Of a DNA stretch of 46,630 nt, positions 1-46,630 are shown in pieces. The translations under genes and the position numbers were made by a program. Source of the DNA: Nostoc sp. 106C (GTDB lineage Bacteria; Cyanobacteriota; Cyanobacteriia; Cyanobacteriales; Nostocaceae); contig NZ_MTAW01000046.1 in assembly GCF_002154725.1 (NCBI RefSeq), forward strand, positions 1-46,630. The letters run 5' to 3'. Each line of letters begins with the position of its first letter. Within the stretch, counting starts at the first letter, position 1. Under the pieces are notes generated by a model. The model ran no database searches, was not told where the DNA came from, and was given only the letters and a program-made list of their open reading frames with translations.

Positions 1-2
1 CC

Positions 3-545
3 AATGAAAAAGTACCTCTAGGTATAGGCCTTCAAGGAAAGCATCAAGGTGAACTTATCGATTTACGGCAAGTCAAAACTAAGGTTAAAGCGGAGTTTGT
101 CATTAACAGAGAAGCTGCTTACGACAACTTAGTTGGCTTCTTTCAAGTAAATGATGAGAATGGAGGTATTGATAGCGATGGCGACGGAAAAATTGATTTC
201 CGTCCTGGGGATGCAGGCTACATTAAAGCCATGCTTCGCTCTCGTGTTGAGGGTATTGATTTGAAGGTGAATAACCAAGGTAAAGCTACTTTCACTGGCA
301 GTTTTGAATCAGGTTGGCTTTTTGCACCTTTTGTTATTGCTAATAGCACTGTAGAAGCAATTTTAAGTAGTAATTCTAATGACTTAGCAGTTTTCAGTCC
401 ATTCTTAGGCGCAAATTCTGACAAAAACAATCATGTTCGGCTACTAGGCAATAACTGCTTTGGCTTTGAGGATCAAGCAGGAATTGGCAGCGATTGGGAT
501 TATAACGATTTAATTGTTCAAGTCAAATTGACTGTGGATACTTGA
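3..545 (+). CDS. DUF4114 domain protein, 3' part (5' end outside window)
   Basis: The frame is open from the left edge, so this is the C-terminal ~180 residues of a longer protein whose start lies outside. Near the beginning is an acidic DSDGDGKIDFRPGD stretch resembling a Ca-binding loop, followed by a beta-rich region. The C-terminus has the phenylalanine/glycine-rich GFEDQ...SDWDYNDL pattern typical of DUF4114, a domain found at the C-terminus of large secreted or surface proteins of cyanobacteria, often with Ca-binding repeats. The exact function is unknown; extracellular location is inferred from the family. The gene ends in front of a strong hairpin shared with the convergent porin gene. 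Confidence 0.8.
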   Translation, partial: NEKVPLGIGLQGKHQGELIDLRQVKTKVKAEFVINREAAYDNLVGFFQVNDENGGIDSDGDGKIDFRPGDAGYIKAMLRSRVEGIDLKVNNQGKATFTGSFESGWLFAPFVIANSTVEAILSSNSNDLAVFSPFLGANSDKNNHVRLLGNNCFGFEDQAGIGSDWDYNDLIVQVKLTVDT

Positions 546-639
546 ATCTTATTTAAGTTGTGAGATTTTTCGTGTTCATACAGCGTTTTTGACAAGAGAA
601 GACATCCTTTGGCAGCAGTTATACCAAGTTGAAATTTAG

Positions 640-666
640 GGGCGGGGTTTTCCCGCCCTTTATTTT
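640..666. terminator. Bidirectional rho-independent-type terminator
   Basis: A perfect 7-bp stem GGGCGGG/CCCGCCC (640-646 with 652-658) with a GTTTT loop is followed on the plus strand by TTTATTTT. It lies between the convergent DUF4114 and porin genes and touches the porin stop codon, so it can serve both strands. Confidence 0.75.
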
Positions 667-2347
667 AGAAGGTGAAAGTAGTTCTCAATGTCCCAATAAC
701 GGCATTATCGCTATTAACAGCTTGCCCAGGATTGGTTAACCAAATCACACCAGGAGTAATAGAAATGTTGTCAGTGACCCGATACTTGTAGAAGCCTTCA
801 ATATGGTAAGGGCGATCGCCACCTACACTACCTAAGTAGGGTTGGGCACCTGCAAAAATTCCTAAAAGGTTACCTTTTTTACCTAAATCTGGCAAAGCTA
901 CCCCAACTCCGTAACTCCAAACTTCACCATTATTATTGGCTACTAAATCGGTAATATCGCTGTAAAGTACAAAGCCACTAATCGAGAGTTTATCGCTAGG
1001 TTTGAAAGCTGCCTCAAAACCGTAGGAGTTACTTTCATATGGATTCCCACCACCGACAAAGTTGGCTTGGGAAGTACCAACTACAGGAGTGCTATAGGAG
1101 CCAAAATCAAATAAAGCACTATTTGCACCATGATATCCGTGGACATAGGTAGCAGCTAAGGTCAGGCGATCGCCAACGTTCAGGTTTAATTGGGCTAAAG
1201 CTGCATAGTTACCTTCAAATAAACCTGCATTTACTGCTGGGCTGTTCGCTTGGGAGGCCAAGTAACCCAAGGTTACTGAAGGTTTGAAAGTACTGTTAGC
1301 ACTACCAAATACTAAGTTAACGCCTGCGCCTGCACCACCACCAATCCGGTAAATTGGGCTTTCAGAAGCAAAGGTAGACAAAGCACCATTACCACCATCA
1401 AAATCTTCAAAGTATGGGTTGACGGTAGGAACGTAATCGCTGTGAATACCACCACTAGCTGCTATGTATACTTGGGAGTTGCCAATTGGAAAGTAGTATG
1501 ACAACCAGTCGATGAAAACACTGTTATTGGTACTAGGGGTGATGTTAAAGCTTTGAGTACTTTCAGCTGTGCCATTTGGCAAAGTCAATCCAATTGCATT
1601 ACCAGTAGCAAGCCTAGTGTGCAATGTATCTTTACCTGTGAAGCTAGTTTGTAAGTCTAAACGTACCCTGTTTTGGAAGACAGTGTTGTTGTTGTCGTTG
1701 CTGCCAAAGTTATCGGTAACAGCAAAAATTGCCTCACCAACCAACTTGGTTGTAGTAGAAAATTGATGTGCTTCTAGTTCAGCAGTACGCGCTTCTAGAG
1801 AATCTACTCGACCGCGTAATGTTGCTAGTTCTGCGGAGAATTCTTCTTGCAAACGCTGGAGGGTGGCTAAATCTTGTTTTGTCACCAAGTCAGCAGTTGC
1901 TGTAGCAATCAGTTCATTAACTCTATCTAAACAAGCATTCAAACCTGCGGCAAATTCATAACGGGTTAAAGCACGGTTCCCACGATAAGTACCGTTGGGA
2001 TAGCCAGCGATACAACCATATCGCTCAACTAGAGACTGCAATGCTTGAAATGCCCAATCGGTTGGCTGTACGTCAGAGAACTGAGAAACTGACGTAACCT
2101 GAGACATTGAGCTTTGATTATCAGCTTCAGTTTCTAAAACTTTATTGTCATCAGGCTTGATTTGGGCAATTAACTGCTGATTAACTTTTGGTTGGTCTGT
2201 TGCAATGGCAGCAGCACTAGCCATTTTTGATGCTTTGCTTTCAGAATTATCTAACTTTTCAGCAGCCATGACATTGGCTGAAAGCAACACATTTGCACCC
2301 AAAACAACTGGAAATAGCGCCAGATTTGTCCAAAATATACGAGACAT
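665..2347 (-). CDS. SLH-domain OprB-family outer-membrane porin
   Basis: Cyanobacterial outer-membrane porin of 560 aa. The order is: signal peptide (MSRIFWTNLALF... ending at about ANVMAA), a linker, an SLH domain beginning FSDVQPTDWAFQAL and ending in TRYEFAAGLNACL, a short coiled coil (LVTKQDLATLQ...AELEA), and an OprB/carbohydrate-selective beta-barrel finishing with aromatic TLRTTFTF, as expected for a barrel C-terminus. The SLH domain anchors such porins to pyrocapsular peptidoglycan; members are implicated in passage of inorganic ions and small solutes. I chose the ATG at 2347 and not the longer frame to 2425 because GAGGAG stands 9 nt upstream and the signal peptide starts there. Substrate cannot be told from sequence. 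Confidence 0.92.
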   Translation of the reverse strand: MSRIFWTNLALFPVVLGANVLLSANVMAAEKLDNSESKASKMASAAAIATDQPKVNQQLIAQIKPDDNKVLETEADNQSSMSQVTSVSQFSDVQPTDWAFQALQSLVERYGCIAGYPNGTYRGNRALTRYEFAAGLNACLDRVNELIATATADLVTKQDLATLQRLQEEFSAELATLRGRVDSLEARTAELEAHQFSTTTKLVGEAIFAVTDNFGSNDNNNTVFQNRVRLDLQTSFTGKDTLHTRLATGNAIGLTLPNGTAESTQSFNITPSTNNSVFIDWLSYYFPIGNSQVYIAASGGIHSDYVPTVNPYFEDFDGGNGALSTFASESPIYRIGGGAGAGVNLVFGSANSTFKPSVTLGYLASQANSPAVNAGLFEGNYAALAQLNLNVGDRLTLAATYVHGYHGANSALFDFGSYSTPVVGTSQANFVGGGNPYESNSYGFEAAFKPSDKLSISGFVLYSDITDLVANNNGEVWSYGVGVALPDLGKKGNLLGIFAGAQPYLGSVGGDRPYHIEGFYKYRVTDNISITPGVIWLTNPGQAVNSDNAVIGTLRTTFTF

Positions 2348-2441
2348 ATTTTCCGTTTTCTCCTCAAAGAAATACCCGGAGTTAATAGTTGCAAACAACA
2401 AATAAATCGGGTAGTCTCTGCACACCTTTAAAGTTAAATAG

Positions 2442-2469
2442 ATTACATTGTTTAGCGGTATAAAGTCAA
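2442..2469 (-). promoter_or_regulatory. Candidate sigma70-type promoter of the porin gene
   Basis: On the minus strand TTGACT (2464-2469) and TGTAAT (2442-2447) are separated by 16 bp. Each differs from the consensus by one base. This would give a leader of roughly 90 nt before the porin ATG at 2347. Inferred from sequence only. Confidence 0.45.
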
Positions 2470-3094
2470 GTAGTGGTTTATGAAGCTATCACAAAAAAAT
2501 TAATAGGGAAAGCTCTTATTTAGTCCTATTTATCCCTAGTCACAACATAATTTACCCAAATACAACTTTGGTGAAGGGATGTTAATAGTTGTTTTCATTC
2601 AAAGTCACGAAGTTGAGGGCTTTTTGCTTACTACTTAATGCAGAACAAATATCTTTCTGTTGTATAGTATTTGTCTTTATTATCATAAATTCATTTTTTA
2701 TATGCAGAATATTTACAATTTTCATGCGCAAAATTCATGATTTTCATGCAAACTTATCAAAAGAATATTTCTGTAACAAAAATTACAAAAAATTAAAAAA
2801 CCAAATAAATATATGAAAAATTAAAATAACACTTATAGGAATCCGATTTGATTCTTGAACTTACAAAGTAGAGTTAGGGAAAAGGGAACAGGTGAAGCAG
2901 CAGAATCCTTTGATGTTTAGCTGGTTGGTTCTCGGGACTCAATGAAACTATTACAAGATCAGGAACTGAGCAAATCTTGTTGGTAGACAGGTTGCTTTAA
3001 TAGTGCTTGGGAATTCTATCCTAGCGATCGCTGATTTTAAGTATTTGATGAGCTATCACACCAAAACAGTAGTGATTAGGAAGCGATCGCACTT
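2470..3094. other. Gene-free AT-rich intergenic region
   Basis: Between the porin promoter and the end of the receiver-kinase gene. It is strongly AT-rich around 2640-2840 and carries two GCGATCGC (HIP1) octamers near 3023 and 3082. I see no convincing gene, RNA or terminator. The short open frames here lack ribosome sites and recognisable domains. Confidence 0.5.
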
Positions 3095-4246
3095 CTACCC
3101 CCCTGAACGGGTACTACAAAGATCTAAAACAAGGTGGGAAGAGATTGTAACTGTAAACGATGTGCCAATGCCGACTTTACTTTCAACGGTAATCTTTCCT
3201 TGATGAGCATCCACACACTTTTTGACAATGGATAACCCTAATCCCGTGCCAGGAATGTTGCTGACATTGATTCCTCGATGAAAGGGTGTAAATAGTTTTG
3301 CCAAATCTTGATTTGTTAACCCAATTCCTTGGTCTTGAATATGGAATTGAACATAATCTAACTCACACCGTAACTCGAATTTCACTTTACTACCTTCTGG
3401 AGAGTATTTCATGGCATTCTCCAGTAAGTTGGTCAGGATATGTTGCAATAATTTGGGATCAAGCTCATAAAAAAGATGTGCTGTTTCTTCGCATCCCGAA
3501 ACGGTCAAAACCAATCTATCTCTATTTTGAGAACGGGATTGCAGATCTTCTACCAGGCTGAAGCAGAACTGGTAAATATTGATGAGTGTTGGTTGACATT
3601 GAAACTGCTCTTGTTCTACTTGACCCAAAACTAAAACATCTGTAATTAGTTGCGCCATGTGCTTGATAGCTGCTTTACCCCGTTGAATATGAGCCAGTCG
3701 CTTTTGAGGAGTTAGTGAATCCGGCTGTTCAAAGAGTTCCAGTGTTACAAGTAGAGAACTTAACGGATTGCGAAATTCATGGGAAACAATGGAGACGAAT
3801 TGAGATTTGAGTTCGTTAAGCTGTTTTTCTTTCTCCAGTGCTTGCCGTACGGCTTGCTCGGCTAGATGGTTAGCCAAGGCTACTTGGATAGCAATTATCA
3901 GATCCTGTTCCTCAAAAGGTTTAACGATATAGCCATAAGGATGCGTAGCGATCGCCTGCTTTAATGTTGCCTCATCAGCATGGGCAGTCAAAAACACAAC
4001 AGGTAGATGAAACTGTTGATGAATTTGGTCTGCTGCTTCAATCCCGCTTTTGTCGCCTTGCAGGTAAATATCCATCAACACCAGATCGGGTTTGGTTGCG
4101 GCAACAAGCTCTAAAGCTTTTTCGGCAGAATTAGCTGTCCCAGACACGCTGTAGCCTAACTTGTTCAGATGTTGTTTGATATCTAGAGCAATCACCCACT
4201 CATCCTCGACAATTAAGATAGTAGGGCTAGAAGAATGTTGCGCCAT
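3095..4246 (-). CDS. Receiver-histidine kinase hybrid (REC-HisKA-HATPase)
   Basis: Cytoplasmic two-component protein of 383 aa. Residues 5-125 form a receiver with acidic pocket VEDE, phospho-acceptor Asp59 (LVLMDI) and Lys109 (YIVKPF). A short coiled coil leads to HisKA with His156 (VSHEFRNPL), then a HATPase_c domain with N box ENAMKYSPEG and G boxes DQGIGL and GTGLGLSIV. All catalytic residues are present. The receiver is of the kind usually paired with HisKA_2/HWE kinases (MDIYLQG..SGIEAA). Only 1 nt separates its ATG from the stop of the upstream 1257-aa kinase, so the two are almost surely co-translated, and the upstream kinase is the likely phosphodonor. The output is unknown. Confidence 0.92.
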   Translation of the reverse strand: MAQHSSSPTILIVEDEWVIALDIKQHLNKLGYSVSGTANSAEKALELVAATKPDLVLMDIYLQGDKSGIEAADQIHQQFHLPVVFLTAHADEATLKQAIATHPYGYIVKPFEEQDLIIAIQVALANHLAEQAVRQALEKEKQLNELKSQFVSIVSHEFRNPLSSLLVTLELFEQPDSLTPQKRLAHIQRGKAAIKHMAQLITDVLVLGQVEQEQFQCQPTLINIYQFCFSLVEDLQSRSQNRDRLVLTVSGCEETAHLFYELDPKLLQHILTNLLENAMKYSPEGSKVKFELRCELDYVQFHIQDQGIGLTNQDLAKLFTPFHRGINVSNIPGTGLGLSIVKKCVDAHQGKITVESKVGIGTSFTVTISSHLVLDLCSTRSGG

Positions 4247-4247
4247 A

Positions 4248-7200
4248 TTACAACCTTTTTCGCAAGAGAATCTTGAACTGAGTGCCTCTTTGCCTATCTA
4301 GTTGCAGCGTACCTCCAAGTTGTTCTGTTAACCCGTGTATAAGTTGCATTCCCAGTGAAGTTGTATACTGAGGATCGATATGAGCAGGTATTCCAATTCC
4401 ATTATCTTTGACAACCAGACAATAATATTCAGGATCATCCAGCCAGAATTGCAAGATAATTTCGCCTTGTTGGTTGGGAAAAGCATACTTCAAGGCATTA
4501 GAAATTAGCTCATTGATGATTAAGCCGCAAGGAACAGCTGTATCTAGATCTAATTCCAGATCTGCTACTTCTAGGAAAACACGGATAAATGATTTATTAC
4601 AGGTATAGGAACGAACTAAATCATTGACAAGGTGTTGAACATAGCTTGCAAAGTTAATGCGGGCAAGGTTTTCAGAACGATAGAGCCGTTCGTGAACGAG
4701 TGCCATCGTTTTGACCCGACGCTGGCTTTCGCTAAGTAACTTCAATACGGCAGGGTCGTCAATGCTGCTGGCTTGCAGACTTAACAAGCTAGAAACCATT
4801 TGCATGTTGTTCTTGACTCTGTGATAAACCTCGCGCAATAAAACTTCTTTTTCTTTGAGAGATGCTCGGATTTGTTCTTCAATTTGCCGACGTTCGTGCA
4901 GTTCAATTTGCAGTTGCTTGTAGAGTTCAGACTGCTGAATAGCGATCGCCAATTGGTTTGATATCTGCTGCAACAGTTCCATCTCCCAAGACTGCCAATG
5001 GCGAGGAGCTGCATTTTGGTAGACTGCTAACAAGCCCCAAAGATGATCTCCAGAGAAAATAGGAGCGATCGCATAGGCTCTGGCTTGAAACTGTTCTAGA
5101 AGCGCAATATGACAATGCTGGTGTCCAACGGTGTAAATATCGCTAACGGCAAAGGTTTCATGATTTTTGTAGCGTCCTCCTTGAGTTGCTTGCAAATGAG
5201 TATCTTCCCAAACTTTTTGAAAGTCGGGTTTAACCAGTTTGACCCAACCTGGAGCGACTGACTCCACGATAAAACTGCCACTCCAATCGGAATTAAAGCG
5301 ATACACAGCAACCCGATCGGCTTGCAATGTTTGCCTAATTTCAGTTACGGCAGTTGTGAGGATAGCATCTAAATCTAGAGACTGACGAATTTCCTGGGTA
5401 ACGAGCCGGAGCACCTGCTCAAGTCTTGCTTGCTGGCGTAGAGCTGCTTCTGCTTGTTTGCGAGCACTCACGTCTAGCAAAACTCCATGCCAAGCAAAAG
5501 CTCCGTTCTCTCGTGGTTCAACTTGAGAATTGATTTGCACCCATTTGAGTTTGCCAGAGGGCGTAAACATGCGATATTCCATGAAAAAAGGTTCTAGGTT
5601 CTGGATGCAACGGGTCATTATGGCAGCGCGAGTAGGCAAATCCTCAGGATGAATTAGCTTGAGTATAGAGGCAGCATCTTGCATTGCTTGCTCTGCTGTT
5701 ACCTCGATGATTGATTTACAAGCTGGACTGATGTATTCAAACCAACTGTAGCCATTGGCTTCCTGAACCATCGTGTAGACCACTGCGGAAATCTTGCTAA
5801 AATTCTGCAACCACCTTTCGCTGCGTCGTAAAGCGGCTTCTGCCTGTTTGCGATTGGTGATATCCATTGCAATTCCTGTTAACCTCACAGGTTGTCCCTG
5901 CTTGTCCAGCACACAAGCACCTCGTGCGTATACCCAATGAATACTGGCATCTCTTCGTATTTGCCTATACTCTACTTCATAAGAAGAACCTTGCTCGATC
6001 ACTTGCCGTGTTTGTTGCACAACATATTCGCGATCGTCAGGATGAACGCAACTCAAGAACAACTCGAAGGTTGGGTAAGGACTCACTACTTCTTTGTTTT
6101 GATCGAGAACACGTCCTTGAGCATCGCTTTGAAAGCCAAATAGCTCATATTCTTCAGGCGACCACTGGACGATCTTCGTCTGTAGATTCAAGTTCCAAGT
6201 TCCCATCTTGGCAGCAGAGAGTGCCATCTTAAGTTGGGCAGTACGTTCCTGAACTCGCTGTTCTAATTGCTGGTTAAGTTCTTGCAATGCAGCTTCGGCA
6301 CGCTGACGTTCGCTCAGTTCTTGTTGCACCTGTTGATAGAGTTGTGCTTGCTGAATAGCGATCGCTAACTGATCTGCTACTTTATGAGCAAGTTCTACCT
6401 CGTCCTCTTTCCAAGGAGCTTCTTCAACAGGCTTTGACAGCGATAAGCTACCCCAAATTGTATCGTTTACGACGATAGGTGTTAACAACCAAGCAGGAGG
6501 ACGAATCTGGGCAATTTTTTGGTTAATTGGATCGTTAATGCTATCCATGCCATCTATGCGCACCACTTGGAGTTGCTTTAGCTGTGCAGCGAAGGGATTG
6601 CCCTCATCGGGAATTTCTAAACCTGTTATATCGGTTAGCGATGCATCCTTGCAATCAGATGCTAGAGTCTGCCAGCATTGGCGTTCTGGGAAATACTGCA
6701 CGATAGAAGTTCGATGAACTCCCAATAATTCGGTGAGTTCAGCCATTGCTGTGGAGAAGATCGTCGATAAATCCAGGGAACTGCGAATGCTTTGAACTAC
6801 CCGATTTAGAGTTTGCTCTTGCTTTGCCTGACGCTGTAAGGCAATTTCGGCTGCTTTGCGATCGGTAACATCGCGCGAAATACACAGTATCGACTTAATC
6901 AGGTTTTCACGAGTCAGTTCAGGTGCGATCGCCATTTCAAAGGAACGTGTTCCGTTAAGTGTCAGAGTTTCAAATTCAATGATCTGTTTTTGACCCGTTG
7001 TCAGTAGTGCTTGGGCAGCAGCTTCCCAGGTGTTGACCATAGCCTCTGGCAATCCTAATTCACGACAGGTTTTGCCCAAAAACACTTCTGCCGGAATTCC
7101 TGTGAGTTCTGTTAGGGCTGGACTAGTATAAAGATGTCGCAGTTGAGTATCAAAGCGCTCGATAATATCAGGAGAATTTTCTACCAGGGTTTGGTAAAGT

Positions 7201-8021
7201 TGTTGCGACTCTTGCAGAGCAGTTTCGATGGCTTTACGAGCAGAAATATCTGTGACGAAGCCCTCTAAACAGAGGAGTTCGCCACTGTCTGAAAATATGC
7301 CCCTTCCTCGTTCCCAAACCCATTTCTGGATTCCTGATTTCGTAATAATACGATACTCACACTCATAGGATTGCTGGAGTTCCACTGCTCTCTGAACCTT
7401 TTTCCAGACCGGATCTCGGTCGTCGGGATGAATTTCCTGTCCACAAGAAATCGTGCGTTCAATGAGATACTCTTCTTGTCGATAGCCTGTAATGCTAAAT
7501 ACTCCCTCACTGATAAATTCCGGGGTATAGTCAGGGTCATTAGTAACTCTGTACACATAACCAGATAGATTACTAATCAAAGTAGATAAGCGGCGTTCGC
7601 TTCTTTGTATTTGATCTGCTTGACAACGGTTTTGGGCTTTCTGCCAGACACTATTAACTGCTTGAACTAATTGAGTCATATTTTCGGGCGACTTGATGAC
7701 ATAATCATCGAATCCCGCTTTCATAGCTGCAACGGCAACTTCCTCGCTACCTGAATTTGTGAACACGATCGCAGGACAATCGCCGATCTGCGCTTTGAGA
7801 GTTCGCAAAAGATCCAGTGTGGTTGTCCACGGTAACTTATAATCGGTGATTACCAAATCAAAGTTACGGGCTGCAATCGCCTGCGCTAACTTATCAGCAT
7901 TAACAATTTCCTCAATGTGAAGCCCTGGTAAGTTCTGAGTCAGTGCTTGGACAATGAGAGCACGATCAACTGGATTACCATCGATTAGCAGAATTCGTTG
8001 CAACAACTGCTCTCGGCTCAT
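4248..8021 (-). CDS. Multi-sensor histidine kinase with CBCR-like GAF (REC-PAS-PAS-GAF-PAS-PAS-GAF-HisKA_2-HATPase)
   Basis: Soluble 1257-aa sensor kinase. Rough order: receiver 10-130 (DLVITDYKLPW); PAS 145-270 and 270-395; GAF 400-565; coiled coil; PAS 610-735 and 740-865; GAF 870-1040; HisKA_2 with His1067 (VYHRVKNNMQM); HATPase_c to the end (N box NALKYAFP). The second GAF is notable. It carries QGGRY, DIYTVG, then Cys970-His971 in HCHIALLEQF, and ends with LWGLLAVYQN. This resembles bilin-binding cyanobacteriochrome GAFs of the red/green group, so a light-sensing role is inferred. The first GAF lacks the Cys. It is the first gene of a pair with the receiver-kinase 1 nt downstream, and lies 523 bp behind the phytochrome cluster on the same strand. 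Confidence 0.92.
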   Translation of the reverse strand: MSREQLLQRILLIDGNPVDRALIVQALTQNLPGLHIEEIVNADKLAQAIAARNFDLVITDYKLPWTTTLDLLRTLKAQIGDCPAIVFTNSGSEEVAVAAMKAGFDDYVIKSPENMTQLVQAVNSVWQKAQNRCQADQIQRSERRLSTLISNLSGYVYRVTNDPDYTPEFISEGVFSITGYRQEEYLIERTISCGQEIHPDDRDPVWKKVQRAVELQQSYECEYRIITKSGIQKWVWERGRGIFSDSGELLCLEGFVTDISARKAIETALQESQQLYQTLVENSPDIIERFDTQLRHLYTSPALTELTGIPAEVFLGKTCRELGLPEAMVNTWEAAAQALLTTGQKQIIEFETLTLNGTRSFEMAIAPELTRENLIKSILCISRDVTDRKAAEIALQRQAKQEQTLNRVVQSIRSSLDLSTIFSTAMAELTELLGVHRTSIVQYFPERQCWQTLASDCKDASLTDITGLEIPDEGNPFAAQLKQLQVVRIDGMDSINDPINQKIAQIRPPAWLLTPIVVNDTIWGSLSLSKPVEEAPWKEDEVELAHKVADQLAIAIQQAQLYQQVQQELSERQRAEAALQELNQQLEQRVQERTAQLKMALSAAKMGTWNLNLQTKIVQWSPEEYELFGFQSDAQGRVLDQNKEVVSPYPTFELFLSCVHPDDREYVVQQTRQVIEQGSSYEVEYRQIRRDASIHWVYARGACVLDKQGQPVRLTGIAMDITNRKQAEAALRRSERWLQNFSKISAVVYTMVQEANGYSWFEYISPACKSIIEVTAEQAMQDAASILKLIHPEDLPTRAAIMTRCIQNLEPFFMEYRMFTPSGKLKWVQINSQVEPRENGAFAWHGVLLDVSARKQAEAALRQQARLEQVLRLVTQEIRQSLDLDAILTTAVTEIRQTLQADRVAVYRFNSDWSGSFIVESVAPGWVKLVKPDFQKVWEDTHLQATQGGRYKNHETFAVSDIYTVGHQHCHIALLEQFQARAYAIAPIFSGDHLWGLLAVYQNAAPRHWQSWEMELLQQISNQLAIAIQQSELYKQLQIELHERRQIEEQIRASLKEKEVLLREVYHRVKNNMQMVSSLLSLQASSIDDPAVLKLLSESQRRVKTMALVHERLYRSENLARINFASYVQHLVNDLVRSYTCNKSFIRVFLEVADLELDLDTAVPCGLIINELISNALKYAFPNQQGEIILQFWLDDPEYYCLVVKDNGIGIPAHIDPQYTTSLGMQLIHGLTEQLGGTLQLDRQRGTQFKILLRKRL

Positions 8022-8149
8022 GAGGTTCCAATAGCTTTAAAAAAGATATATTTGAATGCTGATACTACATCCAATTTAAGGCACATTGGGTAAATAGGTC
8101 GAAGTCAATATTTGCCCTTAGAATTAGGCAGAACAGAAGAGAGTTTTAG

Positions 8150-8395
8150 CCTTGTTTCTCCAGAAAGGCAGAGGGCAGGAGGCAGAAGAAATGCGGAGAC
8201 GCTGCGCGAACGGCATAGCTTCGCTTAAAGCTGAAAGCGTTCCCGTTCCCCGAAGGGGTTGCCGTTCGGGGTAGCCGTTGCCACAGGCTAGGCTAGGGTA
8301 GCGATGTAATCGCCTCAAACTCTGCGATTGCTTCCCTACACGGAGCCTGTTGTGAGCGGAGCGTGGCAATCTCGGTCGCAATAACAAATTTTGCT
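8150..8395. repeat. Composite interspersed palindromic repeats
   Basis: This part of the 523-bp gap between two kinase genes is GC-rich and palindrome-laden, unlike the AT-rich flanks. It contains a GGAGACGCTGCGCGAACGG unit near 8198, TTCCCCGAAGGGG, a GCCGTTCGGGG unit and further short inverted repeats. The GGAGACGCT-CGCGAACG motif recurs inside the hybrid-kinase gene near 19967-19996, so this is a dispersed family. The rest of the gap (8022-8149, 8396-8544) shows no gene; a HIP1 octamer lies near 8502. Confidence 0.6.
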
Positions 8396-8544
8396 TACCT
8401 AAGTCCTGTAAATGATGTTTTAATAGCCAGACTGTGCCAAAACTGGAAAATCTGAAGCTTGTATATGAAATACATTGTAGTTTTGAAAAACCGAGCTTAC
8501 GAGCGATCGCCTACACTCTCAAAAGTAAACTTTTACTAAGTAGA

Positions 8545-9720
8545 TTACAGTTTCAGCAACGGCAGTATGACAGTAAAGGTTGTACCTATGCCAACTTTGC
8601 TATCGAGTAAAATCTCGCCTCCATGTGCATCAACACACTTTTTGACAATTGCTAAACCTAAGCCTGTACCAGGAATAGAACCGACATTTTCTGCACGTTG
8701 GAAAGGCTGAAATAATCGTTTTTGGTCTGGTTCGGGAATGCCAATCCCCCAATCTTGAATTCGGAAAGCGATCGCATTCTTTTGACCCATTAGTTCAAAG
8801 TTTACTGTACCGCCTGGTAGGGAATACTTAATCGCATTAGTCAGCAAATTTCCCAAAATATGCCGCAGAAGGCTCTCATCCCAGACTGCATCTCTAAATT
8901 CTCCGATACTTGTAAACTCAAGCTTGAGATGCTTGTCCTTGGCAGTTATTTGAGCTTCTTCAATTAGTTGACGGCAGAAAATTTGTAAATCGAGGGAGAC
9001 GAGTTCACACTGAAGTTTACCTGAATCCGCTTGACCGATTAACGAAACCTCATCCAATAGCTGCGCCATGTTTTTGATTGCCGAGCGAATAATTTGAAAG
9101 TGAGAACTTTTCTTCTCTTTCGTTAATTTTTCATCGCTATTTTGTAGCAATCCAGCAGCTAGCAGGATCGTATTTAAGGGATTGCGGATGTCATGAGAGA
9201 TCATTGATACAAATTCGGATTTAAACTGGTTAATCTCTTGAGCTTTTACCAGTTCGGCTGTGCGTTCTTCAACCCGGTTTTCTAATGTTTTATTAGTTAC
9301 CCTTAATGATTCCAAAACTTGTTTGCGCTCGATCGCATAATGTATAGAGCGAACCAACACCTCGACATTTACCTGTCGCTTGACTAAATAATCTTGTGCC
9401 CCTTGCCGCACTGCTTCAATTGCTAGGGCTTCGTCATTGGTATTTGTGAGGACAACAATCGGTAGCCTAGGGGCATAATCAATCAGTGTTGGCAAGGATG
9501 ACAATCCTTCGCTATCAGGTAGGGTAAGATCCAACAAAATGACATCATAGGAGCACAATACCCTGTCCTTAGTTAATTCCTGGAGCGCATTCTGCAAGCG
9601 CTGAACATGAACCACACTAAAGTCTTTGGATTGGGCTTGCTTCAGAAACTCTTGTAACAATCTCGCTTCTGCTAGGTTGTCCTCAATCAACAAGATTTTT
9701 ACTGAGCCTGTAGCCATCAT
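8545..9720 (-). CDS. Receiver-histidine kinase hybrid (REC-HisKA-HATPase)
   Basis: Cytoplasmic protein of 391 aa. The receiver (about 7-130) has IEDN and phospho-acceptor Asp64 (VILLDLTLPDS) and Lys at YLVKR. A coiled coil (about 135-165) follows, then HisKA with His176 (ISHDIRNPL), then HATPase_c with N box TNAIKYSLPGG and GIGIPE, GTGLGLAIV. Catalytic residues are intact. A strong AGGAGGT lies about 11 nt before the first of two adjacent ATG codons (9720, 9717). It is 202 bp downstream of rcpA on the same strand and shares its C-terminal architecture with the 383-aa protein at 3095-4246. Its N-terminal receiver is of the Rcp-like type, so a role in phytochrome signalling is plausible but inferred. 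Confidence 0.9.
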   Translation of the reverse strand: MMATGSVKILLIEDNLAEARLLQEFLKQAQSKDFSVVHVQRLQNALQELTKDRVLCSYDVILLDLTLPDSEGLSSLPTLIDYAPRLPIVVLTNTNDEALAIEAVRQGAQDYLVKRQVNVEVLVRSIHYAIERKQVLESLRVTNKTLENRVEERTAELVKAQEINQFKSEFVSMISHDIRNPLNTILLAAGLLQNSDEKLTKEKKSSHFQIIRSAIKNMAQLLDEVSLIGQADSGKLQCELVSLDLQIFCRQLIEEAQITAKDKHLKLEFTSIGEFRDAVWDESLLRHILGNLLTNAIKYSLPGGTVNFELMGQKNAIAFRIQDWGIGIPEPDQKRLFQPFQRAENVGSIPGTGLGLAIVKKCVDAHGGEILLDSKVGIGTTFTVILPLLKL

Positions 9721-9751
9721 TTCCTGGTTCTACCTCCTCTATCTAGAAAGA

Positions 9752-9786
9752 GTGCTGAGTGCTGAGTACTGAGTCAAGAGTTATTA
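9752..9786. repeat. 7-bp tandem repeat (STRR type)
   Basis: Consecutive heptamers GTGCTGA, GTGCTGA, GTACTGA, GTCAAGA, GTTATTA in the rcpA-kinase spacer. Short tandemly repeated heptamers of this kind are characteristic of heterocystous cyanobacteria. Confidence 0.75.
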
Positions 9787-9804
9787 GTTATTTCTTCCTT
9801 GTCC

Positions 9805-9862
9805 CTCCGAAGTTCTGATGCCTGCGGCAACCCCTTCGGTGTCCGGAGGAAGCCTCCGCTCA
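9805..9862. repeat. GC-rich palindromic element
   Basis: Contains CGGAGG-AAG-CCTCCG, a perfect 6-bp hairpin, next to a CCCCTTCGG unit. It resembles the hairpins at 13318-13424 and the repeats at 8150-8395, and fills the spacer after the 7-bp repeats. Confidence 0.55.
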
Positions 9863-9921
9863 GACTTCTCTCCTTGTCCCATTTCTCCCCACACTCCCCA
9901 CACTCCCTTCATCCCCTGCTC

Positions 9922-10368
9922 TTACTCCGATGGCAATGTGGCAGTAGAGAGCCAAAACTCTTCAATACCTTTGACGATTTGAAAGAGCTGGCTAAGGTTA
10001 CGAGATTTAGTGATATAGCAATTCACATGTAAATCGTAACTGTGGAAAATATCATCTTCGTTTCTGGAGGTTGTGAGCACAACTACCGGAATGCGTTTCA
10101 GTGTGGGATCGGTTTTAATTTCCGCTAGCACCTCACGACCATCCTTCTTAGGTAGGTTTAAATCCAAGAGAATCAAGTCAGGGCGTGGAGCATCGGCATA
10201 TTCACCTTCTTGGCGCAAATAAGCCATAGCGTCCATGCCATCCCTAACTGTTACCACTTGGTGTGGTACTGTGCTCTTTTTAAGCGCTTCTTGGATTAGG
10301 CGGATATCGGCTTTATTATCCTCGACCAAAAAGATCGTTTTGTGTTTTTCTTCCGTTTCTACGCTCAC
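9922..10368 (-). CDS. rcpA: Phytochrome-partner response regulator (Rcp1-like)
   Basis: Stand-alone receiver of 148 aa. It has VEDNKADIRL, phospho-acceptor Asp in LILLDLNLPKKDG, Thr/Ser in VVLTTSRNEDD and Lys in YITKSRN. No output domain follows. Rcp1-type regulators take phosphate from cyanobacterial phytochrome kinases. An ATG at 10416 would give a longer form, but GTG at 10368 is preceded by GGAGG at 8-nt spacing and yields the usual family length (about 147-152 aa), so I use it. The gene overlaps the end of cphA by 53 nt, which implies translational coupling. The phytochrome immediately upstream is the obvious phosphodonor. Confidence 0.9.
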   Translation of the reverse strand: MSVETEEKHKTIFLVEDNKADIRLIQEALKKSTVPHQVVTVRDGMDAMAYLRQEGEYADAPRPDLILLDLNLPKKDGREVLAEIKTDPTLKRIPVVVLTTSRNEDDIFHSYDLHVNCYITKSRNLSQLFQIVKGIEEFWLSTATLPSE

Positions 10369-12619
10369 GCTCGCGGCCTCCAACTGGAATCGTAAAGTAG
10401 AAGGTTGCACCCTCATCTAGCTGTGACTCTACCCAGATTCGTCCCCGATGACATTCAATAATTTTCTTACAGATTGCCAGGCCCATGCCAGTACCGGGAT
10501 ACTCTTCTCTTGTGTGTAGACGCTGAAAGATGACGAAAATGCGCTCGCTAAATCGTGGATCGAGGCCAATACCGTTATCCCGTACGGAAAACAACCACTC
10601 ATCCTCTAATCTTTCTGCTCCAATGTGAATTTGTGGCGGTTTGTCACTGCGGAATTTGATGGCGTTGGCAATCAGGTTTTGAAATAGCTGCATTAATTGT
10701 GTACTATCAGCCATCACAGTAGGTAAGGGATCGTGGGTAATCACTGCCTCAGTTTCATGAATGCGTCCACGCAAATTGCTGAGGCTGCGATTTAAAGGCG
10801 TTTCTACCTCAGTTAGCCTAAAGGCGATCACTTGCATATCTACTTTAGAGTATGCTAGTACGTCATCAATCAGCGTTTGCATCAGACTAACTCCCTCAAC
10901 AGCAAAGTTAATAAATTCCTTTGCGTCTTCGTCGAGTTCTTCTTCGTAGCGCATCTCTAATAGCTGCACATAGTTTGCCACTTGATTTAACGGTTCTTGT
11001 AAATCATGAGAAGCTACATAGGCAAACTTTTTCAGTTCAGCATTAGAACGTTCTAAGTCTTGCGCTAACTGGGCCAGTTCATCGGCTTGACGCAAGACAA
11101 TATTGATGATGGCTTTACGCAGTTCTAAGGCTGCTTTGATTTCTACAAATTGCCAAGGTAAAGAAGTTAAACGAACTGTTTCTTTCCACAGTTCAAATGA
11201 TTTTCGGGGAACAAGGCGCAAATTTCCTTGTGATTGGTTAACTTCAAACGATTCATTGGGATTACCTCCCCAATTTACTGTTTGAATGACTTCTGGTCGA
11301 AACCACAATACATAATTGCGCTTGGAAATGGGAATTGCTAACAAACCGCTGGCGACATTTTTAAATCTTTCAGCATCAGGATAAATGCGCGGTAGAGAAT
11401 CTGTATAGAATACTTCTTCATCGACATTATTCTTGAGCCATTGGACTAAAAAATTCAAGTCTTCTTCTTTGGGAGTCTCGCCAATAACTGTGCAATTGTC
11501 CCCAAAACATACAGCTGCGCCTTGAGCACTGGTTAAATCTAGGAGATTCGGCTGGTGTTTAACTAAACCATCGATAAAATTCTCCTCTTGAGACATATAT
11601 TCCATCAATACTGACTGAATATATGCCAAATTCATCCGGTAATCGTAATCTTCTGTTTCTTCTCTAGCTGAGATTTCTGTAAATATCACTCTTCCCAAAA
11701 ATTCGCAGGCTTTACGCAATTCATAGGAAACATATTTAGGCGTCTGGTGGTGACAAGCAATTAAACCCCAGAGTTTGCCATCTTTAATCAAAGAAATAGT
11801 CAAAGAAGCACCTACACCCATATTGTGCAAGTACTCTAAATGGCAAGCAGCAGCAGTTCGCAAAATTGAATTAGTTAAATCAATTGGACGCTGGCTTGTC
11901 GGATTATTCACTGGAATAATTTGTACAGGCTCAGAATATGAATCTGGTATTAATCTGATGAAATTGGAAGCGAATAATTTTCTTGCTGGTTTAGGAATAT
12001 CTGACTCTGGGTAGTGTAAGCCCAAGTAAGGTTCCATGCTGTCCAACTTTTCTTCAGCAATGACAGAGCCATGTCCATCTTCATCAAATTTATATAGCAT
12101 TACTCTGTCAAATCCAGTTACTTTTCGGACTTCCTGGACAATTATTTGACAGAAATCGCGGAGATTAGTTGTTTTTTCTAGCTGATTAATAGAGGCTCTA
12201 GCTAGATGATAAAAACTTAAAAATGGGATGCTTTCTTGAGAAATAGCTGGTTCTAATTCTAAAATTAAAATACCTTCGGGATTGCGATGAAAAATGGCAT
12301 CGAATACTACGTAATCATCACCTTTTTTTCTCACCCAGACTTTAGTCGGATTAATATAATCGAGATTTCCTTCTAATATTCCGGCTTTAATTCTTTCTAT
12401 TTGGAAAGGATCGAGTAAATCTTCTAGTTTTCTTTGCAATACATTTTCAGGCAAGATTCCGAAAACATTCCATGTATTATTACTAACTTGGATGATTTTT
12501 AGCTCAGGCTCCTCCAATACCAAAAGGACGCCATGAGACTGAACTCGACTAGAAATATGAATCGGTGCTTCTTTCAAGCTACTAACATTAATACCTTGTA
12601 CTTCTAATTCTGTCGCCAT
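10316..12619 (-). CDS. cphA: Cyanobacterial phytochrome histidine kinase (Cph1/CphA type)
   Basis: Red/far-red photoreceptor kinase of 767 aa. Order: PAS-like 20-125, GAF 140-320, PHY 330-500, HisKA about 520-590, HATPase_c about 630-750. The bilin-attachment Cys is at residue 259 followed by His260 (AACHLEYLHNMGVGASL), and Asp207 stands in YPESDIP. Both numbers match Synechocystis Cph1. PHY-tongue signatures WGGNP and PRKSFELWKE are present. The phospho-acceptor His lies in ASHDLQEPLNQ and the N box in NLIANAIKF. The presence of Cys makes it CphA-like and not the Cys-less CphB type. SD GAGGAGA precedes the ATG. The last ~20 residues (arginine-rich) arise where the frame runs into rcpA. It should bind phycocyanobilin. 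Confidence 0.97.
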   Translation of the reverse strand: MATELEVQGINVSSLKEAPIHISSRVQSHGVLLVLEEPELKIIQVSNNTWNVFGILPENVLQRKLEDLLDPFQIERIKAGILEGNLDYINPTKVWVRKKGDDYVVFDAIFHRNPEGILILELEPAISQESIPFLSFYHLARASINQLEKTTNLRDFCQIIVQEVRKVTGFDRVMLYKFDEDGHGSVIAEEKLDSMEPYLGLHYPESDIPKPARKLFASNFIRLIPDSYSEPVQIIPVNNPTSQRPIDLTNSILRTAAACHLEYLHNMGVGASLTISLIKDGKLWGLIACHHQTPKYVSYELRKACEFLGRVIFTEISAREETEDYDYRMNLAYIQSVLMEYMSQEENFIDGLVKHQPNLLDLTSAQGAAVCFGDNCTVIGETPKEEDLNFLVQWLKNNVDEEVFYTDSLPRIYPDAERFKNVASGLLAIPISKRNYVLWFRPEVIQTVNWGGNPNESFEVNQSQGNLRLVPRKSFELWKETVRLTSLPWQFVEIKAALELRKAIINIVLRQADELAQLAQDLERSNAELKKFAYVASHDLQEPLNQVANYVQLLEMRYEEELDEDAKEFINFAVEGVSLMQTLIDDVLAYSKVDMQVIAFRLTEVETPLNRSLSNLRGRIHETEAVITHDPLPTVMADSTQLMQLFQNLIANAIKFRSDKPPQIHIGAERLEDEWLFSVRDNGIGLDPRFSERIFVIFQRLHTREEYPGTGMGLAICKKIIECHRGRIWVESQLDEGATFYFTIPVGGRERERRNGRKTQNDLFGRG

Positions 12620-12662
12620 TAAGATTCTCCTCTATTGGACGGGAGCATCAAAAGTAATGTAT

Positions 12663-12685
12663 CAATAAGTGATTAACACTTATTG
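12663..12685. promoter_or_regulatory. Perfect 9-5-9 inverted repeat upstream of cphA
   Basis: CAATAAGTG and CACTTATTG flank ATTAA, 44 bp before the phytochrome start codon. The symmetry and position suit an operator or a leader hairpin. No regulator can be named. Confidence 0.4.
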
Positions 12686-13290
12686 AAGTTTGCATACTAC
12701 TTTAGATGTTTAAAATTTAGTTGCAGATAGCGAGATGAATGCCTAGGCTGGAATCATTTTCTTGAGTAATATATCGTTCAAAATGTCCCGATTGCCAGAG
12801 GCGGGAAATCAACAATGCGAATGCGAAAGAACTTGATAATCACCTACTATATATCATTTTTTACTATATATTTAATTCCCTAATTCACTGCGCTAGCTTG
12901 ATTATTTTTATGCTAATACTTTTAAATTTCAGTAGCATCACGCAGTGTCTCCCTTGTCTGCAATTCACAGTTTAACAGTCAAAAAACTTATGTAGGGATA
13001 AGAAATATGAAAAACACGTGATTAAATCAACTACCAAATGTGTAGTTGTGTTAAATGAAACTTGCAGTTAGCAATTCAAAAAATATTTAAAAGGAAAGAA
13101 TGTAGCGATAGCCAGCATTATAACTGCTGAGTGCGTTAAGGTTAAATGTTTAACAGATAATTGCCAGAGTTATTTATAGAATACATAATTTTTTACAAAA
13201 AAGAATTTATCTAGTCCTATCATGATTGGATGCTGAAAGAGTTAATGGCTAATACCATTTTAGATTTTAGATTTTGCGAAAAGTTGAGCC
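12686..13290. other. Gene-free AT-rich intergenic region
   Basis: No credible gene was found between the cphA upstream region and the hairpin array. There is a perfect 7-bp inverted repeat CAACTAC/GTAGTTG with a 7-nt loop at 13028-13048. The cphA promoter presumably lies in the lower part, but I could not pick out a clear -35/-10 pair. Confidence 0.4.
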
Positions 13291-13460
13291 AGTGCGTTGC
13301 GGTGAATCCAGCCCTGACGGCGGGTTTCCCGCCGTAGGGGACTGGTGAACTCGGAGGGAGGTTTCCTCCGTTGTAGCAACTGGCGTTGCGTGGTGAGGCA
13401 ATGCGGTCTTGGGGGTTTCCCCCATGAGCAATTGCCGAAAGGGTTCCCCGACTTGAGCAA
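13291..13460. repeat. Array of three GC-rich hairpins with TTT loops
   Basis: Three hairpins each have the loop TTT: CGGCGGG/CCCGCCG (13318-13334), GGAGG/CCTCC (13357-13369) and TGGGGG/CCCCCA (13410-13424). The spacers carry related GTGCGTTGC and GGCGTTGCG words. The element looks like a dispersed cyanobacterial palindromic repeat. Overlapping open frames on both strands here come from base composition and are not called as genes. Confidence 0.65.
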
Positions 13461-13561
13461 ACTTTCCAAGACGGATTGTGAATTGCTTTCTGTATATAGC
13501 TTCTGCGAATCCATCTGTCGCAATCATTTTTCAAATTGGTAAGCTAATAATCATTAAAATT

Positions 13562-13606
13562 GCATCTCCGCGTCTCCCTTTCTCCGCGTCGCCGCGTCTT
13601 TCTGAG
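13562..13606. repeat. CCGCGTC-containing tandem repeat
   Basis: Three CCGCGTC words appear in a short pyrimidine-rich tract (TCTCCGCGTC, then CCGCGTC twice more). This is a short tandem repeat of the heptamer type, before the end of the PMT gene. Confidence 0.5.
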
Positions 13607-13728
13607 GCTAAGGATTCTGCAACTTAAAGGCGGGTTAGCTTATCAGTCTCCAGAAAAAAGAATTGAATTCTGTCCACAGCAATTAATTCTCTATTCTGAA
13701 TACTCCTTTAATTTTTATATTTCTGCGT

Positions 13729-15195
13729 TCAAATCCAAGAATTAAACAACATCCGGAGTTTATAGCCGTTAGATGTCAGAGGTAAGCCCAAATAAATCGG
13801 CATCCAGAAGATAAAAGCTGCCAAAATCAGAAAAGCAATAGTAACACCGAATGCTCGTAGTTCCCGATAATAACTGCGAAGACATTGATCTACAAACCAA
13901 GCGATCGCTATAAATACAAACACTACAGCACATATATAGTGGTAAATAAAAACGCACCTAGTTACTTTTACCCAGGGCAATAAATTAGCGGCATAGTTTA
14001 ACACTATATACAAGGCAACCCAAGTATCGACAGAAAGATTTGCAGGTACAGACAAACGCTTATGCTTAATTATAGGAATCACCAATTTTGACAGTAGCAT
14101 TCCTACTAATAACAACATAGCAGCCATACCAGACCACCACAGAAAAGGATTACCCATTGCATGGACATCATAAATTACTTGTCCATCAGCAGCAGGTAAA
14201 TTAGGGCCCAGTACTGGTAAGGGATCGGTGAAACTATGAGCTGTTTGATAATAATAGGCCATTGGTCGAGTCATCAAAGGCCATTTGTACCAAGGAGCAC
14301 AGTAAGGATGAACTGTGGGACTATTACCACCCATATGCAGATGAAACTGCAAAATTTGTTGGTGTACTTCTATAAAACCGTATCTTGTATCTAGTTGCAG
14401 GTGAGGAATCCAAATCAGGCTGTAGATTAAAGCTGGGATAATTCCTAAATAAAACACCATCTGGAAAATATTTAGCTGAGTCAACTTTTGTAGCGGTGTC
14501 TCAACTTTAGCTATTCGTGGTTCCTGGAATGTCGCATCTTTGCTAGGACTAAGATAAGAATGTAACCAATGAACTAGCCAAGCTGTAATCCAAATTAAAT
14601 AAGTACCTAACAGAAACCATAAACCATTCCATTTAGTGCCAACTGATGCACCAAAACCAATACCAGCAGCAACTAACCATAAAGAACGCCGTTGATTTTG
14701 GTTATCTAATGCTAAAAATAAAAACCACTGCCCTAATAAACCAAAAATTACAATATAAATATTGCTGAGAGCATAGCGGGACTCAACGAGGAATAAACCA
14801 TCACAGGCTGTAAAAAATCCTGCAAGTAAAGCAAAGCTACGACGATGACTAATTTGATAGGCAATAGCAGCAACAACTAAAGGAATAAATGAGCCAGTAA
14901 AAGCATTTGCCCAACGATAACTCCAAGGAGATAGTAAAGAACCTACTAGTCCATTGATTGATTCTTGCCCAAAACTAAAATGGCTGCCAAGCCAAATACC
15001 AATACCAATAATATATTGACTCAATGGCGGATGAGCATTGAAAAATGGAGTATGGGTAAGATAGTTATTCCCAAATTTGGCAAAGTAAACTTCATCAAAT
15101 ACTAGGGTATTGAATCGATCAAGTCCCCAAAAACGCAAGGCGAGCGAGAAGAGGAATATAGCCGCCATCCCTATTCGGAACCAATTTTTAATCAT
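13729..15195 (-). CDS. PMT-family (GT39-like) membrane glycosyltransferase
   Basis: Integral membrane protein of 488 aa related to dolichyl-phosphate-mannose protein mannosyltransferases. The first helix (about 8-25) is followed by the catalytic acidic motif FDEVYFAKFGNNYL, with the Asp-Glu pair that defines the family. Next come HPPLSQYIIG, about ten further hydrophobic helices, and a periplasmic loop with HMGGNSPTVHPY and WPLMTRPMAYYY. It should transfer a sugar from a polyprenyl-phosphate donor to a protein or glycan on the periplasmic side. The acceptor is unknown. No Shine-Dalgarno is visible: the ATG at 15195 is itself the first unit of a 7-bp repeat. A second ATG at 15168 would remove nine residues, but the residues upstream of it look family-like. 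Confidence 0.88.
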   Translation of the reverse strand: MIKNWFRIGMAAIFLFSLALRFWGLDRFNTLVFDEVYFAKFGNNYLTHTPFFNAHPPLSQYIIGIGIWLGSHFSFGQESINGLVGSLLSPWSYRWANAFTGSFIPLVVAAIAYQISHRRSFALLAGFFTACDGLFLVESRYALSNIYIVIFGLLGQWFLFLALDNQNQRRSLWLVAAGIGFGASVGTKWNGLWFLLGTYLIWITAWLVHWLHSYLSPSKDATFQEPRIAKVETPLQKLTQLNIFQMVFYLGIIPALIYSLIWIPHLQLDTRYGFIEVHQQILQFHLHMGGNSPTVHPYCAPWYKWPLMTRPMAYYYQTAHSFTDPLPVLGPNLPAADGQVIYDVHAMGNPFLWWSGMAAMLLLVGMLLSKLVIPIIKHKRLSVPANLSVDTWVALYIVLNYAANLLPWVKVTRCVFIYHYICAVVFVFIAIAWFVDQCLRSYYRELRAFGVTIAFLILAAFIFWMPIYLGLPLTSNGYKLRMLFNSWI

Positions 15196-15262
15196 TAGTC
15201 ATTAGTCATTGATCATTGGTCATTAGTCATTGGTATTTGGTTATTTGTCATTGGTCATTAAT
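15193..15262. repeat. 7-bp tandem repeat (CATTAGT type), ten units
   Basis: Ten consecutive heptamers of the form CATTAGT/CATTGGT, two of them degenerate. The first CAT is the complement of the PMT start codon, so the repeat abuts and includes the translation start. Confidence 0.8.
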
Positions 15263-15312
15263 CATCTTATATATAGCGTTTACCAAGCCAGTGAGGTACA
15301 GAAAGAAGTAAT

Positions 15313-15350
15313 TAACCACAGATGAACACAGATGAACACAGATAAATTCG
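15313..15350. repeat. ACCACAGATGAACAC-type repeat
   Basis: A dispersed repeat with ACAGATGAACAC repeated in tandem, ending in ACAGATAAAT. The same word family forms a long hairpin at 23735-23788. Confidence 0.6.
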
Positions 15351-15404
15351 TACCTTAGCAGACTGGGAACCGCTATATCTAGTTCTTATCGGCGTTATCG
15401 GCGG

Positions 15405-18400
15405 TTAATTAATCATTTGTTGTTGCCGAACTAATTCAACAACCATCGCCACCACTGCATCGGGATCAACTGGTTTGACTATATGTCTTTGAAAACCTGC
15501 TGCGATCGCTTTTTGCTGATTAATTTCTCCAGCATAAGCAGTTAAGGCTATGGCTGGAATAGATTTACCTTGTGGTGATGCTCGAATATTTTGTATTAGC
15601 ATATAGCCATCCATCTCAGGCATACCGATATCACTAATTAATAGGTCGGGAACTCTTTGGTTAAAAGCGTTGAGCGCCGCCACTCCCGATGGCACAGCTG
15701 TAACTGTTGCCTGTTGTTGTGTCAACACAAAGGTAAGAAAGTCGCGGGAATCTGGTTCGTCATCTACAACTAAAATGTGAATGCCGCTGAGATTTAACGA
15801 TGGGTGATTTGATGATGGTGGTAAAGCAGCTTGAGGAATAATATCCAAGAATAGAGGAATTTGCACTGTAAAAGTTGCACCCTGTCCTTCCCCAAGACTT
15901 TCCACCCCCACAGTACCGCCATGCAATTCCACGATCTGACGCACAATCGCTAGCCCCAATCCCAAACCACCAAATTGCCTGGTTGTGGAGCCGTCTTCTT
16001 GCTGGAAATGGTCAAATACATAGGCTAGAAATTCTGGACGAATGCCTTTACCTGTGTCTTTGACTTGAATTTGAGCGTTGCTACCAACAGATGTTAAGTG
16101 AACTTCAATTTTTCCCCCTGGTGGAGTAAATTTTACAGCGTTGGATAAAATATTCCAAACTACTTGCTGCAATCGAGTAGCATCCCCGATCGCACTGACC
16201 ATTGGGCTAATATTTGTGTATATTTCTAAAGACTTGGCTTCAGCAGCTAATTGCACAGTCTCCAGCGCCGAGTAAATTATCCTACCCAAATCTAGGGGCG
16301 TGGCATTTAATACCAGTTTGCCCTGGAGAATTCGCGAAACATCAAGTAAATCTTCAATCAGTTGTACTTGTAACTTAGCGTTGCGTTCGATGGTGGCGAA
16401 AGCCTTGGCCGTTTGTGTAGCGTTAAGGTTACCATTTTGCAACAACCTCGACCAGCCAAGAATCGGATTGAGAGGAGAGCGCAATTCGTGGGACAGAACG
16501 GCAAGGAACTCATCTTTGACTCGACTTGCCCGTTCGGCTTCTTCACGGGCGGCTCGTTCGCGTACAAGTAATTCTTCTCGATCTTGCTCGGCTTGTTTGC
16601 GATGGGTGATATCGCGAGCGACTGCATAAATCACGTTCTGTTCGGGGAAAGCAATACCATTCCACGCAATCCAGCGATAAGATCCAGATTTTGTTAGGTA
16701 GCGGTTTTCAAACCCGATCATTTCGATTCCCTGTGCCAGTTTTTGTGCTTCAACTATTGTTGCAGCTTGGTCATCAGGATGGACAAACTCAATGTATGGC
16801 TTTGCGGTCAATTCTGTTTCCGTCCAACCAAGGGTTTTTTCCCAAGCGGGATTCACCTGTGTGAAATAACCGTTGAGATTACCGATCGCCATCATATCTG
16901 TGGACAAGTTGAAAAAGCGATCGCGTTCTTCTGTAACTTGTGTGAGTTCGGTTAGATCCAGAATAAAGGCAATAACTTCTTGAGACTGATTGTAAGGTTC
17001 TTGAAGCAATGCCGCAGCAATTAAAATCGGAATTCGCCGCCCACTTTTGTGGAGATATACTTTCTCGTAAGGCGCACAACTTCCTTGGCTACTCAATTGT
17101 TCGACTGCTTTGGCATCTAAATCCGCAAATTCTGGTGGGGTGAGTTGGCTCCATTGCACTTGCCCAGACTGCATTTCTGCTAAAGAGTAGCCTACCAGGT
17201 TTAAGAGATAGTCATTGGCGTAGTGTAATCCACCAAAGCAATCGCCAAAAACGACACCAAATAAATTTGATTCCACCAATCGCCGCAACCGTCGTTCACT
17301 CTCGTGTTGGGCGGCTTCAATTTGCTTGCGATCGCTAATATCTTCGGCAACTCCAGCAATTCGATATGGTTGTCCATCCCGATCTCGAACTAAAAAACCG
17401 CGATCGCGTATCCACCGAATCGCACCATCAGGACGCAAGATGCGATATTCTTCCGTATGATTGCCTTTGGCCAGACATTGTGCGCCAGCCATCTGCACCT
17501 GTTCTCTATCTTCGGGGTGAATTGTTTCCATCCAACTACTTTTATCAGCATACAAGCTCTCACAGGAACGTCCCCAAATTTTCGCGTAGGCAGGGCTGAC
17601 ATAAAGCATCTGTTGCGCTTGCGGATCGGATAACCAGAAGACGCTTTCAATTGTGTCTGCCATTTGCTGAAATAGTTCTTGGCTCTGACGCAATGCTGCT
17701 TCTGCCTGCTGGCGATCGTGTAACGCCGCTTCTGCTTTCATCCTTAAGGCTTGTTCTTGCTTTTTTGCCGCTTGCCGCAGTTGAGATAATTTCAGATTGT
17801 TTTCTACACGCGCCAGTAATTCTCGTGCCGAAAACGGCTTAACTATATAATCATCCGCCCCAACCGCCAGTCCTTCAATCCGCGATTCTTCTCCAGCTCG
17901 TGCCGATAACAAAATAATGGGGATCTCTTGAGTTTTGGGATCGCTACGTAGCGATCGCAGAAATTCAAAGCCATCAATTCCTGGCATCATCACATCTGTT
18001 AATACCAAGTCTGGTGGATGCTCCTGAACTGCATTTGACGCCGCCTTGCCATTTGCGACCGTCTCAACTGTATAGTGAGAACTCAACAATCGCTTGACAT
18101 ATTCACGCATATCTGCATTATCATCAGCCAAGAGAATGCGAGATGTTTTGAGCAGAGGGGAATTTGAACCTCTTCTCTCTTCTGCTCCCCTGCTCCCTTG
18201 CCCCCCTGCTTCCTCTATCGATAGCCAAAGTTGGGCTGCTTCCACATCAGGAATTGAACTTAAAGTAATTGCTGCTAAGGTGCGACTGGCACGTAGTGAT
18301 TCCCTTGGTAAATGACTAGCTCCCGTGGGAATGGCGACGATAAAGCAACTGCCCGCTCCTAAAGCACTGGTAACGCTAACCGTGCCACCATGAAGTTCCA

Positions 18401-20108
18401 CAAATTCCTGCACGAGGGATAAGCCAATACCTGAGCCTTCAAAACTGCGTCCTTCGGCACCTTTTACTCGATGAAATCGCTTAAATAAATGGGTTATTTC
18501 CTCTTTTGGAATGCCAATGCCTGTATCTTCAACAATTAAATCAACGTAATTTTGAACATACTCTAATCGAACTGTAATTGTACCGGAGAATGTAAATTTA
18601 AAGGCATTTGATAGAAGATTAAAGACAATTTTTTCCCACATTTCGCGATCGACATAAATCGCTTCTGGTAAAGGTGGGCAATCAACAATCAGTTGGATTC
18701 CAGCCTGTTCTATTGTGGAGCGAAACACACTGGCAAGTTCAGCCGTAAACGTGGCTAAATCTGTTGGCTCATAGGCTGCCTGAATGCGTCCGGCTTCAAT
18801 GCGGGAAAAATCGAGCAAGGTGTTGACTAATTTCAGTAACCGCAGGGCATTGCGCTGCACAATTTCAATTCGTTCGCGTTGCACAGTAGGTAATGGATGT
18901 GCAGTATCAGATAAGGCATCTTCCGTTGGCCCCAACATCAACGTTAATGGCGTGCGGAATTCGTGGGAGACGTTACTGAAAAACTGAGTTTTGGCGCGAT
19001 CGAGTTCTGCGAGTGCTTCTGCCCGTAGCCGTTCTGCTTCGTAAGCGCGAGCATTGGCGATCGCAGTGGTAATCTGTCCGGCTACTAAATCCCAGAAGCC
19101 TTGATAATCATCGTCGAACTGGCGGCGCGGACTAATACCTGCAATCAAAAATCCGCTGAGTCGCGCCTGTCCGGGAGTGGTGAGGGGTAAGACAAAAGCG
19201 CAGTTTGGTGACTCTGGCCAAGCACCACCCGGTAAATCCCCAAACTTTGATTTCACTTCATGTACTAACTGACTTTTGCCTTCTTTAAGGACGGCAGAAA
19301 GTGACCAGCGATCGCCTATTTCCGATTCCATCTCAATTTCTTCAGGACTGGCTGGGGTTCCTGGGGCTAATCTGGTGGCGCTAACTAGTCGCGCCCGCCC
19401 GGTATCATCCAGCAAATACAGCAGCGCAAACGGCACATCGTAGGGGTTATTAGCTAACGTCTGGGCGGAAAGTTCACAAGCATCTTCGACGGTTTTTGCC
19501 TCGGCGGTATTAGCTGCAAGTTCTCGTAAAGTGTGCAGACGGCGATCGCCCAAAACGCGACGAGTTTCCTCGGTACAGGCGCAGAAGACCCCACCCACAC
19601 TTCCATCGTCTTGGGGAATGGGGCTGTAGGAAAAGGTAAAGTAGGTTTCTTCTGGATAGCCATTCCGCTGCATAACTAAGAGCAATTCCTCATTCCACGA
19701 AGAATGCCCTTTTTGCAGTACGGCTTCAGCTTGTGGTCCTAGGGTGTCCCAAATCTCCGCCCATACCTGGGAAGCTGGCTGACCTAGTGCTTGGGGATGG
19801 CGTTGACCCAAAACCGGAATGTAAGCATCGTTATAAAAATTGGTCATCGACTCTCCCCACCAAACAAACATGGGGTAGCGCGACCCTAACATAATGCGAA
19901 CCGCAGTTTTCAAGCTTTGCGGCCAAGTATCGGCAGCACCAACTGCGGTAGTTGACCAATCATGCGTTCGCGAAGCGTCTCCGAAGGAGTCTCGCATGAG
20001 CGCCCCCATCTCACCTCCGCCTGCCACAATTTCTTCACATCTCGTCAATTTTTGCTCAGTAACCACAATCTTTACTCCGCTTCTGAAAAGTATTTCATAA
20101 AACCTCAC
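15405..20108 (-). CDS. Hybrid sensor kinase/response regulator with two kinase cores
   Basis: Up to 1567 aa, cytoplasmic. Rough order: PAS-like 50-190; GAF 200-355; HisKA with His382 (VSHEFRTPL) and HATPase_c to about 605; receiver about 655-775 (LVLTDVMMPGIDG); three PAS domains between 800 and 1165; second HisKA (LSHELRSPLNP) and HATPase_c; C-terminal receiver (LLISDIGMPEMDG). The start is uncertain. The conserved GGGEMGALMR shows it lies upstream of residue 30; GTG at 20108 (used here) or GTG at 20066, which has GGAG about 9 nt before it, are candidates. Two in-frame insertions look repeat-derived: residues about 40-48 (DSFGDASRT, between ALMR and HDWS), and about 633-651 (QGSRGAEERRGSNSP, before the first receiver). 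It probably works as a multistep phosphorelay; signal and output are unknown. Confidence 0.9.
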   Translation of the reverse strand: MRFYEILFRSGVKIVVTEQKLTRCEEIVAGGGEMGALMRDSFGDASRTHDWSTTAVGAADTWPQSLKTAVRIMLGSRYPMFVWWGESMTNFYNDAYIPVLGQRHPQALGQPASQVWAEIWDTLGPQAEAVLQKGHSSWNEELLLVMQRNGYPEETYFTFSYSPIPQDDGSVGGVFCACTEETRRVLGDRRLHTLRELAANTAEAKTVEDACELSAQTLANNPYDVPFALLYLLDDTGRARLVSATRLAPGTPASPEEIEMESEIGDRWSLSAVLKEGKSQLVHEVKSKFGDLPGGAWPESPNCAFVLPLTTPGQARLSGFLIAGISPRRQFDDDYQGFWDLVAGQITTAIANARAYEAERLRAEALAELDRAKTQFFSNVSHEFRTPLTLMLGPTEDALSDTAHPLPTVQRERIEIVQRNALRLLKLVNTLLDFSRIEAGRIQAAYEPTDLATFTAELASVFRSTIEQAGIQLIVDCPPLPEAIYVDREMWEKIVFNLLSNAFKFTFSGTITVRLEYVQNYVDLIVEDTGIGIPKEEITHLFKRFHRVKGAEGRSFEGSGIGLSLVQEFVELHGGTVSVTSALGAGSCFIVAIPTGASHLPRESLRASRTLAAITLSSIPDVEAAQLWLSIEEAGGQGSRGAEERRGSNSPLLKTSRILLADDNADMREYVKRLLSSHYTVETVANGKAASNAVQEHPPDLVLTDVMMPGIDGFEFLRSLRSDPKTQEIPIILLSARAGEESRIEGLAVGADDYIVKPFSARELLARVENNLKLSQLRQAAKKQEQALRMKAEAALHDRQQAEAALRQSQELFQQMADTIESVFWLSDPQAQQMLYVSPAYAKIWGRSCESLYADKSSWMETIHPEDREQVQMAGAQCLAKGNHTEEYRILRPDGAIRWIRDRGFLVRDRDGQPYRIAGVAEDISDRKQIEAAQHESERRLRRLVESNLFGVVFGDCFGGLHYANDYLLNLVGYSLAEMQSGQVQWSQLTPPEFADLDAKAVEQLSSQGSCAPYEKVYLHKSGRRIPILIAAALLQEPYNQSQEVIAFILDLTELTQVTEERDRFFNLSTDMMAIGNLNGYFTQVNPAWEKTLGWTETELTAKPYIEFVHPDDQAATIVEAQKLAQGIEMIGFENRYLTKSGSYRWIAWNGIAFPEQNVIYAVARDITHRKQAEQDREELLVRERAAREEAERASRVKDEFLAVLSHELRSPLNPILGWSRLLQNGNLNATQTAKAFATIERNAKLQVQLIEDLLDVSRILQGKLVLNATPLDLGRIIYSALETVQLAAEAKSLEIYTNISPMVSAIGDATRLQQVVWNILSNAVKFTPPGGKIEVHLTSVGSNAQIQVKDTGKGIRPEFLAYVFDHFQQEDGSTTRQFGGLGLGLAIVRQIVELHGGTVGVESLGEGQGATFTVQIPLFLDIIPQAALPPSSNHPSLNLSGIHILVVDDEPDSRDFLTFVLTQQQATVTAVPSGVAALNAFNQRVPDLLISDIGMPEMDGYMLIQNIRASPQGKSIPAIALTAYAGEINQQKAIAAGFQRHIVKPVDPDAVVAMVVELVRQQQMIN
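18150..18214. repeat. In-frame copy of a dispersed GGGGAGCAG-type repeat inside the hybrid kinase
   Basis: The tract GGGGAATTTGAACC...TGCTCCCCTGCTCC encodes QGSRGAEERRGSNSP on the minus strand. It aligns over about 55 bp, with about 7 differences by eye, to 21643-21697 in the PEP synthase gene, and in the same reading frame. It sits in the linker between the HATPase and receiver domains. Confidence 0.8.
19965..19997. repeat. In-frame palindromic repeat near the hybrid kinase N-terminus
   Basis: GTTCGCGAAGCG and TCTCCGAAGGAG-TCTCGC form adjacent short inverted repeats that match a repeat at about 8196-8218. On the coding strand it gives RDSFGDASR, splitting the conserved GALMR / HDWS junction without shifting the frame. 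Confidence 0.7.
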
Positions 20109-20174
20109 CTTTAGAGGCAGGAGGAAACGAATACGGGTGCTTGAGTGTGCGAATTTGCTTCATTGGTAGAGGGG

Positions 20175-20227
20175 AGGGGTTGCCCGTCGATTCTCCCAGA
20201 AATTAATTCTGGGGGAAGTCAACCCCT
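20175..20227 (-). terminator. Two-tier hairpin downstream of PEP synthase
   Basis: An outer stem AGGGGTTG/CAACCCCT (8 bp, perfect) encloses an inner stem CTCCCAGAA/TTCTGGGGG with an ATTAA loop. It lies about 95 nt after the ppsA stop on the same strand. No T-run follows, so it may be a processing or termination structure, or another interspersed palindrome. Confidence 0.45.
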
Positions 20228-20319
20228 ATAGATAATTCAAAATGCCAAATCAATCATATCCATAATGATTGTTAGGTAAACTTACTTTCCATGTCTATAT
20301 ATCTCCAGAAAGAATGAAT

Positions 20320-22806
20320 TTAAGCCTGTTGATTCTCAACTTTTGCTACATTTAACATTGTTTTTAGAACTGAATCAGGATTCAAACTAATAGAATCAAT
20401 TCCCTGTTCTACCAAGAATTGGGCAAATTCTGGATAATCGCTAGGTGCTTGCCCGCAAATCCCAATTTTGCGATTGTTTTGTTTTGCAGCTTGGATTGCC
20501 ATTTTGACCATGCGTTTTACACCTTGACTGCGTTCATCAAATAATCGCGCCACCAATGCTGAATCTCTATCTAAGCCTAGTGTTAGCTGAGTTAGATCGT
20601 TAGAACCAATAGAAAATCCATCAAAAACCTCAGCAAACTCTTCAGCCATAATTACATTGTTGGGCAACTCGCACATGACATACACTTGCAAGTTATTCAC
20701 ACCCTGATGTAAACCATTCTTGGCCATTTCTGCTAATACTAGACGCCCTTCATCAGGAGTGCGACAAAAGGGAATCATCGGGATGACATTAGTTAAACCC
20801 ATTTCTTCGCGTACCCGTTTGATGGCATAACATTCCAAAGCAAAAGCTTCTCTATAACCTGGATCGTAGTAGCGTGCTGCCCCTCGCCAGCCCAGCATCG
20901 GGTTTTCTTCATGGGGTTCAAACTGTTGACCACCTAAAAGATTGGCATATTCATTACTTTTAAAATCCGACATCCGCACAACCACTGGTTTGGGATAAAA
21001 TGCCGCAGCAATTCTACCGATCCCTTGAGCTAATCTATCTACAAAATACTGGGTTTTATCTTCATATAGTGCGGTAATTTCTGCAATTTTAGCTTTGACA
21101 AATTCATCTTTTAAATTGTCATAGTGAATTAACGCCATTGGATGAATTTGGATTTGGTTGGCGATAATAAATTCTGTACGCGCTAAACCCACCCCATCAT
21201 TAGGAATAGCAGATAAACTAAATGCTTCTTGGGGATTACCCACATTCATTAAAATTTGCGTGCGGGTGCGGGGTAAGTTTTCTAGATGAACTTCTTGGAC
21301 TTCAAAAGGTAATAAACCTGGATAAACTCGTCCTTCTTCTCCTTCCGCACAAGAAATCGTCACCTCTTGACCAGTTTTTAAGACTGCCGTAGCATTGCCA
21401 CAACCAACGATCGCAGGTACACCTAATTCTCGCGCAATAATCGCTGCGTGGCAGGTGCGACCCCCAGAGTTAGTAATAATTGCACTGGCCCGTTTCATAA
21501 TCGGTTCCCAGTCAGGGTCAGTTCTATCTGTTACCAAAACTTCCCCTGGCTGAAACTGGTCGATTTTACTCACATCTAAAATTAGGCGTACTTTCCCTTG
21601 ACTAATCGCTTCACCAATCGCGCGGCCTGTCACAAGAGGCTGGGGGGAATTTGAAACTCTTTTCTCCTCTGCTCCTCTGCTCCCCTGCTCCTCTGCTTTC
21701 CCTAAGAGGCGATAACTCCGCAGCACATTTCCCCGTTTCTGCGACTGGACTGTTTCTGGACGTGCTTGGACAACAAACAGTTGATTGGTAATCCCATCTT
21801 TTGCCCATTCAATGTCCATTGGAGTGTAATGACCGTGAACTTGAGAATAATGATCTTCAATTACACAAGCCCAACGCGCTAGTTGTAAAATCTCGTCATC
21901 GGTTAGGACAAATTTAGCTCTTTCTTCGGTAGGAACTAGAATATTTTTGGTAAATTTTGAGCCGTCATCATAAACCATTTTTAATTCTTTGCTGCCCAAT
22001 TTTTTATCGACAATAGGGCTAAAACCTGCTTTTAAAGTCGGTTTAAAAACATAGTATTCATCTGGGTTAACCGTTCCCTGAACGACATTTTCGCCTAAAC
22101 CGTAAGCAGCAGAAATTAATGCCGCATCCTTAAAACCAGTTTCCGTTTCAATTGAGAACATTACCCCAGAAGATGCCAAATCAGAACGCACCATTTTTTG
22201 CACACCCACAGCTAGGGCAATACTAAAGTGGTCAAATCCCTTAGTATGACGATACGAAATGGCGCGATCGGTAAATAATGAAGCAAAACATTTATGACAA
22301 GCGCCTAAAACTCCTGCAACACCCACAACGTTGAGGTAAGTTTCCTGCTGTCCAGCAAAACTAGCATCAGGGAGGTCTTCCGCAGTGGCGCTAGAACGGA
22401 CGGCGACATCTGTATCTGCATGGTATGGCTCACATAAACTTGTATATGCTGTAGCGATCGCCTGGCGCAGTTCCGCGGGAAATGGTGTATGCATCAGTAG
22501 CGATCGCGCTTTTTTTCCTCGTTCCTGTAAATTTTTTACATCCTCAACATCTAGGTCAGAAAATAGTTCCCTTAGCTTTGTTTCTAACCCAGCAGACTCA
22601 ATAAAATAACGATAAGCATAAGCAGTAGTAGCAAACCCAGTCGGAACGTTAACGCCTTTGGGTGTCAACTGTTGAATCATTTCCCCTAGTGATGCATTTT
22701 TCCCCCCTACTGAGGGAATATCCGCAATACCCACCTCATCAAACCAAAGGATCAGCGATCGCTCTTTGGTATCAACAGACAAAGTATTTTTAGCTACTGT
22801 TACCAT
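20320..22806 (-). CDS. ppsA: Phosphoenolpyruvate synthase
   Basis: Pyruvate, water dikinase: pyruvate + ATP + H2O to PEP + AMP + Pi, a gluconeogenic enzyme in the cytoplasm. It has 828 aa from the ATG at 22806, chosen because GAGGT stands 7 nt upstream. The PPDK_N ATP-binding domain (SVGGKNASLGEM, SSATAEDLPDASFAGQQ) covers about 20-350. The swivelling phospho-His domain carries His453 in GGRTCHAAIIAREL. The PEP/pyruvate-binding barrel includes GSNDLTQLTLGLDRDS and ICGQAPSDYPEF. All landmark motifs are present. Residues about 368-388 (EEQGSRGAEEKRVSNSPQ) are absent from E. coli PpsA and lie in the linker before the swivelling domain; they are encoded by a dispersed repeat. The neighbours give no operon partner. 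Confidence 0.95.
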   Translation of the reverse strand: MVTVAKNTLSVDTKERSLILWFDEVGIADIPSVGGKNASLGEMIQQLTPKGVNVPTGFATTAYAYRYFIESAGLETKLRELFSDLDVEDVKNLQERGKKARSLLMHTPFPAELRQAIATAYTSLCEPYHADTDVAVRSSATAEDLPDASFAGQQETYLNVVGVAGVLGACHKCFASLFTDRAISYRHTKGFDHFSIALAVGVQKMVRSDLASSGVMFSIETETGFKDAALISAAYGLGENVVQGTVNPDEYYVFKPTLKAGFSPIVDKKLGSKELKMVYDDGSKFTKNILVPTEERAKFVLTDDEILQLARWACVIEDHYSQVHGHYTPMDIEWAKDGITNQLFVVQARPETVQSQKRGNVLRSYRLLGKAEEQGSRGAEEKRVSNSPQPLVTGRAIGEAISQGKVRLILDVSKIDQFQPGEVLVTDRTDPDWEPIMKRASAIITNSGGRTCHAAIIARELGVPAIVGCGNATAVLKTGQEVTISCAEGEEGRVYPGLLPFEVQEVHLENLPRTRTQILMNVGNPQEAFSLSAIPNDGVGLARTEFIIANQIQIHPMALIHYDNLKDEFVKAKIAEITALYEDKTQYFVDRLAQGIGRIAAAFYPKPVVVRMSDFKSNEYANLLGGQQFEPHEENPMLGWRGAARYYDPGYREAFALECYAIKRVREEMGLTNVIPMIPFCRTPDEGRLVLAEMAKNGLHQGVNNLQVYVMCELPNNVIMAEEFAEVFDGFSIGSNDLTQLTLGLDRDSALVARLFDERSQGVKRMVKMAIQAAKQNNRKIGICGQAPSDYPEFAQFLVEQGIDSISLNPDSVLKTMLNVAKVENQQA
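21643..21705. repeat. In-frame copy of the GGGGAGCAG-type repeat inside ppsA
   Basis: GGGGAATTTGAAACTC followed by TGCTCC units. It is the second copy of the repeat at 18150-18214, in the same orientation and frame, encoding QGSRGAEEKRVSNSP in an interdomain linker. Confidence 0.8.
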
Positions 22807-23106
22807 CAGTATTACCTCACAAATAAATACTTTAGTTATAAGTACGAAATCGCTAGTACTGCTGGGCGAAATCAAATAATAATCAAGGGTTAAGCTACAG
22901 GGATCAAGGATAAAAATAAGCGTTTGTGGATTCTCTTCCCTGGAATAGAGTTTTTAATTCCGCTGTGGCGTGCTAGTATATTTTGCTTATGTTCAATTTT
23001 AAATAGTAAATTTGGAATTGTGCTACAAAATGCCGAAATATAGTCAAGAAAAATTAACAATAATTCGGGATAATAACAATATTCAGAATTATGGATACAA
23101 TATAAG
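22807..23106. other. Divergent intergenic region, ppsA / small membrane protein
   Basis: 300 bp of AT-rich sequence between divergent genes. It must hold both promoters. I see no clear -35/-10 pair, riboswitch or RNA gene. Confidence 0.4.
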
Positions 23107-23511
23107 ATGGCGCAATTAGAACAACTACTGAAAATGGCAGAAGACGAGCTAACTGAGTACAGTACTGATGCTCGCAAAATTGAAAAACTGCGCCGGAAAA
23201 TTGGTTTATCGGTTTCGTTAGTCGAGCAACGAGAAATCAAAGCAGCATTATTAGCTACCATGCAACCCAATGAAATTGCCCGAATTGTGGAAGAACAAAG
23301 ACAAGTAGTAGCTTTACCATTTTGGGGAATCGCTGGATTAGGTTTATTATTAGGAATTTCTTTAAATCAACCCATAGGATTATTAGCAGCTATAGCTGGT
23401 TCTGTAGCAGCTTTTAGACTGCAAAAATGGGGTTGGCAATTACAAGCAAAACGTTTGTTACTCCAAACCTTCGAGGATATTGAAGCGCGAATTGCTCAAC
23501 CCAATAAGTAA
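23107..23511 (+). CDS. Conserved hypothetical small membrane protein
   Basis: 134 aa. The N-terminal two thirds are charged and helical (AQLEQLLKMAEDELTEY, IEKLRRKIGLSV, EREIKAAL-like), consistent with a coiled coil. Residues about 68-108 form two adjacent hydrophobic helices separated by NQP (FWGIAGLGLLLGI / IGLLAAIAGSVAAF), followed by a basic/aromatic tail. The layout suggests a helical hairpin in the membrane with a cytoplasmic coiled coil. I do not recognise a family and give no function. The antisense open frame is its shadow. There is no strong Shine-Dalgarno before the ATG. Confidence 0.75.
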   Translation: MAQLEQLLKMAEDELTEYSTDARKIEKLRRKIGLSVSLVEQREIKAALLATMQPNEIARIVEEQRQVVALPFWGIAGLGLLLGISLNQPIGLLAAIAGSVAAFRLQKWGWQLQAKRLLLQTFEDIEARIAQPNK

Positions 23512-23572
23512 AAAATTTTGAGTAGTTAATCCCCAATACGGTTCAGTTAAGAAAATTCTTCTGTGAAGGCAA

Positions 23573-23600
23573 GGGAACAGGGAACAGGGAACGGGGAACA
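23573..23600. repeat. GGGAACA heptamer tandem repeat
   Basis: Four units GGGAACA, GGGAACA, GGGAACG, GGGAACA in the convergent intergenic region. The rest of 23512-23871 holds no gene apart from the hairpin at 23735-23788. Confidence 0.75.
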
Positions 23601-23734
23601 GAGAGAGAAAAAACAGGCTTATCTGAACTGTATTGAGTTAATCCCAGTCTGCGATCGCAAGTTTAAAGATGCGTGACAATTCGTTAACATTTTGGCTAAC
23701 GAGAATCGCTGAGAATGCGAATCAGCAAAAAAGG

Positions 23735-23788
23735 AACCACAGATAAACATAGATAAATATCGGTGTTCATCTGTGTTTATCTGTGGTT
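23735..23788. terminator. Long hairpin (20-bp arms), probable bidirectional terminator made of a dispersed repeat
   Basis: Arms 23735-23754 and 23769-23788 are complementary over 20 bp with one mismatch, with a 14-nt loop, followed by TTATTTT. It lies between the convergent 134-aa gene and the flavoprotein gene. It is built from ACCACAGATAAACA words that also occur at 15313-15350, so it may be a mobile repeat that serves as a terminator. Confidence 0.6.
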
Positions 23789-23871
23789 TTATTTTCAAAG
23801 CAGGTCTATTCTCGCTCAGGCGAACGGTGAAATTCCGTTTTGGACTTTCTGCAATAATTACAAAGTCAAGC

Positions 23872-25419
23872 TTAAGATAACTTTGTGAGAAAACCCAAGA
23901 GGCGTTTGGTATTCTCTGTGAGCAGTGTGCGACGATAAGCATCTGCTGCTTTCTTAATAGCTTCAGCCTGAGTGGGATAGGGATGAATGACACCGCTTAA
24001 CTTATTCAAACCTAACTTACCCACAATTGCCGTAGTCACTTCCGAGATCATCTCACCTGCATGACGAGCAACAATGGTAGCACCGAGAATTTCATCAGAG
24101 CCTTTTTTGTGGTGAATTTTGAGAAATCCTGATTCTTCACCATCTGCGATCGCTCGGTCTACACTACTAAAAGGAATTTTAATTGTTTCCACATCCAAGC
24201 CTTTCTCCTTGGCTTGCTGTTCAGACATTCCTACTTGAGCAATTTCTGGGTCAGTATAAGTAACCCAAGGCATAACTAAACTGCTGAGTTTGGAACGTCC
24301 TAAACCAAAGGGAGAAAACAGCGTATTTTTAATAACAATGCGTGCGGCTGCATCAGCGGCGTGGGTAAACTTCCAGTTCATGCAGATATCACCAGCTGCA
24401 TAAATCTTGGGATTGGTCGTTTGCAGGTAATCGTTCACCTTGACACCGTGCTGCTTATCGTACTCTACCCCAACTACTTCTAAATTGAGTCCTTCTACAT
24501 TAGGAGCGCGTCCCGTACCTACTAAAATTTCATCTACAGTCACAGAATCTCGATGACCGTTAGAGGAGAAGTAAAGCCGCTTACCTTCGGTGACAGTTAC
24601 TACCTCTTCTAATTTGGAATTTAGTACTAAGCGAATTCCTTCTTTAACCAAAACTTTTTGCAGAATTTCGGCAGCTTCCGCATCTTCTTTATTGAGAATG
24701 TGAGAACTGCGATGGAAAAGTACCACTTCACAACCCAAGCGGCGGAAAGCCTGTGCTAATTCACAACCGATAGGGCCACCACCAATCACTGCTAAATGTT
24801 CCGGTCGTTGAATTAAAGAAAAAACCGACTCATTGGTAAGATAACCAGCTTTTTCAATTCCGGGAATCGCAGGTTGCGCAGCTCTAGCGCCAGTAGCAAT
24901 TACGGCTTTTTTAAAACGCAGGGTTTGGTCGCCAACTTCCACGGTATTTTTACTTGCAAACCGACCGCTACCTAAGAATACATCGACTCCCAACTTTTGA
25001 AAGCGTTCAGCCGAGTCATGAGGACTGATACCAGCTCTGATACGGCGCATTCTTGCCATCACTGCGGAAAAATCAACATCAATAAGTTTGGGAATATTAA
25101 TTCCCAATTCCTTACCATCCCACAGTTCGCCTACCACACGCGCAGAGCGAATGATAGTTTTAGATGGAACGCAACCCACATTTAAGCAATCTCCACCCAT
25201 GAGATGCTTTTCTATCAAAGCCACTTTTAAACCCAAACCCAAACCCGCCGCACCCGCAGCCACCACTAATCCCGCTGTCCCCCCGCCAATCACTACCAAG
25301 TCGTAAACATTCGCAGGTTCTGGATTTATCCAATCTGGTGGATGCACCTGAGAGACCAAAGCCTGGTTATACTCATCCATTGGGCGAACTGCGACTCTCT
25401 CGAATTCTAAACTGGACAT
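23872..25419 (-). CDS. Mercuric-reductase-like FAD/NAD(P) disulfide oxidoreductase
   Basis: Class I pyridine nucleotide-disulfide oxidoreductase of 515 aa. FAD-binding GGGTAG is at about 45-50, with redox-active Cys78 and Cys83 in GGDCLNVGCVPSK. The NAD(P)-binding GGGPIGCELAQAF is mid-protein, AAGD in IYAAGDIC binds FAD, and the interface domain has HPYPTQAEA near the C-terminus. It lacks the N-terminal HMA domain and the C-terminal Cys pair of true MerA, so Hg(II) reduction is not supported and the substrate is unknown. SD GAGGT lies 7 nt before the ATG. Two TVP38 membrane genes and a glycosyltransferase precede it on the same strand (spacers 140 bp and less), a set often found together in cyanobacteria. 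Confidence 0.9.
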   Translation of the reverse strand: MSSLEFERVAVRPMDEYNQALVSQVHPPDWINPEPANVYDLVVIGGGTAGLVVAAGAAGLGLGLKVALIEKHLMGGDCLNVGCVPSKTIIRSARVVGELWDGKELGINIPKLIDVDFSAVMARMRRIRAGISPHDSAERFQKLGVDVFLGSGRFASKNTVEVGDQTLRFKKAVIATGARAAQPAIPGIEKAGYLTNESVFSLIQRPEHLAVIGGGPIGCELAQAFRRLGCEVVLFHRSSHILNKEDAEAAEILQKVLVKEGIRLVLNSKLEEVVTVTEGKRLYFSSNGHRDSVTVDEILVGTGRAPNVEGLNLEVVGVEYDKQHGVKVNDYLQTTNPKIYAAGDICMNWKFTHAADAAARIVIKNTLFSPFGLGRSKLSSLVMPWVTYTDPEIAQVGMSEQQAKEKGLDVETIKIPFSSVDRAIADGEESGFLKIHHKKGSDEILGATIVARHAGEMISEVTTAIVGKLGLNKLSGVIHPYPTQAEAIKKAADAYRRTLLTENTKRLLGFLTKLS

Positions 25420-25445
25420 TGGTCTGACCTCATTTCATGGGTATT

Positions 25446-25471
25446 GGGGATTGGGAATCGGGGATGGGAAT
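25446..25471. repeat. GGGAT/GGGAA low-complexity repeat
   Basis: A short purine-rich tract (GGGGATTGGGAATCGGGGATGGGAA) with irregular heptamer-like periodicity lies just upstream of the flavoprotein gene. Confidence 0.45.
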
Positions 25472-25559
25472 TATTTTCCCAGTACCATAATGTACAAGGA
25501 TTACAGCCTCAGAAATGTTTATCGGTTGGATAATTAACAGATATTTTCCCAGCCTCAGT

Positions 25560-26369
25560 TTAATTATTAATCACTTCATCCTCTAAAGCTTTCCTTGCTA
25601 TCCGGGTGATATAAATTGTGACGGCAACAGTAGCAATAAAACCAATAATCCGAATTGCCCATTGCACAGTGGGGTTAGTAGGTTGAGCTTCAGTACCAAT
25701 TCGGGCTAGATTCCCAGCCAAAGAACCAATGTACACATACATAATTGTTCCGGGAATCATGCCCACAGAGCCAATAAAGTAGTCTTTGAGAGAAACTCCT
25801 GTAATCCCAAAAGCGTAGTTCAATAAATTAAACGGAAATATTGGCGAAAGTCGCGTTAACAGCACAATTTTTAATCCAGCTTTGCCAACAGCGTTATCAA
25901 TTGCGGCGAATTTTTTGTTATCTGCTATTTTACGGGCAACCCAGCCTCTCGCTAAATAACGTCCAACTAAAAAAGCCGCAGTCGCTCCTAAAGTTGCACC
26001 TATAAATACATATACAGAACCCCAAACTACACCAAAAACAACACCAGATCCTAAAGTCAAAATAGAGCCTGGTAAAAAAGCAACTGTGGCAATGATATAA
26101 AGTGCAATAAAAGCTATAGCTCCTAGAGAACCAAGGCTATCAATCCATTGCAAAGCGTCTTTTAAAGTTTCTTGGGGGTTAAAGGTATTTGTAGTAGTAG
26201 ATGCTTGGGCTAGGTCTGTATTAGATAAGAAGACGATATTTAGTAGCAGCAATGTTAATACAATTACTTTTTTTACACGCTGAAAATATCTGCTCTTCTT
26301 GGACGAACCGCCAAGAAAGAAATAGGTAAGTGGTTGGAAAAGCTGCTTAATTGTGGTTCTTTGTATCAT
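25560..26369 (-). CDS. TVP38/TMEM64 (DedA/SNARE-associated) membrane protein
   Basis: Integral membrane protein of 269 aa with a basic N-terminus, a first helix at about 33-52, and the VTT/DedA core. The core contains FLPGSILTLGSGVVFGVVWG, GATLGATAAFLVGRY, and the re-entrant LTRLSPIFPFNLLNYAFGI followed by GMIPGTIMYVYIGSLAG. The family includes Synechocystis slr0305 and eukaryotic TMEM41/TMEM64 relatives, linked to lipid scrambling or transport. The substrate here is unknown. The start overlaps the end of the upstream paralogue by 23 nt, with no visible Shine-Dalgarno, suggesting translational coupling. It is a tandem duplicate of the next gene. Confidence 0.9.
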   Translation of the reverse strand: MIQRTTIKQLFQPLTYFFLGGSSKKSRYFQRVKKVIVLTLLLLNIVFLSNTDLAQASTTTNTFNPQETLKDALQWIDSLGSLGAIAFIALYIIATVAFLPGSILTLGSGVVFGVVWGSVYVFIGATLGATAAFLVGRYLARGWVARKIADNKKFAAIDNAVGKAGLKIVLLTRLSPIFPFNLLNYAFGITGVSLKDYFIGSVGMIPGTIMYVYIGSLAGNLARIGTEAQPTNPTVQWAIRIIGFIATVAVTIYITRIARKALEDEVINN

Positions 26370-27093
26370 GATTTATTTCGGCTGTCGCTACACTTTCTTT
26401 GAGAGCTTTCTGCGCAACTCTTGTAACATAGATAGACACGGCAACTGTAGCAATACATCCCATCACTTGGAGCGCCCATTCTCCTACTTGAGCTTGGGTA
26501 TTTGCTGGTTGATGAGGCGTATTCAGCATGGCAAGATTACTAGCTAAAGAGCCGATGTAAACATACATCACAGTACCCGGAATAATACCGATAGAACCTA
26601 AGATATAATCTTTAAGTGAAACTTGTGTTATCCCAAAAGCGTAATTTAACAAGTTAAAGGGAAAGATAGGCGAAAGCCGAGTCAGTAGCACAATTTTCCA
26701 TCCTTCTTTGGCAACGGCTAAATCAATTGCTTTAAATTTAGGATGTTTTTCAAGTTGTTGAGCCACCCAATCCCGTGATAGATAACGCCCAATTAAAAAT
26801 GCTAAAGTAGCTCCAATAGTTGCCGCAATTATTACATAGATAGACCCCCAAAAAACGCCAAATAGACAACCTCCTTTTAACGTTAAAATAGAACCTGGTA
26901 TAAACAATAAGGTTGCTAAGTTATAAATCGCTATGAAAGCAATGGGACCAAAATAACCAAGATTATTTACCCACATCACTGTGGTATGTAAAAGTTCTTG
27001 AAGGTTGAGATGTTTGCTCGTAATTATAAGCGCGGCAACTAGACAACTTAATAGTAAAAGCTTGAGTTTAGTATATAATTTACGCTTATGCAT
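26347..27093 (-). CDS. TVP38/TMEM64 membrane protein, tandem paralogue
   Basis: 248 aa with the same core as its neighbour: FIPGSILTLKGGCLFGVFWG, GATLAFLIGRYLSRDW, LTRLSPIFPFNLLNYAFGI, and GIIPGTVMYVYIGSLAS. The signature segments are nearly identical in the two proteins while the N- and C-terminal tails differ. A tandem duplication is the simplest reading. Heteromeric function is possible but not shown. It lies between the glycosyltransferase and the first TVP38 gene on the minus strand. Confidence 0.9.
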   Translation of the reverse strand: MHKRKLYTKLKLLLLSCLVAALIITSKHLNLQELLHTTVMWVNNLGYFGPIAFIAIYNLATLLFIPGSILTLKGGCLFGVFWGSIYVIIAATIGATLAFLIGRYLSRDWVAQQLEKHPKFKAIDLAVAKEGWKIVLLTRLSPIFPFNLLNYAFGITQVSLKDYILGSIGIIPGTVMYVYIGSLASNLAMLNTPHQPANTQAQVGEWALQVMGCIATVAVSIYVTRVAQKALKESVATAEINHDTKNHN

Positions 27094-27169
27094 TTTCAGT
27101 TGTCAGCCTGTTTACTGTTCACTGTCTTGCTATCTTCAACCAAGATATTCCAATTCCATGAGAATCAGC

Positions 27170-27880
27170 TTAATTCTTCCTAAATTTTTCTTGGCGATAC
27201 CAGCTACGAATTCGCTCAGGTGATACTCCCAGTAAATAAGCGACAATTACTATTTGATTAATTAAGGTAGTTTGAAGAATTCCCTTGCGCAACCATCGAC
27301 GGGCTGAGGTGACAACTGGTTGTGCAATAATAGCGATTCTACCGTTAGATTTTAAACGGCGTATGAGTTCAAAGTCTTCCATAATTGGCAATTCAGGAAA
27401 ACCACCAATTTGCTGAAATACTTCTTTGGTAATGAAAATTGCTTGATCGCCATAGGGCATTTGCAAAAAATGCGATCGCCTATTCACTCCCCATTCTACC
27501 AACCTGATACCCCAACCCGATGCATCAATCCGCAAGTTAAACGCACCCGCCACTGTTTTTGGTTCTTGTAGTGCTGTGCGAATCATGGCATCAAAGCCAG
27601 GAGGTAAACGCGTATCTGCGTGGAGAAACAGCAGAATCTCGCCGCTAGCAGCTACAGCACCCGCGTTCATTTGCACCGCCCGCCCAGGAGATGACAAGAT
27701 AACTTTGACACCTAATGACTGTGCTCTTGCTACAGTGTCATCTTGAGAGCCACCATCTACTACAATGACTTCTATATTTATACTCGGTTGGGTAGTAGCT
27801 AACGTATCTTTAATATTTGCGGCTTCATTGAGAGTTGGAATGATGATAGAGATAGTTGCAGCGCCAAGATTCTGATTCAT
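27170..27880 (-). CDS. Family 2 glycosyltransferase, TIGR04283-like
   Basis: 236 aa from the ATG at 27880. The frame extends to 27925 and beyond, but the family core begins just after MNQNLGAA with ISIIIPTLNEAANI. It has a GT-A fold: VIVVDGGSQDDT, SSPGRAVQMNAGA, and the metal-binding LHADTRLPPGF. Then come MPYGDQAIFI and MEDFELIRRL, both typical of TIGR04283, a family named for co-occurrence with arsenosugar biosynthesis genes. No arsS radical-SAM gene lies in this window. The donor and acceptor are unknown. It is the first gene of the minus-strand set with the TVP38 pair and the flavoprotein, so a joint role in membrane or glycolipid metabolism is inferred. Confidence 0.85.
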   Translation of the reverse strand: MNQNLGAATISIIIPTLNEAANIKDTLATTQPSINIEVIVVDGGSQDDTVARAQSLGVKVILSSPGRAVQMNAGAVAASGEILLFLHADTRLPPGFDAMIRTALQEPKTVAGAFNLRIDASGWGIRLVEWGVNRRSHFLQMPYGDQAIFITKEVFQQIGGFPELPIMEDFELIRRLKSNGRIAIIAQPVVTSARRWLRKGILQTTLINQIVIVAYLLGVSPERIRSWYRQEKFRKN

Positions 27881-27980
27881 AATTGCTGAGTTTCTTTTCT
27901 GGCTGCTTATTGTACTTCTATCCAATCCCTCGCAATGACTTTCTCTAACTTCTGCAAGTTCTGTCGTTACTTCAGCGCAC

Positions 27981-28022
27981 TCTGCATCTAATCATGAAAA
28001 ATCGCATCGAAGAGTGATCGCT
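27981..28022. repeat. Left flanking direct repeat of the minisatellite
   Basis: TCTGCATCTAATC...GCATCGA.GAG.GATCGCT is about 42 bp and matches 28343-28384 with only a few differences by eye. The pair brackets the 21-bp array. Confidence 0.7.
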
Positions 28023-28389
28023 CTTTTCGGGGATTGCTTGGCTGGCAATGAGTTTTTATAATTAGGCGATCGCACCATACAAAAACGAACCTTGAAGCGG
28101 CTTTTCTCAACTCAATAGTGGCTTTTCTCAACTCAATAGTGGCTTTCCTCAACTCAATAGCGGCTTTCCTCAACTCAATAGCGGCTTTCCTCAACTCAAT
28201 AGCGGCTTTCCTCAACTCAATAGCGGCTTTCCTCAACTCAATAGTGGCTTTTCTCAATTCAATAGCGGCTTTCCTTAACTCAATAGTGGCTTTCCTCAAC
28301 TCAATAGTGGCTTTCCTTAACTCAATAGTGGCTTCCGCAACCTCTGCATCTAATCTGAAAAAATGGCATCGAAAAGCGATCGCTACCAA
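27988..28389 (-). CDS. Possible heptad-repeat protein (doubtful)
   Basis: An open frame of 133 aa made of an N-terminal flank (FRLDAEVAEA), eleven copies of the heptapeptide IELRKA(A/T) and a 33-residue tail. A perfect heptad with I and L spaced as in a coiled coil could form a long amphipathic helix. Against coding: the only start is TTG with no proper Shine-Dalgarno, and the plus strand is open through the array as well. Three of the four variable sites in the array are synonymous, but third positions of the two strands coincide, so this does not choose a strand. I keep it as a low-confidence call. Confidence 0.25.
   Translation of the reverse strand: MVAIAFRCHFFRLDAEVAEATIELRKATIELRKATIELRKAAIELRKATIELRKAAIELRKAAIELRKAAIELRKAAIELRKATIELRKATIELRKAASRFVFVWCDRLIIKTHCQPSNPRKERSLFDAIFHD
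28097..28327. repeat. 21-bp tandem repeat, 11 units
   Basis: Eleven uninterrupted units of consensus GCGGCTTTCCTCAACTCAATA with exactly 21-bp period, followed by a degenerate twelfth start. Only four sites vary: unit positions 2, 9, 12 and 15, all C/T. There are no spacers, so it is not a CRISPR. Confidence 0.95.
28343..28384. repeat. Right flanking direct repeat of the minisatellite
   Basis: This is the second copy of the 27981-28022 sequence, ending in the same GATCGCT. Confidence 0.7.
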
Positions 28390-28560
28390 TTCTCCTCTAG
28401 AGCGATATCTTGTACAGTCAAATAGGAAAATTCCAGCCCCATCAAATCTAATAGTTCAAGAAATATATCAGGCTGGATTTCCATGATTTCTGCTGCTTTT
28501 TTGAAACTAGTAACTATAGGAAATAACGCATCTAGCACAAACAAAAATGGCTATTAATTG

Positions 28561-28755
28561 TTAGCTAGATTTGAGTATTTTAATTAGTCCAGCAATTGCT
28601 GCAACTACTATTGAAACACTTAAAGCGATCGCAAAAGGACTAGAGGGTTGTTGCAGCAATACAGGCGTAACATCAACTGAGTATTGTGAATTTATGGGTT
28701 GGACAGTTGTGATACTCTGTTGTGACTTAATGGTGGTTGTTTGATTATTAAACAT
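28561..28755 (-). CDS. Small single-span membrane protein, unknown function
   Basis: 64 aa. A polar, Gln/Thr/Ser-rich N-terminal half (NNQTTTIKSQQSITTVQP) is followed by one C-terminal transmembrane helix (FAIALSVSIVVAAIAGLI) and a short KILKSS tail. GAGGT lies 8 nt before the ATG, which supports real translation. No family is recognised. It lies divergent to the NB-ARC gene, 287 bp away, so the two may share a regulatory region. The region 28756-29042 between them shows no gene. Confidence 0.65.
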   Translation of the reverse strand: MFNNQTTTIKSQQSITTVQPINSQYSVDVTPVLLQQPSSPFAIALSVSIVVAAIAGLIKILKSS

Positions 28756-29042
28756 TATTTTGACCTCATCTAAATTGTTCTTGAGATAAAGATAAGTTGA
28801 CTCGAAAGCTACCTGTTATAGCTTTCATGTTCTTTGAAAATCTGCAAATTTACGGTGATAGCTGGTCTTGAGCAGTTAAGTTATGGGAAAATACTTTGAA
28901 TTCCTTCCCATACCTATATAGTGGAATAGCTTGCTGGCTCTTTTAGGTCGTATTTGGCTCAATCTTTAGCTCAGTTTCGGTCTCACAGCTTTTACTACAT
29001 GTAAGTAAGCCACAATTGAAGAGACACTTCTGGAAAATAAAT

Positions 29043-30287
29043 ATGGGAATTTCACTTAGAGCCTCGACCCAAGGGCTAGATATAGTTGAGCAGGCAAGAA
29101 TACGCAAGGGTTGGAAAAAACAAGATGATACTTGGTGTGGTAGCGTGCCTACTTCACGGGAAACTTTGAAGCGGTTTCGGCGTGGTGAGCCAATTCAAAA
29201 AGAAACCTTTATGAGAATCTGTGAGGTAATGGGAGTGGACTGGCAAAGGGTTGTTGATAACACTGTCCATCCTCGCCTATCACCGCCAGATCATACTAAA
29301 GATTGGGGTGAAGCTCCTGATGTTTGGGTTTTCTATGGACGCACTCAAGAACTAGCCAAACTACAGCGAGTAATTGTGCAAGACCGCTGCCGTGTGGTAT
29401 CACTACTAGGTATTGGGGGAATTGGCAAAACTGCTTTAGCCGTGCAACTGGCAGAACAGATCCAAGATGAGTTTGAGTATTTTATTTGGCGATCGCTCCG
29501 TAATGCACCATCGCTTGAATCTCTTTTAGTCGACTTGGTTTCTTTCTTTTCTCACCAGCAACAAACTCAGGCGGAATTATCACAATTAATTGATTTTTTA
29601 TGCCAGCACCGCTGTTTAATGGTATTAGATGAACTAGATGCGATTTTCGGCAATAGCTATTCTGCCGGATATTATCGCCCTGGATATGAAGCCTATGGTG
29701 AGCTAATAAAACAAGTTGGAGAAAGACGCAATCTGCAAAGTTGCTTAGTACTAACCAGTCGGGAGAAACCACAAGAAATTGTTTCGTTAGAGAGTAATAG
29801 GCTAGCTATTCGGTCATTACTACTGGAAGGTTTGGGGGACGCAGCCAGTGCAATTTTCAAAGAAGAAGAATTGCTCTATGAACCAGAACAATGGCAAGAA
29901 CTCATTCAAATGTATCGAGGCAATCCTCTAGCTTTAAAAATAGTTTCTACAACTATCCAAGATTTATTTGGAGGTAGCGTAGCTGAATTTTTAAGGCACA
30001 ACACAATAGTTGTTAGCGATCAATTTAGAGAAATTTTAGATCACCAATTTCAGCGACTATCTCTTTTAGAAAAAAAGATTATGTACATGCTAGCAAATTA
30101 TAAATACCCAATATCGCTAGAGCAATTAAAACAAAACGTATCATTAATTATATCAACATCAGAAATCATCGAAGCTTTGGATTCCCTTAGCAGGCGATCG
30201 CTAATTGAAAAAAGTACAGAACAAAGTGCAGTGCTTTTTACACTACAACCTGTGGTGATGAAGTACGTTAAAAGATTTAAGGAATAG
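29043..30287 (+). CDS. HTH / NB-ARC STAND-type ATPase without a repeat domain
   Basis: 414 aa from the ATG at 29043; the TTG at 29016 would add nine residues. Residues about 1-75 form a helix-rich N-terminal domain (SLRASTQGLDIVEQARIRKG, then LKRFRRGEPIQKETF) common in cyanobacterial STAND proteins. The NB-ARC ATPase follows: Walker A GIGGIGKT at about 123-130, Walker B CLMVLDELD at about 191-199, LTSREKP, and the GLPL-like motif GNPLALK. A winged-helix region closes the protein (LSLLEKKIMYMLANY). Most relatives continue into WD40 or TPR sensors; this one stops. A WD40-bearing kinase follows 62 bp later. It is probably a nucleotide-controlled switch; the ligand and effector are unknown. Confidence 0.85.
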   Translation: MGISLRASTQGLDIVEQARIRKGWKKQDDTWCGSVPTSRETLKRFRRGEPIQKETFMRICEVMGVDWQRVVDNTVHPRLSPPDHTKDWGEAPDVWVFYGRTQELAKLQRVIVQDRCRVVSLLGIGGIGKTALAVQLAEQIQDEFEYFIWRSLRNAPSLESLLVDLVSFFSHQQQTQAELSQLIDFLCQHRCLMVLDELDAIFGNSYSAGYYRPGYEAYGELIKQVGERRNLQSCLVLTSREKPQEIVSLESNRLAIRSLLLEGLGDAASAIFKEEELLYEPEQWQELIQMYRGNPLALKIVSTTIQDLFGGSVAEFLRHNTIVVSDQFREILDHQFQRLSLLEKKIMYMLANYKYPISLEQLKQNVSLIISTSEIIEALDSLSRRSLIEKSTEQSAVLFTLQPVVMKYVKRFKE

Positions 30288-30349
30288 GTATTTTAAGCGG
30301 TGAAGCTACAAGCACTTAGCCATTTTTTGAATTGAGATCGCGCAAAAGT

Positions 30350-32587
30350 ATGGTCTACTGCATCAACCCTAACTGCCCTCGCTCAAATCCTGACAACTGC
30401 CAGAGGTGCCAAGCCTGCGACAATGATTTGCTTATTCAAGGTCGGTATTGGTTAATTAAACCTCTGCGGCAACTGCACGCCTCAGATTATATTGAAGTCT
30501 TTGAGGTCAATGAGGATAGGAATAAACAAACAAAGCTCTCCTTGTTAAAAGCTGTAAAGACCGCTTTTCGCCATCCAAGCACACTCTTAAGAGCTTCGGC
30601 TGCACAGGTGTTATATTCTCCGCCAAAAGTCCTAAAGGTTCTCAAGACAAACCGGAACGAAAAGTACGCCGAACTGTTTGAACAAGAAGCAAGGATATTA
30701 ACTTATCTGAGACATCCAGGGATTCCCAAAGCACAGCCAGATGAGAACTTTAGCTGGCGGCTTAGGAATAATCAAGAGCTGCGTTGCTTGGTGATGGAAA
30801 AAATTGAGGGTCAGAATTTGCAGCAGTGGTTGCAGGAAAATCAGCGAATTTCTGAAGAGAATTTAGCACTTGATTGGCTTAAAAAAATTGTGGAAATCCT
30901 GGATTATGTGCATCAAAAAGGCTTTTTTCATAGGGATATTAAGCCGTCCAATATTATGTTGAAACCTGATGGTTCACTTGTGCTGATTGATTTTGGAACA
31001 GCTAGGGAAGTCACACAAACAGTAATTAATGGGCAAGACGTGACTGTAGTTTGCTCACCTGGTTATACTGCTCCTGAACAAGTGAAAGGTCGAGCCGTTC
31101 CTCAATCTGATTTCTTTGCTTTAGGGCGCACATTTGTCCATTTACTCACGGGTTACCATCCCGGTGAATTTTCTGTAGACTCTCAAACAGATCAGTTGAT
31201 TTGGCGATATCACGCTCCACACATATCACAGGAGTTAGCAGATTTTATAGATAAATTAATAGCTCCATCCGTACAAAATCGATTTCAAAATACACAATTA
31301 ATATTGCAAAGTCTACAGGAAATTAGTGAGTCTTTACCGCAACAATATGAACAAACAGAGCCTCCACCGTTCCAACCATACTCACCGATTCCTCATCCTG
31401 TACCTGTTATCCAATCTAAAAGGCGTATTAAGCGTATTATTGTTGGGCTGATAGTAATCCTATTGCTAGTTGTAGGCATATGGAAATTTCTAATACCTCC
31501 ATCATCCTCAACCTGTTTACGTGCTCCAGATGGTGTCTTAGATGTGAATGAGATGGCTTTCAGTCCTGATGGCAATTATATCGTCACAGCAAGTTTGAAC
31601 AATGGCAACAATGACAGTATAGTGAGAGTGTTCAAATCAAGCAGTAACAACGAGTTAGTGCATACTATAAACCGTAAAGATGTAGTAGCACTCAAATTCA
31701 GTCCAGATGAGAATAAAATAGCCATAGCTAGCTTTGATAGCAGCTTAGGCTTGTGGAAGATGACTAATGAGGGTAAAATCAGCTTCTTAGAAACTTTAGA
31801 TTATCCAAATTTAGAGCCTCTAAAAAATTACATAGTTGCTCTTGCCTTCAGCCCCAAAGGCAATTTTCTCGCTGCGGCAAGTGTTGGCGGTTCTATACAA
31901 ATTTTTTCGACAAATAGTACAGAGGTTTTTGTAAGTAAGCGTATAATATATGGTAAGTACGTAAAGTCTATTAGTTTCAGTCCAGATGAAAAGTATTTAG
32001 CCATAGTTGGACGCGATAATAAAGCATCGGTGTGGAAGTGGAAAGATGAAAAGGAAAAAGACGGGCTGCGACTGAATGATGTAGTAGCCGTTGCCTTCAG
32101 TCCAAGGGATGGCAAATACTTAGCCATAGCAAATGCTGAAGGCACTGTAGAAGTGCGAAACGCAGATAATAACTTTGACATTTTTAAAACAATAAAACTT
32201 AAGACTTACCCAACGGCTATAAACTTTAGTCTTGACGGCAAACATTTACTCTTGCTTGGTTGGAACCAGACGGCTAAGTTGTGGAGTTTGGAAAACCAAG
32301 GCAAACTTATATCTTTAGAACAAAATTCCAATGATAAGGTGAAAGCAGCTGCCTTCAGTTCAAAAAGTGGGCAGTATATCGCCACTGTTAACAATAAGGA
32401 TACAATAAAAATTTGGGACAAAAGCGGTACTTTCATTAAACAATTGTCACAAGATAACGACAATAGTTTAGAAGCAGTTATCTTCAATCCCAATGATGAT
32501 ACACAGTTGGCCTTAACTGGTGCAAATGGCTGTCTACAAATACGAAAATGGTCTAAATTTATTTTAGGTCGTTGGGTTTTTGAATAA
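30350..32587 (+). CDS. Membrane-anchored Ser/Thr protein kinase with WD40 repeats
   Basis: 745 aa from the ATG at 30350; the upstream TTG is less likely because the family starts with this Cys-rich segment. Order: zinc-ribbon-like YCINPNCP..CQRCQAC (1-25); kinase domain about 33-330 with HRDIKPSN (Asp196), DFG (Asp214) and YTAPEQ; Pro-rich linker; one transmembrane helix about 363-382; eight WD40-like repeats marked by FSPDG-type motifs. The glycine-rich loop is degenerate (KPLRQLHASDYIEVFEV), which I recall as usual for this cyanobacterial subgroup. About 30 residues lie between NKQTK and PKVLKVLK where relatives are shorter. The topology would put kinase inside and WD40 propeller outside. 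The 3' end overlaps the convergent solute-binding gene by 24 bp. Confidence 0.88.
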   Translation: MVYCINPNCPRSNPDNCQRCQACDNDLLIQGRYWLIKPLRQLHASDYIEVFEVNEDRNKQTKLSLLKAVKTAFRHPSTLLRASAAQVLYSPPKVLKVLKTNRNEKYAELFEQEARILTYLRHPGIPKAQPDENFSWRLRNNQELRCLVMEKIEGQNLQQWLQENQRISEENLALDWLKKIVEILDYVHQKGFFHRDIKPSNIMLKPDGSLVLIDFGTAREVTQTVINGQDVTVVCSPGYTAPEQVKGRAVPQSDFFALGRTFVHLLTGYHPGEFSVDSQTDQLIWRYHAPHISQELADFIDKLIAPSVQNRFQNTQLILQSLQEISESLPQQYEQTEPPPFQPYSPIPHPVPVIQSKRRIKRIIVGLIVILLLVVGIWKFLIPPSSSTCLRAPDGVLDVNEMAFSPDGNYIVTASLNNGNNDSIVRVFKSSSNNELVHTINRKDVVALKFSPDENKIAIASFDSSLGLWKMTNEGKISFLETLDYPNLEPLKNYIVALAFSPKGNFLAAASVGGSIQIFSTNSTEVFVSKRIIYGKYVKSISFSPDEKYLAIVGRDNKASVWKWKDEKEKDGLRLNDVVAVAFSPRDGKYLAIANAEGTVEVRNADNNFDIFKTIKLKTYPTAINFSLDGKHLLLLGWNQTAKLWSLENQGKLISLEQNSNDKVKAAAFSSKSGQYIATVNNKDTIKIWDKSGTFIKQLSQDNDNSLEAVIFNPNDDTQLALTGANGCLQIRKWSKFILGRWVFE

Positions 32588-33907
32588 CTCTCTTGTTTCT
32601 TGAGCTGCTTTCTCCATTTCCTTCGTATAATCATCATTTTCAATCTTCAAGGCTTCACTAAGATGCTTTCGTAAAATTTCTGATGCTTTTGTATATTTAG
32701 GAATCGCTGGACGTGAAACCGAGTTTTCAACAATTTTTAACAGATCTGGATAGTAGCTATATTTCGCCACAATCTTAGGATCGTAAAACAAGTTCTCACG
32801 GCTTGGCACAGAGGCATATGCCAGAGTAAATTTTTGCTGAGATGCTGCACTTGTCAAGAATTTAATCGCTTTCAAGGCTTCTTTTTTATGTGGACTCTTT
32901 TCGGCAATTCCAAAGCCCCAGCCACCTTTGCAAGAAGCATAACTTTCTTTTTTTTGGGGGTGAACGACAGGTTTAATAGCAATATTGCTAGGAAAATCAG
33001 ACTCTGACCCATTAATATCACGCCAGACATCAGGCCAATTACGCAAAAAAACAGCTTCATTATTCGTAAACATGCTGTGGGTAGTTCGCTCCTCGTTATT
33101 TATGAAATTTTTAGGAGAAATATCTTTTTTAATTGTGTCGCGTAAAAACTTTATCGCCTTTATCGCTTCTAATTTGTCTAATCCTACCTCGTTTCCATTA
33201 ATCCAGAAGCCACCATAACTGTCGAGTACCTCAACAAACATGGCCGTCATTGCTTCTGAAGGTTTTCCCTGCCAAAGATAACCGTATGGAATGTCTTTTT
33301 TCTTTTGCTTTACTAGCTCAGAAATTTCCATTAAATGATCAAATGTCAGTTTTTCTGGAAGCTCAATTTTTAGCTCATCTAGCCAATCTTTCCGGTAGAA
33401 AAGTACACCGACATCGCTACGAAAAGGAATGCGATAAAGTTTATTTTTAAAACGTCCAGCATCAACCTCACTCGTTATAAAACCTTTCAATTCTTTTTCT
33501 GGAAAATACTCAGTAAGATCCATTAGCAATTTCTTGTCGGCAAATTCAGGAACCCAGATAATATCCATGTAAATTAAGTCATATTTTGGTTGTTGCTTGT
33601 TAAATTCAGAAATATAGATTTCTTTGAGATCATCACTCTTGTCTGGATTTTCTAGATTATTTTCGGCAGCATTTGCTATTTCAATTAAAATGTCTCGATT
33701 GTTATCATTGAATTGCTTGAGCAGTGGTCGCCAATATTGAGATTCACGCTGCGTTACTACAAACGATAGCGTGACTAGCGGTTTAGGCTGATCTTGCTGA
33801 TGAGAGCAGGCTGAAAGCAATTTAATAGATAAAATGAAGGCAAAGATTAACCCTAAAATTCGCAGAGTTATAAATCGCGGTAGTAATTTTCGCTGTTTGC
33901 CTATCAT
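32564..33907 (-). CDS. Orphan ABC-type extracellular solute-binding lipoprotein (family 1)
   Basis: 447 aa from the ATG at 33907. The longer frame starts with TTG inside a palindromic repeat and is less likely. A basic N-terminus and hydrophobic helix end in lipobox LSAC (Cys34), so it should be a lipoprotein. The body resembles sugar-binding family 1 proteins: YDLIYMDIIWVPEFADKKLL, RIPFRSDVGVLFYRKDWL, GGWGFGIAEKSPHKKEALKAIKFL, and ASVPSRENLFYDP. No permease or ATPase gene lies within the window, so it either works with a transporter elsewhere or acts as a sensor. It is tail-to-tail with the WD40 kinase (24-bp overlap). It lies downstream of alaS on the same strand, across a hairpin. Confidence 0.85.
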   Translation of the reverse strand: MIGKQRKLLPRFITLRILGLIFAFILSIKLLSACSHQQDQPKPLVTLSFVVTQRESQYWRPLLKQFNDNNRDILIEIANAAENNLENPDKSDDLKEIYISEFNKQQPKYDLIYMDIIWVPEFADKKLLMDLTEYFPEKELKGFITSEVDAGRFKNKLYRIPFRSDVGVLFYRKDWLDELKIELPEKLTFDHLMEISELVKQKKKDIPYGYLWQGKPSEAMTAMFVEVLDSYGGFWINGNEVGLDKLEAIKAIKFLRDTIKKDISPKNFINNEERTTHSMFTNNEAVFLRNWPDVWRDINGSESDFPSNIAIKPVVHPQKKESYASCKGGWGFGIAEKSPHKKEALKAIKFLTSAASQQKFTLAYASVPSRENLFYDPKIVAKYSYYPDLLKIVENSVSRPAIPKYTKASEILRKHLSEALKIENDDYTKEMEKAAQETRELFKNPTT

Positions 33908-33949
33908 TATGATTATCTTATTTGTTGTACCTTTAATAAATAATTCTAA

Positions 33950-33968
33950 GGCAGGCAAGATGCCTGCC
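33950..33968. terminator. Perfect hairpin between alaS and the lipoprotein gene
   Basis: GGCAGGCA / TGCCTGCC with an AGA loop, 17 nt after the alaS stop on the minus strand. The GGCAGGCAAGATGCCTGCC word is a common dispersed palindrome in such genomes. No T-run follows directly. Confidence 0.5.
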
Positions 33969-33984
33969 CCACAAGAAAATACAA

Positions 33985-36627
33985 TTAACCCAACCCAGCT
34001 TTCAAATCAGTCAACGCTTGCGTTAAAGCCTCTGGTAACTTACTTGCATCGCGTCCGCCGGCTTGGGCTAAATTTGGTCTTCCACCGCCGCCACCGCCGC
34101 AAATTTTGGCGATCGCACCGATAAATTTACCAGCTTGCAAACCCTTCTTATTCACCTCTGCACTGAAGGCTGTAACTAAACTAACTTTATCGACTTCGGG
34201 AACCGAACCTAGCACTACTGCACCGTTACCTAGCTTTTGTAATAAGCGTTCGGCTGCGGTTTTCAAGGATTCGGGATCGACATCATCTAATTGGGCGACG
34301 AGTATCTTATAGTCACCCACAGATTCGGCTGTTTGCAGCAAGCTATCAGATTTTGCGATCGCCAATTGTCCTTTTAATGTATCCAGTTGTTTTTGGCTGG
34401 TTCTGAGTTCATTTTGCAGAGTTGTGATTCTCTCTGGTAGTTCTTCGGGTTTAACTTTAAAGCGATCGCTCAAATCTTTGACTACTTTATCTCGCAGGTT
34501 AAGATAATCTAGCACCGCTGGGCCGGAAACAGCTTCAATTCGCCGCACTCCAGAAGCGACACCAGCCTCGGAGATAATTTTGAATACGCCAATCTCAGCA
34601 GTATTGTTGACATGAGTACCGCCGCACAGTTCCATTGACACGCTAGGGAAGTCAATCACCCGCACTTCGTCACCATATTTTTCTCCGAACATGGCAACAG
34701 CACCTCTAGCTTTGGCTTCTGCTAAAGGTAATATTTCTACTTTCGCAGAGTGTGCCTCAGCAATCCAACTATTCACCTGTTCCTCAATTTGCTGGACTTC
34801 CTCTGCTGTCAATGCACGGGGACAGTTGAAGTCAAAGCGCAATCTATCAAAGGAAACCAAAGAACCTGCTTGCGATATCCCTTCATCGACAATTTTTTTC
34901 AACGCCGCTTGTAGCAGGTGAGTTGCTGTATGGTTAGCTTGCAGACGACGACGACAAGCGCGATCGATTTGAGCAGTTACAGTATCTCCTACTCGGATTG
35001 TACCGCGTTCAATGCGTCCGAAATGCACAAAGAAATCTGATTCTTTCTTCACGTCATCAACGCGAACGACAACGCCATCACCAGAGATATAACCGCGATC
35101 GCCTATTTGTCCCCCAGATTCAGCATAGAATGGCGTTTTGTCGAGGACGATTTGTACGTCTGTGCCAGCTTCTGCTTCTTCTTGAGCAACCCCAGCTACT
35201 AGCAATACCTCAACTTTCCCTGTCGCCGCAGGTTGGGTATAACCTAAAAACTCGGTAGCGTGGATATGTTCTGCTAGTTTATCGAGGGAACCTTGAACAG
35301 TTAAATCGATGGTTTCATGTGCTGCTTTGGCACGTTCCACCTGTTTTTGCATTTCGACATTGAATCCCTCAACATCAACTTCTAGTCCCTGTTCTTCTGC
35401 AATCTCTTGCGTCAGTTCTAGGGGGAAGCCGTAGGTGTCATACAAAGTAAACGCACTTTCACCACTAATTTCGGTTTTTCCTTGCTGTTTTACCTGTTGG
35501 ATAATTTCCTCCAGCAGTTTTTCGCCTCTATCAAGAGTCCGCAGGAAATTAGCTTCTTCTCGTTGCAGTTCAGCTTTAATTGCTGCTTCTCGTTGCCGCA
35601 CGTTGGGGTAAGCTGATTCAGAAAGAGCGATCGCAGTTTCGGCAACTTGGGTAATAAATTCGCCAGAAATGCCAATTAATCGCCCATGACGCACCACCCG
35701 CCGAATTAATCGCCGCAATATGTAACCCCGTCCGACGTTAGAGGCGCGGATTTCATCAGCGATCATGTGGACGACAGCACGCACGTGATCGCCAATCACT
35801 TTCAACGAGATTTTGGTTTTCTCGTCACTCTTGTGATAGTCAATCCCCGCAATTTGCGCTGCTGTCTGGATAATCGGGAAAATTAAATCAGTTTCGTAAT
35901 TATTCGGTACTTTTTGCAGGATTTGTGCCATTCTTTCCAAACCCATACCTGTATCGATGTTCTTGTTTTGCAGTGGTGTTAAATTACCTTCTGCATCCCG
36001 GTTATATTGCATGAAGACGAGATTGTAGAACTCGATAAACCGCGAATCGTCTTCTAAATCAATGTTGTCGTCGCCGCGTTCGGGGTGGAAATCGTAATAT
36101 ATCTCAGAACAAGGGCCACAGGGGCCAGTCGGGCCAGATACCCAAAAGTTATCATCTGCACCCATGCGCTTGATTCTTGCTGCTGGTACACCGATTTGAT
36201 CGCGCCAAATCGCAAAGGCTTCGTCGTCTTCTTCAAACACGCTGACTACAAGATTGTTTGGGGAGAAGCCAAAGACTTGGGTAGATATTTCCCATCCCCA
36301 AGCGATCGCTTGTTCTTTAAAATAATCTCCAAAGCTGAAGTTACCCAGCATCTCAAAGAACGTATGATGCCGTTTGGTGCGTCCGACGTTTTCGATATCG
36401 TTGGTACGGATGCACTTTTGGGATGTGGTAGCTCGCTTAAATTCCGGCGTGCGTTGCCCTAAGAATATAGGTTTAAATGGTAGCATCCCCGCGATCGTCA
36501 GCAGTACGGTCGGGTCTTCAGGCACAAGAGAAGCACTTGGGAGAATCTGGTGTCCTCGTTCAGCAAAGAAGTTCAGGAATAAGGTGCGAATTTCGTTACC
36601 GCTGATGTACTGGGGATTAGAAGACAT
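33985..36627 (-). CDS. alaS: Alanyl-tRNA synthetase
   Basis: Class II synthetase of 880 aa, charging tRNA-Ala in the cytoplasm. The N-terminal catalytic core includes [15 protein letters not shown], the motif-2 region [22 protein letters not shown] and [15 protein letters not shown]. The editing domain has [11 protein letters not shown] and [13 protein letters not shown], giving the zinc ligands. The C-Ala domain has a glycine-rich stretch ([16 protein letters not shown]). Length and motif order are normal for a bacterial AlaRS. The ATG at 36627 fits the conserved SGNEIRTLF start, although no Shine-Dalgarno is visible. Several long antisense frames across it are shadows. Confidence 0.98.
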
Positions 36628-36784
36628 GGGTTTTACAAACTTAATATCAATAAACTTGGGAAGGCCGACAGAGGATCGTTACTTCGCTTTACAGACAAAG
36701 TATGCCGCAGTCAAGGACATCTGTGCTACCAGTTTTTTGCTTCCGAGTTAATCCCTTAGTAAAGCTTGGCGAAAATCAAGGTCT

Positions 36785-36883
36785 AATACCTCTGAGGGTG
36801 AGCGAGAAAACACGCCTATAAGCTTGAGATGGGAGTCTCTTGTAGATGCCCAAAGACGGCTACTCTAGAACCCGCAGGGTATT
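36785..36883. ncRNA. Candidate structured RNA or leader element, strand undetermined
   Basis: AATACC-CTG-GGGT (36785-36799) pairs with ACCC-CAG-GGTATT (36870-36883): 13 base pairs with one bulge and one mismatch, closing about 70 nt. The interior can form further short hairpins, for example GAGA/TCTC near 36825-36838. It lies in the 468-bp gap between divergent alaS and the HMA gene and could be an alaS leader, an sRNA or coincidence. I did not recognise an Rfam family. The rest of the gap has no gene. Confidence 0.3.
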
Positions 36884-36946
36884 TTGACTGACGTTTAGCA
36901 GTACTAAGTATATTTGCAGATATACCTTTATATTCTATATTTTGGC

Positions 36947-36958
36947 ATTTCCGGAAAT
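36947..36958. promoter_or_regulatory. 12-bp perfect palindrome upstream of the HMA gene
   Basis: ATTTCCGGAAAT is self-complementary and lies about 138 bp before the HMA start codon in an AT-rich tract. It could be an operator. No regulator is identified. Confidence 0.3.
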
Positions 36959-37095
36959 TTTGCAGCTAGTCACTTTGCGTAGGAAAGTAAGTATGTACTA
37001 ACAAAATCACCTAACTCTGGTAGGATGAACAATCCAACTAGAGAAGATAACATTAATCGTTAAGAATAGATTAAGTTTTTTTCAGAGGTTAAGTA

Positions 37096-37296
37096 ATGGC
37101 ATTAAAACTGAATGTACCAAACATTGCCTGTGAAGACTGTGCGGCAAAAATTAGCGACTCCATTCATGTAATGGAACCTGATGCAAAAGTGGATGTAGAT
37201 GTCAATGCTAAAACTGTTACTGTAGAATCCGCAGCATCTGAGGAGACTATTAAACAGATAATTGTTGCTGCTGGTTACAAAATCTCAGGTTATTAA
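37096..37296 (+). CDS. Heavy-metal-associated (HMA) domain protein, copper-chaperone-like
   Basis: 66 aa, a complete single HMA ferredoxin-like domain. The metal site is Cys12-x-x-Cys15 (IACEDCAAKI), followed by the usual beta-alpha-beta pattern (AKVDVDVNAKTVTVES, EETIKQIIVAAGYKI). Proteins of this size carry Cu(I) or related ions to P-type ATPases, as Atx1/CopZ do, but the metal is not certain. The x-x residues are Glu-Asp, more acidic than in classical Atx1 (MxCxxC with small residues), and the Met before the first Cys is Ala. The ribosome site AGAGGTTA is well placed. No P-type ATPase is nearby. A hairpin follows the gene. Confidence 0.88.
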   Translation: MALKLNVPNIACEDCAAKISDSIHVMEPDAKVDVDVNAKTVTVESAASEETIKQIIVAAGYKISGY

Positions 37297-37361
37297 TCAT
37301 GTTCTAACTTTGTTGACAAGTTAGATTCAAAACTTTTTACATTTCCATAAAGTGTTGCTGT

Positions 37362-37390
37362 ATTGTCCGTTTCTTGATAGAGCGGACAAT
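37362..37390 (+). terminator. Hairpin after the HMA gene
   Basis: ATTGTCCG/CGGACAAT, a perfect 8-bp stem with a 13-nt loop, 66 nt after the stop. There is no T-run, so termination is probable but unproven. Confidence 0.45.
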
Positions 37391-38084
37391 CACGTATTTA
37401 ACCAAATTTATCTTGGTTAATGTTAGGGTTTTTATTCAATAGTTATGTAAAATTACTGAATTATTTTCAATCTTTTCATGAAGATATAACTAATAAAATA
37501 TATTCATAAGGCTTCGATTTATCATTTATTAGCACTATCGCTTAACACTTGCTGCATGAGGCTTTCCTTACTCCTGCACCGATGTACAAATATATTCTAT
37601 TTAAGTAGCTTGATTCAGTATTTTAAGGGAGATCTAATTTTTTAGATTAGCAAATATAGCGGTTATTACTGGGAAATATAAATTTTATAAAATTTTAAAT
37701 ATTCAATTTTAGTAATTTTTTTGCTTCATTATATGCTTAGTATTATCAACCATTGGGTTCATAAATATTCCCAATGACCGATACCTGGAAAACACATAAA
37801 GACTTTTGTTTCAAGAAGGAATATTCAGTATTTTTACTGTTTTAAAAAAAATATGAAAAAGTAGAAAGTATGTTCATAAGTTCATTTACTAGTAACTATA
37901 GTTGAGGTAAATCCTTAAAAGGAGATTAAAATTGCAAATAAATTATAGATTTAGCAGTAAAACGGTTAAAGCAAGAGTAGTTTTCCCTAACCAGAAATAC
38001 CGACATATTCAGTATTAATTAAGTAAGAACAGCAGTGTTACAAGGTCATACTTTTAAAGTTGAAAGAGGGCAAAAAGCAAAACA
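37391..38084. other. Gene-free AT-rich intergenic region
   Basis: Nearly 700 bp, very AT-rich, ahead of the diguanylate cyclase gene. No open frame with a ribosome site, no repeat array and no recognisable RNA was found. The promoter of the cyclase gene must lie here, but I cannot place it with confidence. Confidence 0.45.
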
Positions 38085-39110
38085 ATGAATATTTCCATTC
38101 TGGTCTTCGGGAGTCAGAAATTCCTCACCACACTTCCAGATCAGATCCGTTATGCAACCGCTTTTAGCGTAGAAGTTATTGCCAATCTCGATCAGGCAGT
38201 TTCCCATATTACAATGACGCCGCCCGATATTATAGTTGTGCAGGCTAGCCTAGATGGCAGTATGGAACTGTGTAGCTGGTTGAAAGATCAACCAAAGCTA
38301 TCTTGGATATACAGTATTCTTTTGGAAGATCGTTCTCAGCAGATAACTGATAGAGAGAAATATGGCTGGGAGTGGGAATTGGAGATGACTTCCTCGGCAT
38401 TAAAACAAGGAGCCGATGCTTATATTTGGCAGCTTCCTGAAGGAAAAACAGATTATACATTGGCAGAGTTGACTGCTAACCAGCGTTTGATACTAGCTCA
38501 ATTAACGGTTGGGTTGCGCAAAGCAAAAAAGTACCGTGATTTAATTCGGACAAATGATTTATTATCTGCGATCGCCCTGGCTGATTCTTTGACGGAACTC
38601 AATAATCGTCGTGCTTTGGAGTGGGACTTACCTAGGCAAATTCAAAAAGCCCGTGAACAGTCACTTCCTTTTAGTTTAATCATTTTAGATGTTGATTTTT
38701 TTAAAAAAGTTAATGATACTTACGGTCATTTAGTTGGCGATCGCCTGTTGCAGTTGCTGTGTATTCGTGTCCGACATAATTTACGCTTTCAAGATACTCC
38801 TTTCCGCTATGGTGGCGAAGAATTTGTGATTCTTTTAGCCAATACTACTGGTGAAGAGGCATTAATTGTAGCACGTCGTTTGAATCGCATAGTTAGCGAA
38901 CAACCATTTGCAATTAACAATCAACATACTATTAACATCACGATTAGTTTAGGTACTGCCTCTCTACAGAGTGATGATGACGAGCAAGGCATCAGTCTGT
39001 TGCATCGTGCCGATCAATGTTTGTTAGAAGCTAAAGCTACTGGACGAAATAAAGTTATTGGTTGGGATCACTTATCCCATGTTCCGTATCTTAAAGCTGC
39101 TTCTTCTTAA
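38085..39110 (+). CDS. Diguanylate cyclase with N-terminal receiver-like domain
   Basis: 341 aa. Residues about 1-125 look like a divergent receiver domain (PPDIIVVQASLDG in place of a clean phospho-Asp site; LKQGADAYIWQLPEG). The GGDEF domain covers about 165-330 with DSLTELNNRRAL, LIILDVDFFKKVNDTYGH, the signature GGEEF at 243-247 and YGGEEFVILL. An inhibitory I-site RFQD (234-237) stands five residues before GGEEF, as in product-inhibited cyclases. It should make cyclic di-GMP from two GTP. The first domain may be a pseudo-receiver, since the acceptor Asp is not evident. It is monocistronic by spacing, ending at an inverted repeat shared with the convergent gene. Confidence 0.92.
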   Translation: MNISILVFGSQKFLTTLPDQIRYATAFSVEVIANLDQAVSHITMTPPDIIVVQASLDGSMELCSWLKDQPKLSWIYSILLEDRSQQITDREKYGWEWELEMTSSALKQGADAYIWQLPEGKTDYTLAELTANQRLILAQLTVGLRKAKKYRDLIRTNDLLSAIALADSLTELNNRRALEWDLPRQIQKAREQSLPFSLIILDVDFFKKVNDTYGHLVGDRLLQLLCIRVRHNLRFQDTPFRYGGEEFVILLANTTGEEALIVARRLNRIVSEQPFAINNQHTINITISLGTASLQSDDDEQGISLLHRADQCLLEAKATGRNKVIGWDHLSHVPYLKAASS

Positions 39111-39196
39111 AACTTGTTTATCAAAAAAATTTTAAGATCCAAGGGTGGGTTCGGCGCACAAATAAACACAGTTTTAAGTGTTAGATAAATGCGTTG

Positions 39197-39224
39197 TAAC
39201 CTACCTTTTTAATTTGGTAGGTTA
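39197..39224. terminator. Inverted repeat between convergent genes
   Basis: TAACCTACC/GGTAGGTTA, a perfect 9-bp stem with an AT-rich 10-nt loop, in the 133-bp gap between the cyclase and protease genes. It probably terminates both. Confidence 0.55.
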
Positions 39225-39243
39225 TACTTTCACTGCCGCTTAC

Positions 39244-39933
39244 TTATGCCGATGTTAACTGTGCACTCTCAATCGCACTCTGACATTCTGCTACTGAGGC
39301 ACGTTGCTGCATGGCTTTAACTAAAGCTTCGTAACTTGACCAATTTTCTTGTAATAAGTTTTTGGCTTGTAGCGCATGAAACCGTTGTTTTTGTTGACGA
39401 TTGTTATCTGAAAATCCTAAATTTGTCAATACCTCTGCTAGCTGGCGGCGATCATCAGATCCACCTTCAGCATTTTGAAAAACCAAATTTTCCGCAGCAA
39501 TCCCAGCCATCCAAACAGTACAGTAGCGATCCAAAATTTGAGCGCTAATTTTGCCTACTTTTAGTTGAGATGCTAATTCGCCATCATCAAAAGTAACACC
39601 ACCTTGCCCTGGTTGCCCTTGTTGCCAGGCTTCCCAAGCACTGAGAGTGTAGCCAGTAACGGGAATATTTAATAGCTGTGCAACTAGAAAATGCCCGGCT
39701 TCATGGTGGATAACGCGATCGCGATGTTCGCTAGAGAAGCCAGCAATCCAATCTAAAATCAGAGAACCTCCCTTTCCTTGGAAGCTGAAACTGTCGAAAG
39801 TAGCTATTCCCAAGATAGTGAAGGTAGCAATTGCTGGTATTGTTGGCGAAATGTTCAATAATGGCCCCAGCAACGCCGATAGGGTGATTAGGAAAATAGA
39901 TATTGCAATTAAATTTAAGGCAGTCTGGCTCAT
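39244..39933 (-). CDS. M41-like membrane metalloprotease without an AAA domain
   Basis: 229 aa from the ATG at 39933; the TTG at 39948 would add five. Two N-terminal hydrophobic helices (LIAISIFLITLSALL and IPAIATFTILGIA) precede a zinc-protease motif HEAGH at 77-81 (VIHHEAGHFLVAQLL). A second segment, MAGIAAENLVF..GGSDDRRQ, resembles the FtsH M41 region that supplies the third metal ligand. It is therefore an FtsH-protease-like domain on a membrane anchor with no ATPase module. ATP-independent proteolysis, or pairing with an ATPase elsewhere, is inferred; the substrate is unknown. No clear Shine-Dalgarno. Confidence 0.82.
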   Translation of the reverse strand: MSQTALNLIAISIFLITLSALLGPLLNISPTIPAIATFTILGIATFDSFSFQGKGGSLILDWIAGFSSEHRDRVIHHEAGHFLVAQLLNIPVTGYTLSAWEAWQQGQPGQGGVTFDDGELASQLKVGKISAQILDRYCTVWMAGIAAENLVFQNAEGGSDDRRQLAEVLTNLGFSDNNRQQKQRFHALQAKNLLQENWSSYEALVKAMQQRASVAECQSAIESAQLTSA

Positions 39934-40040
39934 TGCGAGTTTGATCAATGCAACTTAATCTTTCTTCATTATTAGCCGATTTTCGGGTTTATTGATCTAG
40001 TAACTTTGCAACTACCAATAGTTTTTAGTCAAATTAGACG

Positions 40041-40439
40041 TTACTCAACCTCTGATTTTGGTATATGCACCTTCTGGTTAGCAGCCTGAATAATTCTGGC
40101 TACGGTGTTGTAAGCTAAGCCACTAATACGACTTATAGCTCGAAAGCTCATGCCTTCTGCATAGGACTGCAAAACAATCTGTACGTCTTCGTTGTTTACT
40201 TGACGACGGTAATAAAGCGTATTTAAAGTCTCGCTAAAGGTTTGGCGACAACTTGGGCATAAGTAGCGTTGGCTACCTTTACTTGTTTTGCCGTGTTTAC
40301 GAGTGCGGTCATATCCACATAGAGGACATTTGACTTTCTGTTTGGGAAAATTGGTTTGCTTTTGGGTTAACAAACCCAAGCTTTGATAGGAAGAAATTAA
40401 GCTAGGAGTCTTCTTCTGCATCCCAACCTGAATTGACAT
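40041..40439 (-). CDS. IS1 InsA-like zinc-ribbon/HTH protein, solo
   Basis: 132 aa. A zinc ribbon has Cys38, Cys41, Cys61 and Cys64 (KCPLCGYDRTRKHG, YLCPSCRQTF), followed by a helix-turn-helix (GMSFRAISRISGLAYNTVARII). This matches the N-terminal DNA-binding part of IS1-family transposases (InsA). No catalytic DDE partner (InsB) follows, and I found no terminal inverted repeats. It is either a remnant of an insertion sequence or a domesticated DNA-binding regulator. The frame is intact and the ATG is preceded by AAGG about 12 nt away. Confidence 0.75.
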   Translation of the reverse strand: MSIQVGMQKKTPSLISSYQSLGLLTQKQTNFPKQKVKCPLCGYDRTRKHGKTSKGSQRYLCPSCRQTFSETLNTLYYRRQVNNEDVQIVLQSYAEGMSFRAISRISGLAYNTVARIIQAANQKVHIPKSEVE

Positions 40440-40731
40440 AAATTTATTTGCCTTGTAACAGAATTGATACTTTATCTATGTTTTTGTTGAGCTAATTGCT
40501 ATTCTGCTTTTTTAAGAGAACACAGAGACAGTAGTTATTTACTGAAAATAGTAGAAGCTGAGAGTTTAATACCAACAAGGCATCACACTCTAGCAGTAAA
40601 GACTAAATCAAAATTCTGAGGAAATTCTGAAGAAGCAGTATTTTTGGCAAAAAATTTGACATTACTGCTATGGCCTTAAGTTTCTGCTACTTTTGATTTC
40701 CATCTCTTCTGTTTAAGGAGGAATGACTCAG

Positions 40732-43700
40732 ATGGATCAACCTGTAATTAGCTTGAGCCAGACGGATGCAGAGAATCTCCCGGCTGTTGTGCAAATATTT
40801 CGCCAGCATGATATTGACCACTTACCCATAGTTGATAGTTGCGGACAAGTAATAAGTGTTGTTACTTTGCACGAAGTGATGGAAAGACTCTACCAAACTC
40901 TTGAAGCCAAAACAGCAGAGTTGGAACAGGAAGTGGCGCAAAGAAAACACATGACTGAGTTGCTTGCCCAAAAGGAAGCTAGTTATCAAGCATCACAAGC
41001 CAGAATCAATGACATTCTTGATAGCGCGATCGCAACTTCCATCGCCAGCGCGCGCATATTCCCCGATGGTGATTGGCAGTTTGATTATCAGTCTGTTGGC
41101 TGTGAAACTGTTTTTGGCTATACACCACAGGAAATTTTGGGGGATAAATACTTGTGGATGTCGCGAGTGCATCCAGAAGATAGAGAATCGGTGATCGTGC
41201 CTTTGTTTGAGGATCTATGTGCTGAACGTACAGTAACGGTAGAGTACCGATTTGAACACAAAGATGGCTCTCTGCGGTGGATAGCAGCTACTTACGCCTC
41301 CCGCTATGATGCCGTAGCTAACTGTTGGATTGTGACGGGTACTAGTAATGATATCAGCGATGTCTACGACGAGCTTCGCTTACGCAAACACATTGAGGAA
41401 GCACTGCGTTACAGCGAAGAACGCTGGCAATTTGCGATCGCAGGTACTAATGAAGCAATTTGGGATTGGAACATAACTACTAATCAAACCTTCCGATCTG
41501 AGCGTTGGTTTGAGATGTTGGGCTATGAACGTGACGAACTTAGCAATATGGATGATGAGTGGAGTATTCTCATTCATCCTGATGATTATGAACGGGTAAT
41601 TGCTGCACAACAAGCCTATCTGCAACGGCAAGCCTCAGACTATAACGTTGAGTATCGTCTTTGCTGCAAAGATGGCAGTTACGGGTGGTTTCGTTCGCGG
41701 GCGAAAGCAATCTGGAATGAGCAAGGAAATCCCGTCCGATTGGTGGGTTTTCTGGCAGATGTGACTGAGTGCAAGCAGATGGAAACAGCCTTAGTGGAAT
41801 CGGAAGCTCAATATCGATTGCTGTTTGAAAGTAATCCCAATCCTATGTGGATTTTTGATGCGGAAACTTTTAGCTTTCTGGCTGTGAATCGTGCAGCAAC
41901 CCACAAATATGGCTACTCGGAGGCAGAGTTTCTGTCAATGACAGTTAGAGATATTCGTCCTCGTGAGGAAGTTGCTGATTTTCAACGAGTTATGTCAAAT
42001 TTTAGCCTTTTCTCTGATTCAATCTATGTTGGAGAAACAAAACATTGTCTGCGAGATGGTACTGTGATTGATGTCGAAATTAATGGACATCTGATCACTT
42101 GGCGAGGAAAGCCAGCGAGATTTGTGCTGGTCAAAGATATTTCTGCTCACAAACAAGCAGTACTCGCCTTGCATGAGCGTGAAGCCATGTTACGCAGAAT
42201 TGGGGATAATCTGCCCAATGGCGCAATTTATAAAGTGATTCGCGAACTTGATGATCGTAAGTACTATTCTTATCTAAGTGCTGGGATTGAACAGCTAATG
42301 GAAGTTAAGGTAGAAGATGCACTAAGAGATTCAACTTTGCTTTATAGACAGATTATTCAAGAAGATATCCCTCGTTTACAAGCAGCGATGGATGAGTCTT
42401 TCAAAAATTTGTCTGTATTTGATATGCAACAGAGAATTCGGACACCCAGCGGTAAACTTAAGTGGTTGCATTTTCGTTCTACGCCACGCAAATTACAAGA
42501 TGGTCGCGTCGCTTGGGATGGATTGATGGTAGATGTAACTAACCTCAAAAACACTGAAGAAACGCTACGTAAAAGTGAAGCTTTGTTGGCAGAATCTCAA
42601 CGAGTTGCCCGTTTTGGTAATTGGGAGTTTGACATTGCAAGTGGCAAAATTAATTGGTCAAAGGAGCTTTTCCACCTCTGCAATCGAGATCTAGATCTAG
42701 GAGAACCAAACTATGAAGAAGTTCTCCAACTGTACCACCTTGAAGATCGGGAAAAATTGCACCAAGCTGTCGAACGGGCGATCGCAACTGGCGAGTCTTA
42801 CAAACTGATTCTCCGCGTACCTCAAGCAGATGGCTCTCATCGCTATTTTGAGGCGATTGGACATGCAGAATGCAACGCCGATGGACGAGTTAGTCGTCTC
42901 TACGGCACTGCCCAGGATGTCAGCGATCGCATAGAATCAGAAGCAAAGCTCAAACAAGCCGAGTTACGATACCGGACTTTAGTCGAACAGATTCCAGGAG
43001 TGGTATACACTTCACCCATCACCGCCACTAGCGAATTTAGTTATATTAGTCCCCAAATTCAAAAAATGCTCAAGATTCCGCCCGAACAGTGGAATGCTGG
43101 CTTATTCAACAGTTGGGTGGAGTATGTGCATCCTGAAGATCGCGATCGCGTTATCAACAGTGTGCAAAATGCAATTGCAACTGAAGAATCTGTGAATTTG
43201 GAATATCGCCTTTTCACGGCTGACGGCGAAATGATTTGGGTTCAGGATCAAGCCAGCCTTGTGCTTGCACCAGATGGCAAAACCCCAATTTTGCAAGGAG
43301 TCGCATTTAATATTAGCGATCGTAAACTAGCAGAGCAAACGCTTCAGGAGCAGGAAAACTTTTTACGCAGTATTTATCATGGGGTGGGACAGTCGATTTT
43401 TGTTGTAGATGTTCTAGATGATGATTTTCGTTTTGTGAGTGTTAACCCAGTTCACGAACATCTCACAGGTTTTTGTAGTAATAATGTGCAAGGTAAAACT
43501 CCAGAGGATTTTCTACCTGCAAATGTAGCAGCAGTTGTACGGCAGCACTATCAAGATTGCGTTGATGCAGGAATAACCATTACCTATGAAGAATGCTTAC
43601 CTTTTAAAGGAAAGCGGGAAAGCTGGTGGATCACTACCCTAACTCCGCTACAAGACGAAAACTTACACACCTACCGCATCGTTGGTAGTAGCGTCAATAT

Positions 43701-44757
43701 TACTGAACACAAAAGCGCTCAACAAATGCTCGAGCTGCAAGCAGTCATTACTCGCAACATGGCAGAGGGAATTTGCTTAGTGCGAGCTAGTGATGGAATC
43801 ATAGTCTATGCCAACCCTAAATTCGAGCAGATGTTTGGCTATGACGCTGGTGAATTAATTGGTCAGAATGTGTCGATTATTAATTACAGAGATGAGCACA
43901 CCACGGGTGAACAGGTAAAACAAGCAATTGTAGCTTCCGTTATAGAACACGGTGAAGTAACCTATGAAGTTCGCAATGTGAAGAAAGATGGTACTCTCTT
44001 CTGGTGTAGTGCGACTGCATCTATTTTTGAACATCCTGAATATGGAACTGTTTTAGTTTGTGTTCAACAAGACATCACCGAACACAAGCAAGCAGAAGAA
44101 CAAATCAAAGCTTCTTTGGCAGAAAAGGAAGTATTACTTAAAGAAATTCACCATCGTGTGAAAAACAACTTAGGAATTGTTAGCAGTTTGCTCCAGATGC
44201 AATGCAGACGTATACAAGATCCTCAAGCAACAGCAATTCTCAGCGATAGCCAAAATCGAATAGCATCGATTGCCTTGGTTCATGAAAAACTCTACCGTTC
44301 TGAAGATTTAGCAAATATTGATTTTGCTCAGTATATTCCAGATTTAATAACTCATTTATTTGATTCTTATAACGTCAGTTCAGGGTCTGTGAAATTGAGT
44401 ATTCAAGTTGATAATGTTAGCTTGGATATTGAAACCGCAATTCCTTGTGGCTTAATTATTAATGAACTAGTTTCCAATGCTTTAAAATATGCCTTTCCTT
44501 GTAATCGTCAAGGTGAAATCCAGCTACGTTTATATCAAGAATGTGAACTTTTAACACAGAGGGAGCACCAACGTAATTTGATGCTCATTATTCGAGATAA
44601 TGGCATTGGGCTACCTGCTAATTTTGATATTAAAAAGACTAAAACTCTGGGTATCACTCTTGTCTACGGTTTGGTAAAGCAATTACGGGGAAGCATCGAA
44701 ATTAACTGCCAACAGGGAACAGAATTTAAAATTGCTTTTGCAAGAAGCAGGACATGA
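40732..44757 (+). CDS. Eight-PAS sensor histidine kinase with half CBS N-terminus (HisKA_2 class)
   Basis: 1341 aa from the ATG at 40732. The ATG at 40723 is only 1 nt from AAGGAGG, too close, whereas 40732 lies 10 nt away. Order: one CBS-like motif about 1-55 (DIDHLPIVDSCGQVISVVTL), coiled coil 60-95, eight PAS domains from about 105 to 1115, HisKA_2 with His1141 (HHRVKNNLGIVSSLL), and HATPase_c (N box NALKYAFP, GIGLPANF). Several PAS units end in the D-I-S/T-E/D-H-K PAC pattern. No GAF or membrane segment was seen. A single CBS motif is half a Bateman module, and an in-frame stop sits just before the ribosome site. The stop is 3 nt from the next start, so it is co-translated with the receiver protein, its probable target. 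Confidence 0.92.
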   Translation: MDQPVISLSQTDAENLPAVVQIFRQHDIDHLPIVDSCGQVISVVTLHEVMERLYQTLEAKTAELEQEVAQRKHMTELLAQKEASYQASQARINDILDSAIATSIASARIFPDGDWQFDYQSVGCETVFGYTPQEILGDKYLWMSRVHPEDRESVIVPLFEDLCAERTVTVEYRFEHKDGSLRWIAATYASRYDAVANCWIVTGTSNDISDVYDELRLRKHIEEALRYSEERWQFAIAGTNEAIWDWNITTNQTFRSERWFEMLGYERDELSNMDDEWSILIHPDDYERVIAAQQAYLQRQASDYNVEYRLCCKDGSYGWFRSRAKAIWNEQGNPVRLVGFLADVTECKQMETALVESEAQYRLLFESNPNPMWIFDAETFSFLAVNRAATHKYGYSEAEFLSMTVRDIRPREEVADFQRVMSNFSLFSDSIYVGETKHCLRDGTVIDVEINGHLITWRGKPARFVLVKDISAHKQAVLALHEREAMLRRIGDNLPNGAIYKVIRELDDRKYYSYLSAGIEQLMEVKVEDALRDSTLLYRQIIQEDIPRLQAAMDESFKNLSVFDMQQRIRTPSGKLKWLHFRSTPRKLQDGRVAWDGLMVDVTNLKNTEETLRKSEALLAESQRVARFGNWEFDIASGKINWSKELFHLCNRDLDLGEPNYEEVLQLYHLEDREKLHQAVERAIATGESYKLILRVPQADGSHRYFEAIGHAECNADGRVSRLYGTAQDVSDRIESEAKLKQAELRYRTLVEQIPGVVYTSPITATSEFSYISPQIQKMLKIPPEQWNAGLFNSWVEYVHPEDRDRVINSVQNAIATEESVNLEYRLFTADGEMIWVQDQASLVLAPDGKTPILQGVAFNISDRKLAEQTLQEQENFLRSIYHGVGQSIFVVDVLDDDFRFVSVNPVHEHLTGFCSNNVQGKTPEDFLPANVAAVVRQHYQDCVDAGITITYEECLPFKGKRESWWITTLTPLQDENLHTYRIVGSSVNITEHKSAQQMLELQAVITRNMAEGICLVRASDGIIVYANPKFEQMFGYDAGELIGQNVSIINYRDEHTTGEQVKQAIVASVIEHGEVTYEVRNVKKDGTLFWCSATASIFEHPEYGTVLVCVQQDITEHKQAEEQIKASLAEKEVLLKEIHHRVKNNLGIVSSLLQMQCRRIQDPQATAILSDSQNRIASIALVHEKLYRSEDLANIDFAQYIPDLITHLFDSYNVSSGSVKLSIQVDNVSLDIETAIPCGLIINELVSNALKYAFPCNRQGEIQLRLYQECELLTQREHQRNLMLIIRDNGIGLPANFDIKKTKTLGITLVYGLVKQLRGSIEINCQQGTEFKIAFARSRT

Positions 44758-44760
44758 ATT

Positions 44761-46422
44761 ATGACAAACATATCCTCAAATACAGAGAAATCTAAGAATA
44801 TTCAAGTCCTTATTGTTGAAGATGAGTATATCCTAGCAATCAACTTACAAGAAAGTTTAGAGTCCCTTGGATACACAGTTGTAGATATCGCAGATTCCGC
44901 AATAGCAGCTATTGAAAAAGCAACCGAGTTGCAACCCAACTTAATTCTCATGGATATTCGGCTACGGGGCGAGATAGACGGTATCCAAGCAGCAGAGCAA
45001 ATTTGGAATCATCTGCAAATTCCTATAATCTACGTTACAGGACATTCAGACAAAAGCACTGTAGAGCGAGCAACGCTAACATCGCCCTTTGGTTATATTC
45101 TTAAACCAATCAGAGAGCAAGAACTCTACGTCGCTATCCAAACAGCGCTCAATCGTTATGAACGCGAGCAATTTTTGAGTACTGTCCTGCGGGGAATGGG
45201 GGACGGGGTGCTTGTAGTCGATACTGAATTACATGTCAAATACCTAAATCAAGTAGCTGAAGCACTAACTGGGTGGCGATTGGATGAAGCTAAAGACAAG
45301 ATGTTAACCGAAGTCTTCCAACTAATTGATGAACAAACTCAGCTTCCTATAGAAAATCCGATCGTTTTAGCTCTGCAAAGCCAAAACGCCATCTATCTGG
45401 ACAATCGCATCCTACTTGTTGCCAAAAACGGAGCAAAGACTCCAGTAGCTGATAGCGCTACTGCTCTGAGAGACAACAATGGTGCAGTAGCAGGAGCAGT
45501 TATGGTTTTTCGAGATGACACGCAACGAAGGCTAGCCGAAGAACGTAATATTGCTGCTGAACGCGCCAAACAACTAGAAATTCAAATGGCAGAACTCCAA
45601 CGACTAAACCAGTTAAAAGAAGATTTTTTGACAACCACTTCGTATGAGATGCGCACACCTTTATCAAACATAAAAATGGCAATCTCGATGCTAGAAAATA
45701 TTCTGGATCAGCAGGGTATTTTGAATTCAAAAAGATTTTCTGCATCTGGGTCTGTAACCCAATATTTAAATATCTTACGTGACCAGTGTGAACAAGAGCT
45801 AAATCTTGTCGATGATTTACTAGAAATGCGTATAGTTGATGCTGATATTTATCCCTGGGAATTAACTTCAATTCATCTTCAACACTGGCTTCCTCACGTT
45901 GCCGAGAGTTTTCAAGAATTGGCTCAAGCTCAACAACAAATTCTAGAAATTAATGTTACCCCAGATTTACCACCTATAGTTTCAGACTTAAATCTCCTCA
46001 CCCGGATTGTATCAGAGTTGCTCAACAATGCTTACAAATATACTCCTGCTGGTGAGCAGATTATGGTAAATGCCCAACTTGCAGACGCTACAAAGAACCC
46101 GCTCGATAAAGATGCACAATCTGAAGTTCCGCGTGTGCAAATTATTATTAGCAATTCCGGTGTTGAGATTCCGACAACAGAAAAATCTTTAATCTTTGAA
46201 CCGTTTTACCGCATTCTTAAAAGTAAGGCAAAAGAAAAATCTACTATCTTTGACCCTGATTACCAGAAGGCTCAAAGCAATCCTCAGCAAGATAGCGGCA
46301 CAGGATTGGGGTTGGCATTAGTAAGAAAGCTAGTAGAACATCTTCAAGGCACAATTGATGTTACAAGCGGTCAGGGCTGGACAACATTTATACTTCAAAT
46401 ACCATTGAAACTATCAGCATAG
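44761..46422 (+). CDS. Receiver-PAS protein with degenerate histidine kinase domain (His replaced by Tyr)
   Basis: 553 aa. The receiver (about 15-130) is complete: VEDE, phospho-acceptor Asp in LILMDIRLRG, and Lys in YILKPI. A PAS domain follows (about 140-260, LVVDTELHVKYLNQ), then a coiled coil, then a HisKA-like region reading TTTSYEMRTPLSN. Tyr295 (TAT at 45643-45645) replaces the phospho-acceptor His, one base from CAT. The HATPase_c retains N box ELLNNAYKYTPAG and G2 GTGLGLALVRKL. Autophosphorylation at the usual site is therefore not possible. The protein may be a pseudokinase effector whose receiver takes phosphate from the kinase 3 nt upstream. A sequencing error could also explain the change. 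No gene follows to the window end. Confidence 0.9.
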   Translation: MTNISSNTEKSKNIQVLIVEDEYILAINLQESLESLGYTVVDIADSAIAAIEKATELQPNLILMDIRLRGEIDGIQAAEQIWNHLQIPIIYVTGHSDKSTVERATLTSPFGYILKPIREQELYVAIQTALNRYEREQFLSTVLRGMGDGVLVVDTELHVKYLNQVAEALTGWRLDEAKDKMLTEVFQLIDEQTQLPIENPIVLALQSQNAIYLDNRILLVAKNGAKTPVADSATALRDNNGAVAGAVMVFRDDTQRRLAEERNIAAERAKQLEIQMAELQRLNQLKEDFLTTTSYEMRTPLSNIKMAISMLENILDQQGILNSKRFSASGSVTQYLNILRDQCEQELNLVDDLLEMRIVDADIYPWELTSIHLQHWLPHVAESFQELAQAQQQILEINVTPDLPPIVSDLNLLTRIVSELLNNAYKYTPAGEQIMVNAQLADATKNPLDKDAQSEVPRVQIIISNSGVEIPTTEKSLIFEPFYRILKSKAKEKSTIFDPDYQKAQSNPQQDSGTGLGLALVRKLVEHLQGTIDVTSGQGWTTFILQIPLKLSA

Positions 46423-46630
46423 CGTCCATAGTAATTTAACGCATATTATTTGAGTGTTTTAAACAAATGCTTAATTGATGTTTTGTTAAAAATAATTCTT
46501 ACAAACTCATACCAATTCACGAAAATCATGATACACATCAATTTTTTGTAGGGGTTTAGCAATGCTCATACGTGACAACTTAACGTGAAACCCGCTCTTG
46601 TGCAAGGTTTTGCCCTCACCCCCAGCCCCT

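Follow-up and report, generated by a model that had tools for sequence, protein, structure and literature searches.

Small repeats dispersed through cyanobacterial genomes appear to enter genes, where a copy survives if it leaves the frame intact, adds a hydrophilic stretch of peptide and sits in a tolerant loop, and where the same slots are refilled by other repeats; we put the probability of this explanation, the best that we have, at roughly 70%. The case was studied in a 46,630-bp stretch of the Nostoc sp. 106C genome (contig NZ_MTAW01000046.1), called the window below, for which a preliminary description had proposed that one dispersed repeat is inserted in the same frame in two unrelated genes. 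The features concerned are as follows (G and L numbers in the text are our handles for genomes and loci).

15405..20108, minus strand: host gene A, a hybrid histidine kinase of 1567 aa (ORF list, Pfam)
18150..18217, minus strand: copy A, composite repeat (octad array, core, short inverted-octad arm), in-frame in the hybrid kinase, residues ~631-651
18150-18160, minus strand: short inverted-octad arm of copy A, CCCCTCTGCTC
18157..18180, minus strand: 24-bp core of copy A, AGAGAGAAGAGGTTCAAATTCCCC
18182..18214, minus strand: octad (8-bp) tandem array of copy A (TRF periods 8 and 16)
20320..22803, minus strand: host gene B, phosphoenolpyruvate synthase ppsA, start taken at 22803 (ORF list, Pfam, nearest solved structure 2ols)
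21640..21704, minus strand: copy B, composite repeat, in-frame in ppsA, residues 368-388
21644..21667, minus strand: 24-bp core of copy B, GGAGAAAAGAGTTTCAAATTCCCC
21664..21697, minus strand: octad tandem array of copy B, 4.2 units (TRF)

The two copies are clearly related. Positions 18157-18217 (copy A) and 21644-21704 (copy B), both on the minus strand, align without gaps with 52 of 61 positions identical, and BLAST reports 55 bp at 87% identity, in agreement with the shared ~55 bp and ~7 mismatches of the initial estimate. When copy A was compared with 67-bp segments taken from the window every 10 bp on both strands, none of the 9,195 others scored above 28, while copy B scored 77. The copies measure about 61-68 bp, with arms of variable length. 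A covariance model gives 61 bits to copy A (18133-18204) and 67 bits to copy B, and the window copies are the top hits when the genus is searched with it, both having been used to train it. Of the 26 loci from this genus-wide model search roughly half lie inside long frames; they were kept out of the counts given here. Translation in the host frame yields QGSRGAEE[KR]R.SNSP in the kinase copy and the ppsA copy alike, just as the shared peptide had been read before.

Both copies had also been placed in interdomain linkers, and Pfam indeed puts each of them between domains; compared with shorter homologues, both are extra segments. The kinase has GAF, PAS, two HisKA, two HATPase_c and two response-regulator domains, and its insert immediately precedes the response-regulator (receiver) domain that starts at residue 658. 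The ppsA product is made of PPDK_N, a mobile domain and PEP-utilizers_C, its insert falling between PPDK_N (end 358) and the mobile domain (start 417); the closest named relatives of this ppsA are from Nostoc. At the position of this insert there is a 14-residue gap in 2ols, the phosphoenolpyruvate synthase that is the nearest solved enzyme, and an AlphaFold model built on 35 sequences gives a pLDDT <50 to residues 369-385, which are flanked by two strands; the PpsA insert is predicted to be disordered.

The element consists of an octanucleotide array (GGGGAGCA)n, followed by a 24-bp core ending in TTCAAATTCCCC and sometimes by an inverted octad arm, which is longer in fuller copies, e.g. those of G082 ppsA2, G235 and G304. 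A complete element is thus composed of a purine-rich octad array, a core of ~24 bp and an inverted pyrimidine-rich array. Because 8 and 3 share no factor, the octad peptide does not depend on the frame: whichever of the three frames of its strand is read, (GGGGAGCA)n encodes GEQGSRGA, and no stop occurs in any of the six. The shared QGSRGAEE is therefore uninformative on frame, and the aperiodic core alone is informative. In consequence, the idea of a common frame has to be divided into two parts: for the octads it is automatic in any frame, while for the core it reflects a real preference. A hairpin was considered as a conserved feature of the element and dropped, as five of six single folds were no stronger than shuffles; RNAalifold gave just 4 pairs, and an Rfam scan of the window at gathering scores returned no match.

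The core is locked to one frame in the genic copies that we examined. Altogether 44 sites were assembled: the first 10 listed from each of G304, G373 and G385, three genomes of one genus in another family (30 of 112 core matches), two further sites, eight hand-chosen ones from other genomes (five of them internal) and four that were already known. A site was called internal if the open frame, measured stop-to-stop, extended at least 100 aa upstream and at least 70 downstream, a threshold set after a first look; the genes are putative ones, taken from open frames, and broken genes escape the stop-to-stop criterion. By this measure 18 sites are internal, 11 lie at ORF edges and 15 belong to neither class. 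All 18 internal copies have the core in one strand and frame, as opposed to 3 of the 11 edge copies (Fisher 4e-5), and the core peptides are (G/A)EE..SNSP-like, e.g. GAEENIDSNSP, which gives the hydrophilic type GEQGSRGAEE..SNSP. The difference persists when an octad-like arm is required (16/16 internal vs 2/10 edge copies in frame, 3e-5), with strict octads (10/10 vs 1/4, 0.01), when the window pair is left out (16/16 vs 3/11, 7e-5) and in the richest genus alone (10/10 vs 2/10, 7e-4).

It needs to be added that many genic copies reside in histidine kinases, so that the independent protein sites, collapsed by hand, number just 7-8; counted in this way, the core is in frame at 8/8 sites (p 0.003), or at 7/7 without L432 (p 0.004). 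These sites are a HATPase_c loop, the kinase-receiver linker, a GAF loop, a PAS-HisKA linker, the linkers of aspartokinase and PpsA, one Pfam-less protein and L432. Neither L432 nor, under a loose regex, L434 carries an octad arm, and the two may be something other than the octad-core element. In internal copies, between 2 and 5 of the six element frames are stop-free. Outside the rich genus many matches to the pattern used for the search differ, 27 of the other first-listed loci having no octad arm, and these loci provide a control: their 10 internal matches (5 protein groups) lie in five different frames, and the method therefore does not favour the octad-core frame.

Genic copies are found between domains or, inside domains, at loop-like places. 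Some hosts have the element within a Pfam domain or at its end, where it presumably sits in a loop: LdpA, a P-type ATPase, a PNKP-type protein and a GH31 glycosidase. Among the matches found in the window's own genome (8.66 Mb) there are 26 distinct octad places, 12 of them inside open frames (>=70 aa on each side). Two of those 12 are two-armed and G-first (one was tagged C-coding by base count in the script and is counted here as G-first), and in the remaining 10, some of which carry a short second arm, the coding strand is always the G-rich one. The octad peptide has a GRAVY of -1.3 to -1.5 when read from the G-strand vs +0.6 to +0.95, with cysteines, from the C-strand, and the orientation of the octads fits a peptide-level filter, the numbers being small. 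For GGGGACT heptads the strands differ little, and in the bulk sample, G-rich heptad arrays within genes point both ways. Further ORFs of this genome carrying in-frame octads are L004, L006, L008, L009, L017, L046, L464 and L468; within the L004-L046 set Pfam recognises a PNKP-type protein, NB-ARC, pyruvate:ferredoxin oxidoreductase, a GH1-RmlD fusion and a GH31 glycosidase, with no match for L017.

A general enrichment of repeats in genes was also considered and rejected. The fraction inside genes is 12/26 for octads and, in 846,630 bp sampled, 19/194 for 7/14/21-bp arrays and 5/15 for 8/16-bp arrays, all below the 76% that crude gene models cover. Being stop-free in all frames fails as the sole predictor of a genic position for heptads, since 6 of 45 heptad arrays of this kind are inside genes. 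Other arrays occur in the window itself. Near the host genes there are heptad arrays of TTAGTCA (15188-15265, with stops in all frames) and AGGGAAC (23572-23601), and a tandem array with a 21-bp period (GGCTTTCCTCAACTCAATAGT, 11.6 copies) at 28099-28341 lies outside the listed ORFs and has no Rfam match.

At one and the same site, one repeat family is replaced by another in relatives. The PpsA linker of eight genomes of the genus holds octads in G000, GGGGACT heptads in G002, G003, G004, G005 and G007, and neither in G001 and G006. A linker, with this repeat, other repeats or none, is present in all 87 PpsA homologues parsed, with a length of 20-59 residues (and 8 in one incomplete record, L314); of the suggestion that the repeat creates protein linkers, the added segment thus stands, while the creation of the linker does not. 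Six crude regex classes describe 37 of the 87 homologues as repeat-bearing and leave 50 with no recognised repeat, with the reservations that a single octad is present in L233, that L092 is classed as "none" in spite of its CCCTAAT heptads, that L176 is probably misassigned and that L314 is incomplete. On a PpsA1 tree of 73 proteins (FastTree, linker columns removed, no shuffled control; one incomplete record, paralogues and distant rows excluded) there are at least 22 class changes, 13 of them among the 30 repeat-bearing rows, and the sister rows L225 and L227 carry different repeat families. None of the listed full-length PpsA1 matches contains an internal stop.

Similar exchanges are seen in other proteins. 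The kinase linker of relatives (35 of 47 loci parsed) holds octads, 9-bp arrays, heptads or octads into which a palindrome is nested. LdpA has octads in G006 vs GAGACAAG in G000, aspartokinase has octads in G235 vs a GGGACAAG-type first arm and an octad-like second arm in G004, and the P-type ATPase (orthology by peptide match) has octads in G000 vs TCCAAAA heptads in G005. In two genomes, G005 and G000, the slots are filled in keeping with the repeats that the genome itself contains. In 400 kb of G005 there are 38 overlapping matches to GGGGACT arrays, in 447 kb of G000 there is none, and these arrays are present in both ppsA1 and ppsA2 of G005 and in neither of the two genes of G000. The kinase palindrome GTAGAGACGCGATTAATCGCGTCTCTAC (L198 in G005, L199 in G004), which is in frame within octads, has 26 strand-wise matches in the 400 kb of G005 and none in the 447-kb sample of G000. 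Another palindrome, GTCGCAAGGAGGGAAACCCTCC, is nested in-frame in the octad array of G082 ppsA2 (L315); neither this one nor GTAGACGCGAAGCGGCTTCCCG, from the kinase linkers of G002 and G003, has a match in the G000 or G005 samples, their source genomes lying outside these samples.

The collection of ppsA genes contained an unrelated insert as well. In L471 (G012:C1:4318400-4322900) and L472 (G061), which belong to other genera of the family, ppsA1 is interrupted at the conserved TxH of its mobile domain, between GGRT and CHAAI, by an intein-like insert of 394 residues that starts with CFDGETKILTN and ends with VCN before C. It was read directly in these two genomes; elsewhere, matches broken at 450-452 in frames of 1208-1266 aa suggest its presence in G027, G033, G083, G084, G102, G106, G116, G122 and perhaps G099. 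At G019:C1:1535999-1538143, the ppsA match is surrounded by an open frame of 14105 residues, perhaps a masked (N) stretch.

Repeated use of the same sites raises the question of whether the inserts are of any use to the host. The preliminary description had spoken of a repeat tolerated or even selected; tolerance fits our data, and these are explained by a filter against stopped, hydrophobic and cysteine-bearing frames, so that positive selection need not be assumed. One could argue that the repeats are kept since the length or flexibility of the linker tunes the swinging phosphohistidine domain or the kinase-to-receiver transfer, and the reuse of sites, the preserved frame and hydrophilicity and the often modular nature of the hosts would agree with it. 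However, a purely permissive site makes the identical prediction, the linkers vary freely within their 20-59 residues and more than half of the relatives (50/87) do without a recognised repeat, which makes this adaptive supply of linkers unlikely in our judgement; the inserted peptide is probably neutral or nearly so. Just as unlikely seems the more specific idea that the octad-core element is a protein-coding mobile repeat whose core is kept, as a property of the element itself, in a harmless hydrophilic frame, its translatability contributing to its survival, and that repeats compete for interchangeable linker slots in filamentous cyanobacteria.

The distribution of the copies bears on the question of whether DNA came in from elsewhere. 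The two window sites are the only places in their genome with the exact tail AGAGNTTCAAATTCCCC, and at 2 mismatches it has 6 further places vs 4 for a reversed control, which is near chance. Among 217 family genomes the exact tail is found three times, namely in the window pair and in the ppsA2 linker of another genus, i.e. the equivalent linker in a paralogous gene. At up to 3 mismatches over 29 positions the tail is present in 5 of 388 genomes of the order, and a pattern derived from those order-wide matches is found in 61 of the 388; G304, G373 and G385 have 47, 25 and 40 pattern matches, respectively, as compared with 0 for the reversed pattern there. In L401, from a different family of the order, the element occupies the kinase-receiver junction, as it does in the window kinase. 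With copies in other genera and another family, the search of the genome and its relatives bears out the view that the repeat is dispersed and not confined to two loci. From this distribution we infer that the element is mobile; comparison by eye of G000 with G006 and others gave no clean empty-site pair or target duplication. A possible relic in the ppsA2 of the window's own genome (KAEENTDNSSP, L179) looked plausible by eye and was set aside, as the locus gave no hit in the model search at E 0.01.

A second alternative assumes no incoming DNA at all, the low-complexity linkers being extended in place as G-rich codons slip during replication. The arms are surely changed by slippage, array lengths vary between close relatives and the numbers of units are small, but an aperiodic 24-bp core common to unrelated genes across genera and another family already contradicts this origin for the octad-core element, and several of the linker units are families dispersed over the genome; we therefore regard slippage as the origin of the inserts as rather improbable. 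The least probable alternative is that one window copy was made from the other by gene conversion over 3.5 kb and is private to the strain, for although the kinase and ppsA genes adjoin, the exact tail is restricted to these two places in its own genome and the close relative G006 lacks both copies, the ppsA2 copy of the other genus matches copy B better than kinase copy A does (30/31 vs 28/31), and octads after a TAGGGAAAGCAG start are found also in ppsA1 of two other genera (L225, L233).

The explanation that we prefer, entry of small dispersed repeats into genes followed by a filter, can be outlined in a few steps. Repeats of the octad-core and several other families would spread through filamentous cyanobacterial genomes, occasionally into genes, and insertions would arise in all frames and places. 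Selection would then purge those that break the frame, add a stop or encode a hydrophobic or cysteine-bearing peptide, and survivors would build up at few tolerant sites, where later copying or slippage may swap the arrays. The suggested rule of survival is that stop-free units of 7 or 8 bases give one peptide in any frame of a strand, and that the hydrophilic strand is kept. If this is right, it is the turnover of repeats, and not point mutation, that rewrites interdomain linkers and loops in sensor kinases and central enzymes of a large group of cyanobacteria, and proteins would change there by a fast route that has been little described to date. One enzyme would then be available in natural sets that differ in the linker, which makes the importance of linker sequence directly testable.

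As to previously known repeats, we found no report of refilled linker slots or of a frame-locked octad-core element in the open-licence literature, which does not prove that none exists. Short tandemly repeated repetitive sequences (STRR) have a heptanucleotide unit; the octad-core unit has 8 bases rather than 7 according to TRF, while the mode is alike. MITEs are marked by terminal inverted repeats and a target-site duplication; some octad-core copies have inverted octad arms, which may or may not correspond to the former, and no clean empty site turned up in which to look for the latter. The SDRs of Nostoc punctiforme (Elhai et al. 2008) are reportedly small and dispersed, often lie within tandem repeats and are nested in each other, and the octad-core element, being small, dispersed and tandem-embedded, would resemble them in these respects. 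The G-rich heptads of Nostoc and Xanthomonas described by Rehm et al. 2015 are 68% intergenic in PCC 7120 and under-represented in genes, though some do occur within Nostoc genes (PMC4692102). Their GGGGACT unit matches the PpsA-linker arrays of relatives, whereas the octad-core element has an 8-base unit and an aperiodic core, and the words "linker", "in-frame" and "octameric" are absent from the main text of the paper (PMC4692102). Heptads of the unit TAACTGA, which have a stop in each of the three forward frames, are described elsewhere as chiefly intergenic (PMC4679880).

Intragenic REPs of the GTAG/CGTC type were also compared. According to the portion of the study available (PMC3733652), they are tagged palindromes, the GTAG type being associated with transposase genes, and they occur in many proteins, cyanobacterial families included, where flexible linkers or loops were suggested. 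The octad-core element differs in that a 32-sequence alignment, inspected by eye, has no terminal GTAG or CGTC tag; in the kinase linkers of G004 and G005, the octads enclose a palindrome beginning with GTAG.

A further parallel is provided by the RPEs of Rickettsia (Ogata et al. 2000, 2002), palindromes of 105-150 bp that are intergenic as well as in-frame in unrelated genes, with an open frame; the one host enzyme for which a test is mentioned, gmk, was active with altered substrate affinity, as stated in the available sections of two reviews (PMC2229807, PMC10969869). Octad-core copies are likewise found both outside genes and in unrelated genes (18 of the 44 sites being internal, 11 at edges and 15 neither), and the genic ones keep their frame, 18/18. 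They differ from RPEs in being a short core with octad arms in cyanobacteria instead of a stable stem-loop of 105-150 bp, and in the refilling of their sites by unrelated families, of which those sections of the RPE reviews contain no description (PMC2229807, PMC10969869). In-frame small repeats as such are thus known, while the frame lock of the core and the turnover of the slots appear to be new.
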